Below the pieces are notes generated by a model. The model was not told where the DNA came from, made no database searches, and worked only from the letters and a program-made list of their open reading frames with translations. A stretch of 64,000 nucleotides of DNA from the NCBI GenBank assembly GCA_000632805.1, contig CP007444.1, positions 2,170,001 to 2,234,000 of the forward strand, read 5' to 3'. The stretch's first letter is position 1. Each line of letters opens with the position of its first letter. Below, piece by piece: positions 1-64,000 of this stretch. The position numbers were made by a program, and so were the translations under genes. Source of the DNA: Dyella jiangningensis (GTDB lineage Bacteria; Pseudomonadota; Gammaproteobacteria; Xanthomonadales; Rhodanobacteraceae).

Positions 1-33
1 CAGGTGCGGCAGCAAAATGCAGGCCCACAGCAT
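1..33 (-). CDS. imuB: ImuB, N-terminal fragment (runs off the left edge)
   Basis: Only the first eleven codons are inside the window. They read MLWACILLPHL on the minus strand, and this opening is characteristic of ImuB, the catalytically inactive Y-family polymerase homologue that links ImuA and DnaE2 in translesion synthesis. The ATG lies 12 bases after the imuA stop codon, which is the usual operon spacing. The identification rests on this short start plus gene order, because the rest of the gene lies outside. dnaE2 would be expected next, also outside the window. Confidence 0.75.
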   Translation of the reverse strand, partial: MLWACILLPHL

Positions 34-45
34 GACGGCGCCCCG

Positions 46-669
46 TCACGACCAACCGGCAGCCAGCGCGATGGCCTGCGTCGGCGGATTGCCGCCACGG
101 CACTTGCGCACGTGCACGCGTGGCGACGGTTCGCTTTCCAGTTCCAGTCGCAGGGCAGCGGGTGAAGCGTGTGCAACGTGGCGGCGATCGCGAAACACGA
201 AAGCCAGCGCCTTGCCCGTGTCGGCCGCCACCTGCAGGCGGCGCAGCGCGCGGTCGTCCGCCTGCTTCGGCCACGCCAGTACGGCCGCGCAACTGCCGGA
301 ACGCAGGCATTGCTCGGCGGCCCACAGCACATCGCGATCGGTCGCCTGCACGACGTCCACCTGCGCCATCACCACGCCGCGCGACTCCCAGCCAGCCACG
401 CAGGGCACATAGGGCGGCGCGATCACCATCACGTGGCGCTGGGCTTGCGTCATGCGCGCGAGCGTGGGCAACACCAGTTGCAGTTCGCCCACGCCGTCGG
501 CGGGCAGAAGGATTTCGGTCATCGCATGCTCGGGCCAGCCGCCGGCAGGCAAGGCGGCATCCAGCATCGGCCAGCCGGTCGGCTCGCTGCTGTCCGGCAA
601 GGGTGCCGAGCGGCCATGCCAGACCTGGCGGCTATGGAACAGCGAATCGAGTGCGACGACCTGGCCCAT
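46..669 (-). CDS. imuA: ImuA, translesion DNA synthesis-associated protein
   Basis: The 207-residue protein matches the ImuA family, a RecA-like fold protein that works with ImuB and DnaE2 in SOS-induced error-prone replication. It is cytoplasmic. The N-terminus (MGQVVALDSL) and the segment 'GGWPEHAMTEILLP' near residues 43-56 are typical of the family, where a RecA-like core begins without a classical P-loop. The C-terminal half keeps the 'FRDRRHVAHASPAALRL' type strand. It starts 7 bases after the upstream UmuD/LexA-like stop and is followed 12 bases later by imuB, so the three genes form one operon. Control is probably through the SOS response by way of the upstream repressor-like gene. 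Confidence 0.9.
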   Translation of the reverse strand: MGQVVALDSLFHSRQVWHGRSAPLPDSSEPTGWPMLDAALPAGGWPEHAMTEILLPADGVGELQLVLPTLARMTQAQRHVMVIAPPYVPCVAGWESRGVVMAQVDVVQATDRDVLWAAEQCLRSGSCAAVLAWPKQADDRALRRLQVAADTGKALAFVFRDRRHVAHASPAALRLELESEPSPRVHVRKCRGGNPPTQAIALAAGWS

Positions 670-676
670 GGCCGTC

Positions 677-1246
677 TCAACGCAAGGTGCGCAGGCAGCG
701 CGTGACCACGCCCCAGATGCTCAGCGTCTCGCCTTCGCGGAACACGATGGGCTTGAAGTGTGCGTTCTCGGGCAGCAGGGCGACGTGCCCGTCCACCTTG
801 CCCAGCCGCTTGATGGTCAATTCGTTGTTGACCACCGCCACCACGATGTCGCCCTGGCGCGGCGCCAGGGCGCGATCGACCAGCACTTCGTCGCCATCGA
901 AAATGCCGGCGCCGATCATCGACCAGCCGGACACGCGAATGATGAAGGTACTGGGCTCATGCCCGGGCAGGACGAGATGCTCATTGAGGTCGACCACTTC
1001 GTCGACATCGTCCTCTGCCAACGAGGGCACGCCGGCCGGCACCCGGCTGAGAAAGGCCGTCAGCGCCACCGTCGAAGGGGTCAGCGACACCGGCCGCGGC
1101 GCATCCAGCGAAGGCGGCTCGCGATAGGCATCCAAATAGGCCAGCACCGCCGGTACCTGGCTTTCAGGGACGCGGATGCGCTGGCTGGGCTCGCCCGCCG
1201 GGCGACCGGCGCCGGGGCGGCGTCCACCATGTTCGGCAGGAGGCAT
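677..1246 (-). CDS. UmuD/LexA-like autoproteolytic protein (S24 peptidase fold) heading the imu operon
   Basis: This 189-residue protein has a C-terminal S24 peptidase domain (about 65-189). The Ser109-Lys146 dyad lies in 'SGWSM' and 'ELTIKRL', and an Ala71-Gly72 bond serves as candidate cleavage site. The 37-residue Ser-Lys spacing equals that of UmuD. The N-terminal 60 residues start with a basic Gly/Arg/Pro stretch (GGRRPGAGRP) rather than a LexA winged helix. In related cassettes the first gene encodes either a second LexA or a UmuD-like subunit, and this protein looks closer to UmuD with a possible DNA-binding tail. It heads the operon with imuA and imuB. A long palindrome sits 6 bases upstream of the start. 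No clear Shine-Dalgarno is visible, so the exact start is less certain. Confidence 0.85.
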   Translation of the reverse strand: MPPAEHGGRRPGAGRPAGEPSQRIRVPESQVPAVLAYLDAYREPPSLDAPRPVSLTPSTVALTAFLSRVPAGVPSLAEDDVDEVVDLNEHLVLPGHEPSTFIIRVSGWSMIGAGIFDGDEVLVDRALAPRQGDIVVAVVNNELTIKRLGKVDGHVALLPENAHFKPIVFREGETLSIWGVVTRCLRTLR

Positions 1247-1251
1247 GGGTC

Positions 1252-1280
1252 ATCTTGATTGCTGGGCCGGCAATCAAGAT
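1252..1280. promoter_or_regulatory. Palindromic operator candidate for the imu operon
   Basis: Perfect 11-bp arms, ATCTTGATTGC (1252-1262) and GCAATCAAGAT (1270-1280), are separated by 7 bases. The element lies immediately upstream of the UmuD/LexA-like start codon, where an SOS-type operator would be expected. The sequence is not the classical gammaproteobacterial LexA box, but LexA recognition sequences vary between lineages. Being a repressor site is inference; the symmetry and position are directly visible. Confidence 0.55.
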
Positions 1281-1553
1281 AGCACGACGGCGTTCTCATG
1301 GAGTGAGATACGACGCCCTGCTGCCGGGGCCGGCAGGCTCCCGGGCAAGCCCGACACCAGCGGCCGGATGAGGTGCGTCTGCAACCGATGAATGCACCAT
1401 CGGCGAAGTCGTCTCATCCGCATGCGGTACCGGCAAACCTGCGCAACGCCATGGCGCCCGCAAGCCCGCCTGGTACCGCCATCACCCACTCAAGGGGGAA
1501 CGATCATCGAGTCACCACTTCTCGAAACATTCTCGTTGCCCTGGCGACATGCC
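1281..1553. other. Intergenic region, no gene seen
   Basis: This 273-base stretch lies between the imu operator and the CsbD-like gene. It carries a short GC-rich hairpin near 1321-1336. Overlapping open frames here have no recognisable protein character. It presumably holds the promoter of the imu operon and the 3' region of the CsbD-like gene. Confidence 0.5.
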
Positions 1554-1736
1554 TCAATGACTGTCGCGGTCGCGCTGGCGATCGTTTTCCTTGCCGATTT
1601 CCTTCTGAATTTTTCCAGCGTTCTTTTCGATATTACCCGCCGCTTCCTTGGCCGGCTGGCCGGTGACCTTTCCGATGCCCTCCTTGATGGCGCCCTTGAC
1701 CTCGTGCTTCGTACCTTCAGTGCGATTCTTGTCCAT
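1554..1736 (-). CDS. CsbD-family stress-response protein
   Basis: The 60-residue hydrophilic protein shows the CsbD pattern: a Lys/Glu-rich helix 'KHEVKGAIKEGIGKVTG' (about residues 9-25) followed by 'AAGNIEKNAGKIQKEIG'. Family members are small, abundant proteins induced by general stress, with no known enzymatic activity. The ATG at 1736 was chosen over an upstream start because the family begins with M-x-K-N-R and an AGGAGAA Shine-Dalgarno lies just upstream. The gene is monocistronic. Confidence 0.88.
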   Translation of the reverse strand: MDKNRTEGTKHEVKGAIKEGIGKVTGQPAKEAAGNIEKNAGKIQKEIGKENDRQRDRDSH

Positions 1737-2050
1737 AAAGCTTCTCCTGCGTCGCGACATGCGACGCTGCCGTTCTAGGGTTCGAACCGTCCCTCCGCTG
1801 TGAAAACCACAACAAGGTCCCATGCATGAGTCGCGCTAGCCCGTCATGGGTGGGCGCCAAAAAAGGTGGCTTGGTGTCGCAATTCGGATGACACCATTTC
1901 GACGTCCGCTCGACCTGCGAAAGCGCCAGATGGAATGACACAGGCCGCGCGAGTGACGTCGACCGAGCGTGTTCGCAACGATCTCGACCCGATGATCCGG
2001 ACGAATGCGTCGAATGGACAGGTGATGCGCCGCCGCCCCGAACCGCTGAG

Positions 2051-3139
2051 GTGCGCGTGCGTATCGCCCAGATCTCCCCGCTCTACGAGGCCGTACCCCC
2101 CAGGTTGTACGGCGGCACCGAGCGCATCGTCGCCTATCTCACCGATGCGCTGGTAAAACGCGGCCATGCCGTGACGCTTTTTGCGAGCGCGGATGCGCGG
2201 ACAAGCGCGCGCCTGATCGCCACGCGCAAGCAGTCGATCCGCCTCGATCCCTCACCCCTCAAATCCGACCTGGCCGCCCACCTCACGTTGCTGCACGAAG
2301 TGCAGCGGCGAAGGGACGAGTTCGACATGCTGCACTTTCATATCGACTTGATTCACCTGCCGGTTTTCGAGGACGCCGCATCGCGCACGATCACCACGCT
2401 GCATGGTCGCCTTGATCTCTCCGATCTACCCGACACTTATGCACGCTGGCCACAATATCCGCTGGTGTCCATCTCGCGGCAGCAGCGTGCGCCGCTTCCG
2501 CTCGCATCGTGGATCGCGACCGTCTCGCACGGCATCCCCAGCGATCTTTACCACGCACATACGGATTCGGCGGGCGGCTACCTGGCTTTCCTTGGGCGCA
2601 TATCGCCCGAAAAGCGGCCGGACCGGGCCATCGCGATCGCCAAGCGCGCCGGCATTCCACTGCGCATGGCCGCCAAGGTCGATCCAGTCGACCGCGCTTA
2701 CTTCCACGAATGCATCGAGCCGTTGCTGGCCGATCCGATCGTGCAGTACATCGGGGAGATCAGCGACGCGGACAAGGAAGCATTTCTCGGCAACGCCCGC
2801 GCCCTGCTGTTTCCCATCGATTGGCCGGAGCCATTCGGCCTGGTGATGATCGAGGCGATGGCCTGCGGCACGCCCGTGATTGCGTGGAACTGCGGGTCGG
2901 TACCCAGCGTCGTCGACAACGGTTTAACGGGCTTTATCGTCAATAACGAAGACGAAGCGGTCGAGGCCGTCAGTCGCATTGCAAGCCTCGACCGCAAGAG
3001 CATCCGGAGCGTCTTCGACCGGCGGTTCACCGCGGATGTCATGGCCGCGGCCTACGAGGACGTCTATCGCCGCACCCTGGACACCGCCAGCTGGACCGCC
3101 CGTGACGCCTACGCGAGAAGCGCTGATGAGCATCGATGA
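2051..3139 (+). CDS. Glycosyltransferase family 4 protein
   Basis: This is a 362-residue GT-B fold glycosyltransferase, probably cytosolic and using a nucleotide sugar. It shows the N-terminal 'YGGTERIV' acceptor-side loop (about 20-27), the 'GRISPEKRPD' donor-domain entry (about 182-191), and the GT4 E-x7-E motif in 'EPFGLVMIEAM' (E260 and E268). The start is a GTG with only a weak ribosome-binding site. Its 3' end overlaps the next gene by 14 bases, so the two are co-transcribed. Next to a debranching-type enzyme, a role in glucan, trehalose or osmoprotectant metabolism is likely but unproven. Confidence 0.88.
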   Translation: MRVRIAQISPLYEAVPPRLYGGTERIVAYLTDALVKRGHAVTLFASADARTSARLIATRKQSIRLDPSPLKSDLAAHLTLLHEVQRRRDEFDMLHFHIDLIHLPVFEDAASRTITTLHGRLDLSDLPDTYARWPQYPLVSISRQQRAPLPLASWIATVSHGIPSDLYHAHTDSAGGYLAFLGRISPEKRPDRAIAIAKRAGIPLRMAAKVDPVDRAYFHECIEPLLADPIVQYIGEISDADKEAFLGNARALLFPIDWPEPFGLVMIEAMACGTPVIAWNCGSVPSVVDNGLTGFIVNNEDEAVEAVSRIASLDRKSIRSVFDRRFTADVMAAAYEDVYRRTLDTASWTARDAYARSADEHR

Positions 3140-5270
3140 TCCCACGATCCACGAAGCCGCCGAAGATATGCATGTCGCCGAAACGCGTGCGATGTTTGCA
3201 CTGAAGGCCTCGCACAGTTTCGCCGTCAGCGATGCGCAGGGGAATATGCTGGGTGGCGCCGAGGGAATGTTCCGCAACGACACGCGTGTGCTGTCGCATT
3301 GGATACTCGACATAGGCGGCGCGCGCACTTCCCTGCTTAGCGGCGCCATCAGCCATGACAACGTGCTGTTCACCGCCCACCTGACCAACGAACCCTTGCC
3401 TCCGATCGGCGGCCAGGGCGCGCCGGCCGGCGTCATCCACGTACAGAGGATGCGCGTCCTGTGGGATGACAGGATGTACGAGCTGGTGCAACTGCATAAC
3501 TTCGAAGATACCGACTTGACCGTGCTTGTTCGCCTGCGTTTCGAAGCGGACTTCCGCGACATCTTCGAGGTTCGTGGAATGACACGCGACAACCGGGGCC
3601 AGTTGCTGCCAGCGGAAATCGACGGCGATCACGTGCGCCTAGGTTATCTCGGGCTCGACGGCGTCATACGGCGGACGGTGATCTCATTTTCCGGGAAACC
3701 CACCGTGCTGAACGCGCAGCGCGCCGATTTCGAGGTCGCACTGCCCCGCCAGGGGAATGCCGCTCTCTACATCGAGGTGGGTGATGAATATTTTCCGCCG
3801 TCGCGAGTCCGCTATCGCGCGGCAGCCGCGGCCGCGCGCGCAACGATGCGCCACCGACGCCATCGCGGCGCACGCCTCAAGAGCAATGCGCGCCTGTTCA
3901 ACGATTGGCTGGATCGCTCGCGTGCGGACATCGCGCTGCTGGTTGCCGACCTTCCCACCGGCCCCTACCCCTACGCGGGCATACCCTGGTTCTCCACGCC
4001 ATTTGGTCGCGACGGCCTCATCACGGCGCTACAAACGCTGTGGATAGACCCCGGCCTTGCGCGCGGCGTGCTGGGCTACCTGTCCAAGTATCAGGCGACG
4101 GAGACGTCCAGCTTCCGCGATTCCGCACCGGGCAAGATATTGCACGAGACCCGCGCAGGCGAAATGGCATCGCTGGGCGAAGTGCCGTTCGGACGGTATT
4201 ACGGCGGCGTGGATTCCACGCCCTTGTTCGTCATGCTGGCGGGTGCGTACGCAGACCGCACGGCGGATTTCGATTTCATCGATCGGCTATGGGGCTCTCT
4301 GCAGGCGGCCATGAGCTGGATTGAAACCACCTGTGATGCGAACAAGCATGGCTTTCTGTCCTATGCGCCGAGCGTTACCGGAGGCCTGGTGAACCAGGGC
4401 TGGAAGGACAGTAACGACTCCGTCTTCCACGCCAACGGCGATATTCCACGAGGGCCGATTGCCCTCATCGAGGTCCAGGGCTACGTCTATGCTGCGCTAC
4501 GCGCGATGGCGAGACTGGCTGATCGCCGTGGTGAAGCCGCGTCGGCCGGTCGGTGGCGCGCCCGCGCCACGGCGCTGCGCCACGCCGTGGAGGAACGGTT
4601 CTGGGACGATCAGCTGGCCAACTACGGCATTGCCCGCGATGGCGACGATTCCTTGTGCCGTGTACGCGCATCCAACGTGGGACACTTGCTCTATACCGGC
4701 CTGCCCCGGCGACGGCGTGCGCAGCAGGTCATTCGCCAGCTGCGCACCGCCACGTTCGACGGCGGCTGGGGCATCCGCACGCTGGCTCAGCATCAGGCAC
4801 GTTTCAACCCCATGTCCTATCACGATGGCTCGGTATGGCCGCACGACGTCGCCATGAGCGCAGCAGGCATGGCGCACTACGGCGAGCGTGACGATGTGGT
4901 GCGCCTGGTAGGTGAAACCTACGAGGCGGCAACGCACTTCGGAATGCGCCTGCCGGAGTTGTTTTGCGGTTTTTCGCGCCGCGCGGCCGAGCCTCCCGTC
5001 GCTTACCCGGTGGCGTGCATGCCGCAGGCCTGGGCTGCCGGTTCCATGTTCATGCTGATGCAGGCGTGCCTGGGCGTGGATATCGATGGCGGCCGCGGCA
5101 CGGTGAACGTGCGACGACCACGTCTGCCGCAGGGTATCGATCGACTGACCGTACATTCGCTCGCCGTCGGCAACGCTCAACTCCATCTTGGCTTCGAGCG
5201 CATTGGCGGGCGCGTTGTCGCGTACCGCGCCGGTGGCGCGCCGGATATCCGCCTGAGGGTCGAGCAGTAG
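3126..5270 (+). CDS. Amylo-alpha-1,6-glucosidase / glycogen debranching-type protein
   Basis: The 714-residue protein has an N-terminal beta-rich domain of the GDE_N_bis type (about 1-200: 'FRNDTRVLSHW', 'LLSGAISHDN') and a C-terminal (alpha/alpha)6 glucosidase domain (about 270-700). The latter has 'GIPWFSTPFGRDGL' and 'YHDGSVWPHDVAM' signatures carrying acidic catalytic candidates. Related proteins hydrolyse alpha-1,6 linkages or act on other alpha-glucosides. The ATG at 3126 overlaps the end of the GT4 gene, a typical translational coupling. It probably works with the glycosyltransferase on the same glucan. Exact substrate is unknown. Confidence 0.88.
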   Translation: MSIDDPTIHEAAEDMHVAETRAMFALKASHSFAVSDAQGNMLGGAEGMFRNDTRVLSHWILDIGGARTSLLSGAISHDNVLFTAHLTNEPLPPIGGQGAPAGVIHVQRMRVLWDDRMYELVQLHNFEDTDLTVLVRLRFEADFRDIFEVRGMTRDNRGQLLPAEIDGDHVRLGYLGLDGVIRRTVISFSGKPTVLNAQRADFEVALPRQGNAALYIEVGDEYFPPSRVRYRAAAAAARATMRHRRHRGARLKSNARLFNDWLDRSRADIALLVADLPTGPYPYAGIPWFSTPFGRDGLITALQTLWIDPGLARGVLGYLSKYQATETSSFRDSAPGKILHETRAGEMASLGEVPFGRYYGGVDSTPLFVMLAGAYADRTADFDFIDRLWGSLQAAMSWIETTCDANKHGFLSYAPSVTGGLVNQGWKDSNDSVFHANGDIPRGPIALIEVQGYVYAALRAMARLADRRGEAASAGRWRARATALRHAVEERFWDDQLANYGIARDGDDSLCRVRASNVGHLLYTGLPRRRRAQQVIRQLRTATFDGGWGIRTLAQHQARFNPMSYHDGSVWPHDVAMSAAGMAHYGERDDVVRLVGETYEAATHFGMRLPELFCGFSRRAAEPPVAYPVACMPQAWAAGSMFMLMQACLGVDIDGGRGTVNVRRPRLPQGIDRLTVHSLAVGNAQLHLGFERIGGRVVAYRAGGAPDIRLRVEQ

Positions 5271-5382
5271 CAGGTCGCGCAACACCACCTGCCATTCCAA
5301 GGAGAGCCAGCCACGCCCCGATGGTGCGCGGTGCAAGATCCGGATAGCGACGCGCTCCAGTGCCACTGCATCCTTCACGCCG

Positions 5383-5405
5383 AACTGCCGCCGTTCGTGG
5401 CAGTT
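5383..5405 (+). terminator. Weak intrinsic terminator candidate after the GT4/debranching operon
   Basis: Arms AACTGCC and GGCAGTT enclose a 9-base loop, followed by a short T-rich stretch. It lies 113 bases after the debranching gene stop and before the aldo/keto reductase gene. The stem is short, so the assignment is tentative. Confidence 0.35.
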
Positions 5406-5524
5406 TTGTGCGGCTCACGCAACAGCGCGCACCCTGGATGAAAGATCTTTAATCCGGGCGTATCGCGCTTGGTTCGATGCGACGTGTCCCCATCCCTTCC
5501 GTTCCACCACTACGAGGTCATTCC

Positions 5525-6550
5525 ATGGAATTTCGTCATCTGGGCGCATCGGGCTTCAAGGTACCGGTGCTGAGTTTTGGTACCGGCACATTCGGCGGCA
5601 AAGGTGACTTTTTCGGCGCCTGGGGCAACACGGACGTTGAGGAAGCGAAGCGACTGGTGGATATCTGCCTCGACGCGGGACTCAACATGTTCGACAGCGC
5701 CGACATCTATTCCGATGGCGCCGCCGAATCGGTACTGGGCGGCGCCATCAAGGGTCGTCGCGACCGCGTGCTCATTTCCACCAAGGCGACGTTTCGTTCG
5801 GGCGATGATCCGAACGATGTCGGCTCATCGCGCTACCACCTGCTCAAGGCGTGCGACGCCGCACTCAAGCGCCTGAGCACGGATTACATCGACCTGTTCC
5901 AGCTGCACGGTTTCGACGCCATGACGCCGGTGGAGGAAACCCTCTCGACGCTGGACGATCTCGTGCGCGCAGGCAAGATCCGCTACGTGGGCGTGTCCAA
6001 CTTCTCCGGCTGGCACCTGATGAAGTCGCTCGCCGCCGCCGATCGCCACGGCTATCCGCGCTACATCGCCAACCAGACCTATTACTCGCTGATCGGCCGC
6101 GACTACGAATGGGAACTGATGCCGCTGGGGTTGGACCAGGGCGTGGGCGCCGTGGTGTGGAGTCCGCTGGGCTGGGGTCGCCTCACCGGCAAGCTGCGCC
6201 GCGGCGCCGCCCTGCCCGCCGTCAGCCGGCTGCACAAGACGGGCGACATGGGCCCGCAGGTGGAAGACGAATACCTGTACCGCGTGGTCGATGCGCTGGA
6301 TGAGGTAGCGGCCGAGACCGGCAAGAGCGTGCCGCAGATCGCGTTGAACTGGCTGCTGCAACGGCCAACGGTATCGACCGTGGTGATCGGCGCGCGTAAC
6401 GAGGAACAGCTGAAGCAGAACCTCGGCGCCGTGGGCTGGGACCTCACCAAGGAGCAAGTGGCCAAGCTGGACGCGGCAAGCGAATCGACGCCGGCTTACC
6501 CGTACTGGCACCAGCGCGGCTTTGCAGAGCGCAATCCCCCGCCGGTCTGA
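5525..6550 (+). CDS. Aldo/keto reductase
   Basis: The 341-residue protein is a TIM-barrel NADPH-dependent oxidoreductase. The catalytic Asp and Tyr lie in 'FDSADIYSDG', the Lys in 'ISTKATF' and the His in 'LFQLHGFDAM'. The C-terminal cofactor-binding part has 'TVVIGARNEEQL'. It belongs to the large group of monomeric AKRs acting on aldehydes, ketones or sugars, and the substrate cannot be told from sequence. ATG 5525 is preferred over an earlier in-frame start because the protein opening MEFRHLG is canonical. It is convergent with pgm. Confidence 0.9.
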   Translation: MEFRHLGASGFKVPVLSFGTGTFGGKGDFFGAWGNTDVEEAKRLVDICLDAGLNMFDSADIYSDGAAESVLGGAIKGRRDRVLISTKATFRSGDDPNDVGSSRYHLLKACDAALKRLSTDYIDLFQLHGFDAMTPVEETLSTLDDLVRAGKIRYVGVSNFSGWHLMKSLAAADRHGYPRYIANQTYYSLIGRDYEWELMPLGLDQGVGAVVWSPLGWGRLTGKLRRGAALPAVSRLHKTGDMGPQVEDEYLYRVVDALDEVAAETGKSVPQIALNWLLQRPTVSTVVIGARNEEQLKQNLGAVGWDLTKEQVAKLDAASESTPAYPYWHQRGFAERNPPPV

Positions 6551-6565
6551 GTCTGCGTCACACAT

Positions 6566-6597
6566 CCGCTCGCCAGTCCCCTGGGGATGGCGAGCGG
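6566..6597 (+). terminator. Stem-loop terminator candidate after the aldo/keto reductase gene
   Basis: A 10-bp perfect stem CCGCTCGCCA / TGGCGAGCGG lies 16 bases beyond the stop codon, with a self-complementary inner part. It sits between two convergent genes and could work in both directions. No long T tract follows. Confidence 0.5.
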
Positions 6598-6653
6598 AGT
6601 CGGCATGAATGAAGTGAAATGCCTTCCGCCGCAGGCGGAGACGAAACGAAAGC

Positions 6654-6672
6654 GCCGCCTGTCTCAGGCGGC
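6654..6672 (-). terminator. Intrinsic terminator of pgm
   Basis: On the minus strand the stem GCCGCCTG / CAGGCGGC overlaps the pgm stop codon and is followed by GCTTTCGTTTCG. An 8-bp GC-rich stem with a downstream T-rich stretch is a good Rho-independent terminator. A second small hairpin (6625-6639) lies a little further on. Confidence 0.55.
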
Positions 6673-8316
6673 GTTCAATGCCCCATCCACCATTGCCTGC
6701 GCCTCCTGCAGCAACTGGCCCAGGTGCGCCTCGTCCTTGAAGCTCTCGGCGTAGATCTTGTAGATGTCTTCGGTGCCCGAGGGGCGTGCGGCAAACCAGC
6801 CGTTGGCCGAGGTGACCTTGATGCCGCCGATCGAAGCACCGTTGGCCGGCGCGCGATCCAGCACGTGCTCGATCTTTTCACCCGCCAGGCTTGTGCTTTT
6901 CACCTGCTCCGGTGAAAGCTTCGAAAGGCGCGCCTTCTGCTCGACATTGGCCGGCGCATCGACGCGCTGCGACAGCGGACTTCCGAGCTCCGTCGTCATC
7001 TGCCTGTACAGCTCGCCCGGATCGCGATCGGTACGCGCGGCGATTTCGGCCGACATCAGCGCAGCGGCAATGCCATCCTTGTCGGTGCTCCACACCGAGC
7101 CATCGCGACGCAGGAAGGAGGCACCCGCGCTTTCCTCGCCGCCAAAACCCAGCGAACCATCGAACAGGCCGTCGACGAACCATTTGAAGCCGACTGGCAC
7201 TTCATGAAGGCGACGACCGAGACGCTTGGCCACGCGATCGATCAGCGCCGTGCTCACCAGCGTCTTGCCCACGGCGACATCGCCACGCCATTCCGGACGA
7301 TGGCGGAACAGGTAATCGATCAGCACGGACAGATAGTGATTGGGCAGCAACAGGCCGCTGCTGCGCGTGACGATGCCGTGGCGATCGTGGTCGGTATCGC
7401 AGGCGAACGCCACGTCGTAGCTGTCCTTCAGGTCGATCAGGCGCTGCATGGCGTACGAAGACGAAGGATCCATGCGGATCTTGCCGTCCCAGTCCACGCT
7501 CATGAAACGGAACGTGAGATCGACCGTATCGCTCACCACCGTGAGGTCGATGCCATAGCGCTCGGCGATCGGCCCCCAGTAGTGCACGCCCGAACCGCCC
7601 AGCGGGTCGACACCCAGATGCACGCCGCTGCCACGGATGGCATCGAAGTCGATCACATTGCCGAGGTCGCCCACGTAAGCGGCGATGAAGTCATGCTCGT
7701 GCGTGGTCGAGGCATGCCTGGCCTGGGCGAACGGCATGCGGCGCACTTCGCGTAGGCCGCCCTCGATCAACGCATTCGCACGCTTCTGCATCCAGCCGGT
7801 GACATCGGTATCCGCGGGGCCACCATTGGGCGGGTTGTACTTGAAGCCACCGCCGTCGGGCGGATTGTGCGATGGCGTGACCACGATACCGTCGGCAAAC
7901 CCGTGCGTGCGGCCGCGGTTGTAGGTGAGGATGGCGTGCGAGATCGCGGGCGTCGGCGTGTACTCGCCACCCTTGGCGATCATCGTCTGCACGCCGTTGG
8001 CGGCAAGCACTTCGAGCGCGCTCTCGAACGCCGGCTGCGACAGCGCGTGCGTATCGATGCCGATATACAGCGGACCGTCAATGCCTTTCTCTTTGCGGTA
8101 TTCGCAGATCGCCTGCGTGATGGCCAGCACGTGCCATTCGTTGAAACTGCGGTCGAACGACGTGCCGCGATGGCCCGAGGTGCCAAACGCGACGCGTTGC
8201 GACGGCACGGAAGGGTCGGGGCGCAGGTCCACGTAGGCGTCGCGCAACCGCTCGACATCCACCAGCAGTGTATCGGGAGCCGGTTTGCCGGCCAGCGGGC
8301 TCAGACGGCCGCTCAT
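6664..8316 (-). CDS. pgm: Phosphoglucomutase (alpha-D-glucose phosphate-specific)
   Basis: The 550-residue protein interconverts glucose-1-phosphate and glucose-6-phosphate. It carries the phosphoserine loop 'TPSHNPP' (Ser149), the metal-binding 'DTDHDRHG', the sugar-specificity loop 'GGEESAG' and the phosphate-binding 'RPSGTEDIYKIYAES' near the C-terminus. Length equals that of the E. coli Pgm type. ATG 8316 gives the standard N-terminus; an upstream in-frame start would add 37 atypical residues. It is near the glucan genes and probably connects their product to central metabolism. It follows the zinc-finger gene by 127 bases. Confidence 0.93.
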   Translation of the reverse strand: MSGRLSPLAGKPAPDTLLVDVERLRDAYVDLRPDPSVPSQRVAFGTSGHRGTSFDRSFNEWHVLAITQAICEYRKEKGIDGPLYIGIDTHALSQPAFESALEVLAANGVQTMIAKGGEYTPTPAISHAILTYNRGRTHGFADGIVVTPSHNPPDGGGFKYNPPNGGPADTDVTGWMQKRANALIEGGLREVRRMPFAQARHASTTHEHDFIAAYVGDLGNVIDFDAIRGSGVHLGVDPLGGSGVHYWGPIAERYGIDLTVVSDTVDLTFRFMSVDWDGKIRMDPSSSYAMQRLIDLKDSYDVAFACDTDHDRHGIVTRSSGLLLPNHYLSVLIDYLFRHRPEWRGDVAVGKTLVSTALIDRVAKRLGRRLHEVPVGFKWFVDGLFDGSLGFGGEESAGASFLRRDGSVWSTDKDGIAAALMSAEIAARTDRDPGELYRQMTTELGSPLSQRVDAPANVEQKARLSKLSPEQVKSTSLAGEKIEHVLDRAPANGASIGGIKVTSANGWFAARPSGTEDIYKIYAESFKDEAHLGQLLQEAQAMVDGALNAA

Positions 8317-8442
8317 GGCTGCACCCCAGGAGTCATCGAGGCAAGGGCGCGCCCGGCGCGGTACGACATCGTCATGTGATCGGACACTCTTGAGTGCGAG
8401 TAAGTCCCGTATTGACCAACGTCGCACGCGCCAGTGTCAAGC

Positions 8443-8709
8443 TCAGCGCAATTGGCTGTCCTTGCTGCCTCGACGGTTGTAGCCGCTGAAAGCGGCCTCT
8501 TCACGGTCGTGCGCTTCCTGACAAGCCACGCACAGGCGCACGCCAGGGACGGCCATCCGACGCGCTTCGGGAATCGGCGCATCGCATTCCTCGCAGCGCG
8601 TCAGACTCGGACCTTTTTGCAGGCGGCTGCGTGCCCGCTTCACCGCGTCTTCCACGGTCGCGTCGATTTGATCTTGTACGGCGCCGTCACCGGCCCAACC
8701 AGTCGCCAT
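8443..8709 (-). CDS. DksA/TraR-family C4 zinc-finger protein
   Basis: The 88-residue protein has a short N-terminal helix and a C-terminal zinc finger with Cys pairs in 'RCEECDAPIPEARR' and 'LCVACQEAHD' (C-x2-C...C-x2-C). This is the short YbiI/TraR type of the DksA family, which binds the RNA polymerase secondary channel in better-studied members. The start at 8709 is supported by a GGGAGG Shine-Dalgarno. Whether it affects transcription like DksA or only shares the finger is not known. Confidence 0.85.
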   Translation of the reverse strand: MATGWAGDGAVQDQIDATVEDAVKRARSRLQKGPSLTRCEECDAPIPEARRMAVPGVRLCVACQEAHDREEAAFSGYNRRGSKDSQLR

Positions 8710-8864
8710 GGGGTCGCCTCCCGGACGTGCAGTGGCGATGCGCCTGCCACGGCGCAACGAGAGCCCCACCAAGGCGAACCCGGTGCGGCATCAGTCCAAT
8801 ATAGGGATGCCGCGCCTGCTTTTCACGCCGGGACGCCCGCCTGCGTTCAGCAAGCGCCTTTCCG

Positions 8865-10346
8865 TCATCGGGCCGTGGAAGCCTGCGGGGCCTTGGCCGC
8901 GTCGATATCGGCGACCTCCGCCGTACTGTCGAACCCGCCACCCAGCGCTTCGATCAGGCGGACGGAAATGTCGATCTGCTCACTCTCCAGCGCAGCGAGT
9001 CGCTGTTGCGCCGTCAACAACTGCTGGCGGCTCGTGAGCGGCGTGAGCGGACCCTTCAGGCCGCCCTTGTAGGCCTTCATGGCGTCATCCCAGCTTTTTT
9101 GCGCGTCATCCACCGCGCGCTTTTCCAGCGTGATCTGCTGGCGCACGGACGCGAGCGCGGAAACCTGGTCGGAGACATCGTTCAAGGCGCTGACGACCAG
9201 GCCGTTGTAGCGCGCCACCATCGCGTCATATGCGGCATCCGCCCCAGCGAGACGAGCGCGACGATGGCCGCCATCGAAGATCGGCAAGCTCAGCGCCGGG
9301 CCAAATGCATACTGGCGTGCAGGCAGCTGAAGCACGTTGGTACTGCCGCCGACGGCGATAACGCCCGCCATGGCGCTGAGGCTGATGTTCGGCAGGAAGT
9401 CGGCCTTTGCCGCCTTGATGTCCTTGCTCGCCGCTTCGATTTCCCAGCGCGCCGCCACCAGGTCGGCGCGACGGCCGATCAGATCCACCGGCAGCTTGTC
9501 GGGCAGGACCGCAGGACCGCGATCCAGCATGTGCGGGCGGCCGATGGCGAGACCGCGATCCGGCCCCTGCCCCAGCAAGACCGATAGGCTGCTGCGCGCG
9601 GCATCGATGGCGCGATCAGCCGCCACCTTCTGCTGTTCGGCGCTGGCCAGCTGCGAATCGGCCAGATGTTCCTGCTGCGGCGTTTCCAGCCCGCCGGCAA
9701 CGAGCTTGCGCGTGACGTCGAGCGACTGGCTCGCGCGCTGCAGCTCGGCTTCGGCCACGTCCTGTTGGGCAAACGCATAACCCAGGTGCACATAGGCGCG
9801 CGCCACGTTCACGGACAGTTCGATGCGCGCGGCATAGGCATCGATCTGCGCGGCGCGGCTATGACCCAGCGCGCCTTCCCATTGCGCACGCTTGCCGCCC
9901 CACAGGTCGAGGTCCCAGGAGAACTCGCCCATGATGGACTTGCTCCAGGCGAAGGTGCCCAGCACATACGGCGGATAGATCGGGTTCTTCTTGGACAGGT
10001 AGGCACCGGTGATCGATGCATCGAGCTTGGCCTGCGGCATGCGCCCCGCATTGACGCTGTCGGCCACCGCTTGTGCCTGCCGCGCACGCGCCTGCGCCTG
10101 CTCTAGGCTGGGGTTGGTCTTGAGCGCTTCCTCGATGAGCGAGGAGAGCTGTGGATCGCCATACGCCACCCACCAGTCCTGCGATGGCCATGCCGTGGGG
10201 CTCAGCTGCACGTCGGCCAGGCTGCGCTCGGAAGCGAGCGCGCCGGAGTCGGTCATGGTGCCCGTGGTGTGCAGGCCGCGACTGGTGGCGCAACCGGTCA
10301 TGACCAGGCAGAGCGCAACGGCGGCAGGGAGTGCGAAAGAACGCAT
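8865..10346 (-). CDS. Efflux outer-membrane factor, NodT-type lipoprotein
   Basis: The 493-residue protein is a TolC-like outer-membrane channel of RND pumps. The first 18 residues are a lipoprotein signal with lipobox 'VMTGC', giving an acylated Cys18. Two OEP repeats follow, with long periodic Ala/Gln-rich helices and the typical 'LVAGGLETPQQ' and 'AYKGGLKGPLTPL' turns. The inner-membrane pump and adaptor are not adjacent, so it must partner with components encoded elsewhere. ATG 10346 gives a proper signal peptide; longer starts do not. It is divergent from the OsmC-like gene. Confidence 0.9.
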   Translation of the reverse strand: MRSFALPAAVALCLVMTGCATSRGLHTTGTMTDSGALASERSLADVQLSPTAWPSQDWWVAYGDPQLSSLIEEALKTNPSLEQAQARARQAQAVADSVNAGRMPQAKLDASITGAYLSKKNPIYPPYVLGTFAWSKSIMGEFSWDLDLWGGKRAQWEGALGHSRAAQIDAYAARIELSVNVARAYVHLGYAFAQQDVAEAELQRASQSLDVTRKLVAGGLETPQQEHLADSQLASAEQQKVAADRAIDAARSSLSVLLGQGPDRGLAIGRPHMLDRGPAVLPDKLPVDLIGRRADLVAARWEIEAASKDIKAAKADFLPNISLSAMAGVIAVGGSTNVLQLPARQYAFGPALSLPIFDGGHRRARLAGADAAYDAMVARYNGLVVSALNDVSDQVSALASVRQQITLEKRAVDDAQKSWDDAMKAYKGGLKGPLTPLTSRQQLLTAQQRLAALESEQIDISVRLIEALGGGFDSTAEVADIDAAKAPQASTAR

Positions 10347-10638
10347 GGCGAAGATCATCCGGAAGCGAGTGGAGGCCGCGCGATGCGCCTGAACGACGCG
10401 ATGGCGGACCATGTGCGGGCGACCTCGCCTGGAGGCTGTCCAGGCCAGCCGGCCGTATATGCACATGCAGCAAATTATATCGTTGCGACGGTGCCGTCGC
10501 ATCGCGCGGCAGGCCCGCGACGCGCGAAAACGGCTACTACCATGGTCCAATGGCAAAGATCATGCGCACGCTCCCCTTGGCGCACGCCACGCCTTTGCCT
10601 ATGGTTCGAGCGATGCATCACCTCCCAGGAGCACAACC

Positions 10639-11055
10639 ATGTCGCGCGTTTCGTCCGCCACCGTCGTATCCACCGACAGCAACTATCTTCATCACATCCA
10701 CGCGGGCCACTACGCCATGGATACGGATGAACCGCTCAAGCTCGGCGGCCAGGGCGCCGCTCCCGCGCCATTTGACTACTACCTTGCGTCGCTTGCGGCC
10801 TGCACCGCGATCACACTGCGCATGTACGCGCAACGCAAGGGGTGGGATCTCGGCGAATTTCGCGCTGAACTGGCGATGGAGCGTGACGACGACGGCAAGC
10901 TGCACGTACGCCGCACACTGCACGCGACCGGCCCCTTGTGCGACGAGCAATGGCAGCGCCTGCTCGAGATCGTGGCCAATACGCCGGTCACCAAAGCCAT
11001 GCGCGAAGGCGTCGACATCACCAGCGTGAAAGGCACCACCAGCGCAACGGATTGA
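10639..11055 (+). CDS. OsmC-family peroxiredoxin-like protein
   Basis: The 138-residue protein belongs to the OsmC/Ohr superfamily, thiol-dependent organic hydroperoxide reductases active in the cytoplasm. It contains the family segment 'APAPFDYYLASLAACTAITLRMYA', whose Cys is the conserved one of the helix, and ends with 'ITSVKGTT'. The first redox Cys position of canonical OsmC is not obvious, and the YhfA-like subgroup also lacks strict conservation. The start has an AGGAG ribosome-binding site at good distance. Divergent from the efflux lipoprotein gene. Confidence 0.85.
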   Translation: MSRVSSATVVSTDSNYLHHIHAGHYAMDTDEPLKLGGQGAAPAPFDYYLASLAACTAITLRMYAQRKGWDLGEFRAELAMERDDDGKLHVRRTLHATGPLCDEQWQRLLEIVANTPVTKAMREGVDITSVKGTTSATD

Positions 11056-11372
11056 TCCAAAAGCAGCTTGCAATGTGACCAACTGCACAAGCACAACCAT
11101 GAGAGGCGTCTTGGCCCATGGCGCCCCGCGTGCTTTCACCGTAACGTCACTGCGCGGCATGGCAAAGTGCGCCGTGGAAAGTCGTTTGCGTCGCCCTGAC
11201 GATCGCAAGATGTAGCGGAACCCGCTTAGGCATCATGCGCGACCGGTTGCCCACGGTCGCGCAAGGGGCAGCGCTCCAATGCAAGAACCGGCGTCGACGC
11301 ATGTGTCCAGCCGGCCGCAGAGCCGGCGATCCTTGAGAACCGGCCGACAGCGGTAGACACGGGGAGGTAGTC
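11056..11372. other. Intergenic region, no gene seen
   Basis: About 317 bases lie between the OsmC-like and kinase genes. I see no plausible coding frame, RNA gene or strong repeat. It should contain the promoter of the MASE1 kinase gene, whose Shine-Dalgarno GGGAGG is at its right end. Confidence 0.4.
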
Positions 11373-13012
11373 ATGGGGGAAGCGAGCGTGTTGCGTGAGT
11401 GGGGTCGCCACGGGGCGATCTGTGCAGGCTATGCACTCCTCTACGTGCTGCTTCGCGACTTCTCGGTATCGCACTGGAACCTTCCCGCCGGCCTGCGTGT
11501 CGCCTGCCTGCTCCTGCTTCCTTATCGCTACTGGCCCGCGCTGTTCATTGGCGAATCGCTGCCGGTGGGATACCACGCCTGGGATTGCCACGATCAATTC
11601 GGTTGGCGCTGGGCCGCGCTCGCCGCCATACCGCCGATCCTGCCGATCTCGTTCGCCGTTGCCTGGGCGAAGCGTCATGCGCGACTGATGCTCGGCGCGC
11701 GGCAGGTGAACATGACGATGTTGCTCGGCGTCATCCTTGCCGGCGCGATACTCACCGCCGCGGGCAACGCCCTCACGCTCGCTGCCACGCAGTTGCCGCC
11801 GGACAGCCCGCCGCTCATCATCACCAGCCAGATCCTATTCGGCTATTTCCTCGGCAACTATCTGGGCGCCATCGCATTGGTGCCGACCGTGCTGGTGGTT
11901 CAACTCGCCTTGTCGCGAGGCGCGCGTCTCACCCAGAGCGCTACGCGCTGGTACGGCCACCTCACACGCGACTGCCTGATCGGCGTACTGCTTCCGCTGA
12001 TCGTGCTCGTGGGCCTGGTATTCAGCAGCCAGGGCGACAGCATGCAGGTGTTCCGCATTGCCATGTTCCTTCCGGTGGCATGGCTGACGTCGCGTTACGG
12101 CTGGCAGGGCGCCGCCATCGGCGGCACGCTCGCCAGCTTCGCCGTGACGATGACGTCCACCATGGTGCGCGACCCAGGCGTCATCCAGGCGCAGGCAATG
12201 ATGGCGTTCGCCGTCACCACGCTCCTTCTGCTCGGCTCGCGCATCGCGCACCAGGTTCATACGACCAGCACGGTTCAGCTCGATACCTTGCGCGGCTTCC
12301 AGCTGGCCCAGCAAGGCCTGTACCTCGAAGAGCTTCGCATGCGCCAGGCGGCCGACGCACTGGAGCACATCGGGCAGAGCATCCGCGAAAACCACAACCG
12401 CCTGCTCGATCGCCTGCGGCACGTGCTGCCGGCGAACGAGGAACACATCTACTCGCGCCATGTGGTGCTGGCGCAACATGAAATGCACCGGCTGGCCAAT
12501 GCACTGCACCCTCGCGGCTGGCGCGAACGCGGCGTACCGGCCACCTTGCGCGAAGGGCCCTTTGCGCAGGCCGTGCACCTGACCGGCGCCACCTACCAAT
12601 GCGATCTTTCTGGCCGCGGCCTTAGTCAGCTGGCCCCGGATGTACATCTCACGCTGTACCGCCTTGCCTGCGAGGTACTGGTGTACGTGCTTTCCCGCGC
12701 GCCGATGCAGCACGTGCACCTGCAGCTTCGCGGCGGCTACACCGGGGGAAGGCGCTGGGTGGTCATGCGCCTTGTCGGCGAGCTCGCGACCGCCAACGAA
12801 ACGAAACCGGGCCGAGGCCCGATGCTGACTCATGGAAGCAGGCCATGACCCTGCTCGGCGCCAGCGGGCTCGGCATGAACACGATCCGCGATCGTGCACA
12901 CATCTATGGCGGTGTGGTCCACGTGCGCGACTCGCAACAGGGGCTCGGTGTCACGCTGCTGCTGCACGATTCATTGCGATCGATGCCGATCCACCAGGGT
13001 GCCTCCGGCTGA
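11373..13012 (+). pseudogene. MASE1-domain sensor kinase-like gene with a frameshift in the ATPase domain
   Basis: The first frame (11373-12848) encodes 491 residues: about eight membrane helices of MASE1 type (1-310), a helical dimerisation region, and the first part of a HATPase domain. The second frame continues from about 12780 to the stop at 13012 with 'DADSWKQAMTLLGASGLGM', which is the G-box of the same ATPase domain. The in-frame ATG of that part (12845) overlaps the first stop. The ATP-binding site is therefore split between frames. The usual His phosphorylation motif is not clear either. It may be a decayed kinase or carry a single-base sequencing error. The 5' start has a GGGAGG ribosome-binding site. 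Confidence 0.75.
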
Positions 13013-13023
13013 AGGCACCCTGG
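12994..13023. terminator. Bidirectional terminator between convergent genes
   Basis: Perfect 11-bp arms CCAGGGTGCCT and AGGCACCCTGG surround an 8-base loop that contains the kinase-fragment stop codon. On the plus strand CAAAATCATT follows. Its position between convergent genes fits a shared terminator. Confidence 0.65.
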
Positions 13024-13037
13024 CAAAATCATTCAGT

Positions 13038-13502
13038 TCAGATCCCGCGCGAACTGCACTCGATCGGATCCTTGCAATCACCGTCGGCAGCGTAGACGCG
13101 CGCCGTGCCATCAGGCTGCGGCGACACCAGCACCTTGGTGGTCGCATCCTGGTAGACGATCTCACCCGCCTGCGTGGTGGCTGCCAATGGTTCCTGTGGC
13201 GTTGCGACTCGCGAAGCATCCACGCCCACCGGGAGCGCCAGGAAGCTTCCGCCCGACCTGGCGAACGCCGCGCGCACCTTGCCGCTCAGATCGTTGATCT
13301 GCACATAGCGAATGCCATTGCGTTCGAACACGTAGACATGCCAATGCGGACTGGCGCTGACGTCGGTGGCATTGGGCCACGACTGGCCGAGCCCGCTGGC
13401 TGGCGCAGCGCCCTGGGCGATGGCGGAAGCTGGAGCCAGCACCGCCAGGGCGAGGCCTGCGGCGGCGAGACTTGCAAAACGACGGCTGCGTGCATGCTGC
13501 AT
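13038..13502 (-). CDS. Secreted hypothetical protein
   Basis: The 154-residue protein has a Sec signal peptide (about 1-29, Ala-rich core, cleavage near 'AIAQG'). The mature part of about 125 residues is rich in beta-type segments such as 'HWHVYVFERNGIRYVQIND'. Two Cys near the C-terminus ('GDCKDPIECSS') could form a disulphide in the periplasm. I do not recognise a family. The start is supported by a strong AAGGAGGG ribosome-binding site. It is convergent with the kinase gene. Confidence 0.82.
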   Translation of the reverse strand: MQHARSRRFASLAAAGLALAVLAPASAIAQGAAPASGLGQSWPNATDVSASPHWHVYVFERNGIRYVQINDLSGKVRAAFARSGGSFLALPVGVDASRVATPQEPLAATTQAGEIVYQDATTKVLVSPQPDGTARVYAADGDCKDPIECSSRGI

Positions 13503-14065
13503 ATGTATTCCCTCCTTAGCTCATCCCAATTCCGAGACGCGTTGGTCCAGCGAGAACCGGCACAGCTTGCGACAAGCCGTCGACCCGGTCAGGCGAATGT
13601 GCCTTACGCACGAGTACGCGCGTAAGCCCTCGGCGAGCGCGGCACGTACCGAACATTCAGATTCGCAACGCACGACGCATGGGTCCTCACAACACATTCA
13701 CGACGTGGCGAGCACATGCGCAGCAAGATTCACCCCAACGTCACAACTGCCGCGCAAGGGATTTCGCCGGCGACGACATTCGCGTGAAGCAAATCACTGA
13801 ACCCGGGTCGAGCCGACGCGACGCGCAGGACGCGACGATCCAACGCTGTTTGCTGACGCACACCACGCACGAAGACGTAGCGGCACGGCGCTCGATACCG
13901 AGTGCACAACCAGGTACCAGCTGAATTCAATGCATCACAGCGCGCATTGCCCGCGCTGTCGAGCTTGGCGCAGCGCTCCTTTGAATCACGCGGAGTCGAC
14001 GTGCTACCGCTTCATCATGGTAATGAAGCAGACATGTCGCACGTCCATCGCCGCCCGGCACCGCC
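13503..14065. other. 563-base region without a convincing gene
   Basis: Open frames here overlap in several registers and show no protein-like conservation. A partial palindrome, CTTACGC with GCGTAAG, lies around 13592-13617. The promoter of the secreted-protein gene must lie at the left end and that of the oxidoreductase at the right. Confidence 0.4.
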
Positions 14066-15073
14066 ATGAATACCGCATCGCTTCCAACCACCATGACCGA
14101 GATAGGCTTGGCCGAACACGGCGGCCCCGAGGTGCTGCAACCGCAGATCGTGGCGATGCCCACGCCCGGTGTCGGGGAGCTGCTGGTGCAGGTGGCGGCC
14201 GCAGGCGTCAACCGACCCGATGCACTGCAACGCGCGGGACTGTATCCACCTCCACCCGGCGCCAGTCAAATTCCCGGACTGGAAGTGGCCGGCACCGTCG
14301 TCGCGCTTGGCGAAGGTGTCACCCGTGCCGCCGTCGGCGACACCGTATGCGCGCTGACCAACGGCGGCGGTTACGCACAGTATTGCGTCGTGCCTGAAGG
14401 CCAGGCGTTGCCGGTTCCACGGGGCATGTCCATGGTGCAGGCGGCCGCCATCCCTGAAACTTTTTTCACCGTATGGGCCAACCTGTTCGAGATCGGTCAT
14501 GCACGCCGCGGGGAAATCGCGCTCATCCACGGCGGCACCAGCGGCATCGGCACTACCGCCCTGATGCTCTGTCGGGAGTTCGGCATCCGCACCTTCGCCA
14601 CGGCAAGCAGCCTCGAAAAATGCGCAGCGATCCGCGAACTCGGCGGTGAACCCATCAATTACCGGCAGGAGGCATTTGCCGAAGTGGTGCTCGCGAAAAC
14701 CGAACATCACGGCGCCGATGTCATCCTCGACATCATGGGTGCCAGCTATTTTGACGATAACCTGGCGACGCTCGCGCGCGACGGACGGTTGTTGCTGATC
14801 GGCTTCCTCGGCGGCCCCATCGCCGAACGCGTCGACCTGCAGAAGATCGCCGTGAAACGCGCCATCGTAACCGGCTCCACCATGCGTACCCGCACCTGGC
14901 AGGAAAAAGCCGCCATTGCCGAAGCATTGCGCCAGCACGTATGGCCGGTGCTGGCCGAAGGCCGCTGCGTGCCGATCATCCACGCCAGCTACCCGCTCGA
15001 ACGCGCGGCTGACGCGCATCGTGATCTGGAGTCGCGCCAGCACATCGGAAAGATCGTGCTGGAAGTGACCTAG
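14066..15073 (+). CDS. NAD(P)H quinone oxidoreductase / zinc-type alcohol dehydrogenase superfamily
   Basis: The 335-residue protein is a medium-chain dehydrogenase without catalytic-zinc ligands, of the PIG3/quinone oxidoreductase type that reduces quinones or other enones with NADPH. It has the substrate-domain motif 'AAGVNRPDALQRAG' (about 48-61), 'GLEVAGTV' and the Rossmann loop 'IHGGTSGIGTTA'. An alternative ATG 27 bases downstream (MTEIGLAEHGG) would also suit the family start, and neither has a strong ribosome-binding site. Its end overlaps the convergent coiled-coil gene by 4 bases. Confidence 0.9.
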   Translation: MNTASLPTTMTEIGLAEHGGPEVLQPQIVAMPTPGVGELLVQVAAAGVNRPDALQRAGLYPPPPGASQIPGLEVAGTVVALGEGVTRAAVGDTVCALTNGGGYAQYCVVPEGQALPVPRGMSMVQAAAIPETFFTVWANLFEIGHARRGEIALIHGGTSGIGTTALMLCREFGIRTFATASSLEKCAAIRELGGEPINYRQEAFAEVVLAKTEHHGADVILDIMGASYFDDNLATLARDGRLLLIGFLGGPIAERVDLQKIAVKRAIVTGSTMRTRTWQEKAAIAEALRQHVWPVLAEGRCVPIIHASYPLERAADAHRDLESRQHIGKIVLEVT

Positions 15074-15300
15074 TAGGCGCCGGCTTCCAGGCTCGCCATG
15101 GACGGGAGTGATGTGCAGCCGCGCGAGGCCTCGGTGAGTTCCTCCATCAGCCGCCGCGCTTCACGTATTTGCATCTCGCCCGCAGGATGACGGCGCAGCT
15201 GGGCGCAAAGCAGTTCGATCTCCTGCTGCAACAAGGCATTCTGCTCGAGCAGTTCGTCGCACGCTCGGGAAAGAAGGTCGTTTTCGCGGTCCTGCTCCAT
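15070..15300 (-). CDS. Small coiled-coil hypothetical protein
   Basis: The 76-residue acidic protein is predicted helical. Residues 1-40 show leucines at heptad spacing ('LLEQNALLQQEIELLCAQL'), so dimerisation through a coiled coil is likely. No domain is recognised. It overlaps the convergent oxidoreductase gene by 4 bases and is divergent from the next small gene. Ribosome-binding site is weak, so expression is uncertain. Confidence 0.5.
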   Translation of the reverse strand: MEQDRENDLLSRACDELLEQNALLQQEIELLCAQLRRHPAGEMQIREARRLMEELTEASRGCTSLPSMASLEAGAY

Positions 15301-15418
15301 ACACGCACCGCTTGCCAGGAGGGGACATTTAAGCTGCCTGCGCGGCCGTTAAGCGGTCGTGACCCTTTGGATAAAGCTTTCGCGCCTCATTCATGGCCCC
15401 GGGGTGTAGGCTCGCGGG

Positions 15419-15646
15419 ATGCCAAAATCACGCGCCGAACTCGATCAGATGCTCGATGCGCTGGACAGCTTCGTTCCCGGCCTGGTGAGCAGCAAACCTC
15501 ACGCGGCTGATTTCTGGGAGGCCTTCAACACGCTGGCCCAGGCAGTACAGCAAAACGCCGGACCGGGCGACCATGACTGGGTCTGCGAGCGGCTTGACGC
15601 CATCCAGGAAAAGCACCACCTGGTGCCGCCTGCCGACCAGATCTGA
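15419..15646 (+). CDS. Small conserved-looking hypothetical protein
   Basis: The 75-residue acidic protein is probably all-helical ('DQMLDALDSFVPGLV', 'WVCERLDAIQEKHHLVP'). The codon pattern is like neighbouring real genes. I recognise no family or catalytic motif. It is followed by the remains of a universal-stress-protein gene on the other strand, so nothing in context suggests a role. Confidence 0.6.
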   Translation: MPKSRAELDQMLDALDSFVPGLVSSKPHAADFWEAFNTLAQAVQQNAGPGDHDWVCERLDAIQEKHHLVPPADQI

Positions 15647-15689
15647 TCGCACCCATACCGCGCCGCAACATCGGCATCCCGAGGCGACA

Positions 15690-16134
15690 GGTTCCCGGGA
15701 CGTCTGGTGGCAGACCAGCACCGGGACGTCGCAACTGATCGTGACCGGTGAGTCGCACTGCCCGGCAGCGCGTTCGAAACCATTGGTGTCCACGCGATGC
15801 CATCACGATCAGGTCGCACTGGTGCCTGGCCGCCGCGGCGATGATGGCCACATAGAGCGCGGGTCGAATACGAATTCCGTTTCGCACGGCACGCCGGCAG
15901 TCGCGGCACGGCGGCAGATGTCATCGGGCAGGCCCGCGCGCACTCCTTGGCGAGCTCCGTGTACGAATCGCATGACTGGATCGAGTCGGCCACCCAGGAA
16001 ATAGCCGGCAAAGGTGCGGCACGCGCATGTCCTACGCCTTCGCCTGCCGTCGCCTGGCCGGCTCGATGCCGGTATCGACGGCCTTGAGGGCGTGCTCGGA
16101 CCTGTCGACAGGGTAAAAGGATGCGCTGGTACAT
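15690..16134 (-). pseudogene. Degenerate universal stress protein (UspA-family) gene
   Basis: On the minus strand the ATG at 16134 opens with MYQRILLP, the standard Usp start. The match then moves to another frame: 'SEHALKAVDTGIEPARR' followed by a TAG stop. It goes on through other frames with 'YFLGGRLDPV', 'DSYTELAKE', 'AGVPCETE', 'AARHQCDLIVMASRGH' (the ATP-loop region) and ends near 15704 with 'DVPVLVCH'. Several frameshifts and a stop make this a clear pseudogene. It is divergent from two intact Usp genes and was probably once part of the same stress cluster. Confidence 0.82.
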
Positions 16135-16356
16135 GGCCTTGCCCCCTTGTCCTTTCGCAACCGGTGTAACCAGGCATGGCCGGACAATGTGGAGGACAGG
16201 TGGCAGCTCGTGCGACAGATTGACGCCCGGGCGCTCCGCCGACTTGCCGCAGGTCTACGCTGACAGCAGGCATCGTCACGACAGGCATTACACAGGGTTT
16301 AAGCAACGCTAGATGTCACCCCTTTCGCCGCTTGCGCGGCTTGCAGCGAGGCATCC

Positions 16357-16794
16357 ATGTTCAAGCACATCCTCATTCCGATCGACGGTTCCGAGCTTTC
16401 CAGGCGCGCTGCGATGAAAGGCATCGAACTGGCCAAGTTGTGCCAGGGGAAAATCACCGTCCTGCACGTTATCCCGCCCTTCCAGACCATCGCCTACATG
16501 GGTGCCCTGCTTGCTGCCACCGAGTTCGCCTACAACGAGCAGGCCAAGTTGGACGGTGCGCAATACCTGGCGGATATCCGCACCATGGCGGAGGCTGCCG
16601 GGGTTCCGTTCGAGGGCGAGGCCGACTTCGGCGACCAGCCCAGCGAAACCATTCTCAGCGTGGCGAAGGCCAAGCAATGCGACCTGATCGTGATGGGCTC
16701 GCACGGCCGGCGCGGCATGACCCGCCTGCTGCTGGGTAGCGAAACCCAGAAAGTATTGCTTGGCAGCCAGGTGCCGGTCCTGGTGTGCAACTGA
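16357..16794 (+). CDS. Universal stress protein, single domain
   Basis: The 145-residue protein is a UspA-fold nucleotide-binding protein. It opens with FKHILIPIDGSELS and ends with the ATP-binding G-2x-G-9x-G-S pattern in 'GSHGRRGMTRLLLGSET', followed by 'VPVLVCN'. The presence of this loop suggests the ATP-binding type. Such proteins are dimeric, cytoplasmic and induced by energy or redox stress. It is the first of three collinear stress-type genes (Usp, double Usp, MBL nuclease). Confidence 0.93.
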   Translation: MFKHILIPIDGSELSRRAAMKGIELAKLCQGKITVLHVIPPFQTIAYMGALLAATEFAYNEQAKLDGAQYLADIRTMAEAAGVPFEGEADFGDQPSETILSVAKAKQCDLIVMGSHGRRGMTRLLLGSETQKVLLGSQVPVLVCN

Positions 16795-17000
16795 CCGACT
16801 TTTGAAACCATCCGCGACTCGTGCAAAACCGGGCACGCCGGATCGACACCAAATCACGGCCAGGGATGACCGCCAGGGCACGGAATCCGCCCGGCGCATC
16901 CCCATTCGCCAGGAGGTTCCATGTCACTCGCCACTCGCACAGCCAGTATCAACACCTTGCACGGCGGCGTTTTCGGCCGTGTCCTTTCAGGCGAGAAAGC

Positions 17001-17849
17001 ATGAACACGACTCCCACAAAATCCATCGGCGCCCCGACGGATGTGCTGGCCCTGGTGACCGCCACATCGCCATGGAGCCCCGCCGCTGTCGCCGGCGCAT
17101 CCCTGGCTGCCGACTTCGATGCCCGCTTGAGCGGCTGCTACATCGACCCCGGCCTGCGCATGCTGCATGGCGGCGAGCCGGAACCGTCCGTTCTGGCCCT
17201 GTTGATTGACCCGCCGCACGAGAACCCGGAAGACCACGCCTCCTTCATTGCCTTGGCACGCGACGCGGGAGTGCATCGCGCGTCGTGGATAGTGACCCGT
17301 GCCGGCATTGCGCAGACGACGCGCCAGCTGGGTGCCTGGCATGACCTGATCGTGATCGAACGCGACATGGTGGATGAGGCCGTCGCCTTCGACGTGCTCG
17401 GCGAGGCGCTGCTCACCTGCCGCACGCCGTGCCTGCTTCTTCCGCCTTCATGGCACGGACCGATCCGCCCGGAGCGCGTGGCGCTGGCGTGGAATGGCAG
17501 CATCGAATCGATTCGCGCGATCCATGCGGCGCTGCCGTTCCTGCACCGTGCGAGCGACGTGGTGTTGCTCGACGGTGAAGCCCCCGCTTACGACGACGAA
17601 CAGGAGCGCGCACCGCGCTTCGACCCGGCCGCCTATCTGATCAACCATGGCATCAAGGCGCGCGTGCGACGCGTGCACGCCGCGCCCAGCGAGGCGGGTG
17701 CGGCCCTGTTGCGGGAAGTCGAAGCCACCAAGGCGAAGCTGCTGGTGATGGGCGCCTACGGTCATTCGCGGGTACGCGAGCGCGTGCTGGGCGGCGCCAC
17801 GCGCCATATCCTGCAGCACGTCAACGTGCCGATACTGATGCAGCATTGA
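17001..17849 (+). CDS. Universal stress protein, tandem-domain type
   Basis: The 282-residue protein has two Usp-like domains. The first (about 1-140) is degenerate and lacks the ATP loop. The second (about 150-282) has 'ERVALAWNGSIESIRA' and the loop 'GAYGHSRVRERVLGGATRHIL'. ATG 17001 is supported by a GCGAGAAAG ribosome-binding site; an earlier start is unlikely. It lies 206 bases after the single-domain Usp gene and 59 bases before the MBL gene, suggesting co-expression under stress. Confidence 0.88.
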   Translation: MNTTPTKSIGAPTDVLALVTATSPWSPAAVAGASLAADFDARLSGCYIDPGLRMLHGGEPEPSVLALLIDPPHENPEDHASFIALARDAGVHRASWIVTRAGIAQTTRQLGAWHDLIVIERDMVDEAVAFDVLGEALLTCRTPCLLLPPSWHGPIRPERVALAWNGSIESIRAIHAALPFLHRASDVVLLDGEAPAYDDEQERAPRFDPAAYLINHGIKARVRRVHAAPSEAGAALLREVEATKAKLLVMGAYGHSRVRERVLGGATRHILQHVNVPILMQH

Positions 17850-17908
17850 CGGCAACAGTCCCAACACGGCAGACCACATTCAACTCACCTCACCCAGGAA
17901 CGCGACGC

Positions 17909-19312
17909 ATGCACCCTGCCATGTTCTACAGCTGCCACGGAGCGGCCAAGCAGGTCACCGGGTCATGTCATCTGGTCCGCTGTGGCGACAGGCAGGTATT
18001 GATCGACTGCGGCATGTTCCAGGGCTCGCGCGAGGAAGAGCAGGCCAACGCCGAGCCGTTCGGCTTCGATCCCGGGCAGATCGATGCCTTGTTGCTCACG
18101 CACGCCCACCTGGATCATGTGGGGCGCGTTCCTCGCCTGATACGCGAAGGCTTCCGCGGGCAGATCCTCGCAACGTCCGCAACCCGCGACCTCGCACGCA
18201 TCGTGCTGTTGGACGCCGCGCGCCTGCAGGAGGAGGACGCCGCCCGCGCGGAACGCAGTAGTCGGCGGCGCAATGAAGCCGTCCAGCCGCCACTCTTTAC
18301 GCTGGATGACGCCTTCCATGCACTCGAGCGCTTCTCGGACCCGGTGAATTACGGCGATACCGTCAGCGTTGTGCCAGGCATCTCGGCCCAGTTCCTTGAT
18401 GCCGGGCATATCCTTGGCTCGGCCAGCATCCTGTTGCAGCTGCAGGACGGCGGCCAGGCACGCAGCATCCTGTTCTCGGGCGACCTGGGGAGTCCGGGGC
18501 GCCCCATCCTGCGCGACCCCACCCCGGCCCCGCCCGCGGACTTCGTCGTGATGGAGAGTACCTACGGTGATCGCGATCACCGCCCCCTGCCCGACTCGGT
18601 CGATGAACTCTACGAAGCCGTGAATTCCACCCTGAAGCGCGGAGGCAACGTGATCATCCCCACCTTTGCGCTCGAGCGCGCGCAGGAGGTGTTGTACTAC
18701 CTGCACCAGGGCATGCGGCAGCAACGCATTCCCTCGCGCACGCCGGTGTTCCTGGACTCGCCCATGGCCATTTCAGCCACCGAAACGTTCCGTCGCCATC
18801 CGGAGTGCTTCGACGAGGATTTCATGGCGGTGCTACGCGACGAGGATCCGTTCACCATGCCGAACCTGCGCTTTTCGCACGACAGCGTTGACTCCATGGC
18901 GATCAACCGGATCGAGGGCGGCGCGATCATCATGGCCGGCTCCGGCATGTGCAACGGCGGACGCATCCGCCACCATCTTCGGCACAATCTCTGGCGCGAA
19001 AAGAGCAGCGTCGTTTTCGTCGGTTACGCCGCGGAAGGCACGCTGGCACGACGCATCGTCAATGGTGCGCGGCGCGTGCAGATCTTCGGCGAGGATATCG
19101 CGGTCAACGCCACGATCTGGACCATCAACGGCTTTTCCGCCCATGCCGGCCGCGACGAACTGCTCGCGTGGCTGGGCCAGCATCCACGCCGCGGCGTCTT
19201 TCTGGTCCACGGCGAGTACGAGCGCGGTATGCAGGCGCTGGAAAACACCCTGCATGACAAGGGGTTTTCGGTGCGCCTTCCCGGCAAACACGAGCCCATC
19301 CTGCTCGACTAG
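17909..19312 (+). CDS. Metallo-beta-lactamase/beta-CASP family RNase-like protein
   Basis: The 467-residue protein belongs to the CPSF73-like group of zinc-dependent nucleases. It has the motif 2 'THAHLDH' (His65, His67, Asp69, His70), the metal-binding 'DAGHILGSA', 'FSGDLG', and beta-CASP motifs in 'ESTYGDRDH', 'AGSGMCNGG' and 'FSAHAGRDEL'. Members are RNA endo/exonucleases. The start is at ATG 17909 after an AGGAAC ribosome-binding site. Bacterial homologues often sit beside Usp genes, as here, which hints at RNA turnover during stress; that is inference. Confidence 0.9.
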   Translation: MHPAMFYSCHGAAKQVTGSCHLVRCGDRQVLIDCGMFQGSREEEQANAEPFGFDPGQIDALLLTHAHLDHVGRVPRLIREGFRGQILATSATRDLARIVLLDAARLQEEDAARAERSSRRRNEAVQPPLFTLDDAFHALERFSDPVNYGDTVSVVPGISAQFLDAGHILGSASILLQLQDGGQARSILFSGDLGSPGRPILRDPTPAPPADFVVMESTYGDRDHRPLPDSVDELYEAVNSTLKRGGNVIIPTFALERAQEVLYYLHQGMRQQRIPSRTPVFLDSPMAISATETFRRHPECFDEDFMAVLRDEDPFTMPNLRFSHDSVDSMAINRIEGGAIIMAGSGMCNGGRIRHHLRHNLWREKSSVVFVGYAAEGTLARRIVNGARRVQIFGEDIAVNATIWTINGFSAHAGRDELLAWLGQHPRRGVFLVHGEYERGMQALENTLHDKGFSVRLPGKHEPILLD

Positions 19313-19460
19313 TGCCGCCCCACGGAACCTCAGCGCACGCCATGACGAACGTGGGCGAACCAGCGTGTGCGAATCAGCTGCATGACTCTGCGGGAGCGCA
19401 CCCCGTGCGCGACCGCAGCGCCGGAAACCAGCGCCACGCTTGCGCCCATGCTGATGCCAC

Positions 19461-21752
19461 TCAAAGACTCAACTTGAGATCCGCGACATACGTCCGCTGT
19501 GGAAACGGGTGATACAGGTAGTACTTCTCGTTGGTGAAGTTGTCCACGCCCAACGAAGCCGCCAGGTGGTCGTTGATCTGGTAGTGCGCACGCAGGTCGA
19601 ACACACGGAAGCTGTCGAACGCGCCGAAGACGTGCGAGGTGTTGTCCGTATTGTCCAGCGTCGAGTACTGCTTGCCGCTGTAACGCCCCGCCAGCGTGAA
19701 TGACCATGCCTCGCCGGGACGGTAGGTGGCTACCACCGTCGCACGCCAGCGCGGCACATAGGGCGCATGCTTACCTTCGGACGTGGTGCCCGTGGTGCTG
19801 ACGAAGCTGTCGTTGGACAGAATGGTGGAGTCGACGAAAGTCACGCTGCCGGACAGATCCAGCCCCTGGATCAGCACGTTGTCCTTCTGGGCCACCAGCT
19901 CCACGCCACGATTGCGCAGCTTGCCCACGTTCATCACGTAGGTCACCGGCACGGCCACGTTGGGCAATGTCGACGTCTGCGAGATCAACGCCTGCTCGGT
20001 GTTCTCCTGGAACAACGACAACCGCATCAGGCCCTGGTCGATGCCATGCTCGATGGCGAGCTCGCCGCTGCGCACGGTTTCGGGTTTCAGGTCGGGATTG
20101 GGCACGCTGTAGGTCGAGCCCGTGGATACCAGCTGGTACAACTCTCCCACGGTAGGAAAGCGCACCGCCTTGGCCAGCGAACCGGTCACTCGCCACGCCG
20201 GCGTCACGCTCCATTGCAGGGTCGCCTTCGGCGAGAACGCATCAGCCTTCTCCACCGGCTGGTTCACGGCAATCTTGCCGCTGTCGTTGTAGCCATCGCG
20301 GGCTTTCCACCATTCGTAGCGGCCACCCAGCGTCAACAGCCAGGACGAAGCCAGTTGCCATGCATCCTGCACCCATAGCGCCTCGGTCTGGGTTTTGCCG
20401 CGACCGGCCGAGTACAGCGTCGTCACGCTGGAAGGGTCCTGCCAATCGGTAAGATTGCTGGTCGGGTTGTTGAGTTCATAGCGATCGCCATGCGCACCCA
20501 CCGATATCTCATGCGCGCCACCATAGCCCTGCGGTCGCCAGAAGCCGGTCGCGTCGATGGTTGTCCACTGCGTGCCGTCATAGCTCGCCAGCCGGCCGTT
20601 GCGGGTGACATCGGTGCCGGTGGTGACACCTGCCGGCGACCACTGCGTGTCCTTCAGGAAGTCGTAGTGGGTGAGGACGAACGAGCCATCGAAGTCGCCC
20701 TTGGTATCGGACCTGAGCGACAGCGCCTGCATCAGGTGATGCGCGCTCAGGTTGTAGGTATTGCTGGCGAATCCAGCCACCTTGCCGTAGGTGCTCCCGC
20801 CTGACACATCGGTCAGGTAGCTATCCACGTCCGACTGGCCGTGATTGCGCCAGTAGCCGACCAGGTAAGTGGCGCGCCACTGCGGAGTGATCTCGTAGAC
20901 GAGCTTGCCGTTGAGATCCAGCATGCTCGTATGCAGCAGCCCGCCCGCGCCATACACATTGGCCACCTGCCCCTGCTTGTTCAACGCGGAGACGGTGCCA
21001 CTGGTGCCTGCCGGTGTGGATGTTCCCGTGATGATCGACAGCGGCGGGCTGAAGCTGTTGGCGGCGTTGGCACCGAAGAACCAGCCGAGATGGCCGCTGC
21101 GGTCACCGGCGGTGAGCGTCGTCTGGCTGGTGCTGTAGTTGCCGTGCGTGCCGTACAGGTCGAACGACTGAACCGCCTCGGTCTGCTTGACCGTGACCTC
21201 GGTCTTCTCGGGCATGCGTGTGACGATGCGCATCACGCCGCCCATCGCATTGCCCGCGTAGGCCGCCGAGAACGGGCCATAGAGCATGTCGACGTGATCG
21301 ATGGCATCGGGTGATGTCATGCCCCAGCGCGGGGCGCCGATCGTGTTGTTGTTGGCAACCAGCGCCGAGATCGGAATGTCGTCGACATAGACCAGCGTAC
21401 GCGCGCTTGAATTCACGCCCCAAGTGCGTGTAGCAAGCACCGGCTGCGTATCGCCGTAGTTGCGTTTGCGGATGAAAATGCTCGGCAGATACTTGGCCGC
21501 GTCCTCGACATCGACCGCGTTGGTGGTGACTTCCACTTGCTCGATCGGAACGGTGACCAGACTGGCCGGGAAACCCGGCGCCGCCACCGTTGGCATGTCG
21601 GCGGTCACCCGAACCGCTCCAAGACTGGTGACCTGACCGTCGATGACATCGGGGTTGTCTGCGGCAGGCCCGCCCTGGGCCAGTGCCACGGAAGAAGCGA
21701 GCACGCCCAGCGGCAAGCCGAGCAGCGCACTGCGCATGAAAGAAGAACGCAT
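19461..21752 (-). CDS. TonB-dependent outer-membrane receptor
   Basis: The 763-residue protein has a signal peptide (about 1-26, ends 'SVALAQ'), an N-terminal plug (about 45-170, with 'LVYVDDIPIS' and 'DHVDMLYGPFSAAYAGNAMGG'), and a 22-strand barrel ending 'TYVADLKLSL'. It would import a metal complex, siderophore or similar ligand with energy from TonB. A DUF2946 gene lies directly upstream on the same strand, and DUF2946 proteins are often coupled with copper-related receptors, so copper is a possible ligand. ATG 21752 is chosen to give a proper signal peptide. Confidence 0.92.
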   Translation of the reverse strand: MRSSFMRSALLGLPLGVLASSVALAQGGPAADNPDVIDGQVTSLGAVRVTADMPTVAAPGFPASLVTVPIEQVEVTTNAVDVEDAAKYLPSIFIRKRNYGDTQPVLATRTWGVNSSARTLVYVDDIPISALVANNNTIGAPRWGMTSPDAIDHVDMLYGPFSAAYAGNAMGGVMRIVTRMPEKTEVTVKQTEAVQSFDLYGTHGNYSTSQTTLTAGDRSGHLGWFFGANAANSFSPPLSIITGTSTPAGTSGTVSALNKQGQVANVYGAGGLLHTSMLDLNGKLVYEITPQWRATYLVGYWRNHGQSDVDSYLTDVSGGSTYGKVAGFASNTYNLSAHHLMQALSLRSDTKGDFDGSFVLTHYDFLKDTQWSPAGVTTGTDVTRNGRLASYDGTQWTTIDATGFWRPQGYGGAHEISVGAHGDRYELNNPTSNLTDWQDPSSVTTLYSAGRGKTQTEALWVQDAWQLASSWLLTLGGRYEWWKARDGYNDSGKIAVNQPVEKADAFSPKATLQWSVTPAWRVTGSLAKAVRFPTVGELYQLVSTGSTYSVPNPDLKPETVRSGELAIEHGIDQGLMRLSLFQENTEQALISQTSTLPNVAVPVTYVMNVGKLRNRGVELVAQKDNVLIQGLDLSGSVTFVDSTILSNDSFVSTTGTTSEGKHAPYVPRWRATVVATYRPGEAWSFTLAGRYSGKQYSTLDNTDNTSHVFGAFDSFRVFDLRAHYQINDHLAASLGVDNFTNEKYYLYHPFPQRTYVADLKLSL

Positions 21753-21926
21753 AGCAGGACATCCTTGGGTCGCCGGCAACGCCCTGCGCTGCCGGGATAA
21801 CTGCAAGCCTACGCGCGCACGGCAACCAGCGACGCGCAACCTGCGCGACGCCTGCCTGCGTTCACGATTGGCCTTCCGATGCGGGAGCGACATGCGCAGT
21901 GCACGCGTCCCGTCTGGCGTTTGCAG

Positions 21927-22307
21927 TCAGACCCGTGGAGGTCCGCGCGGTTTCGCACTCAGCAACGGCAAGGAGTCGCCTTGCCAGGCGGACTCGTGGA
22001 TCGGTACGATCGCCGGCAGCATCGCCGCCGCAATGGGCGCCGCCATGTGACCGGTCAGTACCGGGCTGTGGCCGAGCAGCGCGCAATATCCGCACTCGTC
22101 GGTGTGCAGCGCCGGAGCATCCGGTGAAGACGGATGGTGCTCGTCGAGCCCGTGTCCGGTACACCACGCGCCCAGCTCTGGCCAGGCGTCCATGGCGGAC
22201 AGCGAACGGGATACCGTCGGCGCAGCCACCAGCAGCCACACGGCGGCAATGGCCAGCCATGTAACCCAGCGATGTGCTGTCCTTCGACGGATCAACGGCG
22301 TCCCCAT
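21927..22307 (-). CDS. DUF2946 family protein
   Basis: The 126-residue protein has one N-terminal membrane helix (about 14-33) and the DUF2946 signature 'CGYCALLGHSP' about residues 70-80, with His and Cys residues able to bind metal. The family is small, membrane-anchored and frequently next to copper-responsive or TonB-receptor genes. Its stop is 174 bases upstream of the receptor start, so the pair may form an operon. Function is unknown. Confidence 0.75.
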   Translation of the reverse strand: MGTPLIRRRTAHRWVTWLAIAAVWLLVAAPTVSRSLSAMDAWPELGAWCTGHGLDEHHPSSPDAPALHTDECGYCALLGHSPVLTGHMAAPIAAAMLPAIVPIHESAWQGDSLPLLSAKPRGPPRV

Positions 22308-22550
22308 CCGAGCAAGCCTTGAGTAGGCTCAAGACATCTTCTCATGTTCGCCTTCTTCCGCACAGCGCTAGAGGTGTGTGACATCGCGTCACGTAGGCGA
22401 AACGGCCATGTTTGCGAAGGCTTCCCGGCGAACAGGAGCGATGCACGACCGCACCTTGGGCGAGTTTGCAGCGACGATGCCGCGCATCGTTCTTTGCGCA
22501 CGTGGTCGACGCAACCGCGGCATGCCCGCAGCACGTCAATGCACCGATCA

Positions 22551-23024
22551 CTACAGAGGCAACGCGTACGACTGCTTGACGACTTGGCTTGGCAGATCCG
22601 TCTTCACATTCTGGATGCCGTTGGCGCGAGTGAGGTGCGTGGACTGGAAGTGTCGGTAGGCATCCAGGTCTGACACCACCACGCGCAGAAGCGCATCGCT
22701 CTCGCCGAGCATGATGTAGCACTCCATCACCTGTGGCAGTGCCTTCATCGCGCTGATGAAATGTTCGATGGTGTCGGCATCCTGGGCGGTAAGCCATACG
22801 CGCGTGAACAACGTCATCCCTGCCCCGACCATCGACGGGTTGAGGATCGTCACATAGCGATCGATGACGCCGGCTTCTTCCAGCAAGCGAACCCGCCTCA
22901 GGCACGGCGACGGCGACAAGCCCACCTTTTGCGCGAGCTCGGTGTTCTGCAGTCGACCATCCTCCTGAAGGGCTCGCAGAATCCGCTTGTCGATCGTATC
23001 GAGCTTGATTGGCATGGCGCGCAT
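22551..23024 (-). CDS. Lrp/AsnC-family transcriptional regulator
   Basis: The 157-residue protein has an N-terminal winged HTH ('IDKRILRALQEDGRLQNTELA', split here as 'DKRILRALQEDGR' and 'NTELAQKVGLSPSPCLRR') and a C-terminal RAM ligand-binding domain ('VMECYIMLGESDALLRV'). Such proteins sense amino acids and control transport or catabolic genes. The start could also be at ATG 23015, and neither has a strong ribosome-binding site. It is divergent from a LysE-type exporter with a palindrome between them. It probably represses or activates that exporter and itself. Confidence 0.9.
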   Translation of the reverse strand: MRAMPIKLDTIDKRILRALQEDGRLQNTELAQKVGLSPSPCLRRVRLLEEAGVIDRYVTILNPSMVGAGMTLFTRVWLTAQDADTIEHFISAMKALPQVMECYIMLGESDALLRVVVSDLDAYRHFQSTHLTRANGIQNVKTDLPSQVVKQSYALPL

Positions 23025-23038
23025 TATCAGCGAATCAA

Positions 23039-23057
23039 ATTGGCATAATATGCCAAT
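23039..23057. promoter_or_regulatory. Palindromic operator candidate for the Lrp-type regulator
   Basis: The 19-base element ATTGGCAT-AAT-ATGCCAAT has perfect 8-bp arms and a 3-base centre. It lies between the divergent regulator and exporter genes, 14 bases upstream of the regulator start, in a locally AT-rich patch. Symmetric AT-rich sites with short spacers are typical of Lrp/AsnC proteins. Confidence 0.65.
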
Positions 23058-23119
23058 CATTGAACAATTCGTGGAATATAAGGCACCCGATTGCGGGCGT
23101 CGTGCCGTAGCTTGTGGAC

Positions 23120-23734
23120 ATGGATACCCACGCGCTCTGCCTCTTCGCCATCACCGTCCTGCCGCTGATCTGCGCCCCCGGGCCGGACATGCTCTTCATC
23201 GTTTCCCAGGCCATGTCCGGCAGCGCAGGCGCCGGACTGCGCGCCACTGCCGGCGTCTGCGCCGGCTATGTCGTGCATTCGCTGCTGGTAGGGGCCGGGC
23301 TTGCCGCCATCATCGCCGCATCGCCCGTGATCTTCGAGTCCCTGCGCTGGGCTGGCGTGGCCTATCTCTTCTACTTGGGCCTGCAATTGCTCAGATCCGC
23401 CCTGACGCCACGATCGACTCGACTGCCGGAAGTCCACATCGCACGCCCCTTCCGCAAGGGGCTGCTCACGGCCTTGCTCAACCCCAAAGGGATGATGATC
23501 TACTTCGCCATCCTTCCCCAATTCATGCGACACGACCAACCGGCTGCCGCGCAGGCCTTCGTGCTGTCTGGGATCTTCATTGGTTTGTGCAGTCTGGTCT
23601 ATAGCGCGCTGAGCATGGTCGTGGCCGCTACACGCACTGAAACCGGCATGCCGAGCGACCGACGCCGGCGGTACGTCGAAGGTACCTCCGGCGCGGTGCT
23701 GATGGCGGCGGCCGTAAAACTCGCGCGCAACTGA
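23120..23734 (+). CDS. LysE-family amino-acid exporter
   Basis: The 204-residue inner-membrane protein has six predicted helices and the family signature 'ICAPGPDMLFIVSQ' (about 18-31) plus 'GLLTALLNPKGMMIYFA' in the middle. LysE/RhtB proteins export amino acids or homoserine lactones. The ATG at 23120 is favoured over a GTG two codons earlier. The divergent Lrp-type regulator and the palindrome suggest induction by the exported amino acid. Confidence 0.9.
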   Translation: MDTHALCLFAITVLPLICAPGPDMLFIVSQAMSGSAGAGLRATAGVCAGYVVHSLLVGAGLAAIIAASPVIFESLRWAGVAYLFYLGLQLLRSALTPRSTRLPEVHIARPFRKGLLTALLNPKGMMIYFAILPQFMRHDQPAAAQAFVLSGIFIGLCSLVYSALSMVVAATRTETGMPSDRRRRYVEGTSGAVLMAAAVKLARN

Positions 23735-23802
23735 AGTTGCGGGCGACCGCTAGCGGACGACATGGCGGCGCGCCGTCTGCTCGATGCAAAGTTTCGGTGG
23801 CG

Positions 23803-24447
23803 CTAATTTTCCGATGCCTGCGCCAACCATGCCCTTCGTGATGCGCACGTATCCATGGCGCGCTGGTAGCTCTCCTGCGCAGTGGTGCGCGCCATATAGG
23901 CACGCTCGGCCGCCCCCAGCGTCACTCCGCCAACCGTCTTGGCAAGTTCGAGGGCATACGTGACGGAGATATCCGCCGCCGTGAATCGCTCGCCGGCAAG
24001 ATAGGGCGTGCGTGCGATCTGGCGCGTCACCAGCGTCAACCGGCTTTCGAAGACACCCAGTGCCTGGCCGGCACTCCAGTTCTTCCGTTCCGATTCGGGG
24101 GCAAACAAGCGAGCACCCACGACAAAGTAGATGGACGCGGCAAGTCCGGCTTCACCGAGATGGAGAAACTGCTGGTACGCAGGGAAACCAGGATCATGCG
24201 GCGAAGGTGCCAAAGGCGTCGGGCCGTAGCGAGCCATCAGGTATTCCATGATCGCAATGGACTCCACCATCGTGACGTCGCCATCCTGGATGGCGGGGAT
24301 GAAGCCGGCCGGGTTGATGGCGAGGAACTCCGTATCCTTTTCAACGCCATTGAGGAGATCGACCGGCCTCAGTCGATAGGGAAGCCCCATCGCCTCGAGC
24401 AACCACACCACACGAAAACCTCGTCCTTCGCCAAACACCGTGATCAT
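23803..24447 (-). CDS. Glutathione S-transferase
   Basis: The 214-residue protein has an N-terminal thioredoxin-like domain with 'NPAGFIPAIQDGDVTMVES' where Pro-x and Glu-Ser bind glutathione (about 45-63), and a C-terminal all-helical domain with 'LAGERFTAADI'. It conjugates glutathione to electrophiles or reduces disulphides. The start is backed by an AGAGGAAGAG ribosome-binding site. It is convergent with the LysE gene. Confidence 0.92.
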   Translation of the reverse strand: MITVFGEGRGFRVVWLLEAMGLPYRLRPVDLLNGVEKDTEFLAINPAGFIPAIQDGDVTMVESIAIMEYLMARYGPTPLAPSPHDPGFPAYQQFLHLGEAGLAASIYFVVGARLFAPESERKNWSAGQALGVFESRLTLVTRQIARTPYLAGERFTAADISVTYALELAKTVGGVTLGAAERAYMARTTAQESYQRAMDTCASRRAWLAQASEN

Positions 24448-24652
24448 GCTGCTCTTCCTCTTTGCGGCCGGCGCGCCCGGCCTCTAAGCGGAAGACGAAC
24501 GAGCCTTCCTCATATCGACATACCTCGGCGTCTATCCAACGCAGGGCCTGGCATCGCAAGAAACTTCGCCCTTAAGCGTGATCGCCTCGCTTGCTTGCCT
24601 CCCGCCAAACGCCGCCCTGTAGACTCGGCGCAGATCTCATCGGGGCACGTCC

Positions 24653-24877
24653 ATGAAGCCTGCTCGCACCTACTGGTTCGCGCCAAAGCGTTTTGGGATT
24701 GGCTATTCGCCGGCAAGCTGGCAAGGCTGGGCGCTCCTTGCCATTTACGTCGCACTGATGATCGCCATGCCGCGACTGCTGCCCGAAGGTGGCCATTTCC
24801 GCATCGTCATCATGATTGCGCTCACGATCGGTTTCCTGATCATCGCTTTCTCCAAGACCCAGACCTCTCGCTCATAG
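24653..24877 (+). CDS. Small inner-membrane hypothetical protein
   Basis: The 74-residue protein has two predicted membrane helices (about 27-42 and 50-66) after a polar N-terminus 'MKPARTYWFAPKRFG'. Short proteins with this opening and a Trp-Gly helix start are common in Lysobacterales, with no assigned role. An antisense open frame overlaps it but has no family character. Confidence 0.65.
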   Translation: MKPARTYWFAPKRFGIGYSPASWQGWALLAIYVALMIAMPRLLPEGGHFRIVIMIALTIGFLIIAFSKTQTSRS

Positions 24878-25295
24878 CCCTTGAACAAAACGCAGGCGTC
24901 AGCAACGGGCGCCAATGGAAGCCGCCCCCGCGTCGAGCCCGCGCAAGCGATGGCGGTCAGCATCATCGGCGCCGCATGCAGCGCCTGCTTGCCTCCGGTC
25001 TTCATGCCTGATCGTCGACTCATTTCGCCTCCCACAGTGCACGTCACCTGAGGTGGCCCCCGATTCTCAGAGAGCGCAGGCTTCACGCCAGATTTTTCCG
25101 AACATAACCGCGACGTTGTATTGGATGGTCTTGTCCTCGGGGAAAATCGCTCTCACGGTGACCCGTCGGTCGTCACGCAGAGTGAGTCGCCGAAAGGTGG
25201 CTGTATCGGGATCTTCGGGCAGCATGGTGGATCTCGCTGCATGCGTTTCGCACGTTCAAATCAGGAGGCAAGCTCGCCCATGCGGCGAACGCGAC
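24878..25295. other. 418-base region without a convincing gene
   Basis: Frames on both strands are short and not protein-like. No tRNA, repeat or clear hairpin was seen. It separates the small membrane protein from the first copy of the duplicated regulatory module. Confidence 0.4.
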
Positions 25296-25652
25296 TCAAG
25301 CGGAGCGCAGATGCTCGGTGGCATGCGGTCCTCTCTCCAATCGGCGGGCCGAACCGCGCGTCAGGCGCTTTATGACACCCTTCGCCTGGGACTCATCCTC
25401 CCAGACGGTGAAACTCATCCCTTGCTCGATCATCGGCAACGCTACGTCGGCCAGAAGCAACCAGATCTCGACCTCGAAATGTTCGCCCTGCAGATGCTCG
25501 CCATCGAAATGCAACGTCGCCGACCAGAACTCGTTGTTGATTTCCACCACCGTCCGCCATTCCTTGCCCGAAAGATGGCTATGGCCACCCGATGCCCCAA
25601 CCGGCAACAGGTGGATCTCCGCGACGAAATCGGGCAAGGCGCTCGTACTCAT
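25296..25652 (-). CDS. Beta-rich hypothetical protein, module copy 1 (paralogue of 57788-58207)
   Basis: The 118-residue protein aligns along its whole length without gaps over the first 100 residues with the protein at 57788-58207. Shared motifs are 'LPD', 'GEW/KEW', 'WSA', 'GEHF', 'VWLL/IWLL' and 'FTVWE'. The '...SFTVWE...G.VKRLT' end resembles the last strands of EF-Tu-type beta barrels, but this is only a pattern impression. ATG 25652 is chosen because it aligns exactly with the paralogue start. It lies 115 bases downstream of the response regulator on the same strand. Confidence 0.72.
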   Translation of the reverse strand: MSTSALPDFVAEIHLLPVGASGGHSHLSGKEWRTVVEINNEFWSATLHFDGEHLQGEHFEVEIWLLLADVALPMIEQGMSFTVWEDESQAKGVIKRLTRGSARRLERGPHATEHLRSA

Positions 25653-25767
25653 ACCGGTGGCCTGACTACAGCAAACACGTCGTTGCACGAACGATCCAAC
25701 CGTGCCGAGCGAGCCTCGACGGCAAAGTGTTCCGCCCTCTTTCGTGGCATGGCCGCGCGCATAGCCA

Positions 25768-26445
25768 TCAACTCACCGACGACGCACGTCGCCGCACGGG
25801 GTCCAGCAAGCCAAGTCGCCTCGCTTCGGAGAGAAGCTCAATGAGCGAGTGCGTATGCGTCGCGCGCTGAAGCCTGATCTTGTGGCTCTCGACCGTTCTT
25901 CGCGACAGGCACAGCCGGTCGGCAATCTGCTGGGCAGTCATGCCCTGGTCCAGCAACTGCAGTACCACGCGCTGTCTCGTGGACAGGTGCACTTCCGGGC
26001 GCTTGTCTCCCATGAGCACCGGCATGAAGGCACCCGACAGATACGCCTTGCCCTTCAATGCCAGGTCAATGGCCGATTGCAACGCGTCCACGCCTTCCAG
26101 TTTCGCAACGACGCCGCGGGCGCCCGCATAGAACGCGCGCTGCAATGCCGCCGGATCCGACTGGGAGGTGAAGAAGACGAAGGGAACCTTGCTTTGCGTC
26201 GCCCGCGTGTTTTCGAGTGTTTCCAGGCCGCTCTGGTCGAGCAGGTTGAACTCGGTGATGATGGCGTCCGGCGGGTCCGTGAGAACGAGCTTTTCCAGCT
26301 CTCGTCCGCTCCTCAGCACGGCCTTGATTTCGTACGCGCGACTGAGCGCACGGGCAAGACCCTGCGCGACCAGCAGATGCACATCGGAAATCGCGATCGA
26401 TGGCCTGCGGGGTTCATCGTCGACTGGCGTCATATGCGCGCTCAT
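25768..26445 (-). CDS. LuxR/NarL-type response regulator with Glu at the phosphoacceptor site, module copy 1
   Basis: The 225-residue protein has a receiver domain (about 15-135) and a C-terminal LuxR HTH ('TAQQIADRLCLSRRTVESHK', about 172-191). Aligned with NarL, the phosphoacceptor Asp is Glu65 ('IITEFNLL') and the second acidic-pocket residue is Val; the switch Thr and the Lys of 'VVAKLEG' remain. A Glu may mimic constant phosphorylation, so control could be by abundance or by a partner. GGAGAG ribosome-binding site supports the start at 26445. The upstream gene at 26473-26727 ends 27 bases away and is co-transcribed. Paralogue at 56456-57145 is about half identical by eye. Confidence 0.87.
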   Translation of the reverse strand: MSAHMTPVDDEPRRPSIAISDVHLLVAQGLARALSRAYEIKAVLRSGRELEKLVLTDPPDAIITEFNLLDQSGLETLENTRATQSKVPFVFFTSQSDPAALQRAFYAGARGVVAKLEGVDALQSAIDLALKGKAYLSGAFMPVLMGDKRPEVHLSTRQRVVLQLLDQGMTAQQIADRLCLSRRTVESHKIRLQRATHTHSLIELLSEARRLGLLDPVRRRASSVS

Positions 26446-26472
26446 CGCCACTCTCCATCGCCTGCAGATCAC

Positions 26473-26727
26473 CTATGAGACCGCGCCAAGTGGATCTGTT
26501 CCGTGGCGCGATATGCCTCGAACTGCGCCGGCCCATTGCAGCGCCCGGCCAACCGATCGAGCGATGTCGGCCTGCACACAATCCGAATGCAGGGCAGTGA
26601 CGCCGTCCATGCTCAATACCTTGTCACCCATGACAAAATGGACAATCCAGGTCGCGTCGTGGCCATGTCCGCATTCGTACCAGACGCACACGCAGGATCC
26701 GTCAATGTCGTAGGTGAAATAGTCCAT
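26473..26727 (-). CDS. Small hypothetical protein, module copy 1
   Basis: The 84-residue protein shares 'MD.FT.D..GS.V.VWY.C' and 'S.DGV..L.S.C' with the protein at 57195-57428. Each lies just upstream of a Glu-type response regulator. Several Cys and His residues are present ('ECGHGHDATW'), so metal or redox binding is possible. Start 26727 aligns with the paralogue and has a GGGGGAGG ribosome-binding site. I know no family for it. A partner or sensor for the regulator is the natural guess. Confidence 0.7.
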   Translation of the reverse strand: MDYFTYDIDGSCVCVWYECGHGHDATWIVHFVMGDKVLSMDGVTALHSDCVQADIARSVGRALQWAGAVRGISRHGTDPLGAVS

Positions 26728-27125
26728 GCCTCCCCCGAGCATGACGACATCTTTCGCAACATCACCTCTATCTCACAAGTCAGCCAAATGGCCGAGCGGT
26801 CGCGTTCGTTGGCGCGTTGCAAACCGTAGTGCGCAACGCGTCCAGGCTGTCGCGAACCTTGTTGGATCGAGCCAAAAAGCGCTTGCTCGCCACGCCGACA
26901 TGGCGCTTTCCACCATGCGTAGTGGCGCGAGAAGCATGCTCGCACTGAGGACTACGCAGCGACTGCAAATCTACCGGCCACATCCTGCGTAAATCTACGT
27001 AGCCGCCGCGACCTTGATGTATGTCTTCGCGCCTTCACCCCGCGCTATCGGTTTGCTTCGCGGCCCTGGCGAACAATAGTCGCTTGGCGATCAACGCCAG
27101 CACACGCGGTCGAGGAGGAGCAGCG
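26728..27125. other. 398-base divergent regulatory region of module copy 1
   Basis: No credible gene is seen. Two copies of AAATCTAC lie at 26967-26974 and 26991-26998, in direct orientation 24 bases apart. The region must hold promoters for the module on the left and for the small plus-strand gene on the right. Confidence 0.4.
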
Positions 27126-27368
27126 ATGACCGGCACCGAAACCAAAGGCAACCCGAACTCAAAGGCAAAGGCACGCGAAGACGCAAAACAGGATCTCAAG
27201 CCCCAGGACCATTCCTCGCAGAAGCGCGAGGCTTGGGCCGACGCACCCTCTCATCCGGTCGCCAACCAGGGAGCACCAGGCGGCACGAGCGATGACGACG
27301 GCGATAGTGATAACCAGCAGGACCCCACGCGGCGGGCGTCGGCGCCATCTGGCAGCGGAAGGACGTAG
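27126..27368 (+). CDS. Small hydrophilic, probably disordered protein
   Basis: The 80-residue protein is nearly free of hydrophobic residues and rich in Lys, Asp, Gln, Ser and Pro ('NPNSKAKAREDAKQD', 'SDDDGDSDNQQD'). This suggests an intrinsically disordered protein such as those made in stationary phase or desiccation. An excellent CGAGGAGGAG ribosome-binding site precedes ATG 27126. No family is recognised. Confidence 0.65.
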   Translation: MTGTETKGNPNSKAKAREDAKQDLKPQDHSSQKREAWADAPSHPVANQGAPGGTSDDDGDSDNQQDPTRRASAPSGSGRT

Positions 27369-27519
27369 CTGAGCGCTATGTAGCCCGCTACCTTTCCGCC
27401 AGGGAGCCTGGTCGGACGAAAGCGCTCTGCGGTGGAGGGCGTGGCCATGTGGCGTGCGGCGAGGTTCATTTTTCGTCGACGCTGCACGCTATCGCCAACG
27501 CCTCGCACGGAGAGATTTC

Positions 27520-28053
27520 ATGGCGAAGCTCGTCTTCGAATTGAACGTGTCCCTGGACGGCTACATCGACCACGAACGGCTCGGTCCTCCCGATCCCGCG
27601 CTGTTCCGGCACTTCACTGACCGCGTGCGGGAATTGACGGGCATGATGTACGGGCGCCGCATGTACGAGGTCATGCGCTACTGGGACGACGATCTGCCGG
27701 AGTGGGACGCGGACGAGCGCGACTACGCCCTGGCATGGCGAAGCCAACCCAAATGGGTCGTGTCGCGCTCCATGGCATCCGTCGGCCCAAACGCGACGCT
27801 CGTCTCCGACGACGTCGAATCGGTGATACGAGGATTGAAATCCGAGTTTCCTGGCGAGATCGAAGTCGCCGGCCCTGACCTGGCGCAAAGCCTCACCGAT
27901 CTCGGCCTCATCGACGAGTATCGGCTCTACTTCCACCCTGTCGTGCTTGGCAGCGGCAAACCCTTCTTCGCGGCTCCCAGCCCGCCGCTTCGCCTGATGG
28001 CCAGCGACCTGATCGGCGAACGGGTCATACGGCTGAGCTACGTTCCCGCCTGA
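27520..28053 (+). CDS. Dihydrofolate reductase-family (RibD C-terminal-like) protein
   Basis: The 177-residue protein has the fold of the YwjB/RibD C-terminal reductase group: 'LNVSLDGYID' at the N-terminus, 'GRRMYEVM' (about 48-55) for NADPH phosphate binding, 'KWVVSRS', and 'LIDEYRLYFHPVVLGSGKPFF'. The substrate is not known; few members have DHFR activity. ATG 27520 has a GGAGAG ribosome-binding site. Confidence 0.88.
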   Translation: MAKLVFELNVSLDGYIDHERLGPPDPALFRHFTDRVRELTGMMYGRRMYEVMRYWDDDLPEWDADERDYALAWRSQPKWVVSRSMASVGPNATLVSDDVESVIRGLKSEFPGEIEVAGPDLAQSLTDLGLIDEYRLYFHPVVLGSGKPFFAAPSPPLRLMASDLIGERVIRLSYVPA

Positions 28054-28185
28054 GCGCATGAGGTCACGCTATAGGAGCTCGCGCGCCGCGACGAGCACGC
28101 AGCCGTTGCGCCTGCGAGTGTCCTGCGCGGATCGAGCCTTAACGACCCAATTTTTCCAGCGTGGTCCGCTCAGGCATGCGAGCCC

Positions 28186-28191
28186 TATAAT
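28186..28191 (+). promoter_or_regulatory. Consensus -10 hexamer upstream of the pseudouridine synthase gene
   Basis: TATAAT lies 28 bases upstream of the ATG. No good -35 hexamer is found 16-18 bases further upstream. The exact -10 match in a GC-rich setting is noteworthy but the promoter call is tentative. Confidence 0.4.
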
Positions 28192-28218
28192 GGCGCATTC
28201 CCAACCCCAGCGACCTCA

Positions 28219-28929
28219 ATGACAGAGCCTGTCCGCCTCGCCAAACGTGTCGCCGCCTTGGCTCAATGCTCGCGGCGCGAAGCGGAGATGTACATCGAGG
28301 GCGGCTGGGTTCGCGTCGATGGCGTGACCGTCGAAGAGCCTCAATTCAAGGTGCTGGCCCAGGCCGTCGAGATCGACCCGAATGCCCAGCTCGAACCTGC
28401 CGAGCCCGCGACACTGGTCTTGCACAAGCCCGCCGGCGTGACCGCGGTAGAATGCCGTACGCTGGTTCGCCCGGAGAACCACTTCGGCGATGACGGTTCG
28501 GGCGTGCGCATGCTCAAACGCCACTTCGCGCGGCTGGACATGCTGTTGCCCCTGCCCGACAGCGCAAGCGGACTGGTGGTGCTCACCCAGGACTGGCGGG
28601 TCAAGCGTCGTCTTGAAGAAGATTTCGACCGGATCGAGCAGGAGCTGGTGGTCGAGGTCGAAGGCAAGCTGGCGCCGAATGGCCTTGCCCTGCTCAACCA
28701 CGGCCTGGTCTTTGAGAACTACGCGCTGCCTCCGATCAAGGTGAGCTGGCAGAACGAACGCCATCTTCGCTTTGCCCTGAAACGCATCGCGCCTGACAAG
28801 GTCGAGCGCATGTGCCATGCCGTCGGCCTGCGTGTGCTGACTATCAAGCGCATCCGCATTGGCCGCGTTTCCATGTCCAAACTAACCCCGGGCCAATGGC
28901 GCTATCTGGCGGGCACGGATCGGTTCTAG
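28219..28929 (+). CDS. rRNA pseudouridine synthase (RsuA/RluB/RluF family)
   Basis: The 236-residue protein has an N-terminal S4 RNA-binding domain ('LAKRVAALAQCSRREAEMYI', about 7-26) and a pseudouridine synthase domain with the catalytic 'ARLD' motif (about residues 108-111). The RLD motif is normally followed after four residues by GLLLLT. Here ten residues ('MLLPLPDSAS') precede 'GLVVLTQD', so the catalytic loop is longer than usual. The C-terminal 'RMCHAVGLRVLTIKRIRIG' is typical of RluF-like proteins. It would modify one uridine in ribosomal RNA. Confidence 0.87.
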   Translation: MTEPVRLAKRVAALAQCSRREAEMYIEGGWVRVDGVTVEEPQFKVLAQAVEIDPNAQLEPAEPATLVLHKPAGVTAVECRTLVRPENHFGDDGSGVRMLKRHFARLDMLLPLPDSASGLVVLTQDWRVKRRLEEDFDRIEQELVVEVEGKLAPNGLALLNHGLVFENYALPPIKVSWQNERHLRFALKRIAPDKVERMCHAVGLRVLTIKRIRIGRVSMSKLTPGQWRYLAGTDRF

Positions 28930-29047
28930 CCTCGACGGCGGTCGTGGATTGGGGCCCCTCCCGCCACTGGCTGATATTCGAAATACTCGCAGCGCCTTCG
29001 CACTTCCTTGTGCGACTGCGCTTCCAACCGTGGAGCTGCCATCAAGG

Positions 29048-29374
29048 CTATTTGTTCTTATGGCTCTGCTCGCCGGCCTTGACGTGCTGCTCGTGGCTGC
29101 CGCCACGCGAGCCCTGATTACCCGACGATGCGTTGGATGAGCCACCGCGGCTCTCGCCGCCCTTCGCGCCAATCTCGGCCATGTGCTCACGATCCTCACT
29201 CACCGCCTCGCCGCCCTTGCGTCCGGCTTCGCGCGCTTCCTGAGAGTTGAATTCGTGTGCATTGCCCGACTCGTGAGCAGCCCTGCCGCCCTTCGATGCA
29301 ATTTCGCGCTGCTTGTCATCGTCCATCGATGCGAAGCCACGATTCGATCCACCTTGGTTTTGGTTGTTTGCCAT
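29048..29374 (-). CDS. KGG-repeat general stress protein (YciG/Con-10 type)
   Basis: The 108-residue hydrophilic protein has several copies of the short KGG-type repeat, such as 'FASMDDDKQREIASKGGRAA', 'EAGRKGGEA' and 'AEIGAKGGESRGG'. The C-terminus is Ser/Gly/His-rich. Homologues accumulate in stationary phase or desiccation and are thought to act as disordered stress protectants. The start has a TTGGAGAA ribosome-binding site. It is convergent with the pseudouridine synthase gene. Confidence 0.9.
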   Translation of the reverse strand: MANNQNQGGSNRGFASMDDDKQREIASKGGRAAHESGNAHEFNSQEAREAGRKGGEAVSEDREHMAEIGAKGGESRGGSSNASSGNQGSRGGSHEQHVKAGEQSHKNK

Positions 29375-29878
29375 CGTTGTTCTCCAATGCTCTGCACCTC
29401 AGCACCGCGCTGAGGCAAGGCCATTGTTTTCCAGGCAGCCTGAGCACGGCGCTAGATATCCATGAAGCACGCCGTTATGTATGTCCATGGCATGCCGGCA
29501 CGTCGTGAACAACCTCCACCTCAATCACGCGAACAGCTTGCGTGCGCACGCTCGAGACGCGTCTCCGGATCATTCGTTCTGCGAAATCTGCGTCCGTCAC
29601 ACGTCGTCGAAGAGCGTGCAGCGACCTGGACAGAGATGCGTTTTGGTCCCCTGCTGGCCGCGGCGTCCCACGCCTCGGTGTCCGCTGGCAGTTATTGACG
29701 GTGCGTTGCCGCTTTGATGGCAGGTGGCTCACGTCCGCTGCCGCACCATCGAGCGCACCCAGCCGTTCGACGCGCCTGCTATCCGTTGAATGCCGTCATC
29801 CGCCCGATATGCTGGCAAGGTCAACAAGGACGTTTCACGACTCCTGATTGATGCTCCCGGCCGACTGCGAGGGCGCCC
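29375..29878. other. 504-base region without a convincing gene
   Basis: Several short frames overlap each other and none shows a recognisable protein. The KGG gene promoter should be at the left end and the DUF2252 promoter at the right. Confidence 0.4.
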
Positions 29879-31083
29879 ATGACCACGCAACGACACATTC
29901 AGCCCGATCGCCGCGCCGCCAGCCTTGCCGGCGCGCGCCGCCGGAAGATGGCGCGTTCCATCCATGCCTTCATACGCGGTACCGTCGCGCAGTTCTACGA
30001 ACGAATGGCAGAGAGCAGCATCGAGCTGCCCGAAGCGCCTGCGCTGTGGATTTGTGGCGATTGCCACATCGGCAACCTCGGGCCGCTCGCCGACGAGGAC
30101 GGCCATGTCTCGATCCAGATTCGCGATTTCGATCAGACGACCTTGTCCCACCCTGCGTACGATTTGTGTCGGCTGGGATTTTCACTCGCCATCCTCGCGC
30201 GAAGCTCCGACCTCCCTGGCCTGGCTACCGTACGCCTGCTGGAAGCGCTCGCGGATGGCTATGCATCGGCAATGAGCGATCATCCACCCGGGGCGACGCG
30301 CGAGCTGCCGCCCACGCTGCGGCTCGAAGTGCGCAAGGCACACCATAAAAGCTGGAAGACGCTTGCACGCGAACGCACGGCCGGCCATACCGTGAGCCTG
30401 CCGCGGGGCAGATCGTTCTGGCCCATCACCGCGGATGAGCACGAAGCATTACGAACCCTGTTCGCGCGCCCCGACGTGGCCGGGCTGGCCACGCAGATCA
30501 GTCGTCGCCCGGATCAATGCAAGGCAAGGTGTCTTTGCTTGACGCGGCGTTCTGGCGCAAAGGCTGCAGTTCGCTTGGGCGGCGCCGCTATGCGGCGGTA
30601 CTGGATGTCGATGGCGAGGGCCGCAAGGGCAATGATTTTTGCCTCATGGACGTCAAGGAGGCGCATGCCTCCTGCGTGCCGGCGATGGCGCGTGGCGTGC
30701 CCGTACAACCCGCCGAGCGCCTGCTCGCGGGTGCCCGAGCGCTCACTCCTGCGCTCGGAGAGCGCATGCGAGCGGGTGACGTACTGGGAACGCCCGTCAT
30801 CGTCCGCGAACTCATGCCCCAGGACATGAAGCTCGACATTCGCCGGCTTCAACCCAACCAGGCCCAGCGGATGGCGGACTATCTCGGTGCGGTGGTGGGT
30901 TACGCGCACGCACGCCAGCTGAGCGCTGAAGACCGTCAGGCATGGCACCGGGAAGTGGTCCGCGGACGCAGCAAGACGACCCATGCGCCCGCCTGGCTCC
31001 GCGATGCGGCTATCGGCGTCATGCATGAGCTCGATGTCGCCTACATTCAGCACTGCCTTCGCTACGTCCACGCGGTGGGCTAG
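29879..31083 (+). pseudogene. DUF2252 family protein gene with a frameshift
   Basis: The first frame from ATG 29879 encodes the N-terminal half: a DUF2252 start with 'SIHAFIRGTVAQFYE' and the kinase-like 'CGDCHIGNLGP' and 'FDQTTLSHPAYDLCRLG'. Homology leaves this frame at about 30505-30525. It continues in another frame with 'WRKGCSSLGRRRYAAVL', 'DFCLMDVKEAHAS', 'RELMPQDMKLDI' and 'GRSKTTHAPAWL' to the stop at 31083. The combined length of about 400 residues suits the family. DUF2252 proteins have a phosphotransferase-like fold and unknown function. It may be inactive, or the base run may hide a sequencing error. Confidence 0.82.
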
Positions 31084-31148
31084 TGCAATCGAAGCAAGAA
31101 TCCCGCTGGCGACAACCGCATCAACCGGCGTTGACGCAGGCGGCCCCT

Positions 31149-31388
31149 CTACGCCCTGGCCCGCTTGATCTCATCCAGAATCAGCTCCCGGTGCACGAGG
31201 AAGGCCGCAAGCGTCTCTTCCATCACGTGCAGGAACTTCTCCGACTCTTTCGCATCGAGGCCCAGGATTTTCCACCGGCGAACCCTGTCGGCCTGCGCAG
31301 CAATGGTCCGGCGTGCATCGTCGATATGACGATCCGCTTCCGCCAGCGTGAGTCCGGCTTTCGAGAGGTCCGGCATGGTGCCTGTCAT
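31149..31388 (-). CDS. Small helical hypothetical protein
   Basis: The 79-residue protein is charged and probably all helical ('TLAEADRHIDDARRTIAAQ', 'EKFLHVMEETLAAFLVHREL'). ATG 31388 is selected because GCGGAG lies just upstream; the open frame continues much further without protein-like character. No known domain. It is convergent with DUF2252 and divergent from the GlxA-type regulator. Confidence 0.62.
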   Translation of the reverse strand: MTGTMPDLSKAGLTLAEADRHIDDARRTIAAQADRVRRWKILGLDAKESEKFLHVMEETLAAFLVHRELILDEIKRARA

Positions 31389-31595
31389 GGCTCCGCAAGG
31401 CGCGACGTCATCCACCATCGGATCGGCCGCGCGTCCCGTGACTATGCTCCGAACACCCTCGTCCGTTACATCGTCATTGTGCATGGAACACGTGTCGATT
31501 GCGTGTTGCGCGCCACGGCGTGCCATCAGTCTGCTTGACGCCCGCATCGCGGTTAAGCCAACTTCCGCCACTGGACCCATCCTGCGACGGCCACC

Positions 31596-32531
31596 ATGCG
31601 ACGCGAGATCGCCATCGTCGTTTTCCCCGGTTTTCAATTGCTGGATGCTGCCGGGCCCGTTGCCGCGTTCGAGATGGCGGAACGCTTCCGGCCGGGCAGC
31701 TACGCCATCCACGTGCTGGCCCCCGAAGGCGGCATCGTGCGCAGCTCGTCAGGCGTCTGCCTGGCCGCTGACGCCATGGAGTCGAGGCACTTCGACACGG
31801 TGATCGTATCGGGCGGCAACCTCACGCAGCTGGCGGAAAGCCAGGCAGGCATCGTGACGTGGCTCAACCATGATGCGTGGCGACGCGTGGCAGGCGTGTG
31901 TTCCGGTGCATTCTTTCTCGCGGCAGCGGGGCTGCTCGACGACAAGCGCGCCACTACGCACTGGGCCGCGGCCGAACGCTTCCGGCTGCAATATCCCCGG
32001 GTGCGGCTCGATGCCGATCGCATGTTCGTCAGGGATGGCGACGTCTGGACATCGGCAGGCATTTCCGCGGGCATCGATCTCGCGCTGGCCCTCGTGGAGG
32101 ATGACCTCGGCCCTGGCATCGCGCGACGCACGGCCCAGCAGCTCGTCGTGCACCAGCGGCGTCACGTGGGGCAGTCGCAGTATTCCGTACTGGTGGAACA
32201 AGGCGGCAAAACCGGCCGCTTCGGCGACCTTATCCGCTGGATGCGCGCGCGCATCGGCGAACCCATGACGATCGAACGCCTGGCAGAACGCGCCGCCATG
32301 AGCCCTCGCAACTTTGCCCGCACCTTCGTCGCTGAAATCGGCGCGACGCCCGCCAAGGTCGTGGAGGGCCTGCGACTGGAAGCCGCCCGCGTCGCCGTCG
32401 AGACCAGTCATCTCCATATGGACCACATTGCCGCCTCGACCGGCTTTGGCGACGCCAGCCGCATGCGCCGCGCCTTTGTCCGCGCGTTTGGTACGTCGCC
32501 GCAATCGCTGCGCCGCAGCGCCGGCGCGTGA
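31596..32531 (+). CDS. GlxA-type transcriptional regulator (DJ-1/PfpI plus AraC domain)
   Basis: The 311-residue protein has an N-terminal DJ-1/PfpI-like domain (about 1-180) with the nucleophile-elbow Cys in 'VAGVCSGAFFLAAAG', and a C-terminal AraC-type double HTH (about 215-311: 'TIERLAERAAMSPRNFAR', 'GFGDASRMRRAFVRAFG'). GlxA-like proteins sense small molecules, in some cases arginine or carnitine derivatives, and activate catabolic genes. A target cannot be picked from the neighbours. Confidence 0.9.
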   Translation: MRREIAIVVFPGFQLLDAAGPVAAFEMAERFRPGSYAIHVLAPEGGIVRSSSGVCLAADAMESRHFDTVIVSGGNLTQLAESQAGIVTWLNHDAWRRVAGVCSGAFFLAAAGLLDDKRATTHWAAAERFRLQYPRVRLDADRMFVRDGDVWTSAGISAGIDLALALVEDDLGPGIARRTAQQLVVHQRRHVGQSQYSVLVEQGGKTGRFGDLIRWMRARIGEPMTIERLAERAAMSPRNFARTFVAEIGATPAKVVEGLRLEAARVAVETSHLHMDHIAASTGFGDASRMRRAFVRAFGTSPQSLRRSAGA

Positions 32532-32739
32532 TGGCGCCCGGCGGGCGGGTTCGCACGTTCGCCCCGCTGGCTGTTTTTGTCCGGAACTTGTCCTTGCCGG
32601 CACCGACCGGACTGACCATAAAGATGGCCGGCCGACCGGTACCTCCCATCGGCCTCGACAGCAGTGAACGCCCTGGCCGCCCGTGCCCCCACGCTCCGCC
32701 GGCCGAGGGAGTGCCCATGTTCCTCAAGCGAGTATCCGC

Positions 32740-33732
32740 ATGCGTCTGATCCTGTTCGTTTCAGCATGGCTTTTCTGTCTGGGCGCCGCGCACGCCGCGG
32801 CGCCCACTCCCGCCCCCACCACCGCCGGCACCCGGCTCGATCACATCCTGCTGTGGGGGCGAGGCATCGACCAGGTCACCTCGGTCATGTCGGTGAAGCT
32901 GGGCTTCCAGGTTCGTCCCGGGCACGACACCGATGGCGTGGCCAACCGCTACGTCCGGTTCGCTGACAGCAGCTTCATCGAACTGCTGGGCATCACAGGG
33001 CCCGACCCAAAATTCGACCCGGGCATGAAGGAAGACCAGCAGGCACTGAAGGGCGGGCCTGGTTCACGCACCTTCGGCTTCAGGTCCTCGTCGCTCGATG
33101 CGATCCATCAGTCGCTGCAGGCGCTGAAATACGCCGTCACGCCGTTCTTTTCCGGCCCTGACAGCGCCAAGCCAGGCTGGCGGCTGTTCGCCTTCGATCG
33201 TGCGCCACTGTCGAGCAATACGTTCTTCATCGACTACGCGTCGAACTACGCGCCCGACCAGTTCGACCCCGCCAATGCCGATGACTACCGCATCACGCGC
33301 GAACACCCCAACGGTGCTCGCGAGCTCACGTCGATATGGCTGGTATCGGGCAACGCCGAAGCGGATCGGCACGAGCTCGAGAAAATGGGTTTCGGCCATG
33401 CCGTGCCGGTCAAGCTGCCTGCCGTCGCCGCCGCTGGCTTCTGTGTGCCGGTCGGCCCCACGGCGCTGCTGCTGCTTCAGCCCGATGGCGCGGGCCTGGC
33501 CGAACAGACCATGACCCATGGCGGCCCACGCATCCTTGCAGTAAGTTTCGGCGTCAGCGACGTCGAGCGCGCACGACGTTGGGCAGAGCGTGGTTATGAG
33601 CGCTCGCTGCCTACCTACCGCGGGCAGTGGGGTGAGTCCGTGCTCGCCCCCACGCAGGATGATCTTGGGCTGTTCATCGAATTCCACGCGATGAAGGCGA
33701 ACAACGCGCCATGTTCGACCGCGAGCCGATAA
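32740..33732 (+). CDS. Exported VOC/glyoxalase-like domain protein
   Basis: The 330-residue protein begins with a signal peptide (about 1-19, 'LGAAHAAAP') and is followed by a glyoxalase-type fold with two or more beta-alpha-beta modules: 'TRLDHILLWGRGID' opens the first, 'ILAVSFGVSDVERARRWAERG' the last. 'ELTSIWLVSGNAE' and a Glu in 'LFIEFHA' suit metal-binding positions. It could be a periplasmic dioxygenase-like or isomerase-like protein. The ribosome-binding site is weak. Substrate unknown. Confidence 0.8.
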   Translation: MRLILFVSAWLFCLGAAHAAAPTPAPTTAGTRLDHILLWGRGIDQVTSVMSVKLGFQVRPGHDTDGVANRYVRFADSSFIELLGITGPDPKFDPGMKEDQQALKGGPGSRTFGFRSSSLDAIHQSLQALKYAVTPFFSGPDSAKPGWRLFAFDRAPLSSNTFFIDYASNYAPDQFDPANADDYRITREHPNGARELTSIWLVSGNAEADRHELEKMGFGHAVPVKLPAVAAAGFCVPVGPTALLLLQPDGAGLAEQTMTHGGPRILAVSFGVSDVERARRWAERGYERSLPTYRGQWGESVLAPTQDDLGLFIEFHAMKANNAPCSTASR

Positions 33733-33953
33733 AGCCGGCAGGCATCCTTGGCCCGGTCGAGAAAGCCGGTCACGCCACCGGTGCCGGTGAAGCTCGGGGC
33801 AACCGTTACCGATGCTGAGCCTCAGCCATGGATGGCATCGATGACCTATGGCCTATGGGCCGAACTTCGCCATCCTGTATCAGTCATTTCAAACGGCCGG
33901 TCTGAAGCGTCGCTTCCGATCGTCGTCCCTGGTCAACACGGTAGGAGACTGTG

Positions 33954-34382
33954 ATGAAGAAGCTCGTCCCGGCAGGCTGGCTCGTTGGTGCCTGCATGAT
34001 GCTGTCGTTAAGCGCTTACGCCGCGGAACAAGGGCCCAACGAGGCCAGCGTGCGAGACGTCGAGAATGCCTGGAGCCGCGCCTTCATCACCGGCGACGCC
34101 AAGGCCCTCGATGACCTGCTCGATCCCGCTTACGTGTCGGTCAACGCCAGCGGCGTGCCGCGTCCCAAGGCCGAGATCGTGGCAGCGGCAACCCGCTTCG
34201 CACAGCAGCACCCCAACACGCCCGTTCAACCGTTGCCACCGACCTCGACGGTCAGCATCAAGGGCGATACCGCCGTGGTGACGCATCACGGGGACAAGGA
34301 AACATCGGTGGATGTTTTCTATTACAGCCAGGGGCGCTGGCATGCGTGGTATTCGCAGCACACCACCCGGACGACGACGTAA
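33954..34382 (+). CDS. Secreted NTF2-like (DUF4440-type) protein
   Basis: The 142-residue protein has a Sec signal peptide (about 1-24, 'LSLSAYAAE') and one cone-shaped NTF2-like domain: 'DVENAWSRAFITGDAKALDDLL' at its start and 'DVFYYSQGRWHAWYSQHT' at its end. Such domains bind small ligands or serve as ketosteroid-isomerase-like scaffolds. The TAGGAG ribosome-binding site supports ATG 33954 over the GTG just before. No partner gene is evident. Confidence 0.85.
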   Translation: MKKLVPAGWLVGACMMLSLSAYAAEQGPNEASVRDVENAWSRAFITGDAKALDDLLDPAYVSVNASGVPRPKAEIVAAATRFAQQHPNTPVQPLPPTSTVSIKGDTAVVTHHGDKETSVDVFYYSQGRWHAWYSQHTTRTTT

Positions 34383-34470
34383 ACCTTGCGTCCACCGGCT
34401 GTGCAGGGAAACAGCGAACAGGCATCGTTTTGTGCAAGCCGTTCTCGGTTCGATTTACCCAACCGCACAT

Positions 34471-34496
34471 CGGGCCGAAGCAAATGCTTCGGCCCG
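34471..34496. terminator. Bidirectional terminator between the NTF2-like and phosphatase genes
   Basis: A perfect 11-bp stem CGGGCCGAAGC / GCTTCGGCCCG closes a 4-base AAAT loop. It lies between convergent genes. No immediate T run is seen, but GATTTTT occurs a little downstream on the plus strand. Confidence 0.65.
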
Positions 34497-34554
34497 CCGT
34501 GGCAGCGGATTTTTAGCTGCCCGAACGTGGCGATCCAACAGGCCTCGGAGCCAC

Positions 34555-35154
34555 TTACGGCTGCCGGTTCCATTTCAGGATAGCCCTCGTCTCGCGCTCG
34601 AAACCGAGCACGCTGGCCGTAGCGGTGTCGAGTGCGAGATGCGCACCCAGCGACGGGGCACCGGTTGCCCACACCGCGGCAAGCGTGCGCAGGAAGTGCG
34701 CGTGCGAAAACAGCGCGATTTGGCTTGCCTTGCGGCTCAGCAGTCGATCGATGAGTGCCTGCGCACGAGCACCGACTTGCTCGGCCGTCTCTCCTTCGGG
34801 CATCGGCGACGTCCACACCGACCAGTCGGGCACCTGCTCGCGGATATCCGCCGTCGTGCGCCCTTCGTAGATCCCGTAATTCCACTCGTGGAGGCAAGGC
34901 TCGATCTCGGCCTGCTCGCCCAGGCCGGCGAGGCGGCACGTATCCATGGCGCGCTGCATGGGGCTGGTCAACACGAGGTCGAACGTTTGCGAGGCGAGCA
35001 GCGGCGCCAGTGCGGACGCCTGCCTGCATCCCTGCTCGGTCAGCGCGATATCGGTCGTACCGGTATGACGGCCCGACTTGCTCCACTCGGTTTCACCGTG
35101 GCGAATGAGCCAGATGGTCGGAACGGCCTTGGAGGTGGATTGATTCATGGACAT
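34555..35154 (-). CDS. Histidine phosphatase family protein
   Basis: The 199-residue protein is a phosphoglycerate mutase-like phosphatase. The catalytic motif is 'IRHGETEWS' (His19), followed by 'TSPMQRAMDT', the acid residue in 'LHEWNYGIYEG' and the second His in 'LFSHAHFLRT'. It may act on sugar phosphates or nucleotides; the substrate cannot be predicted. Two in-frame ATG codons (35154 and 35148) are close together. Confidence 0.9.
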   Translation of the reverse strand: MSMNQSTSKAVPTIWLIRHGETEWSKSGRHTGTTDIALTEQGCRQASALAPLLASQTFDLVLTSPMQRAMDTCRLAGLGEQAEIEPCLHEWNYGIYEGRTTADIREQVPDWSVWTSPMPEGETAEQVGARAQALIDRLLSRKASQIALFSHAHFLRTLAAVWATGAPSLGAHLALDTATASVLGFERETRAILKWNRQP

Positions 35155-35271
35155 CCATCAAAAGGACAATGACCGCCATTGTGCGCTCTGCCGGCGCCGA
35201 AAAAACGACACGGCAACGTCCAGCGCGGTGATCGGCTGATTTCCGCTCAAGAAACAGTTCTCCCGAGCGCA

Positions 35272-35838
35272 CTATGCAGTCGCGTCGCCATCCACCGCGC
35301 GAATGAACTTCGCCGGATTGCCGGCCACCAGGCTGTTCGGCGGCACATCCCGGGTAACGACCGCGCCGGCCGCGACGACCGAGTTCTCGCCCACCGTGAC
35401 GCCACCGATAATGATCGCGCCCGCGGCAATCCACACGTTGCGCTCGATGACGATGCGCTTTCCGATCGTGATGGACCGGCGCTGCGAAGGTTCCACGGGG
35501 TGACCGGTCGTGATGATGCTGACATTCGGGCCGATCATCACGTCGTCTCCGATGTGCAGCCCACCCAAGTCGTAGAACGTGCAGTTCTGATTGATGAAGA
35601 CATTCTTGCCCACGCGGATTTCATCGCCGCCCGCCGTATGGAAAGGCGGAATCAGCACGAAACCCTCATCCAGCGGCTGACCGATGAGCTCGCTGAAAAT
35701 CGCGCGAACTTCGTCGGCGTCGTTGAACGTCAGGCGATTGAGCGCGGCAGTGATCGTCGCCGCACGCCTGACGTTGGCGACCATCTTCGCCGATTCCGGC
35801 GTGCGTCCATGCACGATGCGCGTGCGACCCTCATCCAT
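35272..35838 (-). CDS. Sugar O-acetyltransferase, hexapeptide-repeat (LacA/Maa type)
   Basis: The 188-residue protein has a maltose-acetyltransferase N-terminus followed by a left-handed beta-helix with hexapeptide repeats ('IGDDVMIGPNVSI', 'IGKRIVIERNVWI', 'VTVGENSVVAAGAVV') and 'PPNSLVAGNPAK' at the end. The catalytic His is expected in 'TTGHPVEP'. It transfers acetyl from acetyl-CoA to a sugar. GGGAGCACGCGGA precedes ATG 35838. It is downstream of no clear sugar operon. Confidence 0.9.
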   Translation of the reverse strand: MDEGRTRIVHGRTPESAKMVANVRRAATITAALNRLTFNDADEVRAIFSELIGQPLDEGFVLIPPFHTAGGDEIRVGKNVFINQNCTFYDLGGLHIGDDVMIGPNVSIITTGHPVEPSQRRSITIGKRIVIERNVWIAAGAIIIGGVTVGENSVVAAGAVVTRDVPPNSLVAGNPAKFIRAVDGDATA

Positions 35839-36025
35839 TCCGCGTGCTCCCGATTCATGCCGGTCGCCATTTTGAAGGATCTGGCGCCAGCTGCCATGGG
35901 CCGCGAGCTGACGCAGAGCGCTCTTGACGAAACAGAAAAATCCCGAACCACGCGCATGGCCAGTCGGCAAAGCAGCGCGCTGTCTTTACAATGCGCGGCC
36001 TTTCGTCATTACCTCGCCCGTGCTC

Positions 36026-36862
36026 ATGGACATCGTCGTCAACGAAGAACTGAAAGCCTATATCGACCCGATGACGCCCGAAGAGTACGAAGCGTTGGAG
36101 CGCAGCATCCTGGCCGAGGGTTGCCGCGATGCGCTCGTGCTGTGGGGCAACATCCTGGTCGATGGGCATCATCGCTACAGCGTCTGCCGCAAGCACGACC
36201 TGCCGTTCCAGACCATGCAGCACGCGCACTTCAGGAGCATGGACGACGTCCATCTGTGGATGATTGACCAGCATCTCGGCCGCCGCAGCGTTTCCGCGTT
36301 CCAGCGTGGCGTGCTGGCCTTGCGCAAGCGCGAAATCCTGGCCGAACGGCGTGCCCGCGCACGGAAAGTCGATGAGCCTGCGCAGGCCCAACCTGCCGCC
36401 GACGAGAACACGGGCGACGAGGCCGTCGTGGAAAGCCATGCCGCGGTAGAGACGGCGGCAATCGAGCCGCTGAACCGCGAAACCCTCGCCCGCGAGGCGC
36501 GCCTCAGCAACAGCCAGATCGGGTTGATCGAGAAAATCCAGAAGCAGGCCACCGAAGAAGTCGTGGCGGCCGTGAAGTCGGGCACGCTGTCGATCAATGC
36601 GGCCGCTGCAGTGGCAACATTGCCGGCCGAGGAACAGCGCGCTGCCGCCGTAGCCGGCGAACAGGAACTCAAGCAGGCCGCCAAACGCGTGCGCGAAGCG
36701 CGACGCAAGCCGCGCGACGAAGCCCCTGCCCCACAGGCCGTGCCTGCGGACGACGAGCTCCAGCAGCTTCGCGAGCGCGTGGCTGAACTGACCAGCGAGA
36801 ACGAGGCATTGCATCGACAGGTGGCGGCACTGCAAGCCAGGCTGGCGGAGTTCCAGAACTGA
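36026..36862 (+). CDS. ParB-fold 'plasmid replication/partition-related' protein
   Basis: The 278-residue protein has an N-terminal ParB/Srx-like domain ('DPMTPEEYEALERSILAEG', 'LVDGHHRYSVC'), a middle HTH-like segment ('ETLAREARLSNSQIGLIEK') and a C-terminal leucine-zipper coiled coil ('LRERVAELTSENEALHRQV'). 'GHHRY' replaces the ParB arginine patch GERR, so CTP binding is uncertain. Chromosomal homologues occur in Lysobacterales under this name. It probably binds DNA as a dimer. No partner ATPase (ParA) is next to it. Confidence 0.8.
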   Translation: MDIVVNEELKAYIDPMTPEEYEALERSILAEGCRDALVLWGNILVDGHHRYSVCRKHDLPFQTMQHAHFRSMDDVHLWMIDQHLGRRSVSAFQRGVLALRKREILAERRARARKVDEPAQAQPAADENTGDEAVVESHAAVETAAIEPLNRETLAREARLSNSQIGLIEKIQKQATEEVVAAVKSGTLSINAAAAVATLPAEEQRAAAVAGEQELKQAAKRVREARRKPRDEAPAPQAVPADDELQQLRERVAELTSENEALHRQVAALQARLAEFQN

Positions 36863-36882
36863 TCCGCGCGCTGCCGGAATAC

Positions 36883-36906
36883 CGCGCTCCGGTTGAACGG
36901 AGCGCG
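36883..36906. terminator. Bidirectional terminator between the ParB-like and GH127 genes
   Basis: A perfect 9-bp stem CGCGCTCCG / CGGAGCGCG with a 6-base loop lies between the two convergent genes, 21 bases after the ParB-like stop and 14 bases from the GH127 stop. Confidence 0.6.
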
Positions 36907-36919
36907 ATTCCTGCATCTG

Positions 36920-38947
36920 CTAGCCGAGCGACGGAAACGCCGTGATGCGCAGCTTGGCGCCCGCGTAAGGCACCAGCGTGACCGATGGCGAGCCTTCGTC
37001 CACCGACGGCTCCGCCTTGGCCGGCACGGGGTCGGCACTGCCTTCCGACGACGTCCACGCGGGGACGTATTGTCCTTGCACCGCCAGTTTCACGGCCGCT
37101 GTCGCGCCTGCAAACGGTCTTTCACCCACGGGGTGCTCGCTCACGGCGATCGGCACATCCGGCTTGAAGCCGATATTCCAGCGCGAGCCGGGATAGACCT
37201 GCCAGTCGTTGGTGGGGCCACGCTTGCGCCAGACGACCCAGTTCTCTTCGATCGGCAACGCATAGACCAGGGCGCCGCGACTGAAACTCAGCGCGCCGTT
37301 GTAGCCGCGCTCGACCTTCACCTCGGCATCGAACACCACTTCGATCGTGTCGCCGGGTGCCCAAGTACGCTCCACGGTCGTGAAGCCGGGCGTGGTCTTG
37401 ACCGGCTTTCCATTCACCGTGATCCGGGTGTCGCGCGACCACGCCGGCATGCGCAGCCTCAACGGAAAGGCAACGGCATGCTCGGGCTTCAACGTAAGGC
37501 TCACCGTCTGCCGGAACGGATAGTCGCTGACCTGCTCGACCACCACCGGCGTGCCACGCACCACCGTGGCCACCGTGCAGGGCGCATAGCTCATGGCGGC
37601 GAGGCCGTGGTCGGCCGTCGCCATCCACAGGCTGTTGGCAAATTTCGGCCAGCCTTGATGGAAATTCGCGGTGCAGCAACGGAAATTGGGTTCCAGCCCG
37701 AACAGGTTCGACTCCGGGCCGTCGGTGGTCCACGGTTGCCGATGCTGGCTGCATTCGACCTGGTTGGCCTGCTGGTTGTATTGGTGCGCCCACATGTCGT
37801 CGGTCAGCGCGGCGGGCAGCGCATTGAAAGCGATGCGTTCCAGCCGATCGCCCAGCGCGGCATCGCCGGTGAGGGCCAGCGCCACTTCGAGCGAGAACAT
37901 GGTCTCCACCACGGTGCATAGCTCGGTGCCTTGCGACGGACTGCGGCCCGCGAGATGTTCATCGGCTGAAAACATGCCGTTGGGCACGCCGTGATACATG
38001 TCGAGCATCTGCAGCTGATGATGGATGGCCTCGCGATCGGCAGCGCTTCCGGAGGCGACGGACCACACCGGCGACGCCTTCAACGACTGCGCGATGTTGA
38101 CGCCGTGCACCTGCAGACCCAGGTCCTGCATGAATGCGTCAGAGCCGCCCGCCTGCTTGCGCAGTGCGTCCGCATCCGTCTTCTGCGTGAACGGAAAGTG
38201 CGCAAACATGCTCTGCCAGTCGTAGCCCTGCTGCTTGAGCAGATGCGCAAGATCAAGCAGCTTTGCGTCGCCCGTGCGCTGGTACAGCCAGAGCACCGAG
38301 ACCAGCTCATCCTGCCATCGCATGCGCCCCCAATCGCGCAAGGGCCGCGTGGGCAATGCCTGCAACTGATGGTGGAAATAGCGCGTCATCAACGGCATGA
38401 CGCGTGGGTCGCCGGTGAGCTCGTGGTACTGGATCAGCACCTTGAGCATGACCATGCGCGGCCACCAGTCGTCGTTGCTGCGCGGCCCGAACATGCCGTT
38501 TTCCCACGGATGCTCCAGCGTCCAGTCGATGAAGCGCATGGCTTTCGCCTTGAGCGTGGGCGAACCCAGCTGCCATGCGAGAGGCACCAGGCCATCGAGG
38601 AAATACGGACCGTCTTCCCACGACTCGCCTTTGCCGCCCGACCACCCGCTGTCCGGCCCCACGATCGGCCAGAACTCGTCGAGATGGCCGCCCAGTCCGT
38701 CCGCCTGGATGTGCAGTTGCCGCAACAGCCAGCCACTCGCCTTGATGGAGCCCGTGGGCAACAGCGCAAAGGGTTGTTGCATCAGCGGCGCCTGCGGAAA
38801 CAGCGGCGCCTGCTGCGCCCGCCCCGCAACCGCCTCGCCGGGCGATGCCACCGCGCGCAACGGCCGGAAGGTCATCGCACCCATGGCACCAGCCAGGGCC
38901 ATGCCCTGAAGGAAGGAGCGACGGCTCATCGAGGGCGGCGTGGGCAT
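36920..38947 (-). CDS. Tat-exported GH127 family beta-L-arabinofuranosidase-like enzyme
   Basis: The 675-residue protein has a Tat signal ('SRRSFLQGMALAGA', about 8-21) and an (alpha/alpha)6 barrel of GH127 (formerly DUF1680). The family zinc site and Cys nucleophile are visible: 'TELCTVVE' supplies the E-x-C pair and 'FRCCTANFHQGWPKF' the Cys-Cys. A beta-sandwich follows ('LRLRMPAWS', 'VERTWAPGDTIEV'). It probably removes arabinofuranose or a related sugar from plant polymers in the periplasm. Tat export agrees with folding and metal loading in the cytoplasm. Sugar specificity varies within the family. Confidence 0.9.
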   Translation of the reverse strand: MPTPPSMSRRSFLQGMALAGAMGAMTFRPLRAVASPGEAVAGRAQQAPLFPQAPLMQQPFALLPTGSIKASGWLLRQLHIQADGLGGHLDEFWPIVGPDSGWSGGKGESWEDGPYFLDGLVPLAWQLGSPTLKAKAMRFIDWTLEHPWENGMFGPRSNDDWWPRMVMLKVLIQYHELTGDPRVMPLMTRYFHHQLQALPTRPLRDWGRMRWQDELVSVLWLYQRTGDAKLLDLAHLLKQQGYDWQSMFAHFPFTQKTDADALRKQAGGSDAFMQDLGLQVHGVNIAQSLKASPVWSVASGSAADREAIHHQLQMLDMYHGVPNGMFSADEHLAGRSPSQGTELCTVVETMFSLEVALALTGDAALGDRLERIAFNALPAALTDDMWAHQYNQQANQVECSQHRQPWTTDGPESNLFGLEPNFRCCTANFHQGWPKFANSLWMATADHGLAAMSYAPCTVATVVRGTPVVVEQVSDYPFRQTVSLTLKPEHAVAFPLRLRMPAWSRDTRITVNGKPVKTTPGFTTVERTWAPGDTIEVVFDAEVKVERGYNGALSFSRGALVYALPIEENWVVWRKRGPTNDWQVYPGSRWNIGFKPDVPIAVSEHPVGERPFAGATAAVKLAVQGQYVPAWTSSEGSADPVPAKAEPSVDEGSPSVTLVPYAGAKLRITAFPSLG

Positions 38948-39077
38948 GCGAAGACTCTCGGCCTGTGGCGACCCGCCGAGTGTTGTTCAATTGTCCGACA
39001 AATTCAAATAGCCCCCGAAATATTGATCTCGGCGCGCGGAAGCTGGGGACACGTACGAAACGTGCCACCGCTGTCGC

Positions 39078-39419
39078 TCACGACTGCGCTTCGCAGCCCC
39101 AACCGTCGTTCATGCCGCCAAGGCTCTCGGCTTCCTCGGCCAGCAGGCCTTCATAGCCTGAGATGTTCTCGTGCGTGGGCTCCATGAAGGGATGCGCCAG
39201 CACCTGCCACGGAAGCGCTTCGTTCCCTTCGTACTCGGAGAAGGAAACCTTCTGGCCGCTCTTGAGCAGACGCAACGCGAACTTCAGGGCCGCATCTTCC
39301 GTGGGAAAGATCACCGCAAAGTCGACCTCGCGTGGCACCGAAAGATCATCGCCCTGCTCGACCATCTGACGAAGCACCTGGCCATTCTCGTCGTCCGGAA
39401 AACGCATATCGCTTTTCAT
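39078..39419 (-). CDS. rraB: Ribonuclease E inhibitor RraB-like protein
   Basis: The 113-residue acidic protein matches the RraB family, which binds RNase E and changes degradosome activity. It opens 'MKSDMRFPDDENGQVLRQM' and has 'REVDFAVIFPTEDAAL' and 'LAHPFMEPTHENIS', which are the conserved blocks. Length is slightly below the E. coli protein (138 aa) because the C-terminal tail is shorter. It lies 130 bases upstream of GH127 on the same strand, but a functional connection is unlikely. No strong ribosome-binding site is seen. Confidence 0.85.
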   Translation of the reverse strand: MKSDMRFPDDENGQVLRQMVEQGDDLSVPREVDFAVIFPTEDAALKFALRLLKSGQKVSFSEYEGNEALPWQVLAHPFMEPTHENISGYEGLLAEEAESLGGMNDGWGCEAQS

Positions 39420-39558
39420 GTCATGTCATGTCCTATCGCGCGGCCACCCGGCATCAACCGGGCCAGAGCCCGTGATTCTGCTGACCCAGGTCAGTGACGT
39501 CGAGTGAGCGGGTGACCTACGTTGCCATCCCCTTCACTCACAGGCCGATCGCATCGCC

Positions 39559-39870
39559 ATGTCTCACGACACTCTCCTCGAAGCCAGCATTCATCACTTC
39601 GATGCCCGCGGGGTCGCGCGGCGCTTTCGCCACGCCGCGATTTTCGGCGCGCTGGGCGCCTTGCATCCCGGCGAAACCATGCGCTTCTTCAATGACCATA
39701 ACCCGCTGCCACTGATCGCCCAGCTGCGTGAACGCTTCGGTGACCAGCTGACCTTGACCTATCGGCAGACGGATCCGGATCTGACCGTGATCGACATCAG
39801 CGTGAGCGATCCGGCGACCGCCACGCGCGACAAACATGCCGAGGGCGGTTGCTGCGGCAGCTGCGGCTGA
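39559..39870 (+). CDS. DUF2249 domain protein with Cys-rich tail
   Basis: The 103-residue protein has the DUF2249/TusA-like fold: 'FDARGVARRFRHAAIFGALGAL' and 'MRFFNDHNPLPLIAQLRERFG', typical of the domain, which occurs alone or fused to hemerythrins and nitrogen-oxide enzymes. The C-terminal 'GGCCGSCG' could bind a metal or thiol. Role is not known; redox or nitrosative stress is a reasonable guess from the family. Confidence 0.85.
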   Translation: MSHDTLLEASIHHFDARGVARRFRHAAIFGALGALHPGETMRFFNDHNPLPLIAQLRERFGDQLTLTYRQTDPDLTVIDISVSDPATATRDKHAEGGCCGSCG

Positions 39871-39885
39871 CAGGCATGTCCGCAT

Positions 39886-39915
39886 GAGCCCGCTGGAAGC
39901 CAAGCCAGCGGGCTC
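39886..39915 (+). terminator. Stem-loop terminator after the DUF2249 gene
   Basis: A perfect 11-bp stem GAGCCCGCTGG / CCAGCGGGCTC with an 8-base loop begins 15 bases after the stop. No T tract follows. Confidence 0.5.
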
Positions 39916-39997
39916 GGCTCCGCCTATCGTCGTTGCACTGTCCAGCCATGCAGGTTCCACTGCCTTGGCCGTCGGGTAGTAAGCTCCACCGATCAGC

Positions 39998-41599
39998 ATG
40001 CCGGTGGACACCATGCCCCAGCTCGGAAGATCTCCCTGCGACGAAGGTGTCATCCTGAGCGGCACGCCGGCTGCAGGCTGCTCAGAACGCTCGCAACGCT
40101 GGACGCTGGTAGCCGCGATTCTCGGGTCCAGCCTCGCCTTCATCGATGGCACCGTGGTCAATGTCGCCCTCCCGGCGATCCAGCATCAACTGAACGCCAA
40201 CACGTCGGACGCGCAATGGGTGATGGAGTCCTACGCGCTGTTTCTGGCTTCGCTCCTGCTGGTGGGCGGCGTACTGGGTGATCGCTTCGGGCGCAAACGC
40301 GTCTTCATGATCGGCACGGCCCTGTTCACGCTCGCTTCGATCGCATGCGCGTTGTCGACGGCCGTCGGCCCGCTGATCGCCTCGCGGGCGGTCCAGGGCA
40401 TCGGTGCGGCGCTCCTGGTACCCGGCAGCCTCGCCCTCATCAGCGCAACCTATCCGCCGTCCAAACGCGGCGCAGCCATCGGCACGTGGTCGGCGTTCAG
40501 TGGGATCACAGCCGCCATTGGACCGGTGATCGGAGGTTTTCTCGTCGATCACTATTCGTGGACCTGGGCCTTTCTGGTCAACGCACCGGTCGGCGCCCTG
40601 CTGCTTGCGATATGCGCGGCGACCGTACCCGAAAGCAAGGGAGACACACAGACAGGCACCATCGACGTATCCGGGGCGGCCTTGGTGACCGTCGGCCTGG
40701 CGGGGCTCGTGTTTGCCTTTATCGAGGCGCCCTCGCGCGGCTGGATGGCAACGCCGATTTGGACGTCCATCGTCATTGGCGGCCTCGCGTTGTCGCTGTT
40801 CGTGTATGTCGAAACGCGCACTGCATCGCCCATGCTTCCCTTGAAGCTCTTTTGCGAGCGCAATTTCAGCGGCGCGAACCTGCTGACCCTTCTGCTTTAC
40901 GCAGCGCTCGGTGGCAGCTTGTTCTTCGTACCGCTGAACCTGATCCAGGTACAGGGCTATGCCGCCACGGAAGCCGGCGCGGCGTTGCTGCCGTTCATTG
41001 CCATCATGTTCGTGATGTCGCGCTGGGCCGGAAGCCTGGTCGACCGCTTCGGCTCCAAGCTCCCGCTCACCGTGGGTCCGCTGATCGCGGCACTCGGCTT
41101 CGCCTTGTTTGCACTGCCCACCGTGCAGGGCAGCTATTGGACGAGCTTCTTTCCGGCCATGTGCGTTCTCGGCCTGGGCATGAGCATAACGGTGGCGCCA
41201 CTGACCACGACCGTCATGAACGTGGTGGGCAAGGAGCTGGCCGGCACCGCATCGGGCATCAACAACGCGGTTTCCCGTACGGCGGGCCTGCTCGCCATCG
41301 CGCTGTTCGGCATCGTCCTGACGCTTGCGTTCAATGCGACCTTGGACAACGAACTCGCCCGACTGGGCGCCCCCTCCGGCCTCGTCGCCGCGGTGGTCGC
41401 GCAACGCCAGAAACTCGCGGGCATCGTGATGCCTGACGGCTACCCCTCCGAGGCCATTGCCGCATTGAGGCGCGCGGTGGGCATGGCATTTGTTTCCGGA
41501 TTCCGGTGGGTCATGCTGATATCGGCGGCGCTGGCGCTGCTGAGTTCGGCCAGCGCGGCGGTGATGATCCAGGGAAAGCCGGGCGAGCCGTCCCGATAA
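39998..41599 (+). CDS. DHA2-type MFS drug exporter (14 membrane helices)
   Basis: The 533-residue inner-membrane protein is a proton-coupled multidrug efflux transporter of the EmrB/QacA group. Motif D1 'LAFIDGTVVNVALPAI' (about 45-60), motif A 'GVLGDRFGRKRVFMIGT', and motif C 'GITAAIGPVIGGFLVD' are all present. Fourteen hydrophobic segments fit DHA2. No membrane-fusion partner (EmrA) is adjacent. ATG 40013 is an alternative start. Substrates are not predictable. Confidence 0.9.
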   Translation: MPVDTMPQLGRSPCDEGVILSGTPAAGCSERSQRWTLVAAILGSSLAFIDGTVVNVALPAIQHQLNANTSDAQWVMESYALFLASLLLVGGVLGDRFGRKRVFMIGTALFTLASIACALSTAVGPLIASRAVQGIGAALLVPGSLALISATYPPSKRGAAIGTWSAFSGITAAIGPVIGGFLVDHYSWTWAFLVNAPVGALLLAICAATVPESKGDTQTGTIDVSGAALVTVGLAGLVFAFIEAPSRGWMATPIWTSIVIGGLALSLFVYVETRTASPMLPLKLFCERNFSGANLLTLLLYAALGGSLFFVPLNLIQVQGYAATEAGAALLPFIAIMFVMSRWAGSLVDRFGSKLPLTVGPLIAALGFALFALPTVQGSYWTSFFPAMCVLGLGMSITVAPLTTTVMNVVGKELAGTASGINNAVSRTAGLLAIALFGIVLTLAFNATLDNELARLGAPSGLVAAVVAQRQKLAGIVMPDGYPSEAIAALRRAVGMAFVSGFRWVMLISAALALLSSASAAVMIQGKPGEPSR

Positions 41600-41768
41600 C
41601 CACCTGTCCACCGCCTTCCCAGGCGTTGCAGGCGCCTGTGAGACCGGGCACATCGGCGCTGGCCGCGCTCGCTATGCCGCTGCCACCGCCGAAGATACGC
41701 ACGGTTCGTTGCAGGCGAGGCCAGCGCCTGAGATCATGGAAGATTGCTCTTTCGCGCGCGGCCTCTCC

Positions 41769-43175
41769 ATGCATATCGGTATCGACTTCGGCACCAGCTA
41801 TTCAGCGGCTGCCGCTATCCGCAGCGGTGAACTGACGCTGGTTCGATTTGGCGACGCGGAGCAGTTTCGCACCGCGGTGTATTTTCCCGAGCTGGTGCCC
41901 GACCCGAACGACTTCGCGCTCACGCCTGAACTCGATGCCCGGCTGGAAGCGCACGTCCGCTCGGCCCGCAACGACCTGCGCCAGCAGGCAGCCGCCGCTG
42001 CTGCCCGCGGCCATGCACCGATCACGCGCGCCGACGACGAGCTGCGTCGCGATGCCTTGCGCGTCGTGCGCCGCCAGTGGATGGAAGAGCAGGCTCGTGC
42101 CGCGACCGCCTCCGTCGCCAGCTTCCAGCATGCGTTGTTCGGCGAGGACGCGGTGGAGGGCTATCTCGAAAGCGGCGGCGGCAACCTGATCGAATCGCCC
42201 AAATCGATGTTCGGCTACCGGCTGGACCCTCAGGTGCGCAAGGTCATCGTGCACATCGCCACGCACATCCTCGAGCACATTCGCCTCACCGCAAGCCGTC
42301 AATTCGACGAACCGGTACGCGGCGCGGTGATCGGCCGCCCCGTGGAATTTCGCAGTTCCATGGGCGCCGCAGGATCGGAACAGGCCATCGACATACTGCG
42401 TGAGGCCGCTGCCGCTGCGGGTTTCGACGACGTGCGCTTTCTCGAGGAACCCGCCGCGGCTGCCATGCACTACCACAAGAGTCTTGTCGAGCGGCAGCAT
42501 GCGCTGATCGTGGACATCGGCGGCGGCACCACCGACGTCACGCATGCCGAGCTCGGCGGCGCGGTGTCACCCTTGATCGCGCGTAATTGGGGCCTGCCCA
42601 AGGGCGGCACGGATCTCGACGTGGGCGTCAGCCTGCACAGCTTCATGCCGCTGATGGGCAAGGACATCGTGCGTGTGCCGCAGCACCAGTTCGTGGAAGC
42701 GGCGAGCGTGCACAACCTGCCCAAGCAGCGCGAATTCCGCAAACAGAACTACCGCCTGGTTGCCGCACCGTACGGACCTCGCCTGCGCGCATTGCAGGAA
42801 CTAGGCGCCACCACGCGACTCAATCAGACGGCCGAACGCACGAAAATCCAGTTGAGCGCCGACCCGACGTATCGCGCCCGACTGGATTTCATCGAGCACG
42901 GCCTCGCCGTCGACGCCAGTCGCGATGATCTCGACACGGCCATCGAGCCCTTCCTCACCCAGCTGGAGCGCACGCTGACCACGGTCCGTGGCGATCTTCC
43001 TGCCCTGCCCGCCAGCGTGTTCCTTACCGGCGGAACGTCCCGGTCGCCGCAGGTCAAGGCCAGGGTCGCCGCCTGTTTCCCCGAGATTCCTCTGGTACAC
43101 GGCGATCCGTCGCTCGGCGTGGTTTCCGGGCTGGCCGTGGCGGCCAGTGAAGTGGAACACCACGCGGCGGTGTAA
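41769..43175 (+). CDS. Hsp70-family protein without substrate domain (YegD-like)
   Basis: The 468-residue protein has only the actin-like ATPase domain of Hsp70. Phosphate loop 1 is 'GIDFGTSYSAAA', phosphate loop 2 is 'IVDIGGGTTDVTHAE' and the adenosine loop is 'VFLTGGTSRSPQV'. A linker and peptide-binding domain are missing, as in E. coli YegD. Its clients are unknown. Start at 41769 gives the standard MHIGID opening; an upstream ATG (41736) is possible. It is convergent with the M17 N-domain gene. Confidence 0.9.
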   Translation: MHIGIDFGTSYSAAAAIRSGELTLVRFGDAEQFRTAVYFPELVPDPNDFALTPELDARLEAHVRSARNDLRQQAAAAAARGHAPITRADDELRRDALRVVRRQWMEEQARAATASVASFQHALFGEDAVEGYLESGGGNLIESPKSMFGYRLDPQVRKVIVHIATHILEHIRLTASRQFDEPVRGAVIGRPVEFRSSMGAAGSEQAIDILREAAAAAGFDDVRFLEEPAAAAMHYHKSLVERQHALIVDIGGGTTDVTHAELGGAVSPLIARNWGLPKGGTDLDVGVSLHSFMPLMGKDIVRVPQHQFVEAASVHNLPKQREFRKQNYRLVAAPYGPRLRALQELGATTRLNQTAERTKIQLSADPTYRARLDFIEHGLAVDASRDDLDTAIEPFLTQLERTLTTVRGDLPALPASVFLTGGTSRSPQVKARVAACFPEIPLVHGDPSLGVVSGLAVAASEVEHHAAV

Positions 43176-43232
43176 CTGCGCACCTGGCGCTGAAGCATTC
43201 GACCGACCTTATCGCCGGCCGATTCGCCGTCC

Positions 43233-43850
43233 TTATCGATCAGCCAGCGCAGCGCTGAACTGCGCGGCCGCCGAGGAAAAACCCGCGGCGCCCACGTCGA
43301 ACACCCAGCGACGCAATGATGGCGCCGGGGCCAGCCCATGCGCCGCAATGCTCACATGGGCATCGATGGCACGCATGACGGCCTTCATCATCGCCGGTGC
43401 CACGCCCGCGGTGACACCGGGCGCCAATCCCGAATCGAGAAGGCTCGGGGCAAACGCGGCACTGGTTACCCCGAGGTGCACGGCAGCCCCAAGGGCGGCG
43501 GTGACTGCATGGGCCGTCGTCGCTGGCGTCCACTGCGATGGGTCACCCATGCCAATCACCATCACGGCCTGCGCCACGACTGTTGCCGGCGGCAGGCTGA
43601 CCAGCAGGGTTTCGCCCATCTCTCCCGTGTATACGCCTTCATCGCGCAAGCGCAGCAGCTTGCCCGAGAGCGCGTTATCCAGATGAAGCAACCCGCCTCG
43701 CAGGTCGCCGTCCAATTCGCGAGCGAACATGCAAGCGACGGAAAGATCCACGTCGGCGGCCGCGCCATCCCAGGCAGCGATGTCGAGCGACACGCCCTGC
43801 CAGCTGCCTAGCGTCTGCCGTTCGGGCGTTGGGTTGGGGGTGTTCATCAT
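43233..43850 (-). CDS. Stand-alone leucyl aminopeptidase (M17) N-terminal-domain protein
   Basis: The 205-residue protein resembles the macro-like N-terminal domain of M17 leucyl aminopeptidases, including 'GDLRGGLLHL', 'GETLLVSLPP' and 'VIGMGDPSQW'. The catalytic C-terminal domain with its zinc ligands is absent, so it cannot be a peptidase. Macro-type domains bind nucleotides or nucleic acids. It follows the TRIC gene by 6 bases and is certainly in the same operon, which makes a link with the channel worth testing. Confidence 0.8.
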   Translation of the reverse strand: MMNTPNPTPERQTLGSWQGVSLDIAAWDGAAADVDLSVACMFARELDGDLRGGLLHLDNALSGKLLRLRDEGVYTGEMGETLLVSLPPATVVAQAVMVIGMGDPSQWTPATTAHAVTAALGAAVHLGVTSAAFAPSLLDSGLAPGVTAGVAPAMMKAVMRAIDAHVSIAAHGLAPAPSLRRWVFDVGAAGFSSAAAQFSAALADR

Positions 43851-43856
43851 CAGCGG

Positions 43857-44540
43857 TTATCCGGCAATCCTTGGCAGTTGCCAGCCAAAGTGGACGGCTG
43901 CCATTCGCAACGTGAAGCAGGCAACGAAACCCATGCCCGCCGCCGCGGCCGGCGAGCAACCGAAACGACGGGCGACCACGACGACCGCTGCGCCGACCCC
44001 GGCCGCGCTCGCATAGATGTCGGTCACCAGCACCACGGGCACTCGCGCAAGCAGCATGTCGCGAATGACACCGCCACCACAGCCGGTCATCGCGCCCATC
44101 AACATGGCGATGAACGGATGGATGTTGAACTCGAGTGCCTTTTCCGCGCCGGCCACCGCGAACAGCGCGAGGCCCGCCGCGTCGAGCGTCGTCAACAACA
44201 TTGCCGGCACCGACTCGATCTGCAGATGCAGCAGAAAGGCCACCAGCCCGGCGACAAAGGCAAGCAAGGGATAGCGCCCGTCGCGAATGGCGCTCGGCGG
44301 CGTCGCACCGATCAGGAGGTCGCGGATGATGCCACCGCCGAGCGCGACCACGAATGACAGCACCAGCACGCCGAGCAGATCCAGGCCCGCGCGAATCGCT
44401 GCATGGGCGCCCTCGATCGCAAATACCACGGTGCCGGCGAGATCCGCAACCAGCACGACGTGCCTGCGGATCGTGACCGGTCTTCGATCGAGCGGCCGGT
44501 CGCCTGCAACCGTAACGTTCTGCGGGTCGAAATCGGTCAT
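43857..44540 (-). CDS. Trimeric intracellular cation channel (TRIC) family protein (YicG type)
   Basis: The 227-residue inner-membrane protein has seven predicted helices in two repeats. Each repeat carries the TRIC glycine motif: 'ALGGGIIRDLLIG' and 'GCGGGVIRDMLLARVP', where Lys/Arg and Gly residues line the pore. Bacterial members conduct potassium or related cations. A N-terminal extension of about 25 polar residues precedes helix 1. Start 44540 has a GGGGAGCACC ribosome-binding site. It is the first gene of an operon with the M17 N-domain protein. Confidence 0.92.
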   Translation of the reverse strand: MTDFDPQNVTVAGDRPLDRRPVTIRRHVVLVADLAGTVVFAIEGAHAAIRAGLDLLGVLVLSFVVALGGGIIRDLLIGATPPSAIRDGRYPLLAFVAGLVAFLLHLQIESVPAMLLTTLDAAGLALFAVAGAEKALEFNIHPFIAMLMGAMTGCGGGVIRDMLLARVPVVLVTDIYASAAGVGAAVVVVARRFGCSPAAAAGMGFVACFTLRMAAVHFGWQLPRIAG

Positions 44541-44949
44541 GGTGCTCCCCGGGGGTTCCGACCCGGATCTTGTCGAAAGCCTCTGGCCAGTTCAATGGCC
44601 GGACGACCATGAAACAAGCTCGCCAGCGCGCCAAGTGCGGCCGGCCGGTCACACACCGTCGCACGATGACAACCAGCCATGCCTCGAACGAAGACCCGCG
44701 CCTGCCGAATTTACGGGACAGCGAGGCGACCTGGGCAGCCATGCGCGGCAAACCAATCGGTAAGGCGATATGAAGAGAGCGCGCAGGACCATTCGGTCAT
44801 GCAGATCCTTTCCGCCGCTGATCCTGGCATCAGGATCGCAACATCGCCTCGCTGGCGCGATGCGGACTGTTTCATTGCGCCATCGCACTGCCCATGCACT
44901 TTGCAGAGGACTCCCCTAGACTCCGGGTGACCCATCAGGGAGTGATGCG
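44541..44949. other. 409-base divergent intergenic region
   Basis: The region separates the TRIC operon and the jelly-roll/7TM gene. One small frame (44666-44773, 35 residues) is present but lacks convincing codon bias or homology. Nothing else is recognised. Confidence 0.4.
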
Positions 44950-46275
44950 ATGCGACGGCCCAGTCTCTGCGTTCTTCTCCACCTGTTTGCAGCCCTCGTG
45001 ATCGCAGGCGGCGCACTGGCCCAGCCCTCCCCCAACGCACACATCACGCTTGGCCATTCGACCGTGCCACTGAACGGGCCATGGCGATTCCACCTGGGCG
45101 ATGATGCTCGCTGGGCTTCACCGGACTTCGATGACAGTGCGTGGGAAGCCGTCGACCTCACCCCGGCACCCGGCGCGCATGACGGCGACGTCGGTTTGCC
45201 GGGCTACGTCACGGGATGGAGCCAACGTGGCCATGCGGGCCATACCGGTTACGCGTGGTATCGCATGAAGGTCACTGTCGATAGCGACGCGGGAACGCCA
45301 CTGGCCCTGGCGGGCCCGACCCTGGTCGATTCGACCTACCAGCTCTACGTGGATGGAAAACTGCTCGGCGGTTCCGGCGTGTTCACGGGTGCGTCGCCTA
45401 CCGTGTATGGCGTACGGCCGACGAAGTTCTGTTTGCCGCAAACATCCTCGGCAGGCACCCAGACCTTCGTCGTCGCGATCCGTGTCTGGATGGACCCAGC
45501 GGACGCAAGCAGCGAAAGCGGCGGCATGCATGTAGCGCCGACCATGGGTGACGCGGAAGGCATCGATCGTCTCGTCCAGGTGCAATGGCTGCAGACCTTC
45601 AAAGGTTACGTGGTCGATGCCATCGAACCGCTCGCGTTCGTCCTGCTCGCCTGCATGGTGTTCGGGCTGATCGCAAGCCGAACGCGTGACTCGTATCGAT
45701 GGCTGGTTGCGGCACTGCTGCTGCTCGCGCTGCTGCGCGTCCACCAGGCGCTGTTCTACTGGACGCCTTATCTGAGTCTTCGCTGTTACGACGTGACCGT
45801 CACCGTGTTGCTCAGGCCGCTTGTCCTGGCGACGTGGGCACTCGCGTGGCGCGACTGGTTTCGCCTGCCTGCATCACCTTGGTGGGGCCGCGCCATCAGC
45901 GTGCTCACCGCCGCCTACATCGCCCTTGCGTTGATCGGGCGGCCCTGGTTTCCACCGTTTGACGCGCACGGACTCAAGGCCGCTGCGGACGTCGCCGTCC
46001 AATGCATACGCCTGGCGTTTGTCGCGCTCTACCTGTGGACCCTCGGGGCCGGCGTACTGCGTTCCGCCTCAGCGTCGGGGTGCCTGGCCGCCATCGCTGC
46101 GATCCTGGTGGGCATTGGCCTCTTTGCCACCGAACTCAATGCCATCGGCATTCCGGGCATATGGTTTCCGTACGGTACCGGCGTCGCGCGAGGACAATAT
46201 GCCTACGCCGCCTTCATCGCACTGTTCTTCGTGTTGATCCTGGTCCGCTCAGCCGGCTACGCGCGACGACGGTAG
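44950..46275 (+). CDS. Membrane protein with periplasmic galactose-binding-like domain and seven helices, no output domain
   Basis: The 441-residue protein has a signal peptide (about 1-24), a periplasmic jelly-roll domain like the sugar-binding domain of GH2 enzymes (about 30-190: 'WRFHLGDDARWASPDFDDSAWE', given here as 'FDDSAWEAVDL' and 'WYRMKVTVD'), then seven membrane helices (about 215-440). This arrangement is typical of 7TM-DISM-type sensors, which normally continue into GGDEF or kinase domains. Here the protein stops after the last helix. AGGGAG precedes ATG 44950. It is convergent with the CadC-like regulator. Confidence 0.78.
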   Translation: MRRPSLCVLLHLFAALVIAGGALAQPSPNAHITLGHSTVPLNGPWRFHLGDDARWASPDFDDSAWEAVDLTPAPGAHDGDVGLPGYVTGWSQRGHAGHTGYAWYRMKVTVDSDAGTPLALAGPTLVDSTYQLYVDGKLLGGSGVFTGASPTVYGVRPTKFCLPQTSSAGTQTFVVAIRVWMDPADASSESGGMHVAPTMGDAEGIDRLVQVQWLQTFKGYVVDAIEPLAFVLLACMVFGLIASRTRDSYRWLVAALLLLALLRVHQALFYWTPYLSLRCYDVTVTVLLRPLVLATWALAWRDWFRLPASPWWGRAISVLTAAYIALALIGRPWFPPFDAHGLKAAADVAVQCIRLAFVALYLWTLGAGVLRSASASGCLAAIAAILVGIGLFATELNAIGIPGIWFPYGTGVARGQYAYAAFIALFFVLILVRSAGYARRR

Positions 46276-46343
46276 AAGGCTGAAGCCTGCCCATTCCACA
46301 AAACGTCGGGCCCACTCTCGCGACCCGCAGTGCGGGGAACCGG

Positions 46344-48605
46344 CTAGCCGCCGCTGGGATACTTCACCAGCAACGCCTTGAAGCGTGGATCGTCGCGCAA
46401 CGGATCCCAGATCGGGTCGAGCCGCAGCAACGCACCTGACAGGATCATGCCGGTAGGCATCGACATCACGCGCTCCAGAAGCGGAATGGCCTGGTCCGGC
46501 TGGCCTAGCCGCATATACAGCTGTGCCTGGTGCGCGAGCATGTCCGCCCCGGTAAGCGCATCCCCGGAGATCGGCATCAAGGCCACGGCACGCTCGCCTT
46601 CTGCCACGGCCTCGGTCTTCTGCCCGAGTCCCGCATAGGCGAAAGCCAAGGCGATATGCAGGTCCGCGTCGTCCGGACGGTCGGCAAGCGCGGCGCGAGA
46701 ACGCTCGGCAACGCTCGTGAAGGCAGACGCCGCCTTGTCCGCTTCTCCCGCGCCCTGCAACGCCCACGCAAGATACAGGTCGCGAGGCAAGGCGATGTTG
46801 TCAGGATCGGACCAGCTTTCGGCCTTGTCCGCCTCGGCCACCTTGATGGCTCCGGCATAGTCGCGCGCCAACGAGCGCTCGAAATACATCGCCGCGACAT
46901 TGCCTGCATAGGCCTCGCTGCCCGGCGCGATTCCCGCAAGCGTGGTGCGCAGCGGCTCCAGGTCGCCCTTCCACATCAGCTCATTGAAGACCTGCGCCAT
47001 CCGCTCACCGCCCGGGTTGCGGCTCACTTCGAGCGCGGACGCAAACGCCTTGTCGGCTTCGGCATGGCGTCGCAGGCTCTGATACGTCACGCCCAGCTGG
47101 TTGAACGCAAACTCGCTGTGCGGATCGAGCACGGTGGCCGCATGAAACAGCGCCACCGCTTCGTCCCAGTGCCCCTGGCGACGCGCAACCGCAGCAATGA
47201 GAAGTTCGACGGTGGCGCTGTTTGGCAGCGCCTGGCGGGCCAATGCCAGCTGCGTGGTCGCGCGGGCATAGTCGCGATGACCCCAGTAGTAGTACAGGCC
47301 CAGTGCGTAATGTCCCTGGCCCAGGCCCGGCTGCAGCGCCAGCGCACGGTCGGCGGCGGCTTTCGCCTCCGCCAGCCGTGCGTTCGTCCGGTCGGGCGCA
47401 AAGAAATACATCTGCATGTGGGCACGCGCCAGCCCCGCCTCGGCCAGCGCGAAGTCCGGGTCCTTAGTCAGTGCCTGTTGATACAGCGAGATCGCCACGG
47501 GCAGTTCGGACGGTGACATCACCGGATCGTCGTAGGCGCGATTGGCATGCGCGCCAGCCTGCAGGTAAAGGTCGTACGCCTCGGCACTCGTGGTCGGCAC
47601 CTGGTCGATGCGCGCGGTTTCGGCGGATGTCAGCTGCACTTTCAGTGCCTCCGCCACGTTCTGCGCCACCTCGCCTTCGACGTTGAAAACGTTGTCCAAC
47701 GTGCGCGTATAAGCCTTCGCCCAAAGATGGCTGCCGCTCTCCGCGTCGATCAACTGCACGTTGATCAACACCTGATTGCCGGCTTTCTGCACGGTGCCTT
47801 CGAGCAACGTCGCCACGCCCAGTTGCCGCGCGATGGTTTTCACGTCGCCGGGGTGGCTCGGGTATTTCTGCGTCGACGTGCGCGAAATCACCTTGAGCCC
47901 ACCGATGCCCACCAACTGGGTCAGGATCATGTCCTGCATGCCGCTGGCGAAGTACGCGTTGTTTCCGTCCGTGCTGAGATTTTCGAAGGGAAGCACCGCG
48001 ACGGACTTGGGGTCGATGCCCTGCGACGCCTCCGCGGATGGGCGCGCAAACTGATGACGGCCGAGCAGCACGGCCACCACCATCAGCAACACGATGACCG
48101 CGCCGATGAATGCCTTTTCAAACCGTCGCGCCGTGCCTGCCTGCACCGGCGGCGGAGGCGCGCTCGCCACTGCGTCGACCGGAGGCCGAGCAGCCTCCGT
48201 GGGAAGCACCGATGCGAGCGCCAGTTCCGTGGCCACCACCGCCCTGCCCGCCATCAGTTCTTCGCGCGAAGCGGCCGAGCGCACGTCGGCATCGAGCCGG
48301 AAACCCACGCCATGCACGGTATGCAGATAGCGAGACCCCTCCGCGGTTTCGCCGAGCGCATGGCGCAACATCGCCACGACACGGCTGAGCGAACCGGGGG
48401 TGACGTGATGGTGTCCCCACACCTCGTCGAGAATCTCGTCGCGGCTCAACACCCGGCCAGGCTCACGGGCCAGCAGGACAAGTACCGAGAACGCCTTGCG
48501 TTCGAGCCCGACCTCTTCACCGTCGACGAACAACCGATGACCCAGGGTGTCGATCTCGACCGTGCCGAACGCGATCCACGCAGCAGAGGCGGACTCTGTG
48601 GCCAT
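46344..48605 (-). CDS. CadC-like membrane regulator: winged helix, FlgO-like domain and TPRs
   Basis: The 753-residue protein has an N-terminal OmpR-type winged helix (about 10-105; 'LSRDEILDEVWGHHHVTPG', 'YLHTVHGVGFRLD'), one membrane helix (about 165-182), a periplasmic FlgO/TolB-N-like domain (about 200-300; 'SVAVLPFENLSTDG') and C-terminal TPR repeats (about 330-740). It would sense a periplasmic signal and bind promoters from the membrane, as CadC does. GGGAGG ribosome-binding site. It is related in layout to the regulator at 51402-52349; targets are unknown. Confidence 0.9.
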   Translation of the reverse strand: MATESASAAWIAFGTVEIDTLGHRLFVDGEEVGLERKAFSVLVLLAREPGRVLSRDEILDEVWGHHHVTPGSLSRVVAMLRHALGETAEGSRYLHTVHGVGFRLDADVRSAASREELMAGRAVVATELALASVLPTEAARPPVDAVASAPPPPVQAGTARRFEKAFIGAVIVLLMVVAVLLGRHQFARPSAEASQGIDPKSVAVLPFENLSTDGNNAYFASGMQDMILTQLVGIGGLKVISRTSTQKYPSHPGDVKTIARQLGVATLLEGTVQKAGNQVLINVQLIDAESGSHLWAKAYTRTLDNVFNVEGEVAQNVAEALKVQLTSAETARIDQVPTTSAEAYDLYLQAGAHANRAYDDPVMSPSELPVAISLYQQALTKDPDFALAEAGLARAHMQMYFFAPDRTNARLAEAKAAADRALALQPGLGQGHYALGLYYYWGHRDYARATTQLALARQALPNSATVELLIAAVARRQGHWDEAVALFHAATVLDPHSEFAFNQLGVTYQSLRRHAEADKAFASALEVSRNPGGERMAQVFNELMWKGDLEPLRTTLAGIAPGSEAYAGNVAAMYFERSLARDYAGAIKVAEADKAESWSDPDNIALPRDLYLAWALQGAGEADKAASAFTSVAERSRAALADRPDDADLHIALAFAYAGLGQKTEAVAEGERAVALMPISGDALTGADMLAHQAQLYMRLGQPDQAIPLLERVMSMPTGMILSGALLRLDPIWDPLRDDPRFKALLVKYPSGG

Positions 48606-48792
48606 CTATTCGACCTCCCTTGCCGCGCCGGGTTCCAGGCAGCTTACACCCAATCCGTCGCAAACCAGGGTGCGCGCCCGTGTCGATTTTTCGTGATTGC
48701 CGACATGAATCCGGGCACCGCTCATCTGGCTGAAAGCCGCCTCGAACCTGCCTTCGCCCCTCGTAGGTACGCCCTCGGCCGACCAGGAGCGA

Positions 48793-49140
48793 TCAGGGGC
48801 CGCCAATCGCAGCAATCACGGCACCTGATGGCGTGACGTCGCAGCGATAGGTCACCACCTTGCCACCCACGTCAGCGGCAAACGTCAGCGTCACCGCCTG
48901 CGGATCGGCCACCTCGTCGGTCAGCTGCCACCTGTCGACCGGGCCACGCAACTCCGGCTGCACCTTCGCCTTGCAGGATCGCATGGCCGACTCCACGGCA
49001 GCATGCGTCGCAACCGATGGCGTCAGCAACGAGCGTGTCCGCCCGCCCAGCACGGTCATGCCAATCACGATGCCGACAACGGCCACCGTAAGTGACCCTC
49101 TGATAATCCGTCTCTTCGCTCGTCGCTTCACGACAGCCAC
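48793..49140 (-). CDS. Membrane-anchored hypothetical protein
   Basis: The 115-residue protein has a basic N-terminus ('VKRRAKRRIIRG'), one membrane helix (about 17-33) and a periplasmic part of 80 residues with two Cys ('MRSCKAKVQPEL', 'VTYRCDVTPSG') that may form a disulphide. I recognise no family. The start is a GTG with no strong ribosome-binding site; another GTG nine bases later is possible. Confidence 0.6.
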   Translation of the reverse strand: MAVVKRRAKRRIIRGSLTVAVVGIVIGMTVLGGRTRSLLTPSVATHAAVESAMRSCKAKVQPELRGPVDRWQLTDEVADPQAVTLTFAADVGGKVVTYRCDVTPSGAVIAAIGGP

Positions 49141-49284
49141 CGACAGGATGTGATTCGCTCCAGGCCAAGCATAGGCTAACCCTCGGTTGGCCGTCTGGAC
49201 TTCTTTTCACGAAACGGATCGTGATCGATCTGTTCCCCGGCGAATCGAAACGTGTGCGTCTCACGAGCGCCTGACAGGCGACGT

Positions 49285-49626
49285 TTACTCCGCTTCCACC
49301 TTGACCAGCCGCGCACGGCTGACGTTGCCGCGTGCGATCGCATGGAACTTCCACGTCTGCCCCGGCTTGAGGTTGTGCACCTGGTCGCTGGCTCGACCAA
49401 CGACGTGGCCCTTGGCGTCGTACAGCCGAAAACTGACCTTGGCGGTGCGGACGCGCACGTGGCCGGTATTGGACAGCGTGCCCACCACCTTGTTGCGGCC
49501 GGGCTTTACGTCGCGCTCGACGCGATACGAGCCGACATGCACGTGCGTCAGCGATTTGGTGGCCCAGGCGGGCGATGCCAGGCCGCAGGCAAGCGCGGCA
49601 GACAGAATGATGAGGCGCAGATTCAT
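49285..49626 (-). CDS. Secreted FxLYD-type domain protein
   Basis: The 113-residue protein has a signal peptide (about 1-22, 'GLASPAWAT') and a single beta-sandwich like the FxLYD domain: 'VVGTLSNTGHVRVRTAKVSFRLYDAKGHVVG' gives the 'VSFRLYD' motif. Such domains are found in periplasmic and surface proteins and have no enzymatic activity. It might interact with other envelope proteins. Confidence 0.8.
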   Translation of the reverse strand: MNLRLIILSAALACGLASPAWATKSLTHVHVGSYRVERDVKPGRNKVVGTLSNTGHVRVRTAKVSFRLYDAKGHVVGRASDQVHNLKPGQTWKFHAIARGNVSRARLVKVEAE

Positions 49627-49746
49627 CGGGACAATTCGAGGAGACGACGGTTAAAAGGCCAGCAAGCTTACCGGGTTCGCGGCACTCTCGCGCGACGGCG
49701 TCTCAATTCTTAGGATCGCGACGAACTCGCGTCTGCGGGCCAGCCG

Positions 49747-51240
49747 CTAGCCACTGCCGGCACCGGCGAGCGATGTCGACGGATCATCACCCGCGATCTC
49801 TAAACGATTACGTCCATTGCGCTTGGCGCGATATAGCGCATGGTCGGCTTCGGCCAGCATGGATACCGGATCGATCGGCGTACGTTCCGTCTGGGCCGCC
49901 AATCCGATGCTGATCGAAAGCCTTCCCAGCGGACAGGCCGGATGGGCGATCTGCAAATGCTCGATGGCGGCGATAAGGCGGTGCGCGACCTCTTGCGCCA
50001 TGTCCTGACTGGTATCGATCAGCACGATGGCAAACTCCTCGCCGCCGTAGCGCGCCACCAGGTCGTGTCCGCGCACCCGGCTGCGACTCAGCGCGCTGGC
50101 CACCTGCACCAGGCAAGCGTCACCGGCAATGTGGCCGAGGCTGTCGTTGTACTGCTTGAAATAATCGATATCGATCATCAGCAGCGAGCAGAATCGGCCA
50201 GTCCGCCGCCCTTCTTCCAGCGCCTCGCGCAGGCCTTTGTCGAGCGTGGCGCGGTTGGCGATGCCGGTGAGCGGATCGCGTCCCACCTGTTGCTCCAGTC
50301 GCCACGCGCTTTGGTCGATCGCGCGCTGATGGTCGATCTGCCTGCTCTGGATGAATGCCACGCGCAACCCGTAGAACAGCACCGCCGACGCACCGACCAG
50401 CAGGCTCAGCACGAAGTTGATGCGCGATGTGCTGATGCAGAGCATGACCACCATCGTCGACAGCAGGATCGGCGCAAACGAAGCGATGGTCTGCGAAACG
50501 GCCAGCGATGGATGATAGGAACGCAACCAGCGAGGCGGCTGCCGCAACGCCACCACGATCAGCAAAGCGTGCGGAATATCGATCAACGATCCCGCCCACC
50601 ACGGCAGCCCATGCATTTCGATGCGGTTGTAGATGCAGGCAACGATCGCATTGACCAGCAGATAGGCGCCGGCCGTGTAGTAGAAGAAGCGCCAACGGAA
50701 GCTCCGCGCACCCAGCAGGCGCACGATGGCCATGGCGGCCAGCGAAAAATCGATGGCATCGGCCAGTGCGACCACGACATGAATGCTGGTCGGATCGGAG
50801 GCGAGCGGACCGCTCAGCAATGTGGTGAAGAACTGGTATACCAGCGCCGCCACCATGCACAACAGCAGCAGGTCGAGCACGGCCACGGCGCGCGGTTCGT
50901 GCAGCGTAAACGAGCGTGTCGACATGAACATGCACGGGATGACGTACAGGCCCGACAACACGGTCGCCAGCGCCGCCAGGTCGCCGCTCTTGTCCTGCAG
51001 CACCGTCGCCAGCACGTTGGTGCTGTCCCACAACATCTGCATCAACACGGCCACGGCCAGCAGCAACCATGGCAGGCGGATCAGCGAAGGGCTGCGCCGG
51101 TAACGCGTGAACACCGCCCACACCGCCATGGCCTGCACCAGCAGCATGGCCAGCTGGGGCGCCACGGCCTCGGCGCGGCCACCCACGTAGGCCAGCACCA
51201 GATGGGCCGCAAGCAGCACGATGAGTAAGGCGACGGCCAA
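49747..51240 (-). CDS. Membrane diguanylate cyclase (GGDEF)
   Basis: The 497-residue protein has about ten membrane helices (1-315) and a C-terminal GGDEF domain (about 325-490) with intact active site 'ARYGGEEF' and the inhibitory I-site 'RGHD' five residues before it. It should make cyclic di-GMP and be feedback-controlled. The start is TTG at 51240: a GAGGAG Shine-Dalgarno lies 8-10 bases upstream and an in-frame stop lies just beyond. The membrane part is not a recognised sensor type. It lies between two CadC-like regulators. Confidence 0.9.
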   Translation of the reverse strand: MAVALLIVLLAAHLVLAYVGGRAEAVAPQLAMLLVQAMAVWAVFTRYRRSPSLIRLPWLLLAVAVLMQMLWDSTNVLATVLQDKSGDLAALATVLSGLYVIPCMFMSTRSFTLHEPRAVAVLDLLLLCMVAALVYQFFTTLLSGPLASDPTSIHVVVALADAIDFSLAAMAIVRLLGARSFRWRFFYYTAGAYLLVNAIVACIYNRIEMHGLPWWAGSLIDIPHALLIVVALRQPPRWLRSYHPSLAVSQTIASFAPILLSTMVVMLCISTSRINFVLSLLVGASAVLFYGLRVAFIQSRQIDHQRAIDQSAWRLEQQVGRDPLTGIANRATLDKGLREALEEGRRTGRFCSLLMIDIDYFKQYNDSLGHIAGDACLVQVASALSRSRVRGHDLVARYGGEEFAIVLIDTSQDMAQEVAHRLIAAIEHLQIAHPACPLGRLSISIGLAAQTERTPIDPVSMLAEADHALYRAKRNGRNRLEIAGDDPSTSLAGAGSG

Positions 51241-51401
51241 GCGCAGGGCTCCTCGGGATCAACGCCAGAACTACGGCACGGGGCGCGTGGAGTCAATAAA
51301 CAGATGGGCCGTACGGGGACGGCGCCGGTGGGCAACCGGGCATTCCCCGGCGCAGGAGGTGGAAGTTCGTCCCACGGAGGCGACGAGTCGCTTCTGGACG
51401 G

Positions 51402-52349
51402 CTACTTGATTGCCGAGTCCAGCGCCCCGGCCACCTCGCTTGCAATCTCGTCCTGCACCTTGAGCTTGTCGTCCAGGGGCCGGTCGTAGGTGGACGACCA
51501 GATCACGAAGCCGTCCTGCGCGCGCACCAGCCTCGCGGCAACGCGCATGGTCTTGCCCGAAGAACGCACGCTTCCGTCGAGAATGTAGGCCACGCCCAGC
51601 GACCGCGCGATATCGGCCAGCGGCACCTGTTTGTCCTTGTAATAGAAGGAGGACCGAGGCGCTGCCACCTTCATGCCCGGTGCCTTGCTGAGCCGGTTGA
51701 TCAGCTCTTCGGTCATGCCGTCCGCAAACGGCTCCTCGTTCATGGTGTCGGTAAGGTCGAGAAACGCCAGCACCGCGATCGATTTGTTGCCGGCATTCGG
51801 CGGTACCGACGTCACGGCTTTCGGAGGCGCCGCGTTGCGGATGTACAGGTACACGCCACCGGCGCACACCAGCACGACGGCAACGAGCACGGCCGCGCGA
51901 CGCACCAGCTTGCCGGTCCGGCCGGATGCATCGATGCGTTGTGGCGCGAGGGGCATGTCCCGGGCGGCCGCCGCCGTCGCACCCGGCAGCTGGACATCGC
52001 TCCATGCATCGACACGGGCGATGAGCCGATAACCTCGCCGGGGCACGGTCGCTATGTAGGCGGGTTGCTTCGGATCATCGCCAAGCAGGCGGCGCAGCGA
52101 CGTCACCGCCTGGTAGACCGAATCGGGCGTGACGATGACGTCGGGCCAGGCTTCACCCAACAACTCGTCGATGCTCACCACGTCGCCAGGCCGGCGCGCG
52201 AGGCTCAGCAGCAACCGCATCGCACGGGTTTCGACTCGGACGGTGGTGCCGTCGCGCGTGATCTGGTCTACGCCAGGGTTGACCGTCCATTCGCCGATAC
52301 GCAACGGGCCATTGACCGAAGGCCCACCCTGAGACGGCACGTAAGCCAT
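51402..52349 (-). CDS. CadC-like membrane regulator: winged helix plus FlgO/TolB-N-like domain
   Basis: The 315-residue protein has an N-terminal OmpR-type winged helix (about 15-112: 'SIDELLGEAWPDVIVTPDSV', 'YIATVPRRGYRL'), one membrane helix (about 149-167) and a periplasmic FlgO-like domain (about 188-315: 'SIAVLAFLDLTDTMNEEPFADG'; written in part as 'AVLAFLDLTD'). It lacks the TPR part of the regulator at 46344-48605. GGAGGAC precedes ATG 52349. Four TTTCAG repeats lie between it and the divergent YceI gene and are a likely binding site. Confidence 0.88.
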   Translation of the reverse strand: MAYVPSQGGPSVNGPLRIGEWTVNPGVDQITRDGTTVRVETRAMRLLLSLARRPGDVVSIDELLGEAWPDVIVTPDSVYQAVTSLRRLLGDDPKQPAYIATVPRRGYRLIARVDAWSDVQLPGATAAAARDMPLAPQRIDASGRTGKLVRRAAVLVAVVLVCAGGVYLYIRNAAPPKAVTSVPPNAGNKSIAVLAFLDLTDTMNEEPFADGMTEELINRLSKAPGMKVAAPRSSFYYKDKQVPLADIARSLGVAYILDGSVRSSGKTMRVAARLVRAQDGFVIWSSTYDRPLDDKLKVQDEIASEVAGALDSAIK

Positions 52350-52428
52350 GATCGATTGTCCTCCGTGCACGGCTCGCGGATGTTCGCACCTATGCCCGGG
52401 AGCGACAACCGTGACCACGACCGCGCGC

Positions 52429-52466
52429 TTTCAGAACTTTTCAGCACGTTTCAGCCCCTTTTTCAG
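52429..52466. promoter_or_regulatory. Four helically phased TTTCAG repeats, operator candidate
   Basis: TTTCAG occurs at 52429-52434, 52439-52444, 52449-52454 and 52461-52466, so the spacing is 10, 10 and 12 bases. Direct repeats on one DNA face are how OmpR/PhoB-type winged helices bind. They lie between a winged-helix regulator gene and a divergent YceI gene. Confidence 0.6.
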
Positions 52467-52567
52467 GACTTCCGCCGGCGCCGTGGCGACAGTGCCCCGG
52501 CACGCCTCCGCCGTGCCCCCGACCACAACCGGCCCTGTGCCGGCATGACCTACCAGGAGTGCTGTTC

Positions 52568-53200
52568 ATGATCAGCCGTCACACCCTTGCCCTCGTACTT
52601 GCGCTGGCATCCTGCTCGCTCGGCGCCACCACCTACACGCTGGAACCCAGGCACTCGATGGGCACGATCCGCTGGGCCCACCTGGACTTCTCCAATCCCA
52701 CCGCGCAGTTCAACGAGATCGAGGGCACACTTGAGTTCGATCCCGCGGCACCCGCCAAGTCATCCGTCATGGTGACCATCCCCTTGTCGCACCTGACCAG
52801 TGGCGTGGCCGACCTCGATGAGGATCTGCGGTCCCCCACCTTCTTCGATCTCGACAAATATCCCGTCGCCACGTTCACGAGCACGCGCGTGGAAACCACC
52901 GCCATGCCCGATCAGCTCAAGGTCACGGGCAACCTCAACCTGCGCGGCGTGACCAAGCCCGTGACCCTGGACGTGACCATCAACAAGGTCGGCACCAACC
53001 CACGCCTGCATCTGCCGGCAGTCGGCTTCGAAGCCACCACCACGCTCAAGCGCTCGGATTTCGGCATGGGCAAATACGTGCCCCAGGTGAGCGACGAGGT
53101 AACCATCCACATCACCAGCCAGGCCGATGAAGCGAAGGGCTACGCAGCCCTCATGAAAGCCGACGCGGAAGAAGCGGCCGCGAAGACCGCGAAGAAGTAA
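52568..53200 (+). CDS. YceI-family periplasmic lipid/isoprenoid-binding protein
   Basis: The 210-residue protein has a signal peptide (about 1-19, 'CSLGAT') and the YceI beta-barrel ('YTLEPRHSMGTIRWAHL', 'DEDLRSPTFFDLDKYPVATF', 'KRSDFGMGKYVPQVSDEV'). YceI proteins bind polyisoprenoids such as quinones in the periplasm. An extended Lys/Ala-rich tail of about 25 residues follows the domain. ATG 52568 is preceded by CAGGAGTG. Its promoter region carries the TTTCAG repeats and may be controlled by the divergent regulator. Confidence 0.9.
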   Translation: MISRHTLALVLALASCSLGATTYTLEPRHSMGTIRWAHLDFSNPTAQFNEIEGTLEFDPAAPAKSSVMVTIPLSHLTSGVADLDEDLRSPTFFDLDKYPVATFTSTRVETTAMPDQLKVTGNLNLRGVTKPVTLDVTINKVGTNPRLHLPAVGFEATTTLKRSDFGMGKYVPQVSDEVTIHITSQADEAKGYAALMKADAEEAAAKTAKK

Positions 53201-53214
53201 TCGCGCCTCGCGCA

Positions 53215-53248
53215 ACCGGGGTGCGAGCCATGTCCATCGCACTCCGGT
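53215..53248. terminator. Stem-loop between convergent YceI and propeller genes
   Basis: A 12-bp stem with one mismatch (ACCGGGGTGCGA / TCGCACTCCGGT) begins 15 bases after the YceI stop. A second, smaller stem (53306-53323) lies before the convergent gene's stop and may be its own terminator. Confidence 0.5.
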
Positions 53249-53330
53249 CGACGCGTGGCGCTGTCAACGCCATGACGAGGGAGATGTGCCTGACCTGAGC
53301 CTCCAGGCATCGGACCCGATGCCCGTCTCT

Positions 53331-54284
53331 TTATCCGTGCGAAGGCACGTAGGCCTGCAAGGGCACCTGGAAGATCCGGCCGTGCTTCTTGCCGTGCGAG
53401 ACGCCTTCGGCTTCGAAATAGAGCGTCTTCAGGTCCGGGCTGAGCCTGGCCTCGATGCCTTCCAGGTGAGGGTCGAGCGCTTGCGGCTCGGTCCATTCGC
53501 CGTTTCGCCTGTATGCGACAAACAGCAGCGATTGATTGGCGGCGGCCGGTGCGCGACTCGCCGAGAACACGAGAAACGATTCGTCCGGCGCGACGGCCAC
53601 ATCGTAGCCCGGATGCATGCCGTCGCTGATCGACAGCGCCACCGGCGCCTCGTAGCCATCGCCCTTGGCCTGCGCGCGATAGACGTGGCTCTTCTTCGTT
53701 ACCGGGTCCGGCTGGTTGAAATAAAGGCTGCCGTCGCCGGCAACGGCAGGCGAATAGATGGCCGAATGGCTGTTGACGATGTCCGGCAGTCGCACGGGTT
53801 CGCCCCAGCCATCGCCGCGGCGATCCACTCGCCAGATGTTGCCGCCCTGCCCCGGCTGCACCTTTCCGCCGAAATAGCCATCGAGCGGCGCACCGCCCGC
53901 GGTCGCGGGTCGATTGGATATAAACACCAGATAGGAACCATCTGGCGCCATGGCGGGCTCGATATCACGCCACCGACCCGAGAACGGCGCGACCTGCGGC
54001 TTGGACCACACGCCGTCGTGCAACGTGGCCATCATGATGGTGATGGCGTCATCGCGATGGGTGAAGAACACGGTCTTGCCATCGGGTGTGAAGGCGGGCG
54101 CCGAATCGCCGCCCTCCGGCCATGTCGCCTCGGGCGGAAACAGCTCTGCCGCTGGCGCGGCCTTCGACACGGATGCCGATGACATGCCGTGTGCGGCCGC
54201 CCACACCGGTACCGCGCCAAGCACGAGCACGCTGGCGATCGCCATCGAGCACAAGACGTCCAGCTTCCCTATCCGACTTGCCAT
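53331..54284 (-). CDS. Periplasmic TolB-like (PD40 repeat) beta-propeller protein
   Basis: The 317-residue protein has a signal peptide (about 1-30, 'AVPVWAAAHG') and four or more WD40-like PD40 repeats of the type 'SAPAFTPDGKTVFFTHR', 'EPAMAPDGSYLVFISNR', 'DVAVAPDESFLVFSASR' and 'EARLSPDLKTLYFEAEG'. These build a beta-propeller that usually mediates protein-protein contact, as in TolB. Length is shorter than TolB and no N-terminal TolB domain is seen. GCGAGG precedes ATG 54284. No partner gene is apparent. Confidence 0.85.
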   Translation of the reverse strand: MASRIGKLDVLCSMAIASVLVLGAVPVWAAAHGMSSASVSKAAPAAELFPPEATWPEGGDSAPAFTPDGKTVFFTHRDDAITIMMATLHDGVWSKPQVAPFSGRWRDIEPAMAPDGSYLVFISNRPATAGGAPLDGYFGGKVQPGQGGNIWRVDRRGDGWGEPVRLPDIVNSHSAIYSPAVAGDGSLYFNQPDPVTKKSHVYRAQAKGDGYEAPVALSISDGMHPGYDVAVAPDESFLVFSASRAPAAANQSLLFVAYRRNGEWTEPQALDPHLEGIEARLSPDLKTLYFEAEGVSHGKKHGRIFQVPLQAYVPSHG

Positions 54285-54689
54285 GCGAACCTCGCTTTCG
54301 ATACGCCAAGGAGAGGGCGCCGGCGATCGGGCCGGCCTGCTGGCGTTCGACGATGGTCGTTCAGGCGTGGCGTTGCAAGAACGAGGTGACAAAAGGTGCG
54401 TGTCGAATGATGAGCGGCATCTCGAGCGCCACCGGCGGCACCCGGCCGCCTTCACGTTATGCGTGGGTCGGCCTCTCCCGGATCGTCCCGAGCGCGCATA
54501 CGGGCTACGGCGCCACCACGATTGAAGCCGGGGCTCATGGGTCGCGGTCGCCACTTTGTGGCGATCCAGACGTAACCCCGCTGGCGAACCGTTCGAATAA
54601 CTAGAGACCGGCGCGCGCGGTCGCATTTGACGACCTGGCGCGGCAACGCACGTTGCCGCCATTACCTACGCTTGCATCGGGGAAAAATC
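54285..54689. other. 405-base divergent intergenic region
   Basis: The region lies between two divergent genes for secreted propeller-like proteins. A short minus-strand frame contains 'IRTVRQRGYVW', similar to the end of OmpR-type winged helices. No complete gene is visible. Confidence 0.4.
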
Positions 54690-55736
54690 ATGAACAAAGC
54701 AATCCTTGGCGTCGCGCTGATGGCGTCGATGGCGGCAGGCGCCATCCACGCGCAACCTGGCGAAAGGTGGAACGATAGCGATCTCATCGTTACCGCATCC
54801 AACGCCACCAACAACTCACTACTGGTCTATGACACCCAGGGCGCGCTGGTCGAGCAGCCCAAGACGGGAGGCACGGGCGGCGTGTCCGGCAACGCCGGCG
54901 GCATCGCGCAAAACCACGATCTGCTTGCCGTAGTCAATTTCGGATCAGGCAATGTCTCGATCTTCCGGAAACACGACGGCGCGGCACCGCTGCAACTGGC
55001 GAAGATCGTGCCGGCGATCACCAACCCGGTCAGTGTCGCGTTCGGCCATCACCACCTCTACATCCTGACCACGACCCACATCGAGTCCCATCCCATCGAC
55101 CGTTATGGCGTCAGCGCCCTGCCCGACGGCAGCGCCCCGCTGGCGCATGGCGACGGCTCATCCGCCCAGGTGGGTGTCATCGGTGGGCAGTTGATCATGA
55201 CCGAGAAAAGCAACGCCATTGAAACGGTAAACCTGGCGAACGGCGGCGCAGTGGCGGGCGGCGCACATCTGGTCGCCCATATTCCCGCGAACGTCAATGC
55301 ACCCTTCGGGCTCGCCACGCGTGGTGACAACGCCTATGTGACCATTGCGCACGCCAACGAGATCAGCCTCGTGCGCAACGATTCCGTGCTCTCGGTAACG
55401 GGCTCCGGCACGCAGATGGCGCCTTGCTGGGTCGCGCTGGACGGGCCATACCTCTTCTCGGCCAACTCACCCAGCCATTCGGTGTCACGCTACGTGGTTT
55501 CCGGGCATTCCATCGTGCAGGAAGCGCCGGTGGTGGCGTCGTTCAATGGCGCCCCGACCGACATCGCCTATCGCGACAACCTCGCGGCAGTCGTCGACAG
55601 CAACGGCTCCGCATCGCACGTCTCCATCTTCGACGTTGATGGCGACGGCAACTTCAGCCCGAAGAGCAGCGTCACCATCAACAGCGCCGCCACCAACGGC
55701 ATCGCCATCGTCAGGGCAGACGATCTGGACGAGTGA
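54690..55736 (+). CDS. Secreted beta-propeller-like protein
   Basis: The 348-residue protein has a signal peptide (about 1-22, 'AGAIHAQ') and repeats of about 45 residues that resemble lactonase/YVTN-type propeller blades ('LIVTASNATNNSLLVYDTQG', 'LLAVVNFGSGNVSIFRKH', 'YLFSANSPSHSVSRYVVSG', 'NLAAVVDSNGSASHVSIFD'). Catalytic residues are not recognised, so it may be a scaffold or binding protein. GGGGAAAAATC precedes the ATG. It is divergent from the PD40 gene. Confidence 0.78.
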   Translation: MNKAILGVALMASMAAGAIHAQPGERWNDSDLIVTASNATNNSLLVYDTQGALVEQPKTGGTGGVSGNAGGIAQNHDLLAVVNFGSGNVSIFRKHDGAAPLQLAKIVPAITNPVSVAFGHHHLYILTTTHIESHPIDRYGVSALPDGSAPLAHGDGSSAQVGVIGGQLIMTEKSNAIETVNLANGGAVAGGAHLVAHIPANVNAPFGLATRGDNAYVTIAHANEISLVRNDSVLSVTGSGTQMAPCWVALDGPYLFSANSPSHSVSRYVVSGHSIVQEAPVVASFNGAPTDIAYRDNLAAVVDSNGSASHVSIFDVDGDGNFSPKSSVTINSAATNGIAIVRADDLDE

Positions 55737-55745
55737 AAGGACATC

Positions 55746-55781
55746 GCCGTGCCGGGGATGGGCAACCGTCCTCGGCACGGC
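55746..55781. terminator. Stem-loop between convergent propeller and KorA-like genes
   Basis: A perfect 9-bp stem GCCGTGCCG / CGGCACGGC, extended by GGGA/TCCT, starts 9 bases after the propeller gene stop. It can end transcription from both sides. Confidence 0.55.
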
Positions 55782-55833
55782 AACTCCGGCGTTGCGGCGC
55801 CGCTGCATGATCAAGGCCAGCGACGCGACGCCA

Positions 55834-56223
55834 TCAAACCCGGTTTTTTCCACCCACCGCCTGCCCAGGCGAAGACTGAAGGCTCAGCGCAACTTCGATG
55901 CGGCGCGCGAATTCATGCTCGGCGATCACGGCGGCGGCCTGGGCCTCGAACCGCTCGGCCATGCTGCGCGGCACCGTGAGTCGCACTTCGCGCCATTCGA
56001 TCGGCGCGTCGAGTCTTGCGAGATGGGTTTCGTAAATTCGGCGTACGTTGCGATCGATGGCGCCGCGGGTCAAATGCGCCTGCGCGGCCAATATCGAGGT
56101 TGAAACCCCATCGACCAGGGCGGCGCGGGAGAGCTCCAGATGGCGGGGCGATATGCGCAGCCCGCGCACGGCAACGGCGAATTGCGCCGCGCTGAGGCGG
56201 CGCCCACTGAAACGCTGTTTCAT
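55834..56223 (-). CDS. KorA/TrfB-family DNA-binding regulator
   Basis: The 129-residue protein resembles TrfB/KorA repressors of IncP plasmids: 'RRLSAAQFAVAVRGLRIS' at the N-terminus and an HTH with 'ALVDGVSTSILAAQAHLTRGA', seen as 'GVSTSILAAQAHLTRGAI'. KorA binds palindromic operators and controls replication and partition genes. The C-terminal part (about 85-129) differs from KorA. It may be a chromosomal remnant of a plasmid or phage. ATG 56223 is chosen because the codon before is GTG. No KorA operator (GTTTAGCTAAAC) is seen close by. Confidence 0.75.
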   Translation of the reverse strand: MKQRFSGRRLSAAQFAVAVRGLRISPRHLELSRAALVDGVSTSILAAQAHLTRGAIDRNVRRIYETHLARLDAPIEWREVRLTVPRSMAERFEAQAAAVIAEHEFARRIEVALSLQSSPGQAVGGKNRV

Positions 56224-56455
56224 CACCTTGGTACTCCCTGGGCGGTGTGATGAGTTGCGCTTGCCCCATCCAGATCAGGGCGACGGCCCACGCTGGGCCC
56301 AACCGTCAGCCTGCCGTAACACTCGTGGAGGCCGTGTGTAATCCGGCAGCCACCCGCACGCGACCGACCCGCAGCCCGTGATGGGCGCGGTCTTGTTCAG
56401 CCGAAAGGGTGGGTCGGGCGGCCATCGCAGGGCCACCCGTGAAACGAAAACACCC

Positions 56456-57145
56456 TTACCGGGACGTTTTCGCCGGCTGAAGTGCCCGATCCTGTCTCGT
56501 CAGGAGACCCAGTCGGTCCGCTCGCACCAGAAGCTCCCGCGGCGAATGGGTATCGGTGACGCGAAACAGCCGGGCCTTGTGAGACTCCACGGTCCGGCGC
56601 GACAGGCCCAGCTGATCGGCGATCTGCTGCGCGCTCAGCCCGCCATCCAGAAGCTCCAGCACCCTCTTCTGGCGCGTCGTCAGGCGGATCTCGGGCATCT
56701 GCTGCTCGGTAGCCAGCAACTGCATGAAAGCGTTCGACAAGTACACCTTGTTCTCGGTGGCAAGATCGATGGCCGTCTTCAGTGCATCGACGCTCTCCGA
56801 CTTCGCAATGACGCCAAGTGCGCCGGAGTAGAACGCATCGCGCAACGTGCCCGGGTTGGTCTGCGCCGTGCAGATCACGAAGGGAACGTTGTGGCCCATG
56901 GCCCGCAGACGCTTCAACGTATCGATGGCGCTCTGGTCGAGCAGGTTGATCTCGGTAACCACGGCGTCCGGCGCACAGTCCAGAACAGCCTGCTCCAGTT
57001 CGCGCCCGCTGGCGAAAACGCCCTTGATCTCATGGCTTCCGCTCAGCGCTTTCGCCAGCCCTTGCGCCACGAGCAGATGCCGATCCGAAATCAGTATGCC
57101 TGGCTTCGGGAAAATGCTTTTCGATTCGTCGATACAGGCTGACAT
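56456..57145 (-). CDS. LuxR/NarL-type response regulator with Glu at the phosphoacceptor site, module copy 2
   Basis: The 229-residue protein matches the regulator at 25768-26445 throughout: receiver (about 15-135) with Glu65 in 'VVTEINLL' instead of Asp, Arg at the second acidic-pocket site, Thr and the Lys of 'GVIAKSES' kept; then a LuxR HTH ('SAQQIADQLGLSRRTVESHK', about 172-191). Both copies having the same change suggests a functional, phosphorylation-independent receiver. GGTGGAGGGGTC precedes ATG 57145. The small partner gene lies 49 bases upstream on the same strand. Confidence 0.87.
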   Translation of the reverse strand: MSACIDESKSIFPKPGILISDRHLLVAQGLAKALSGSHEIKGVFASGRELEQAVLDCAPDAVVTEINLLDQSAIDTLKRLRAMGHNVPFVICTAQTNPGTLRDAFYSGALGVIAKSESVDALKTAIDLATENKVYLSNAFMQLLATEQQMPEIRLTTRQKRVLELLDGGLSAQQIADQLGLSRRTVESHKARLFRVTDTHSPRELLVRADRLGLLTRQDRALQPAKTSR

Positions 57146-57194
57146 GACCCCTCCACCCGATGCCCTCGATGCACGCATGCACCGGCCGAACTGA

Positions 57195-57428
57195 TCAAAC
57201 CTTGCAGGAGCTGCGCTCATCGTCATGGCAAGCCAACTGCAGCCCGCGAATCACCGACGCCTTGACGTCGGATGGCGCACACCCCGAATCAAGAAAAGCG
57301 ACCCCGTCGATGCTCTGCACGTAATCGTCAACGATACGGTTGGCGATCCAGACCACCTCGCCTTCGCAGCTGCACTGGTACCAGACGCTGACCGGCGAGC
57401 CGCGAAAATCGCACGTAAAGTGATCCAT
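57195..57428 (-). CDS. Small hypothetical protein, module copy 2
   Basis: The 77-residue protein is the paralogue of 26473-26727. It shares the opening 'MDHFTCDFRGS', then 'VSVWYQC' and 'IDGVAFLDSGC'. Cys residues at four to six positions suggest metal binding or redox sensing. ATG 57428 aligns with the other copy and is preceded by GGGAGG. It lies just upstream of the Glu-type regulator, as in copy 1. No known family. Confidence 0.7.
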   Translation of the reverse strand: MDHFTCDFRGSPVSVWYQCSCEGEVVWIANRIVDDYVQSIDGVAFLDSGCAPSDVKASVIRGLQLACHDDERSSCKV

Positions 57429-57787
57429 GCCTGGCAAGCCCTCCCGAGCATGAACATGCTTGGCCATGATTGGCGCAGTCAGTCCCTACCTGTTTCAACG
57501 TCGATACACCTGCTCGACAGACGCACTCATTACGATCAAGGCTGGCATAACGACGAAGCGGGCCATCCTTGCGACCTCAATCAGATTGAAGCCGCAGCAA
57601 AGCCGGGCGTTGATCCCCGTCAATAATTCTTGCGCCGGCTATTCGATCATCGCTTTCGACCCATGTCGGCCCCACGTTGATGGGGCCCGAACTCCCAAGG
57701 CTGGAGATGTGGCGAGCCTTGGATGGCTACCCGGCTTTCAGACGATGGCCTCTCTTTGCCCCACCCAGCTTGCTGCAGGTGATCACC
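57429..57787. other. 359-base divergent region of module copy 2
   Basis: This region separates the divergent small-protein gene and beta-rich gene. No gene or long palindrome was seen. Gene order here differs from copy 1, where all three genes share a strand, so both promoters of copy 2 must lie here. Confidence 0.4.
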
Positions 57788-58207
57788 ATGATTCCGCGCG
57801 AACTGCCCGACCTTATTGCGGACCTATGCTTGCTTTCGAATCCGTCGATGGGCTCTCCAGCGGAACTTTCCAAAGGCGAATGGCAAACCGTCCTGGAAGT
57901 GGATGGCGAATACTGGTCGGCCATGCTCAATTTCGAAGGCCGGCATATTTCAGGCGAGCACTTCGACGCCGAAGTGTGGCTGCTCTACTTGAACACGGCA
58001 CTTCCCAGTTTCGAAGAAGGCGTGAGCTTTACGGTCTGGGAAGGCGAAACGAGGGCCGTAGGCACGGTCAAACGCATCACCCGACACCAGGACACTGCTG
58101 CTGATGACACGGAAGCAGACGTTGCAGGCGCCATGTCTCCCGCGAACAGCTTGTCATCGACCTTCGGGCCTGCCACGTATATCGAGCTTCGGCGGCATCA
58201 GGCTTGA
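57788..58207 (+). CDS. Beta-rich hypothetical protein, module copy 2
   Basis: The 139-residue protein is the paralogue of 25296-25652, with common 'LPD', 'GEWQTVLEVDGEYWSA', 'SGEHFDAEVWLL' and 'GVSFTVWEGET'. It has an extra C-terminal tail of about 30 residues ('MSPANSLSSTFGPATYIEL'). The pattern resembles small EF-Tu-like beta barrels, but I cannot assign a function. ATG 57788 aligns with the other copy. It is transcribed away from the regulator gene, unlike copy 1. Confidence 0.7.
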   Translation: MIPRELPDLIADLCLLSNPSMGSPAELSKGEWQTVLEVDGEYWSAMLNFEGRHISGEHFDAEVWLLYLNTALPSFEEGVSFTVWEGETRAVGTVKRITRHQDTAADDTEADVAGAMSPANSLSSTFGPATYIELRRHQA

Positions 58208-58256
58208 TGGTGCCGGAGGCAACACGGATGCCATCGACCTCTTCAACAGTTCGTTT

Positions 58257-58289
58257 GAACGACGGGCCTTGCTGAAAGGCCCGTCGTTC
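58257..58289 (+). terminator. Strong stem-loop terminator
   Basis: A perfect 14-bp stem GAACGACGGGCCTT / AAGGCCCGTCGTTC with a 5-base loop lies 50 bases after the beta-rich gene stop and before the convergent HigA-like gene. It can serve both. Confidence 0.75.
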
Positions 58290-58340
58290 ATCTGCGCTCG
58301 GAAAGAGAGACGAATGCTCGCAACGAGCAAGTGCGCATAA

Positions 58341-58643
58341 CTACGTCGAGTGCCGTCGCGCCACGTTCAACATCGCCAGGTCGTAACGCGCCTGTAGCAC
58401 CAGCCAATACGTCGGTGTGGGATCAGTCACGAGTGACAAGCGCAGTGCGTACTCGGCATTGATGCGTCGACGGCCCAACGTGATCTGCCGCAGCGTAGTC
58501 AGCGAGATGCCGGTGCGGCGCGCGAAGCGTGCCAGCGGTATCGAATAGGGCTGGAGGTAATCGGTCAGCAGAACTTCGCCGGGGCTGCGCAGCAATTCCG
58601 ACGAATCAAAGTCCATCAGCGGATCGATCTTGATCAGGCACAT
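58341..58643 (-). CDS. higA: HigA-like antitoxin (orphan)
   Basis: The 100-residue protein matches the HigA/VapI XRE-type antitoxins: 'SPGEVLLTDYLQPYSIPLARFA' (seen in part as 'PGEVLLTDYLQPYSIP'), HTH 'ISLTTLRQITLGRRRINAEY', and the end 'PTYWLVLQARYDLAMLN'. ATG 58643 has an AGGAAG ribosome-binding site. HigA proteins neutralise HigB RNases encoded upstream in the same operon. No HigB-like frame is found upstream here, so it is an orphan or has lost the toxin. It may repress other promoters. The terminator at 58257-58289 lies downstream. Confidence 0.85.
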   Translation of the reverse strand: MCLIKIDPLMDFDSSELLRSPGEVLLTDYLQPYSIPLARFARRTGISLTTLRQITLGRRRINAEYALRLSLVTDPTPTYWLVLQARYDLAMLNVARRHST

Positions 58644-59743
58644 AAGGCTTCCTTTCCTGTCAGGCACGGCTCAACGACGGATCAAGCCCTACAGGCTTCC
58701 GTGTCGGCATATGCCGGGGACGATGTAAGTGATCGCTGAGATGCGGCGCAGCGGCAAGCAGGCCGATGCGTCGCGAAAACGATCACTGGGCGCGGGAAAT
58801 GCTCACTTCGGGCTTGGTATCAAGCCTTGCAGCGGGGAGCGCGGGAATTATCCATCGCCTATAGCCGTTGTCGGCGAAAGCTGACACGCGCAGCTGTGAG
58901 CTGCCCTGGACTTGGCACGCTGGATGCCGGAACAGGAAGTGAGGTGCCATCGAGGGGAATGGACGGGCGAATGTGTCCCGTATGATCGTGGATAGCCATA
59001 TCAACTCTTGTGTAGTTGGTGATGGTCAGCGGGTCGTATGAGTTGCCGCTCATGCGGCCCGCGCTTCTCGACGTGGTGTCGAGGCCACTGGCGGTGCATT
59101 GTTATCGACGTCGAAGTGGCTTGTTGAAAGTAGCAAACAGCATTCGCCGAGCCTGTCGGCGATTACTACGCGACAACCGTGTTAAGTACCGATACACATG
59201 TCGGAACTTCATGATTCCGCGAGCCATGAATCGCTCTCGCAACGTTTGCCATGAATTGCAACTTCCGAAGATCGATGCAACACATGGCAGGCATGGCTCG
59301 CCCCACTGTATGGATAGGCCAGCGGTAGCGCTCTTGAAGACGCTAAATGTGAAGAAAGCAATTTGGGACTGAAATGCATGTGACAACACCCCTCAGTGAG
59401 GCCGTGAGCGTGTGTTGCAGCGATTCAAGAAACTGCCAATCAGTTTGATGAGCCGAAGACCTCCGCCCAGCAGCAGGATGAAGGTAGGCGACCGCACCTC
59501 CAACCAACAGAACCGACGACCTCATCGAACCCCGCTTTCGGTCGTACGTCCTTTACCGCGTCCCCACCAGTCGTTCGGTGGATGCCAATTCGGTCTACCG
59601 AGGGCGCTAGGCAGACCGGTCTCTAAAAGCAGGGCTGTGAATACACAGTATCGGACACGTCGCGACCCCGCAAAATCGACGCGGAGTGGCATCCCGCTTA
59701 TTCGACGAAGGATATCGACTCTGACCGCAGTTTTTACAAGAAC
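58644..59743. other. 1.1-kb low-GC region without a recognisable gene
   Basis: Base composition drops visibly here compared with the left part of the window. Several overlapping frames (for example 59016-59372 plus and 59102-59389 minus) show no family character. No HigB toxin, integrase, transposase or tRNA was found. It may hold decayed mobile-element DNA at the left border of an island. Confidence 0.45.
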
Positions 59744-61495
59744 TTAAGCAGCAGCCGGCTTTTCAGTTCCGAGCGCAAGGGCTCTCAGGAATAGACTGCG
59801 AAGCTCGTCGAGCCTGTCTTTAGCAATGCAACCCGCCTCAATGGCTTTCAGGGTATGAATCGGTTTCTGGTCATCCCGAGCAGGCAATTTCAGACCGAGG
59901 AATTTCTCGATGCACTCATTGACGAAACAAGCCTCGGCGAGGCGACTTGGGCCTGCCTTGTTCCTCAGCATCTCGTTCACGACTTTGTGGTGATCTTTGC
60001 CCTGGTCATCATCCAGCATGAGGCCATATGGAATCCCAAAGCCCTCAAGCAACGCGATGTAGCGATGTAAGTTAAATTTGCCCATCGCATCGACAACCGC
60101 AACGCGGTGCCGACTCAAGTCGTGCCAATCCCGTGCTAGAAGCCAAGCAAACAAGGCTTTCTCAGTTGCTCCCTCGACCAGGAGTACGCGGTCAGCGAAA
60201 AACATCGAAGCCCGCTCTGAATCCAACCAGAGCTGATAGCGGAATCGTTCTTCCTGCTCGGCAATGACGACATCTTCGGTCGCCCCCTGCAACATCTTCC
60301 TAGCGTAGCCCTTCGTGCTATCCGACACAGCCGGATCGTTAACGTAAGTCTCAAGCCAAGTCTTGAACTGATATCCCTGCCCAAGCACACCGCTGAGCTC
60401 ATCCTTTCTGATCTGCCCTGCACTGGTAACACCATCGCTACGTCGAACACGAACGATCTGACAGAGGTCGTCAGCCACCTTTCCGACAAAAATTGGGGAG
60501 TGACTGGTGACTATGACCTGTTGCGCCGCGCCCGCGCCCAACCTGCGCAAGTGGTAGGCCATGTTTTCTTGTTGTGATGGATGCAGGAACGCCTCAGGCT
60601 CTTCGAACAGGATGAGTGTGAAGTCCGGGTCAAATTCCTTCTTCGCCACCACCTTTCCATCAGCAAAGCTAGGTGCCAGCTTGATAAGTTCGTACAAAAA
60701 TGATCGCTGAAACCCGTGTCCATAGCGATCAAGAGCAAACGACGTCTCTCCTAGCATCGCATCCACAAATCCATGCCGGATGAGATTCTTGGTGATGTCG
60801 TCTGGTGCAATGGGATTGACGCCCATATCGAAGCGAACCCCCCATTGATCAATAGCGAGATTGATGGGTTTGGAAATTTTCGACAGGAACCCCTCTTCTG
60901 CCCGGGCCTCTTCATTCAACCTTGCAAATGCGCCCTCCATCTCCTTATAAGCAGGACTTTCCGCAACCACGCGCTTCAGCATTAGGTTGAGCATGTCCCG
61001 CAAAGGTGACGGGCCACTGGTTTTCATCTGCTCGGCAGCCGTGGTGAGCGCCGGGATGTAGATGATGCTGCCGACCTTCGCCGTTCCGACGTTCTTCGCG
61101 CCATAAAACAGGTCCTTCTCCAGCTCACCATTAATAACGGCGTAGATGTTGCTCTGGCTCGACTTAAACCTGTCCTTGTCCTTGGATGCGAAATAGCGAC
61201 GAACGACAAGGATCCGATTCGCCACCCCTTCCTTGTATTTGTCCGCAAGTCCTTCCCACTCAGCCTCGGTCAGATCAAAGGTCAGCTCAACCCACGACTC
61301 ATCAATCTGGCCACCCTTCATCTTCGGGATATCGTCGCCAGAGTGCTTGAAGTCCTCATAGAACGCCCGTAGCGCGGAAATGATGTTGCTCTTTCCAGCA
61401 TTGTTAGCACCCACGATCATCGTGTAGTCGTGAACCTCGATGTCGGCGTCAACGATGGAGCGAAAATTGTGAATTCGCAGGCCACGAAGCTTCAT
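59744..61495 (-). CDS. OLD-family ATP-dependent nuclease (ABC-type ATPase plus TOPRIM)
   Basis: The 583-residue protein has an SMC/RecF-like ATPase with Walker A 'GANNAGKSN' (about 29-37), Q-like 'GHGFQRSFL' (259-267), Walker B 'LILFEEPEAFLHP' (294-306) and switch 'TSHSP' (330-334). A C-terminal TOPRIM domain follows with Glu441 ('LLVEGATEKALF') and Asp pairs ('VVDAMGKFN', 'LMLDDDQGK'). OLD nucleases act in phage exclusion (P2 Old) and Gabija. No UvrD-type partner (GajB) is adjacent, so it looks like a stand-alone class 1 OLD. AGGGGGAC precedes ATG 61495. Its base composition is lower in GC than the core genes. Confidence 0.9.
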   Translation of the reverse strand: MKLRGLRIHNFRSIVDADIEVHDYTMIVGANNAGKSNIISALRAFYEDFKHSGDDIPKMKGGQIDESWVELTFDLTEAEWEGLADKYKEGVANRILVVRRYFASKDKDRFKSSQSNIYAVINGELEKDLFYGAKNVGTAKVGSIIYIPALTTAAEQMKTSGPSPLRDMLNLMLKRVVAESPAYKEMEGAFARLNEEARAEEGFLSKISKPINLAIDQWGVRFDMGVNPIAPDDITKNLIRHGFVDAMLGETSFALDRYGHGFQRSFLYELIKLAPSFADGKVVAKKEFDPDFTLILFEEPEAFLHPSQQENMAYHLRRLGAGAAQQVIVTSHSPIFVGKVADDLCQIVRVRRSDGVTSAGQIRKDELSGVLGQGYQFKTWLETYVNDPAVSDSTKGYARKMLQGATEDVVIAEQEERFRYQLWLDSERASMFFADRVLLVEGATEKALFAWLLARDWHDLSRHRVAVVDAMGKFNLHRYIALLEGFGIPYGLMLDDDQGKDHHKVVNEMLRNKAGPSRLAEACFVNECIEKFLGLKLPARDDQKPIHTLKAIEAGCIAKDRLDELRSLFLRALALGTEKPAAA

Positions 61496-61829
61496 AGTTG
61501 TCCCCCTTGTCATCCCATCCGATGGATACCCCGGCAGTATCGAGTGGCGGGCCACGCTTCGCTAGTCGGTCGCGCAACTTCGCCCCCTTTCTGCCAGCAT
61601 GGGCTGATGAAGGCGCCGCAAGAAGAGGTAGCCGCCGTTACCTATGAGTTGCGGTTTGCGGGAGGTGTCCGCTATAACGAACCCCGGCCGGCGACCCAGT
61701 TGCTGGCCGGGTAGCGTGGCCGACTTTGGCTCACACCCGATTGGCCTGACAGCCCGACTAGGGGCCAGGTACCCGAATTGCTTCCCTCATTGGGAGCACG
61801 GGAATACCCTGACCCTTAGTGGAGGCCTT
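61496..61829. other. Divergent region between the OLD and HNH nuclease genes
   Basis: The 334 bases hold the promoters of the two divergent nuclease genes. No further gene was seen. The HNH gene has a GGAGG ribosome-binding site at the right end. Confidence 0.4.
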
Positions 61830-62201
61830 ATGGCAATCCGCGCTCACCAGCGTTATCTCGCGTTTCAGCGACAGCACGGCCAGTGCGCTTATTGCGATGT
61901 GATCATGTGGTTGCGCAGTCCCTCGGAGCTTCCAGGCATCAGCACTCGGCGCGCCCGTCTGCTGCAAGCTACTGCTGAACACAAGCACGCCCGTTGCGAT
62001 GGCGGCAGCGATTCCAGTTCGAACATTGCCGCCGCGTGCTGGTATTGCAACATACATCGACATCGAGCTGGGAAGCCACGCTCGTTTGAAGACTTTCGAG
62101 GATTTGTACAGCGACGCATTAAGGCCGGAAGGTGGCATGGGATTCGGCCCCAAAGCGAAAAAATGGGCCCCAAGCCTTCCTTGAACGGAGTCAATGACTA
62201 G
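61830..62201 (+). CDS. HNH endonuclease-like protein
   Basis: The 123-residue protein has an HNH/zinc-finger fold. Cys19 and Cys22 ('QCAYCDV') and Cys70 and Cys73 ('AACWYCN') make the structural zinc site, and 'AEHKHARCDGGSDSSSN' gives the His51 and the Asn65 of the HNH motif. The ending 'HRHRAGK' is typical. It should cut DNA with a divalent metal. ATG 61830 is placed by GGAGG seven bases upstream. It is divergent from the OLD nuclease gene; a common defensive or mobile-element role is likely but not shown. Confidence 0.85.
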   Translation: MAIRAHQRYLAFQRQHGQCAYCDVIMWLRSPSELPGISTRRARLLQATAEHKHARCDGGSDSSSNIAAACWYCNIHRHRAGKPRSFEDFRGFVQRRIKAGRWHGIRPQSEKMGPKPSLNGVND

Positions 62202-62357
62202 AGCAGGCGAGCTTAGAGACTGCGCACGCGATGACCCTGGGATTGTTGGGCGCATCCGTGCACCCAACCCCTCCATGCTTCGCACCGTGGGGCGAGCCTG
62301 CGGCTGTCCAAGTTTGTTCCAGACAAATTCGTCGGCCCAATAGGTTCTCGTCCCCGC

Positions 62358-62415
62358 CTCTCCGCCAGAAATGAAAAGCGCCCCGAAAGGGGCGTCTTTC
62401 ATTTCTGGCGGAGAG
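62358..62415. repeat. 27-bp inverted repeat whose arms end like the tRNA-Ser 3' terminus
   Basis: Arms at 62358-62384 and 62389-62415 match at 25 of 27 positions around a GAAA loop. Each arm begins at its outer end with CTCTCCGCCA, the 3'-terminal sequence of many tRNA-Ser genes including CCA. The central CGCCCC-GAAA-GGGGCG followed by TCTTTC looks like an intrinsic terminator. No complete tRNA fits on either side. It could be a remnant attachment site of an island that used tRNA-Ser, or a terminator for the flanking genes. Confidence 0.6.
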
Positions 62416-62458
62416 GGTGTCCGTGCCCAAAGGTGCCCAGTGATGGTGGAGATTTTGA

Positions 62459-63565
62459 TTAGCCTTCTGGGTTAGGGGGCGCTCCAATGTCCCCATCTGG
62501 GAGTTTCAGTATTGGCTCACCGTTCTGGCTGACAAATTTCATGTTCTCAGATGCGGCGGCAATTTCGTTGAAACTGGTGAGATCGACGGCATGCTCGACT
62601 GGCTCACCAGCTTTTATGCTGGGAGCTGACATCCTGATGTCGATATTGAAGCCGCGATCGATACGCCCTGCGATTTTCTTTAGTGATTGTCTCAGTTCGA
62701 TGGATATTTCGTTAGCTCGACCCTGCTCCAATTGCGCGGAAAAACGCTCCTCCAACTCTTTGGCTAGTTCATCGATACCTGAATCCATCACTCCGTCTGC
62801 ATGGTTCTCCACTCCTTGAAGGACCTCTTGCTTTATGCCGACTGCCTTCAGGTCAGCCTTGATCTTTTTTATCTCTAAGAGTTTCTTATAGAGCTCAACA
62901 ATTCGCTCTAGAGCAACAGCGACGGCGGCACAAACGGGCGGAGCCGATTCCAGAAAGACAGAGAGATCGGAGGAGGAAATGGTGCGAATCTTGAAGCCAG
63001 GTCTATTGCCCGTTACGAGCTCGGAAAAGACGCCAAGAATTTTATTGAGCTCAGTGAGCTCTTTGCCAAAATTAGCAAGCTTGTTGTGAACGAAGCCTCG
63101 TGGAATCAGGACGCCGATTTCGCACTCACCGGGATCAAGTTCTTCGCTTCCGATATTGAGATGTTCAAAGGCTGAGGTGATCTTTTCAAGGGCTTCAATG
63201 AAAGCAGCCACGTCGTCGACCAGAGAGTTCAATTCCTTGGATGCAACCGCTGGGGTCATCTGATTTCTCGAGAATATCTCCTCAATTTGATAGTCAAGAT
63301 TTGAACCCGTCAGCCACTTGCCGCCAATCTCTTCTAGCACCTGCTGCCAAGTTGCGCTGAAGTGATCAATCTCAGAATGCTGGGTCAGGGCCTCAGTCAG
63401 TAGGTGCCTCACTTGACTGAGTTGCTCCTGGAATTGAGGGGATGCTGGCTGGCTGATCATATTTGCGAGGTCTGACTTTAGCCTGCGCAAATAGGCGCTA
63501 ATTTCATTCTTCGAAAAATCGTTGAGAATCGCTTGAGCAATGGCATTCAATCTTTCCGCGTTCAT
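62459..63565 (-). CDS. Helical hypothetical protein of the island
   Basis: The 368-residue protein is acidic and mainly alpha-helical, with coiled-coil-like parts ('QFQEQLSQVRHLLTEAL', 'LERIVELYKKLLEIKKIK', 'LAKELEERFSAQLEQ') and a shorter mixed part in the middle ('EIGVLIPRGFVHNKL'). The C-terminus is Gly/Pro-rich. No domain is recognised. AAAGGGACAGGG precedes ATG 63565. Codon use is AT-richer than the core, in line with recent acquisition. Its location beside nuclease genes suggests a defence or mobile-element cargo role only by association. Confidence 0.72.
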   Translation of the reverse strand: MNAERLNAIAQAILNDFSKNEISAYLRRLKSDLANMISQPASPQFQEQLSQVRHLLTEALTQHSEIDHFSATWQQVLEEIGGKWLTGSNLDYQIEEIFSRNQMTPAVASKELNSLVDDVAAFIEALEKITSAFEHLNIGSEELDPGECEIGVLIPRGFVHNKLANFGKELTELNKILGVFSELVTGNRPGFKIRTISSSDLSVFLESAPPVCAAVAVALERIVELYKKLLEIKKIKADLKAVGIKQEVLQGVENHADGVMDSGIDELAKELEERFSAQLEQGRANEISIELRQSLKKIAGRIDRGFNIDIRMSAPSIKAGEPVEHAVDLTSFNEIAAASENMKFVSQNGEPILKLPDGDIGAPPNPEG

Positions 63566-63671
63566 CCCTGTCCCTTTGTTTGGTGCGCCCACAATGAGGC
63601 GCAGTAGATTGCCTGACACACAGTAAAATAAAAGTGGTAACGGAGCAGGTGACTCCAAAGAAAAGCAAACT

Positions 63672-63717
63672 GGGGTCAGAGTGCACTTTCCTGATTACTC
63701 TCATGCAAAAAGTGCAC
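63672..63717. repeat. Short inverted repeat resembling RAYT-associated REP elements
   Basis: GGGGTCAGA is followed by GTGCACTTT (63681-63689) and, 19 bases on, AAAGTGCAC (63709-63717), giving perfect 9-bp arms. 'GGGGTCAGAGTGCAC' repeats are widespread near REP-associated tyrosine transposase genes in this order. No such transposase gene is in the window. One copy only is seen here. Confidence 0.45.
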
Positions 63718-63838
63718 ATTGATTCAGTTTTGGATAGCCCCCGCTCAACCGCTGAAAAGCCGCAGAGCCCCCTCGACTGCCTCATAGGCGAACCAGTACA
63801 TCGCAACTGGATAAATTACATATGCTGCGTTCCCGCGA

Positions 63839-64000
63839 TCAGTTCCTTACAGGCCAACCGTAGATCTGGCTCAACGCACCTATCGCCACCTCATCCATGA
63901 AGCGATCAGGCGTTCCCGACACGAATGTAAAACCCGTGGCCGTGCGTTTGTCTGTCGCCGCAGCAATTAGCTCGTGCGTGCTGACGTCATAGAGCTCCAC
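63839..64000 (-). CDS. C-terminal fragment of a hypothetical protein (runs off the right edge)
   Basis: Reading the minus strand from the right edge gives 53 uninterrupted codons to a TGA at 63839-63841. The segment opens 'VELYDVSTHELIAAATDKR' and ends 'ALSQIYGWPVRN'. The alternation suggests beta-strand then helix, as in the last part of some DUF-type lipoproteins, but no family can be assigned. Start and most of the protein are outside the window. Confidence 0.6.
   Translation of the reverse strand: MELYDVSTHELIAAATDKRTATGFTFVSGTPDRFMDEVAIGALSQIYGWPVRN

Follow-up and report, generated by a model that had tools for sequence, protein, structure and literature searches.

Pseudo-Receiver Regulators and NarL-Type Promoters

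The regulators considered in this article have their closest described relatives among the aspartate-less receiver (ALR), or pseudo-receiver, regulators of the NarL family, in which a receiver is combined with a GerE helix-turn-helix (HTH) domain. Glutamate is the commonest replacement at the place of the receiver aspartate, according to PMC4395418 and PMC12632262, and the latter names ligand binding among the control modes of pseudo-receiver domains and treats the manner of their switching as an open question. For NarL itself, PMC9314961 describes an arrangement of inverted heptamers with a 2-bp spacer and, for ogt1052, a NarL site located 32 bp before the -10 element.

The Dyella regulators described below share with this group the receiver and GerE HTH architecture, the exchange of Asp for Glu, and the retention of Thr and Lys. 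They differ from other ALR regulators in that the Dyella clade occurs in a two-gene unit together with an uncharacterised small protein. We propose, with a probability of roughly 0.5, that the unit constitutes a Dyella-specific operon which encodes a small effector and its own atypical pseudo-receiver regulator of the NarL family, and that the regulator would bind an inverted repeat and activate the promoter of the small gene.

Gene Content of the Two Loci

The window, by which we mean the whole stretch of 64,000 nucleotides that was analysed, corresponds to positions 2170001-2234000 of a single-contig genome of 5.40 Mb, which carries the code G000 among the 20 Dyella genomes compared. It contains two sets of three genes, denoted small, reg and beta, and the features relevant to them are as follows.

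26780..26795 (-): predicted 7-2-7 inverted-repeat operator upstream of small1, symmetrical at six of seven half-site positions
26773-26778 and 26749-26754 (-): weak -35 and weak -10, respectively, after the small1 operator (motif scan)
26473..26727 (-): small1, 84 aa, family without assigned function (BLASTP and genus-wide family search)
25768..26445 (-): reg1, 225 aa, regulator of the NarL/FixJ type in which a pseudo-receiver, with Glu in the phosphoacceptor position, is joined to a GerE HTH
25296..25652 (-): beta1, 118 aa, beta-rich, weak likeness to EF-Tu domain III
57195..57428 (-): small2, 77 aa, paralogous to small1; no operator found within 250 bp of upstream DNA
56456..57145 (-): reg2, 229 aa, paralogue of reg1
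57788..58207 (+): beta2, 139 aa, paralogous to beta1 and transcribed divergently from small2

Start codons were picked by alignment with relatives; the gene caller had missed small1 and placed the start of beta2 at 57770. In copy 1, all genes lie on one strand, with small1 followed after 27 bp by reg1 and, after a further 115 bp, by beta1. In copy 2, 49 bp separate small2 from reg2, and beta2 is located on the far side of small2 in divergent orientation. A preliminary description of this DNA had reported paralogy between 25296-26727 and 56456-58207, and this is real, with BLASTP identities of 45% over 66 aa for small1 and small2, 61% over 202 aa for reg1 and reg2, and 49% over 103 aa for beta1 and beta2. 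The gene order given there, with small upstream of the regulator in both copies and beta inverted in the second, is also correct. Two of its details require adjustment: the term Cys-rich suits small1 and small2 and not the family, which has no invariant Cys among 11 members, and the paralogues are not confined to these two places, as G000 carries further small genes at 963254 and 3939410 and a further beta gene at 1463509.

Distribution in Dyella and Its Order

When the 20 Dyella genomes were searched with each of the three families, 11 clear copies of small were found in five genomes (four in G000, two each in G004, G006 and G008, and one in G014). Regulators of the Glu type number five and occur in four genomes (two in G000 and one each in G006, G008 and G013); two other G013 regulators from the same search keep the Asp. 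Eight strong copies of beta are distributed over six genomes (three in G000 and one each in G002, G004, G006, G007 and G008), and there is, in addition, a divergent copy in G010 and a marginal copy in G011. A weak small relative is present in G000 at 1270155 (L080 1489-1716; E 9e-4) and is followed by a second small open reading frame.

Four of the five Glu-type regulators, in three genomes, are immediately preceded by a small gene in the same orientation, the intervals being 27, 49, 66 and 70 bp. No Glu-type regulator adjoins the remaining seven of the 11 small genes. A regulator of this type without any small gene occurs in G013, and the reverse combination, small without such a regulator, is found in G004 and G014. 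The preliminary description had taken the joint retention of three genes to suggest that they work as one system, and had named co-occurrence and gene order across genomes as the check and scattered homologues as the contrary outcome. The argument stands for small and the Glu-type regulator, allowing for the solo small genes and for the regulator of G013, and it is weak for beta, which lies beside the pair only in G000.

Among 398 sampled genomes of the order, six matched small at E <= 0.001, and the five credible ones are all Dyella; a match in G244, lying antisense within a gene read by eye as cobO, was dropped. Beta was matched in 16 genomes of the sample, belonging to nine of 98 genera; it is present in eight sampled non-Dyella genera that yield no credible small match.

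Neither small nor beta matched anything above the curated cut-off in Pfam or NCBIfam, or anything at all in PADLOC. The CARF, Csa3, CasR and MkoB models of PADLOC were matched by the regulators only in part, mostly over the HTH half, and among known phage-defence systems there was no PADLOC whole-protein match for small, beta or the regulators. Viral and plasmid searches gave no beta relatives. Among the titles listed, no description of the small/regulator unit was found in literature on Dyella with LuxR, response regulator or small protein, and none of this unit in literature on stand-alone EF-Tu domain III.

The Pseudo-Receiver

Both reg1 and reg2 match Response_reg and GerE of Pfam above cut-off, the receiver preceding the GerE HTH. 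In an ungapped comparison the canonical motif VVADINMP is replaced by IITEFNLL, VVTEINLL and similar sequences in the Glu-type regulators. Read from the alignment with canonical paralogues of the genus, the phosphoacceptor Asp has become Glu in all five, in line with the Glu-type assignment made in the preliminary description, and the following Pro is lost in all five. Of the two acidic residues near the N-terminus, the second is missing in four and kept in G008. Thr and Lys are kept in each of the five. No kinase was found among the genes called around either copy in the window, read by eye and in part by Pfam, and in G013 a PAS protein lies nearby. The best trees group reg1 with reg2 (60/75) and small1 with small2 (73/85), in neither case with strong support, and the long branches of the small tree call for caution.

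Regulator relatives at L058 and L069 in G013, two of them Asp-type, are located near PAS proteins and small helical-looking proteins, several of the latter in L069. The regulator family may thus pair with other small proteins.

The Predicted Operator

Upstream of ten of the 11 small genes there is a predicted operator, TCWGCCA-WW-NGGNYGA, an inverted repeat of the form 7-2-7, the exception being small2. It begins 68-80 bp ahead of the start codon, immediately before a weak -35, and the distance from the site centre to a weak -10 is 30-33 bp in a best-match scan. Half-site symmetry amounts to 4-7 of seven positions in the ten sites, against a background mean of 1.8. In its 7-bp inverted half-sites, its 2-bp spacer and a centre about 32 bp from the -10, the layout is like that of NarL-dependent ogt1052; it differs in having a half-site of its own, TCWGCCA, and in that the binder is a predicted one.

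The element was first noticed by eye when 250 bp of upstream DNA from each of the 11 small genes was inspected, and a 24-base seed was chosen afterwards; it did not stand out in a blind k-mer count (10-mers present in four of six regions: two observed against 0.4 in shuffles). The ten sites match the seed at 15-21 positions, the weakest being a G004 site with 15 of 24, and among shuffled upstream regions 19 of 300 reach at least 15 and two of 300 at least 16. When the matrix was built without one paralogue group, the excluded site ranked first to third among the 470 positions of its upstream region in ten of ten cases, with modest scores for small1 and G008, where 0.06% and 0.09%, respectively, of 754,174 positions score higher. 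Site conservation partly reflects shared ancestry within two sets of orthologues, with four and three members, and the -35 and -10 hexamers are weak when taken alone, as shuffles reach such matches in 19-228 of 500.

The 20 genomes were also scanned with TCNGCCAAANGGNCGACTTGC, the matches listed omitting part of G012 and the whole of G007. At one mismatch or fewer, all four matches listed are small promoters (G014, G006, G000 and G004), and at two mismatches one of the seven matches listed is a small promoter (G008). At three mismatches or fewer there are 162 matches against 250 for the reversed control; since TCNGCCAAANGGNCGACTTGC was derived from the sites themselves and passes over any that are one base shorter, the scan indicates specificity at high match only.

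From the two-gene unit and its decay traces, the receiver changes and the common upstream element, all of which can be read directly in the DNA, we infer a mechanism in which Glu would mimic or replace phosphorylation, such that the regulator would need no kinase and its activity would follow its own amount or a bound partner. The Glu-type regulator would bind the inverted repeat as a dimer and activate the small promoter, and consequently its own operon and the solo small genes would be activated as well, constituting a positive loop. The main output would be the small protein, with beta as an optional neighbour of the operon.

The strongest objections to this mechanism arise from small2 and from the genomes G004 and G014. 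The small2 operon has an intact reg2 and no operator, which counts against it, and G004 and G014 both carry the operator and lack a Glu-type regulator, so that either another factor must use the site there or it is only part of the promoter. Together these observations leave room for a canonical NarL paralogue as binder. A canonical, Asp-bearing paralogue would then read the operator and the Glu-type regulator would be a duplicate that competes for the site and tunes it. Canonical relatives are available for this role at E <= 1e-42 in 16 of the 20 Dyella genomes, including G004 and G014. However, 11 of these 16 genomes have no small gene and, among the matches listed, motifs with at most one mismatch occur only in genomes with small. 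It is the Glu-type regulator, and not the canonical one, that adjoins small. We consider a canonical binder unlikely.

The five Glu-type regulators and the predicted operator at ten small genes provide a small natural test set for pseudo-receiver switching. It also includes two genomes in which the operator occurs in the absence of a Glu-type regulator, and a single genome where such a regulator is present and small is not.

Decay of the Small/Regulator Pair

A locus with an AI-2E transporter gene exemplifies how the pair is apparently dissolved. Small and regulator are both intact there in G006, while in G000 and G004 an intact small gene is accompanied by regulator traces. The trace behind small in G000 matches L056 9704-10024, mainly the second half of the regulator, and that in G004 matches L056 9329-9440, extending into the first codons of the regulator. 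Their local alignment scores are 94 and 66, respectively, and none of 500 shuffles reaches either value (shuffle maxima 56 and 53). Extension by blastn at this locus did not cover the traces in G000 and reached only just into the gene in G004. A frameshift-tolerant scan gave a score of 56.5 behind small3, which was not used alone because the same scan produced a false regulator match of 53.2 inside ispH in G006 (L061). We read the traces as indicating that the regulator was lost at the AI-2E locus in G000 and G004.

Other small genes stand alone: the neighbours of small4, named by eye, are ispH and pilus-type genes in the case of G000 and G006, and pilus-type genes in that of G004 and G008. 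Among small orthologues, dN is 0.05-0.12 against a dS of 0.57-1.19 in six comparisons, with three comparisons of the small4 group left out where the G004 row was out of frame.

These results also bear on a different division of labour within the pair, whereby small would bind the pseudo-receiver and set its activity, the pair being a regulator with its anti- or co-regulator. The position of small as the first gene in all four two-gene units would suit such a partner, as would a pseudo-receiver that lacks a phosphorylatable Asp, given that ligand control is among the modes named in PMC12632262. Nevertheless, seven of the small genes lack an adjoining Glu-type regulator, and G004 and G014 have no Glu-type regulator at all. 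Moreover, the small genes of G000 and G004 at the AI-2E locus, where both genomes have the regulator reduced to traces, show a dN of 0.12 and a dS of 0.57. A role for small as a partner appears rather improbable, and we retain the reading in which it is the output.

Attachment and History of Beta

Beta adjoins the small/regulator pair at two loci, both in G000, and in G006 and G008 the pair and beta are located on different contigs. Holding beta1 and beta2 together in the tree costs 20 log units (p-AU 0.0008), and they are consequently not sisters. This argues against the block having arisen by simple duplication, and for beta a recent event of that kind, covering the whole block, was rejected. 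The preliminary description is right on the small/regulator pair and half right on beta. The nearest relative of beta1 is the G004 beta (support 89/90), which is found near the same DHFR-like gene as copy 1, in this case without the pair.

A further association was detected in G007, where an operator-like site (L067 10000-10015, minus strand) precedes a decayed small gene, the end of which is at 9743; beta comes next, from 9578. The decayed gene scored 36.8 in the frameshift-tolerant scan, compared with a mean of 18.1 and a maximum of 27.6 for 400 null windows, one null draw with the same score being taken as the same region and set aside from the maximum; the best other non-gene score over 3566 windows was 32.0. 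A single-frame HMM search for decayed genes near beta had found nothing, and the operator-like site emerged only in a wider scan. The divergent beta relative of G010 is separated by 4 bp from a double-GerE gene in front of it. Around the five remaining strong betas, nothing resembling small or the regulator exceeded background within 2 kb, and a single-frame profile search of the short loci around beta relatives in other genera was likewise negative for both.

Best element matches upstream of the eight strong betas are 12-14 of 24, which is chance level in all eight. Beta upstream regions share 9-mers in four of six (26 observed against 14.2 in shuffles) and no 10-mers at that level, and when the upstream regions of four small genes were combined with those of four beta genes, 9-mers were shared in six of eight (two against 0.2 in shuffles) and again no 10-mers at the corresponding level.

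An ancient module of small, regulator and beta, acting as one system and subject to frequent losses, would account for the adjacency in two copies whose betas are not sisters, for the decayed small gene and operator-like site upstream of beta in G007, and for the double-GerE gene in front of the G010 relative. It would have to accommodate five strong betas that lack any nearby trace of the pair above background, beta without small in eight other sampled genera, and the separate contigs of G006 and G008, and it seems to us quite improbable. The distribution is more consistent with a two-gene operon to which beta is an optional neighbour, one that would have joined or left the unit more than once and would not be an obligate part of it.

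Two genes recognised by eye as IS30-like transposases flank the third beta gene of G000 (L003 7226-10936).

Fold Leads for Beta and Small

A beta profile built from 15 relatives in nine genera yielded 23 distinct PDB matches at E <= 10, all to the C-terminal part of EF-Tu (best E 0.0032; two of the 23 are ancestral or consensus designs). Without the four most divergent rows, the remaining 11 rows gave a single match, to EF-Tu 301-388 at E 2.1, and a profile of the eight Dyella rows matched only kinases, at E 1.1 and up. The EF-Tu match rests on those four rows, and a barrel resembling EF-Tu domain III is consequently a lead for beta and not a result. The likeness to that domain is remote, and beta differs from it in standing alone, with about 100 aa. 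It has no Pfam match, and its structure model was poor (pLDDT 58.9, from two sequences) and led to nothing informative in a fold search.

As a separate observation, L117 735-1022, without a Pfam match and lying beside a beta relative of another genus, resembles EF-Tu domain II by eye.

For small2, an AlphaFold2 model from five sequences shows four strands and a long C-terminal helix (pLDDT 88.6). No PDB match to the model was found at E 0.001 or better, and among the best length-matched ones are Rv1738 and Rv2632c (Foldseek E 0.18-0.26, TM 0.42-0.48). Against a viral fold library nothing was found at E <= 0.001, the best match being an unnamed 97-aa protein at E 0.007. The two Mycobacterium proteins carry DUF1876 and resemble small in being small single-domain proteins, with a fold match that is not significant; small differs from them in the phylum of its hosts and in having no Pfam sequence match, its 11 members matching no Pfam family at E <= 10. 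DUF1876 is itself a Pfam family. Rv1738 is under the control of the NarL-family regulator DosR. Both Rv1738 and Rv2632c are placed among putative ribosome stabilisation factors in the review PMC12186496. The likeness of small to the two proteins is a lead only for the translation reading that follows.

That these leads combine into a stress-time translation module, in which a kinase-free NarL-type regulator would drive a ribosome- or RNA-directed small protein together with a stand-alone mimic of EF-Tu domain III, regulator and small working like DosR and Rv1738 without being members of those families and one operon thereby adjusting translation, is highly improbable, and slightly more so now that the EF-Tu likeness is seen to lean on divergent rows.

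Other Genes in the Window

Copy 2 is adjoined by a gene for a KORA-type (KorA/TrfB) repressor at 55834-56223 (-), with a Pfam E-value of 1e-10, a plasmid-type gene in a chromosomal setting. The G+C content drops from about 0.644 to 0.518 across 56000-64000 of the window, and this low-G+C part includes an HTH_3-like protein (58341-58643) and an OLD-like ATPase-TOPRIM gene (59744-61495). The stretch is perhaps the margin of an acquired island to which copy 2 belongs. Close to copy 1, a protein with a KGG stress motif is encoded at 29048-29374 (-), and CsbD-like and UspA-like genes, named by eye, also occur in the window.
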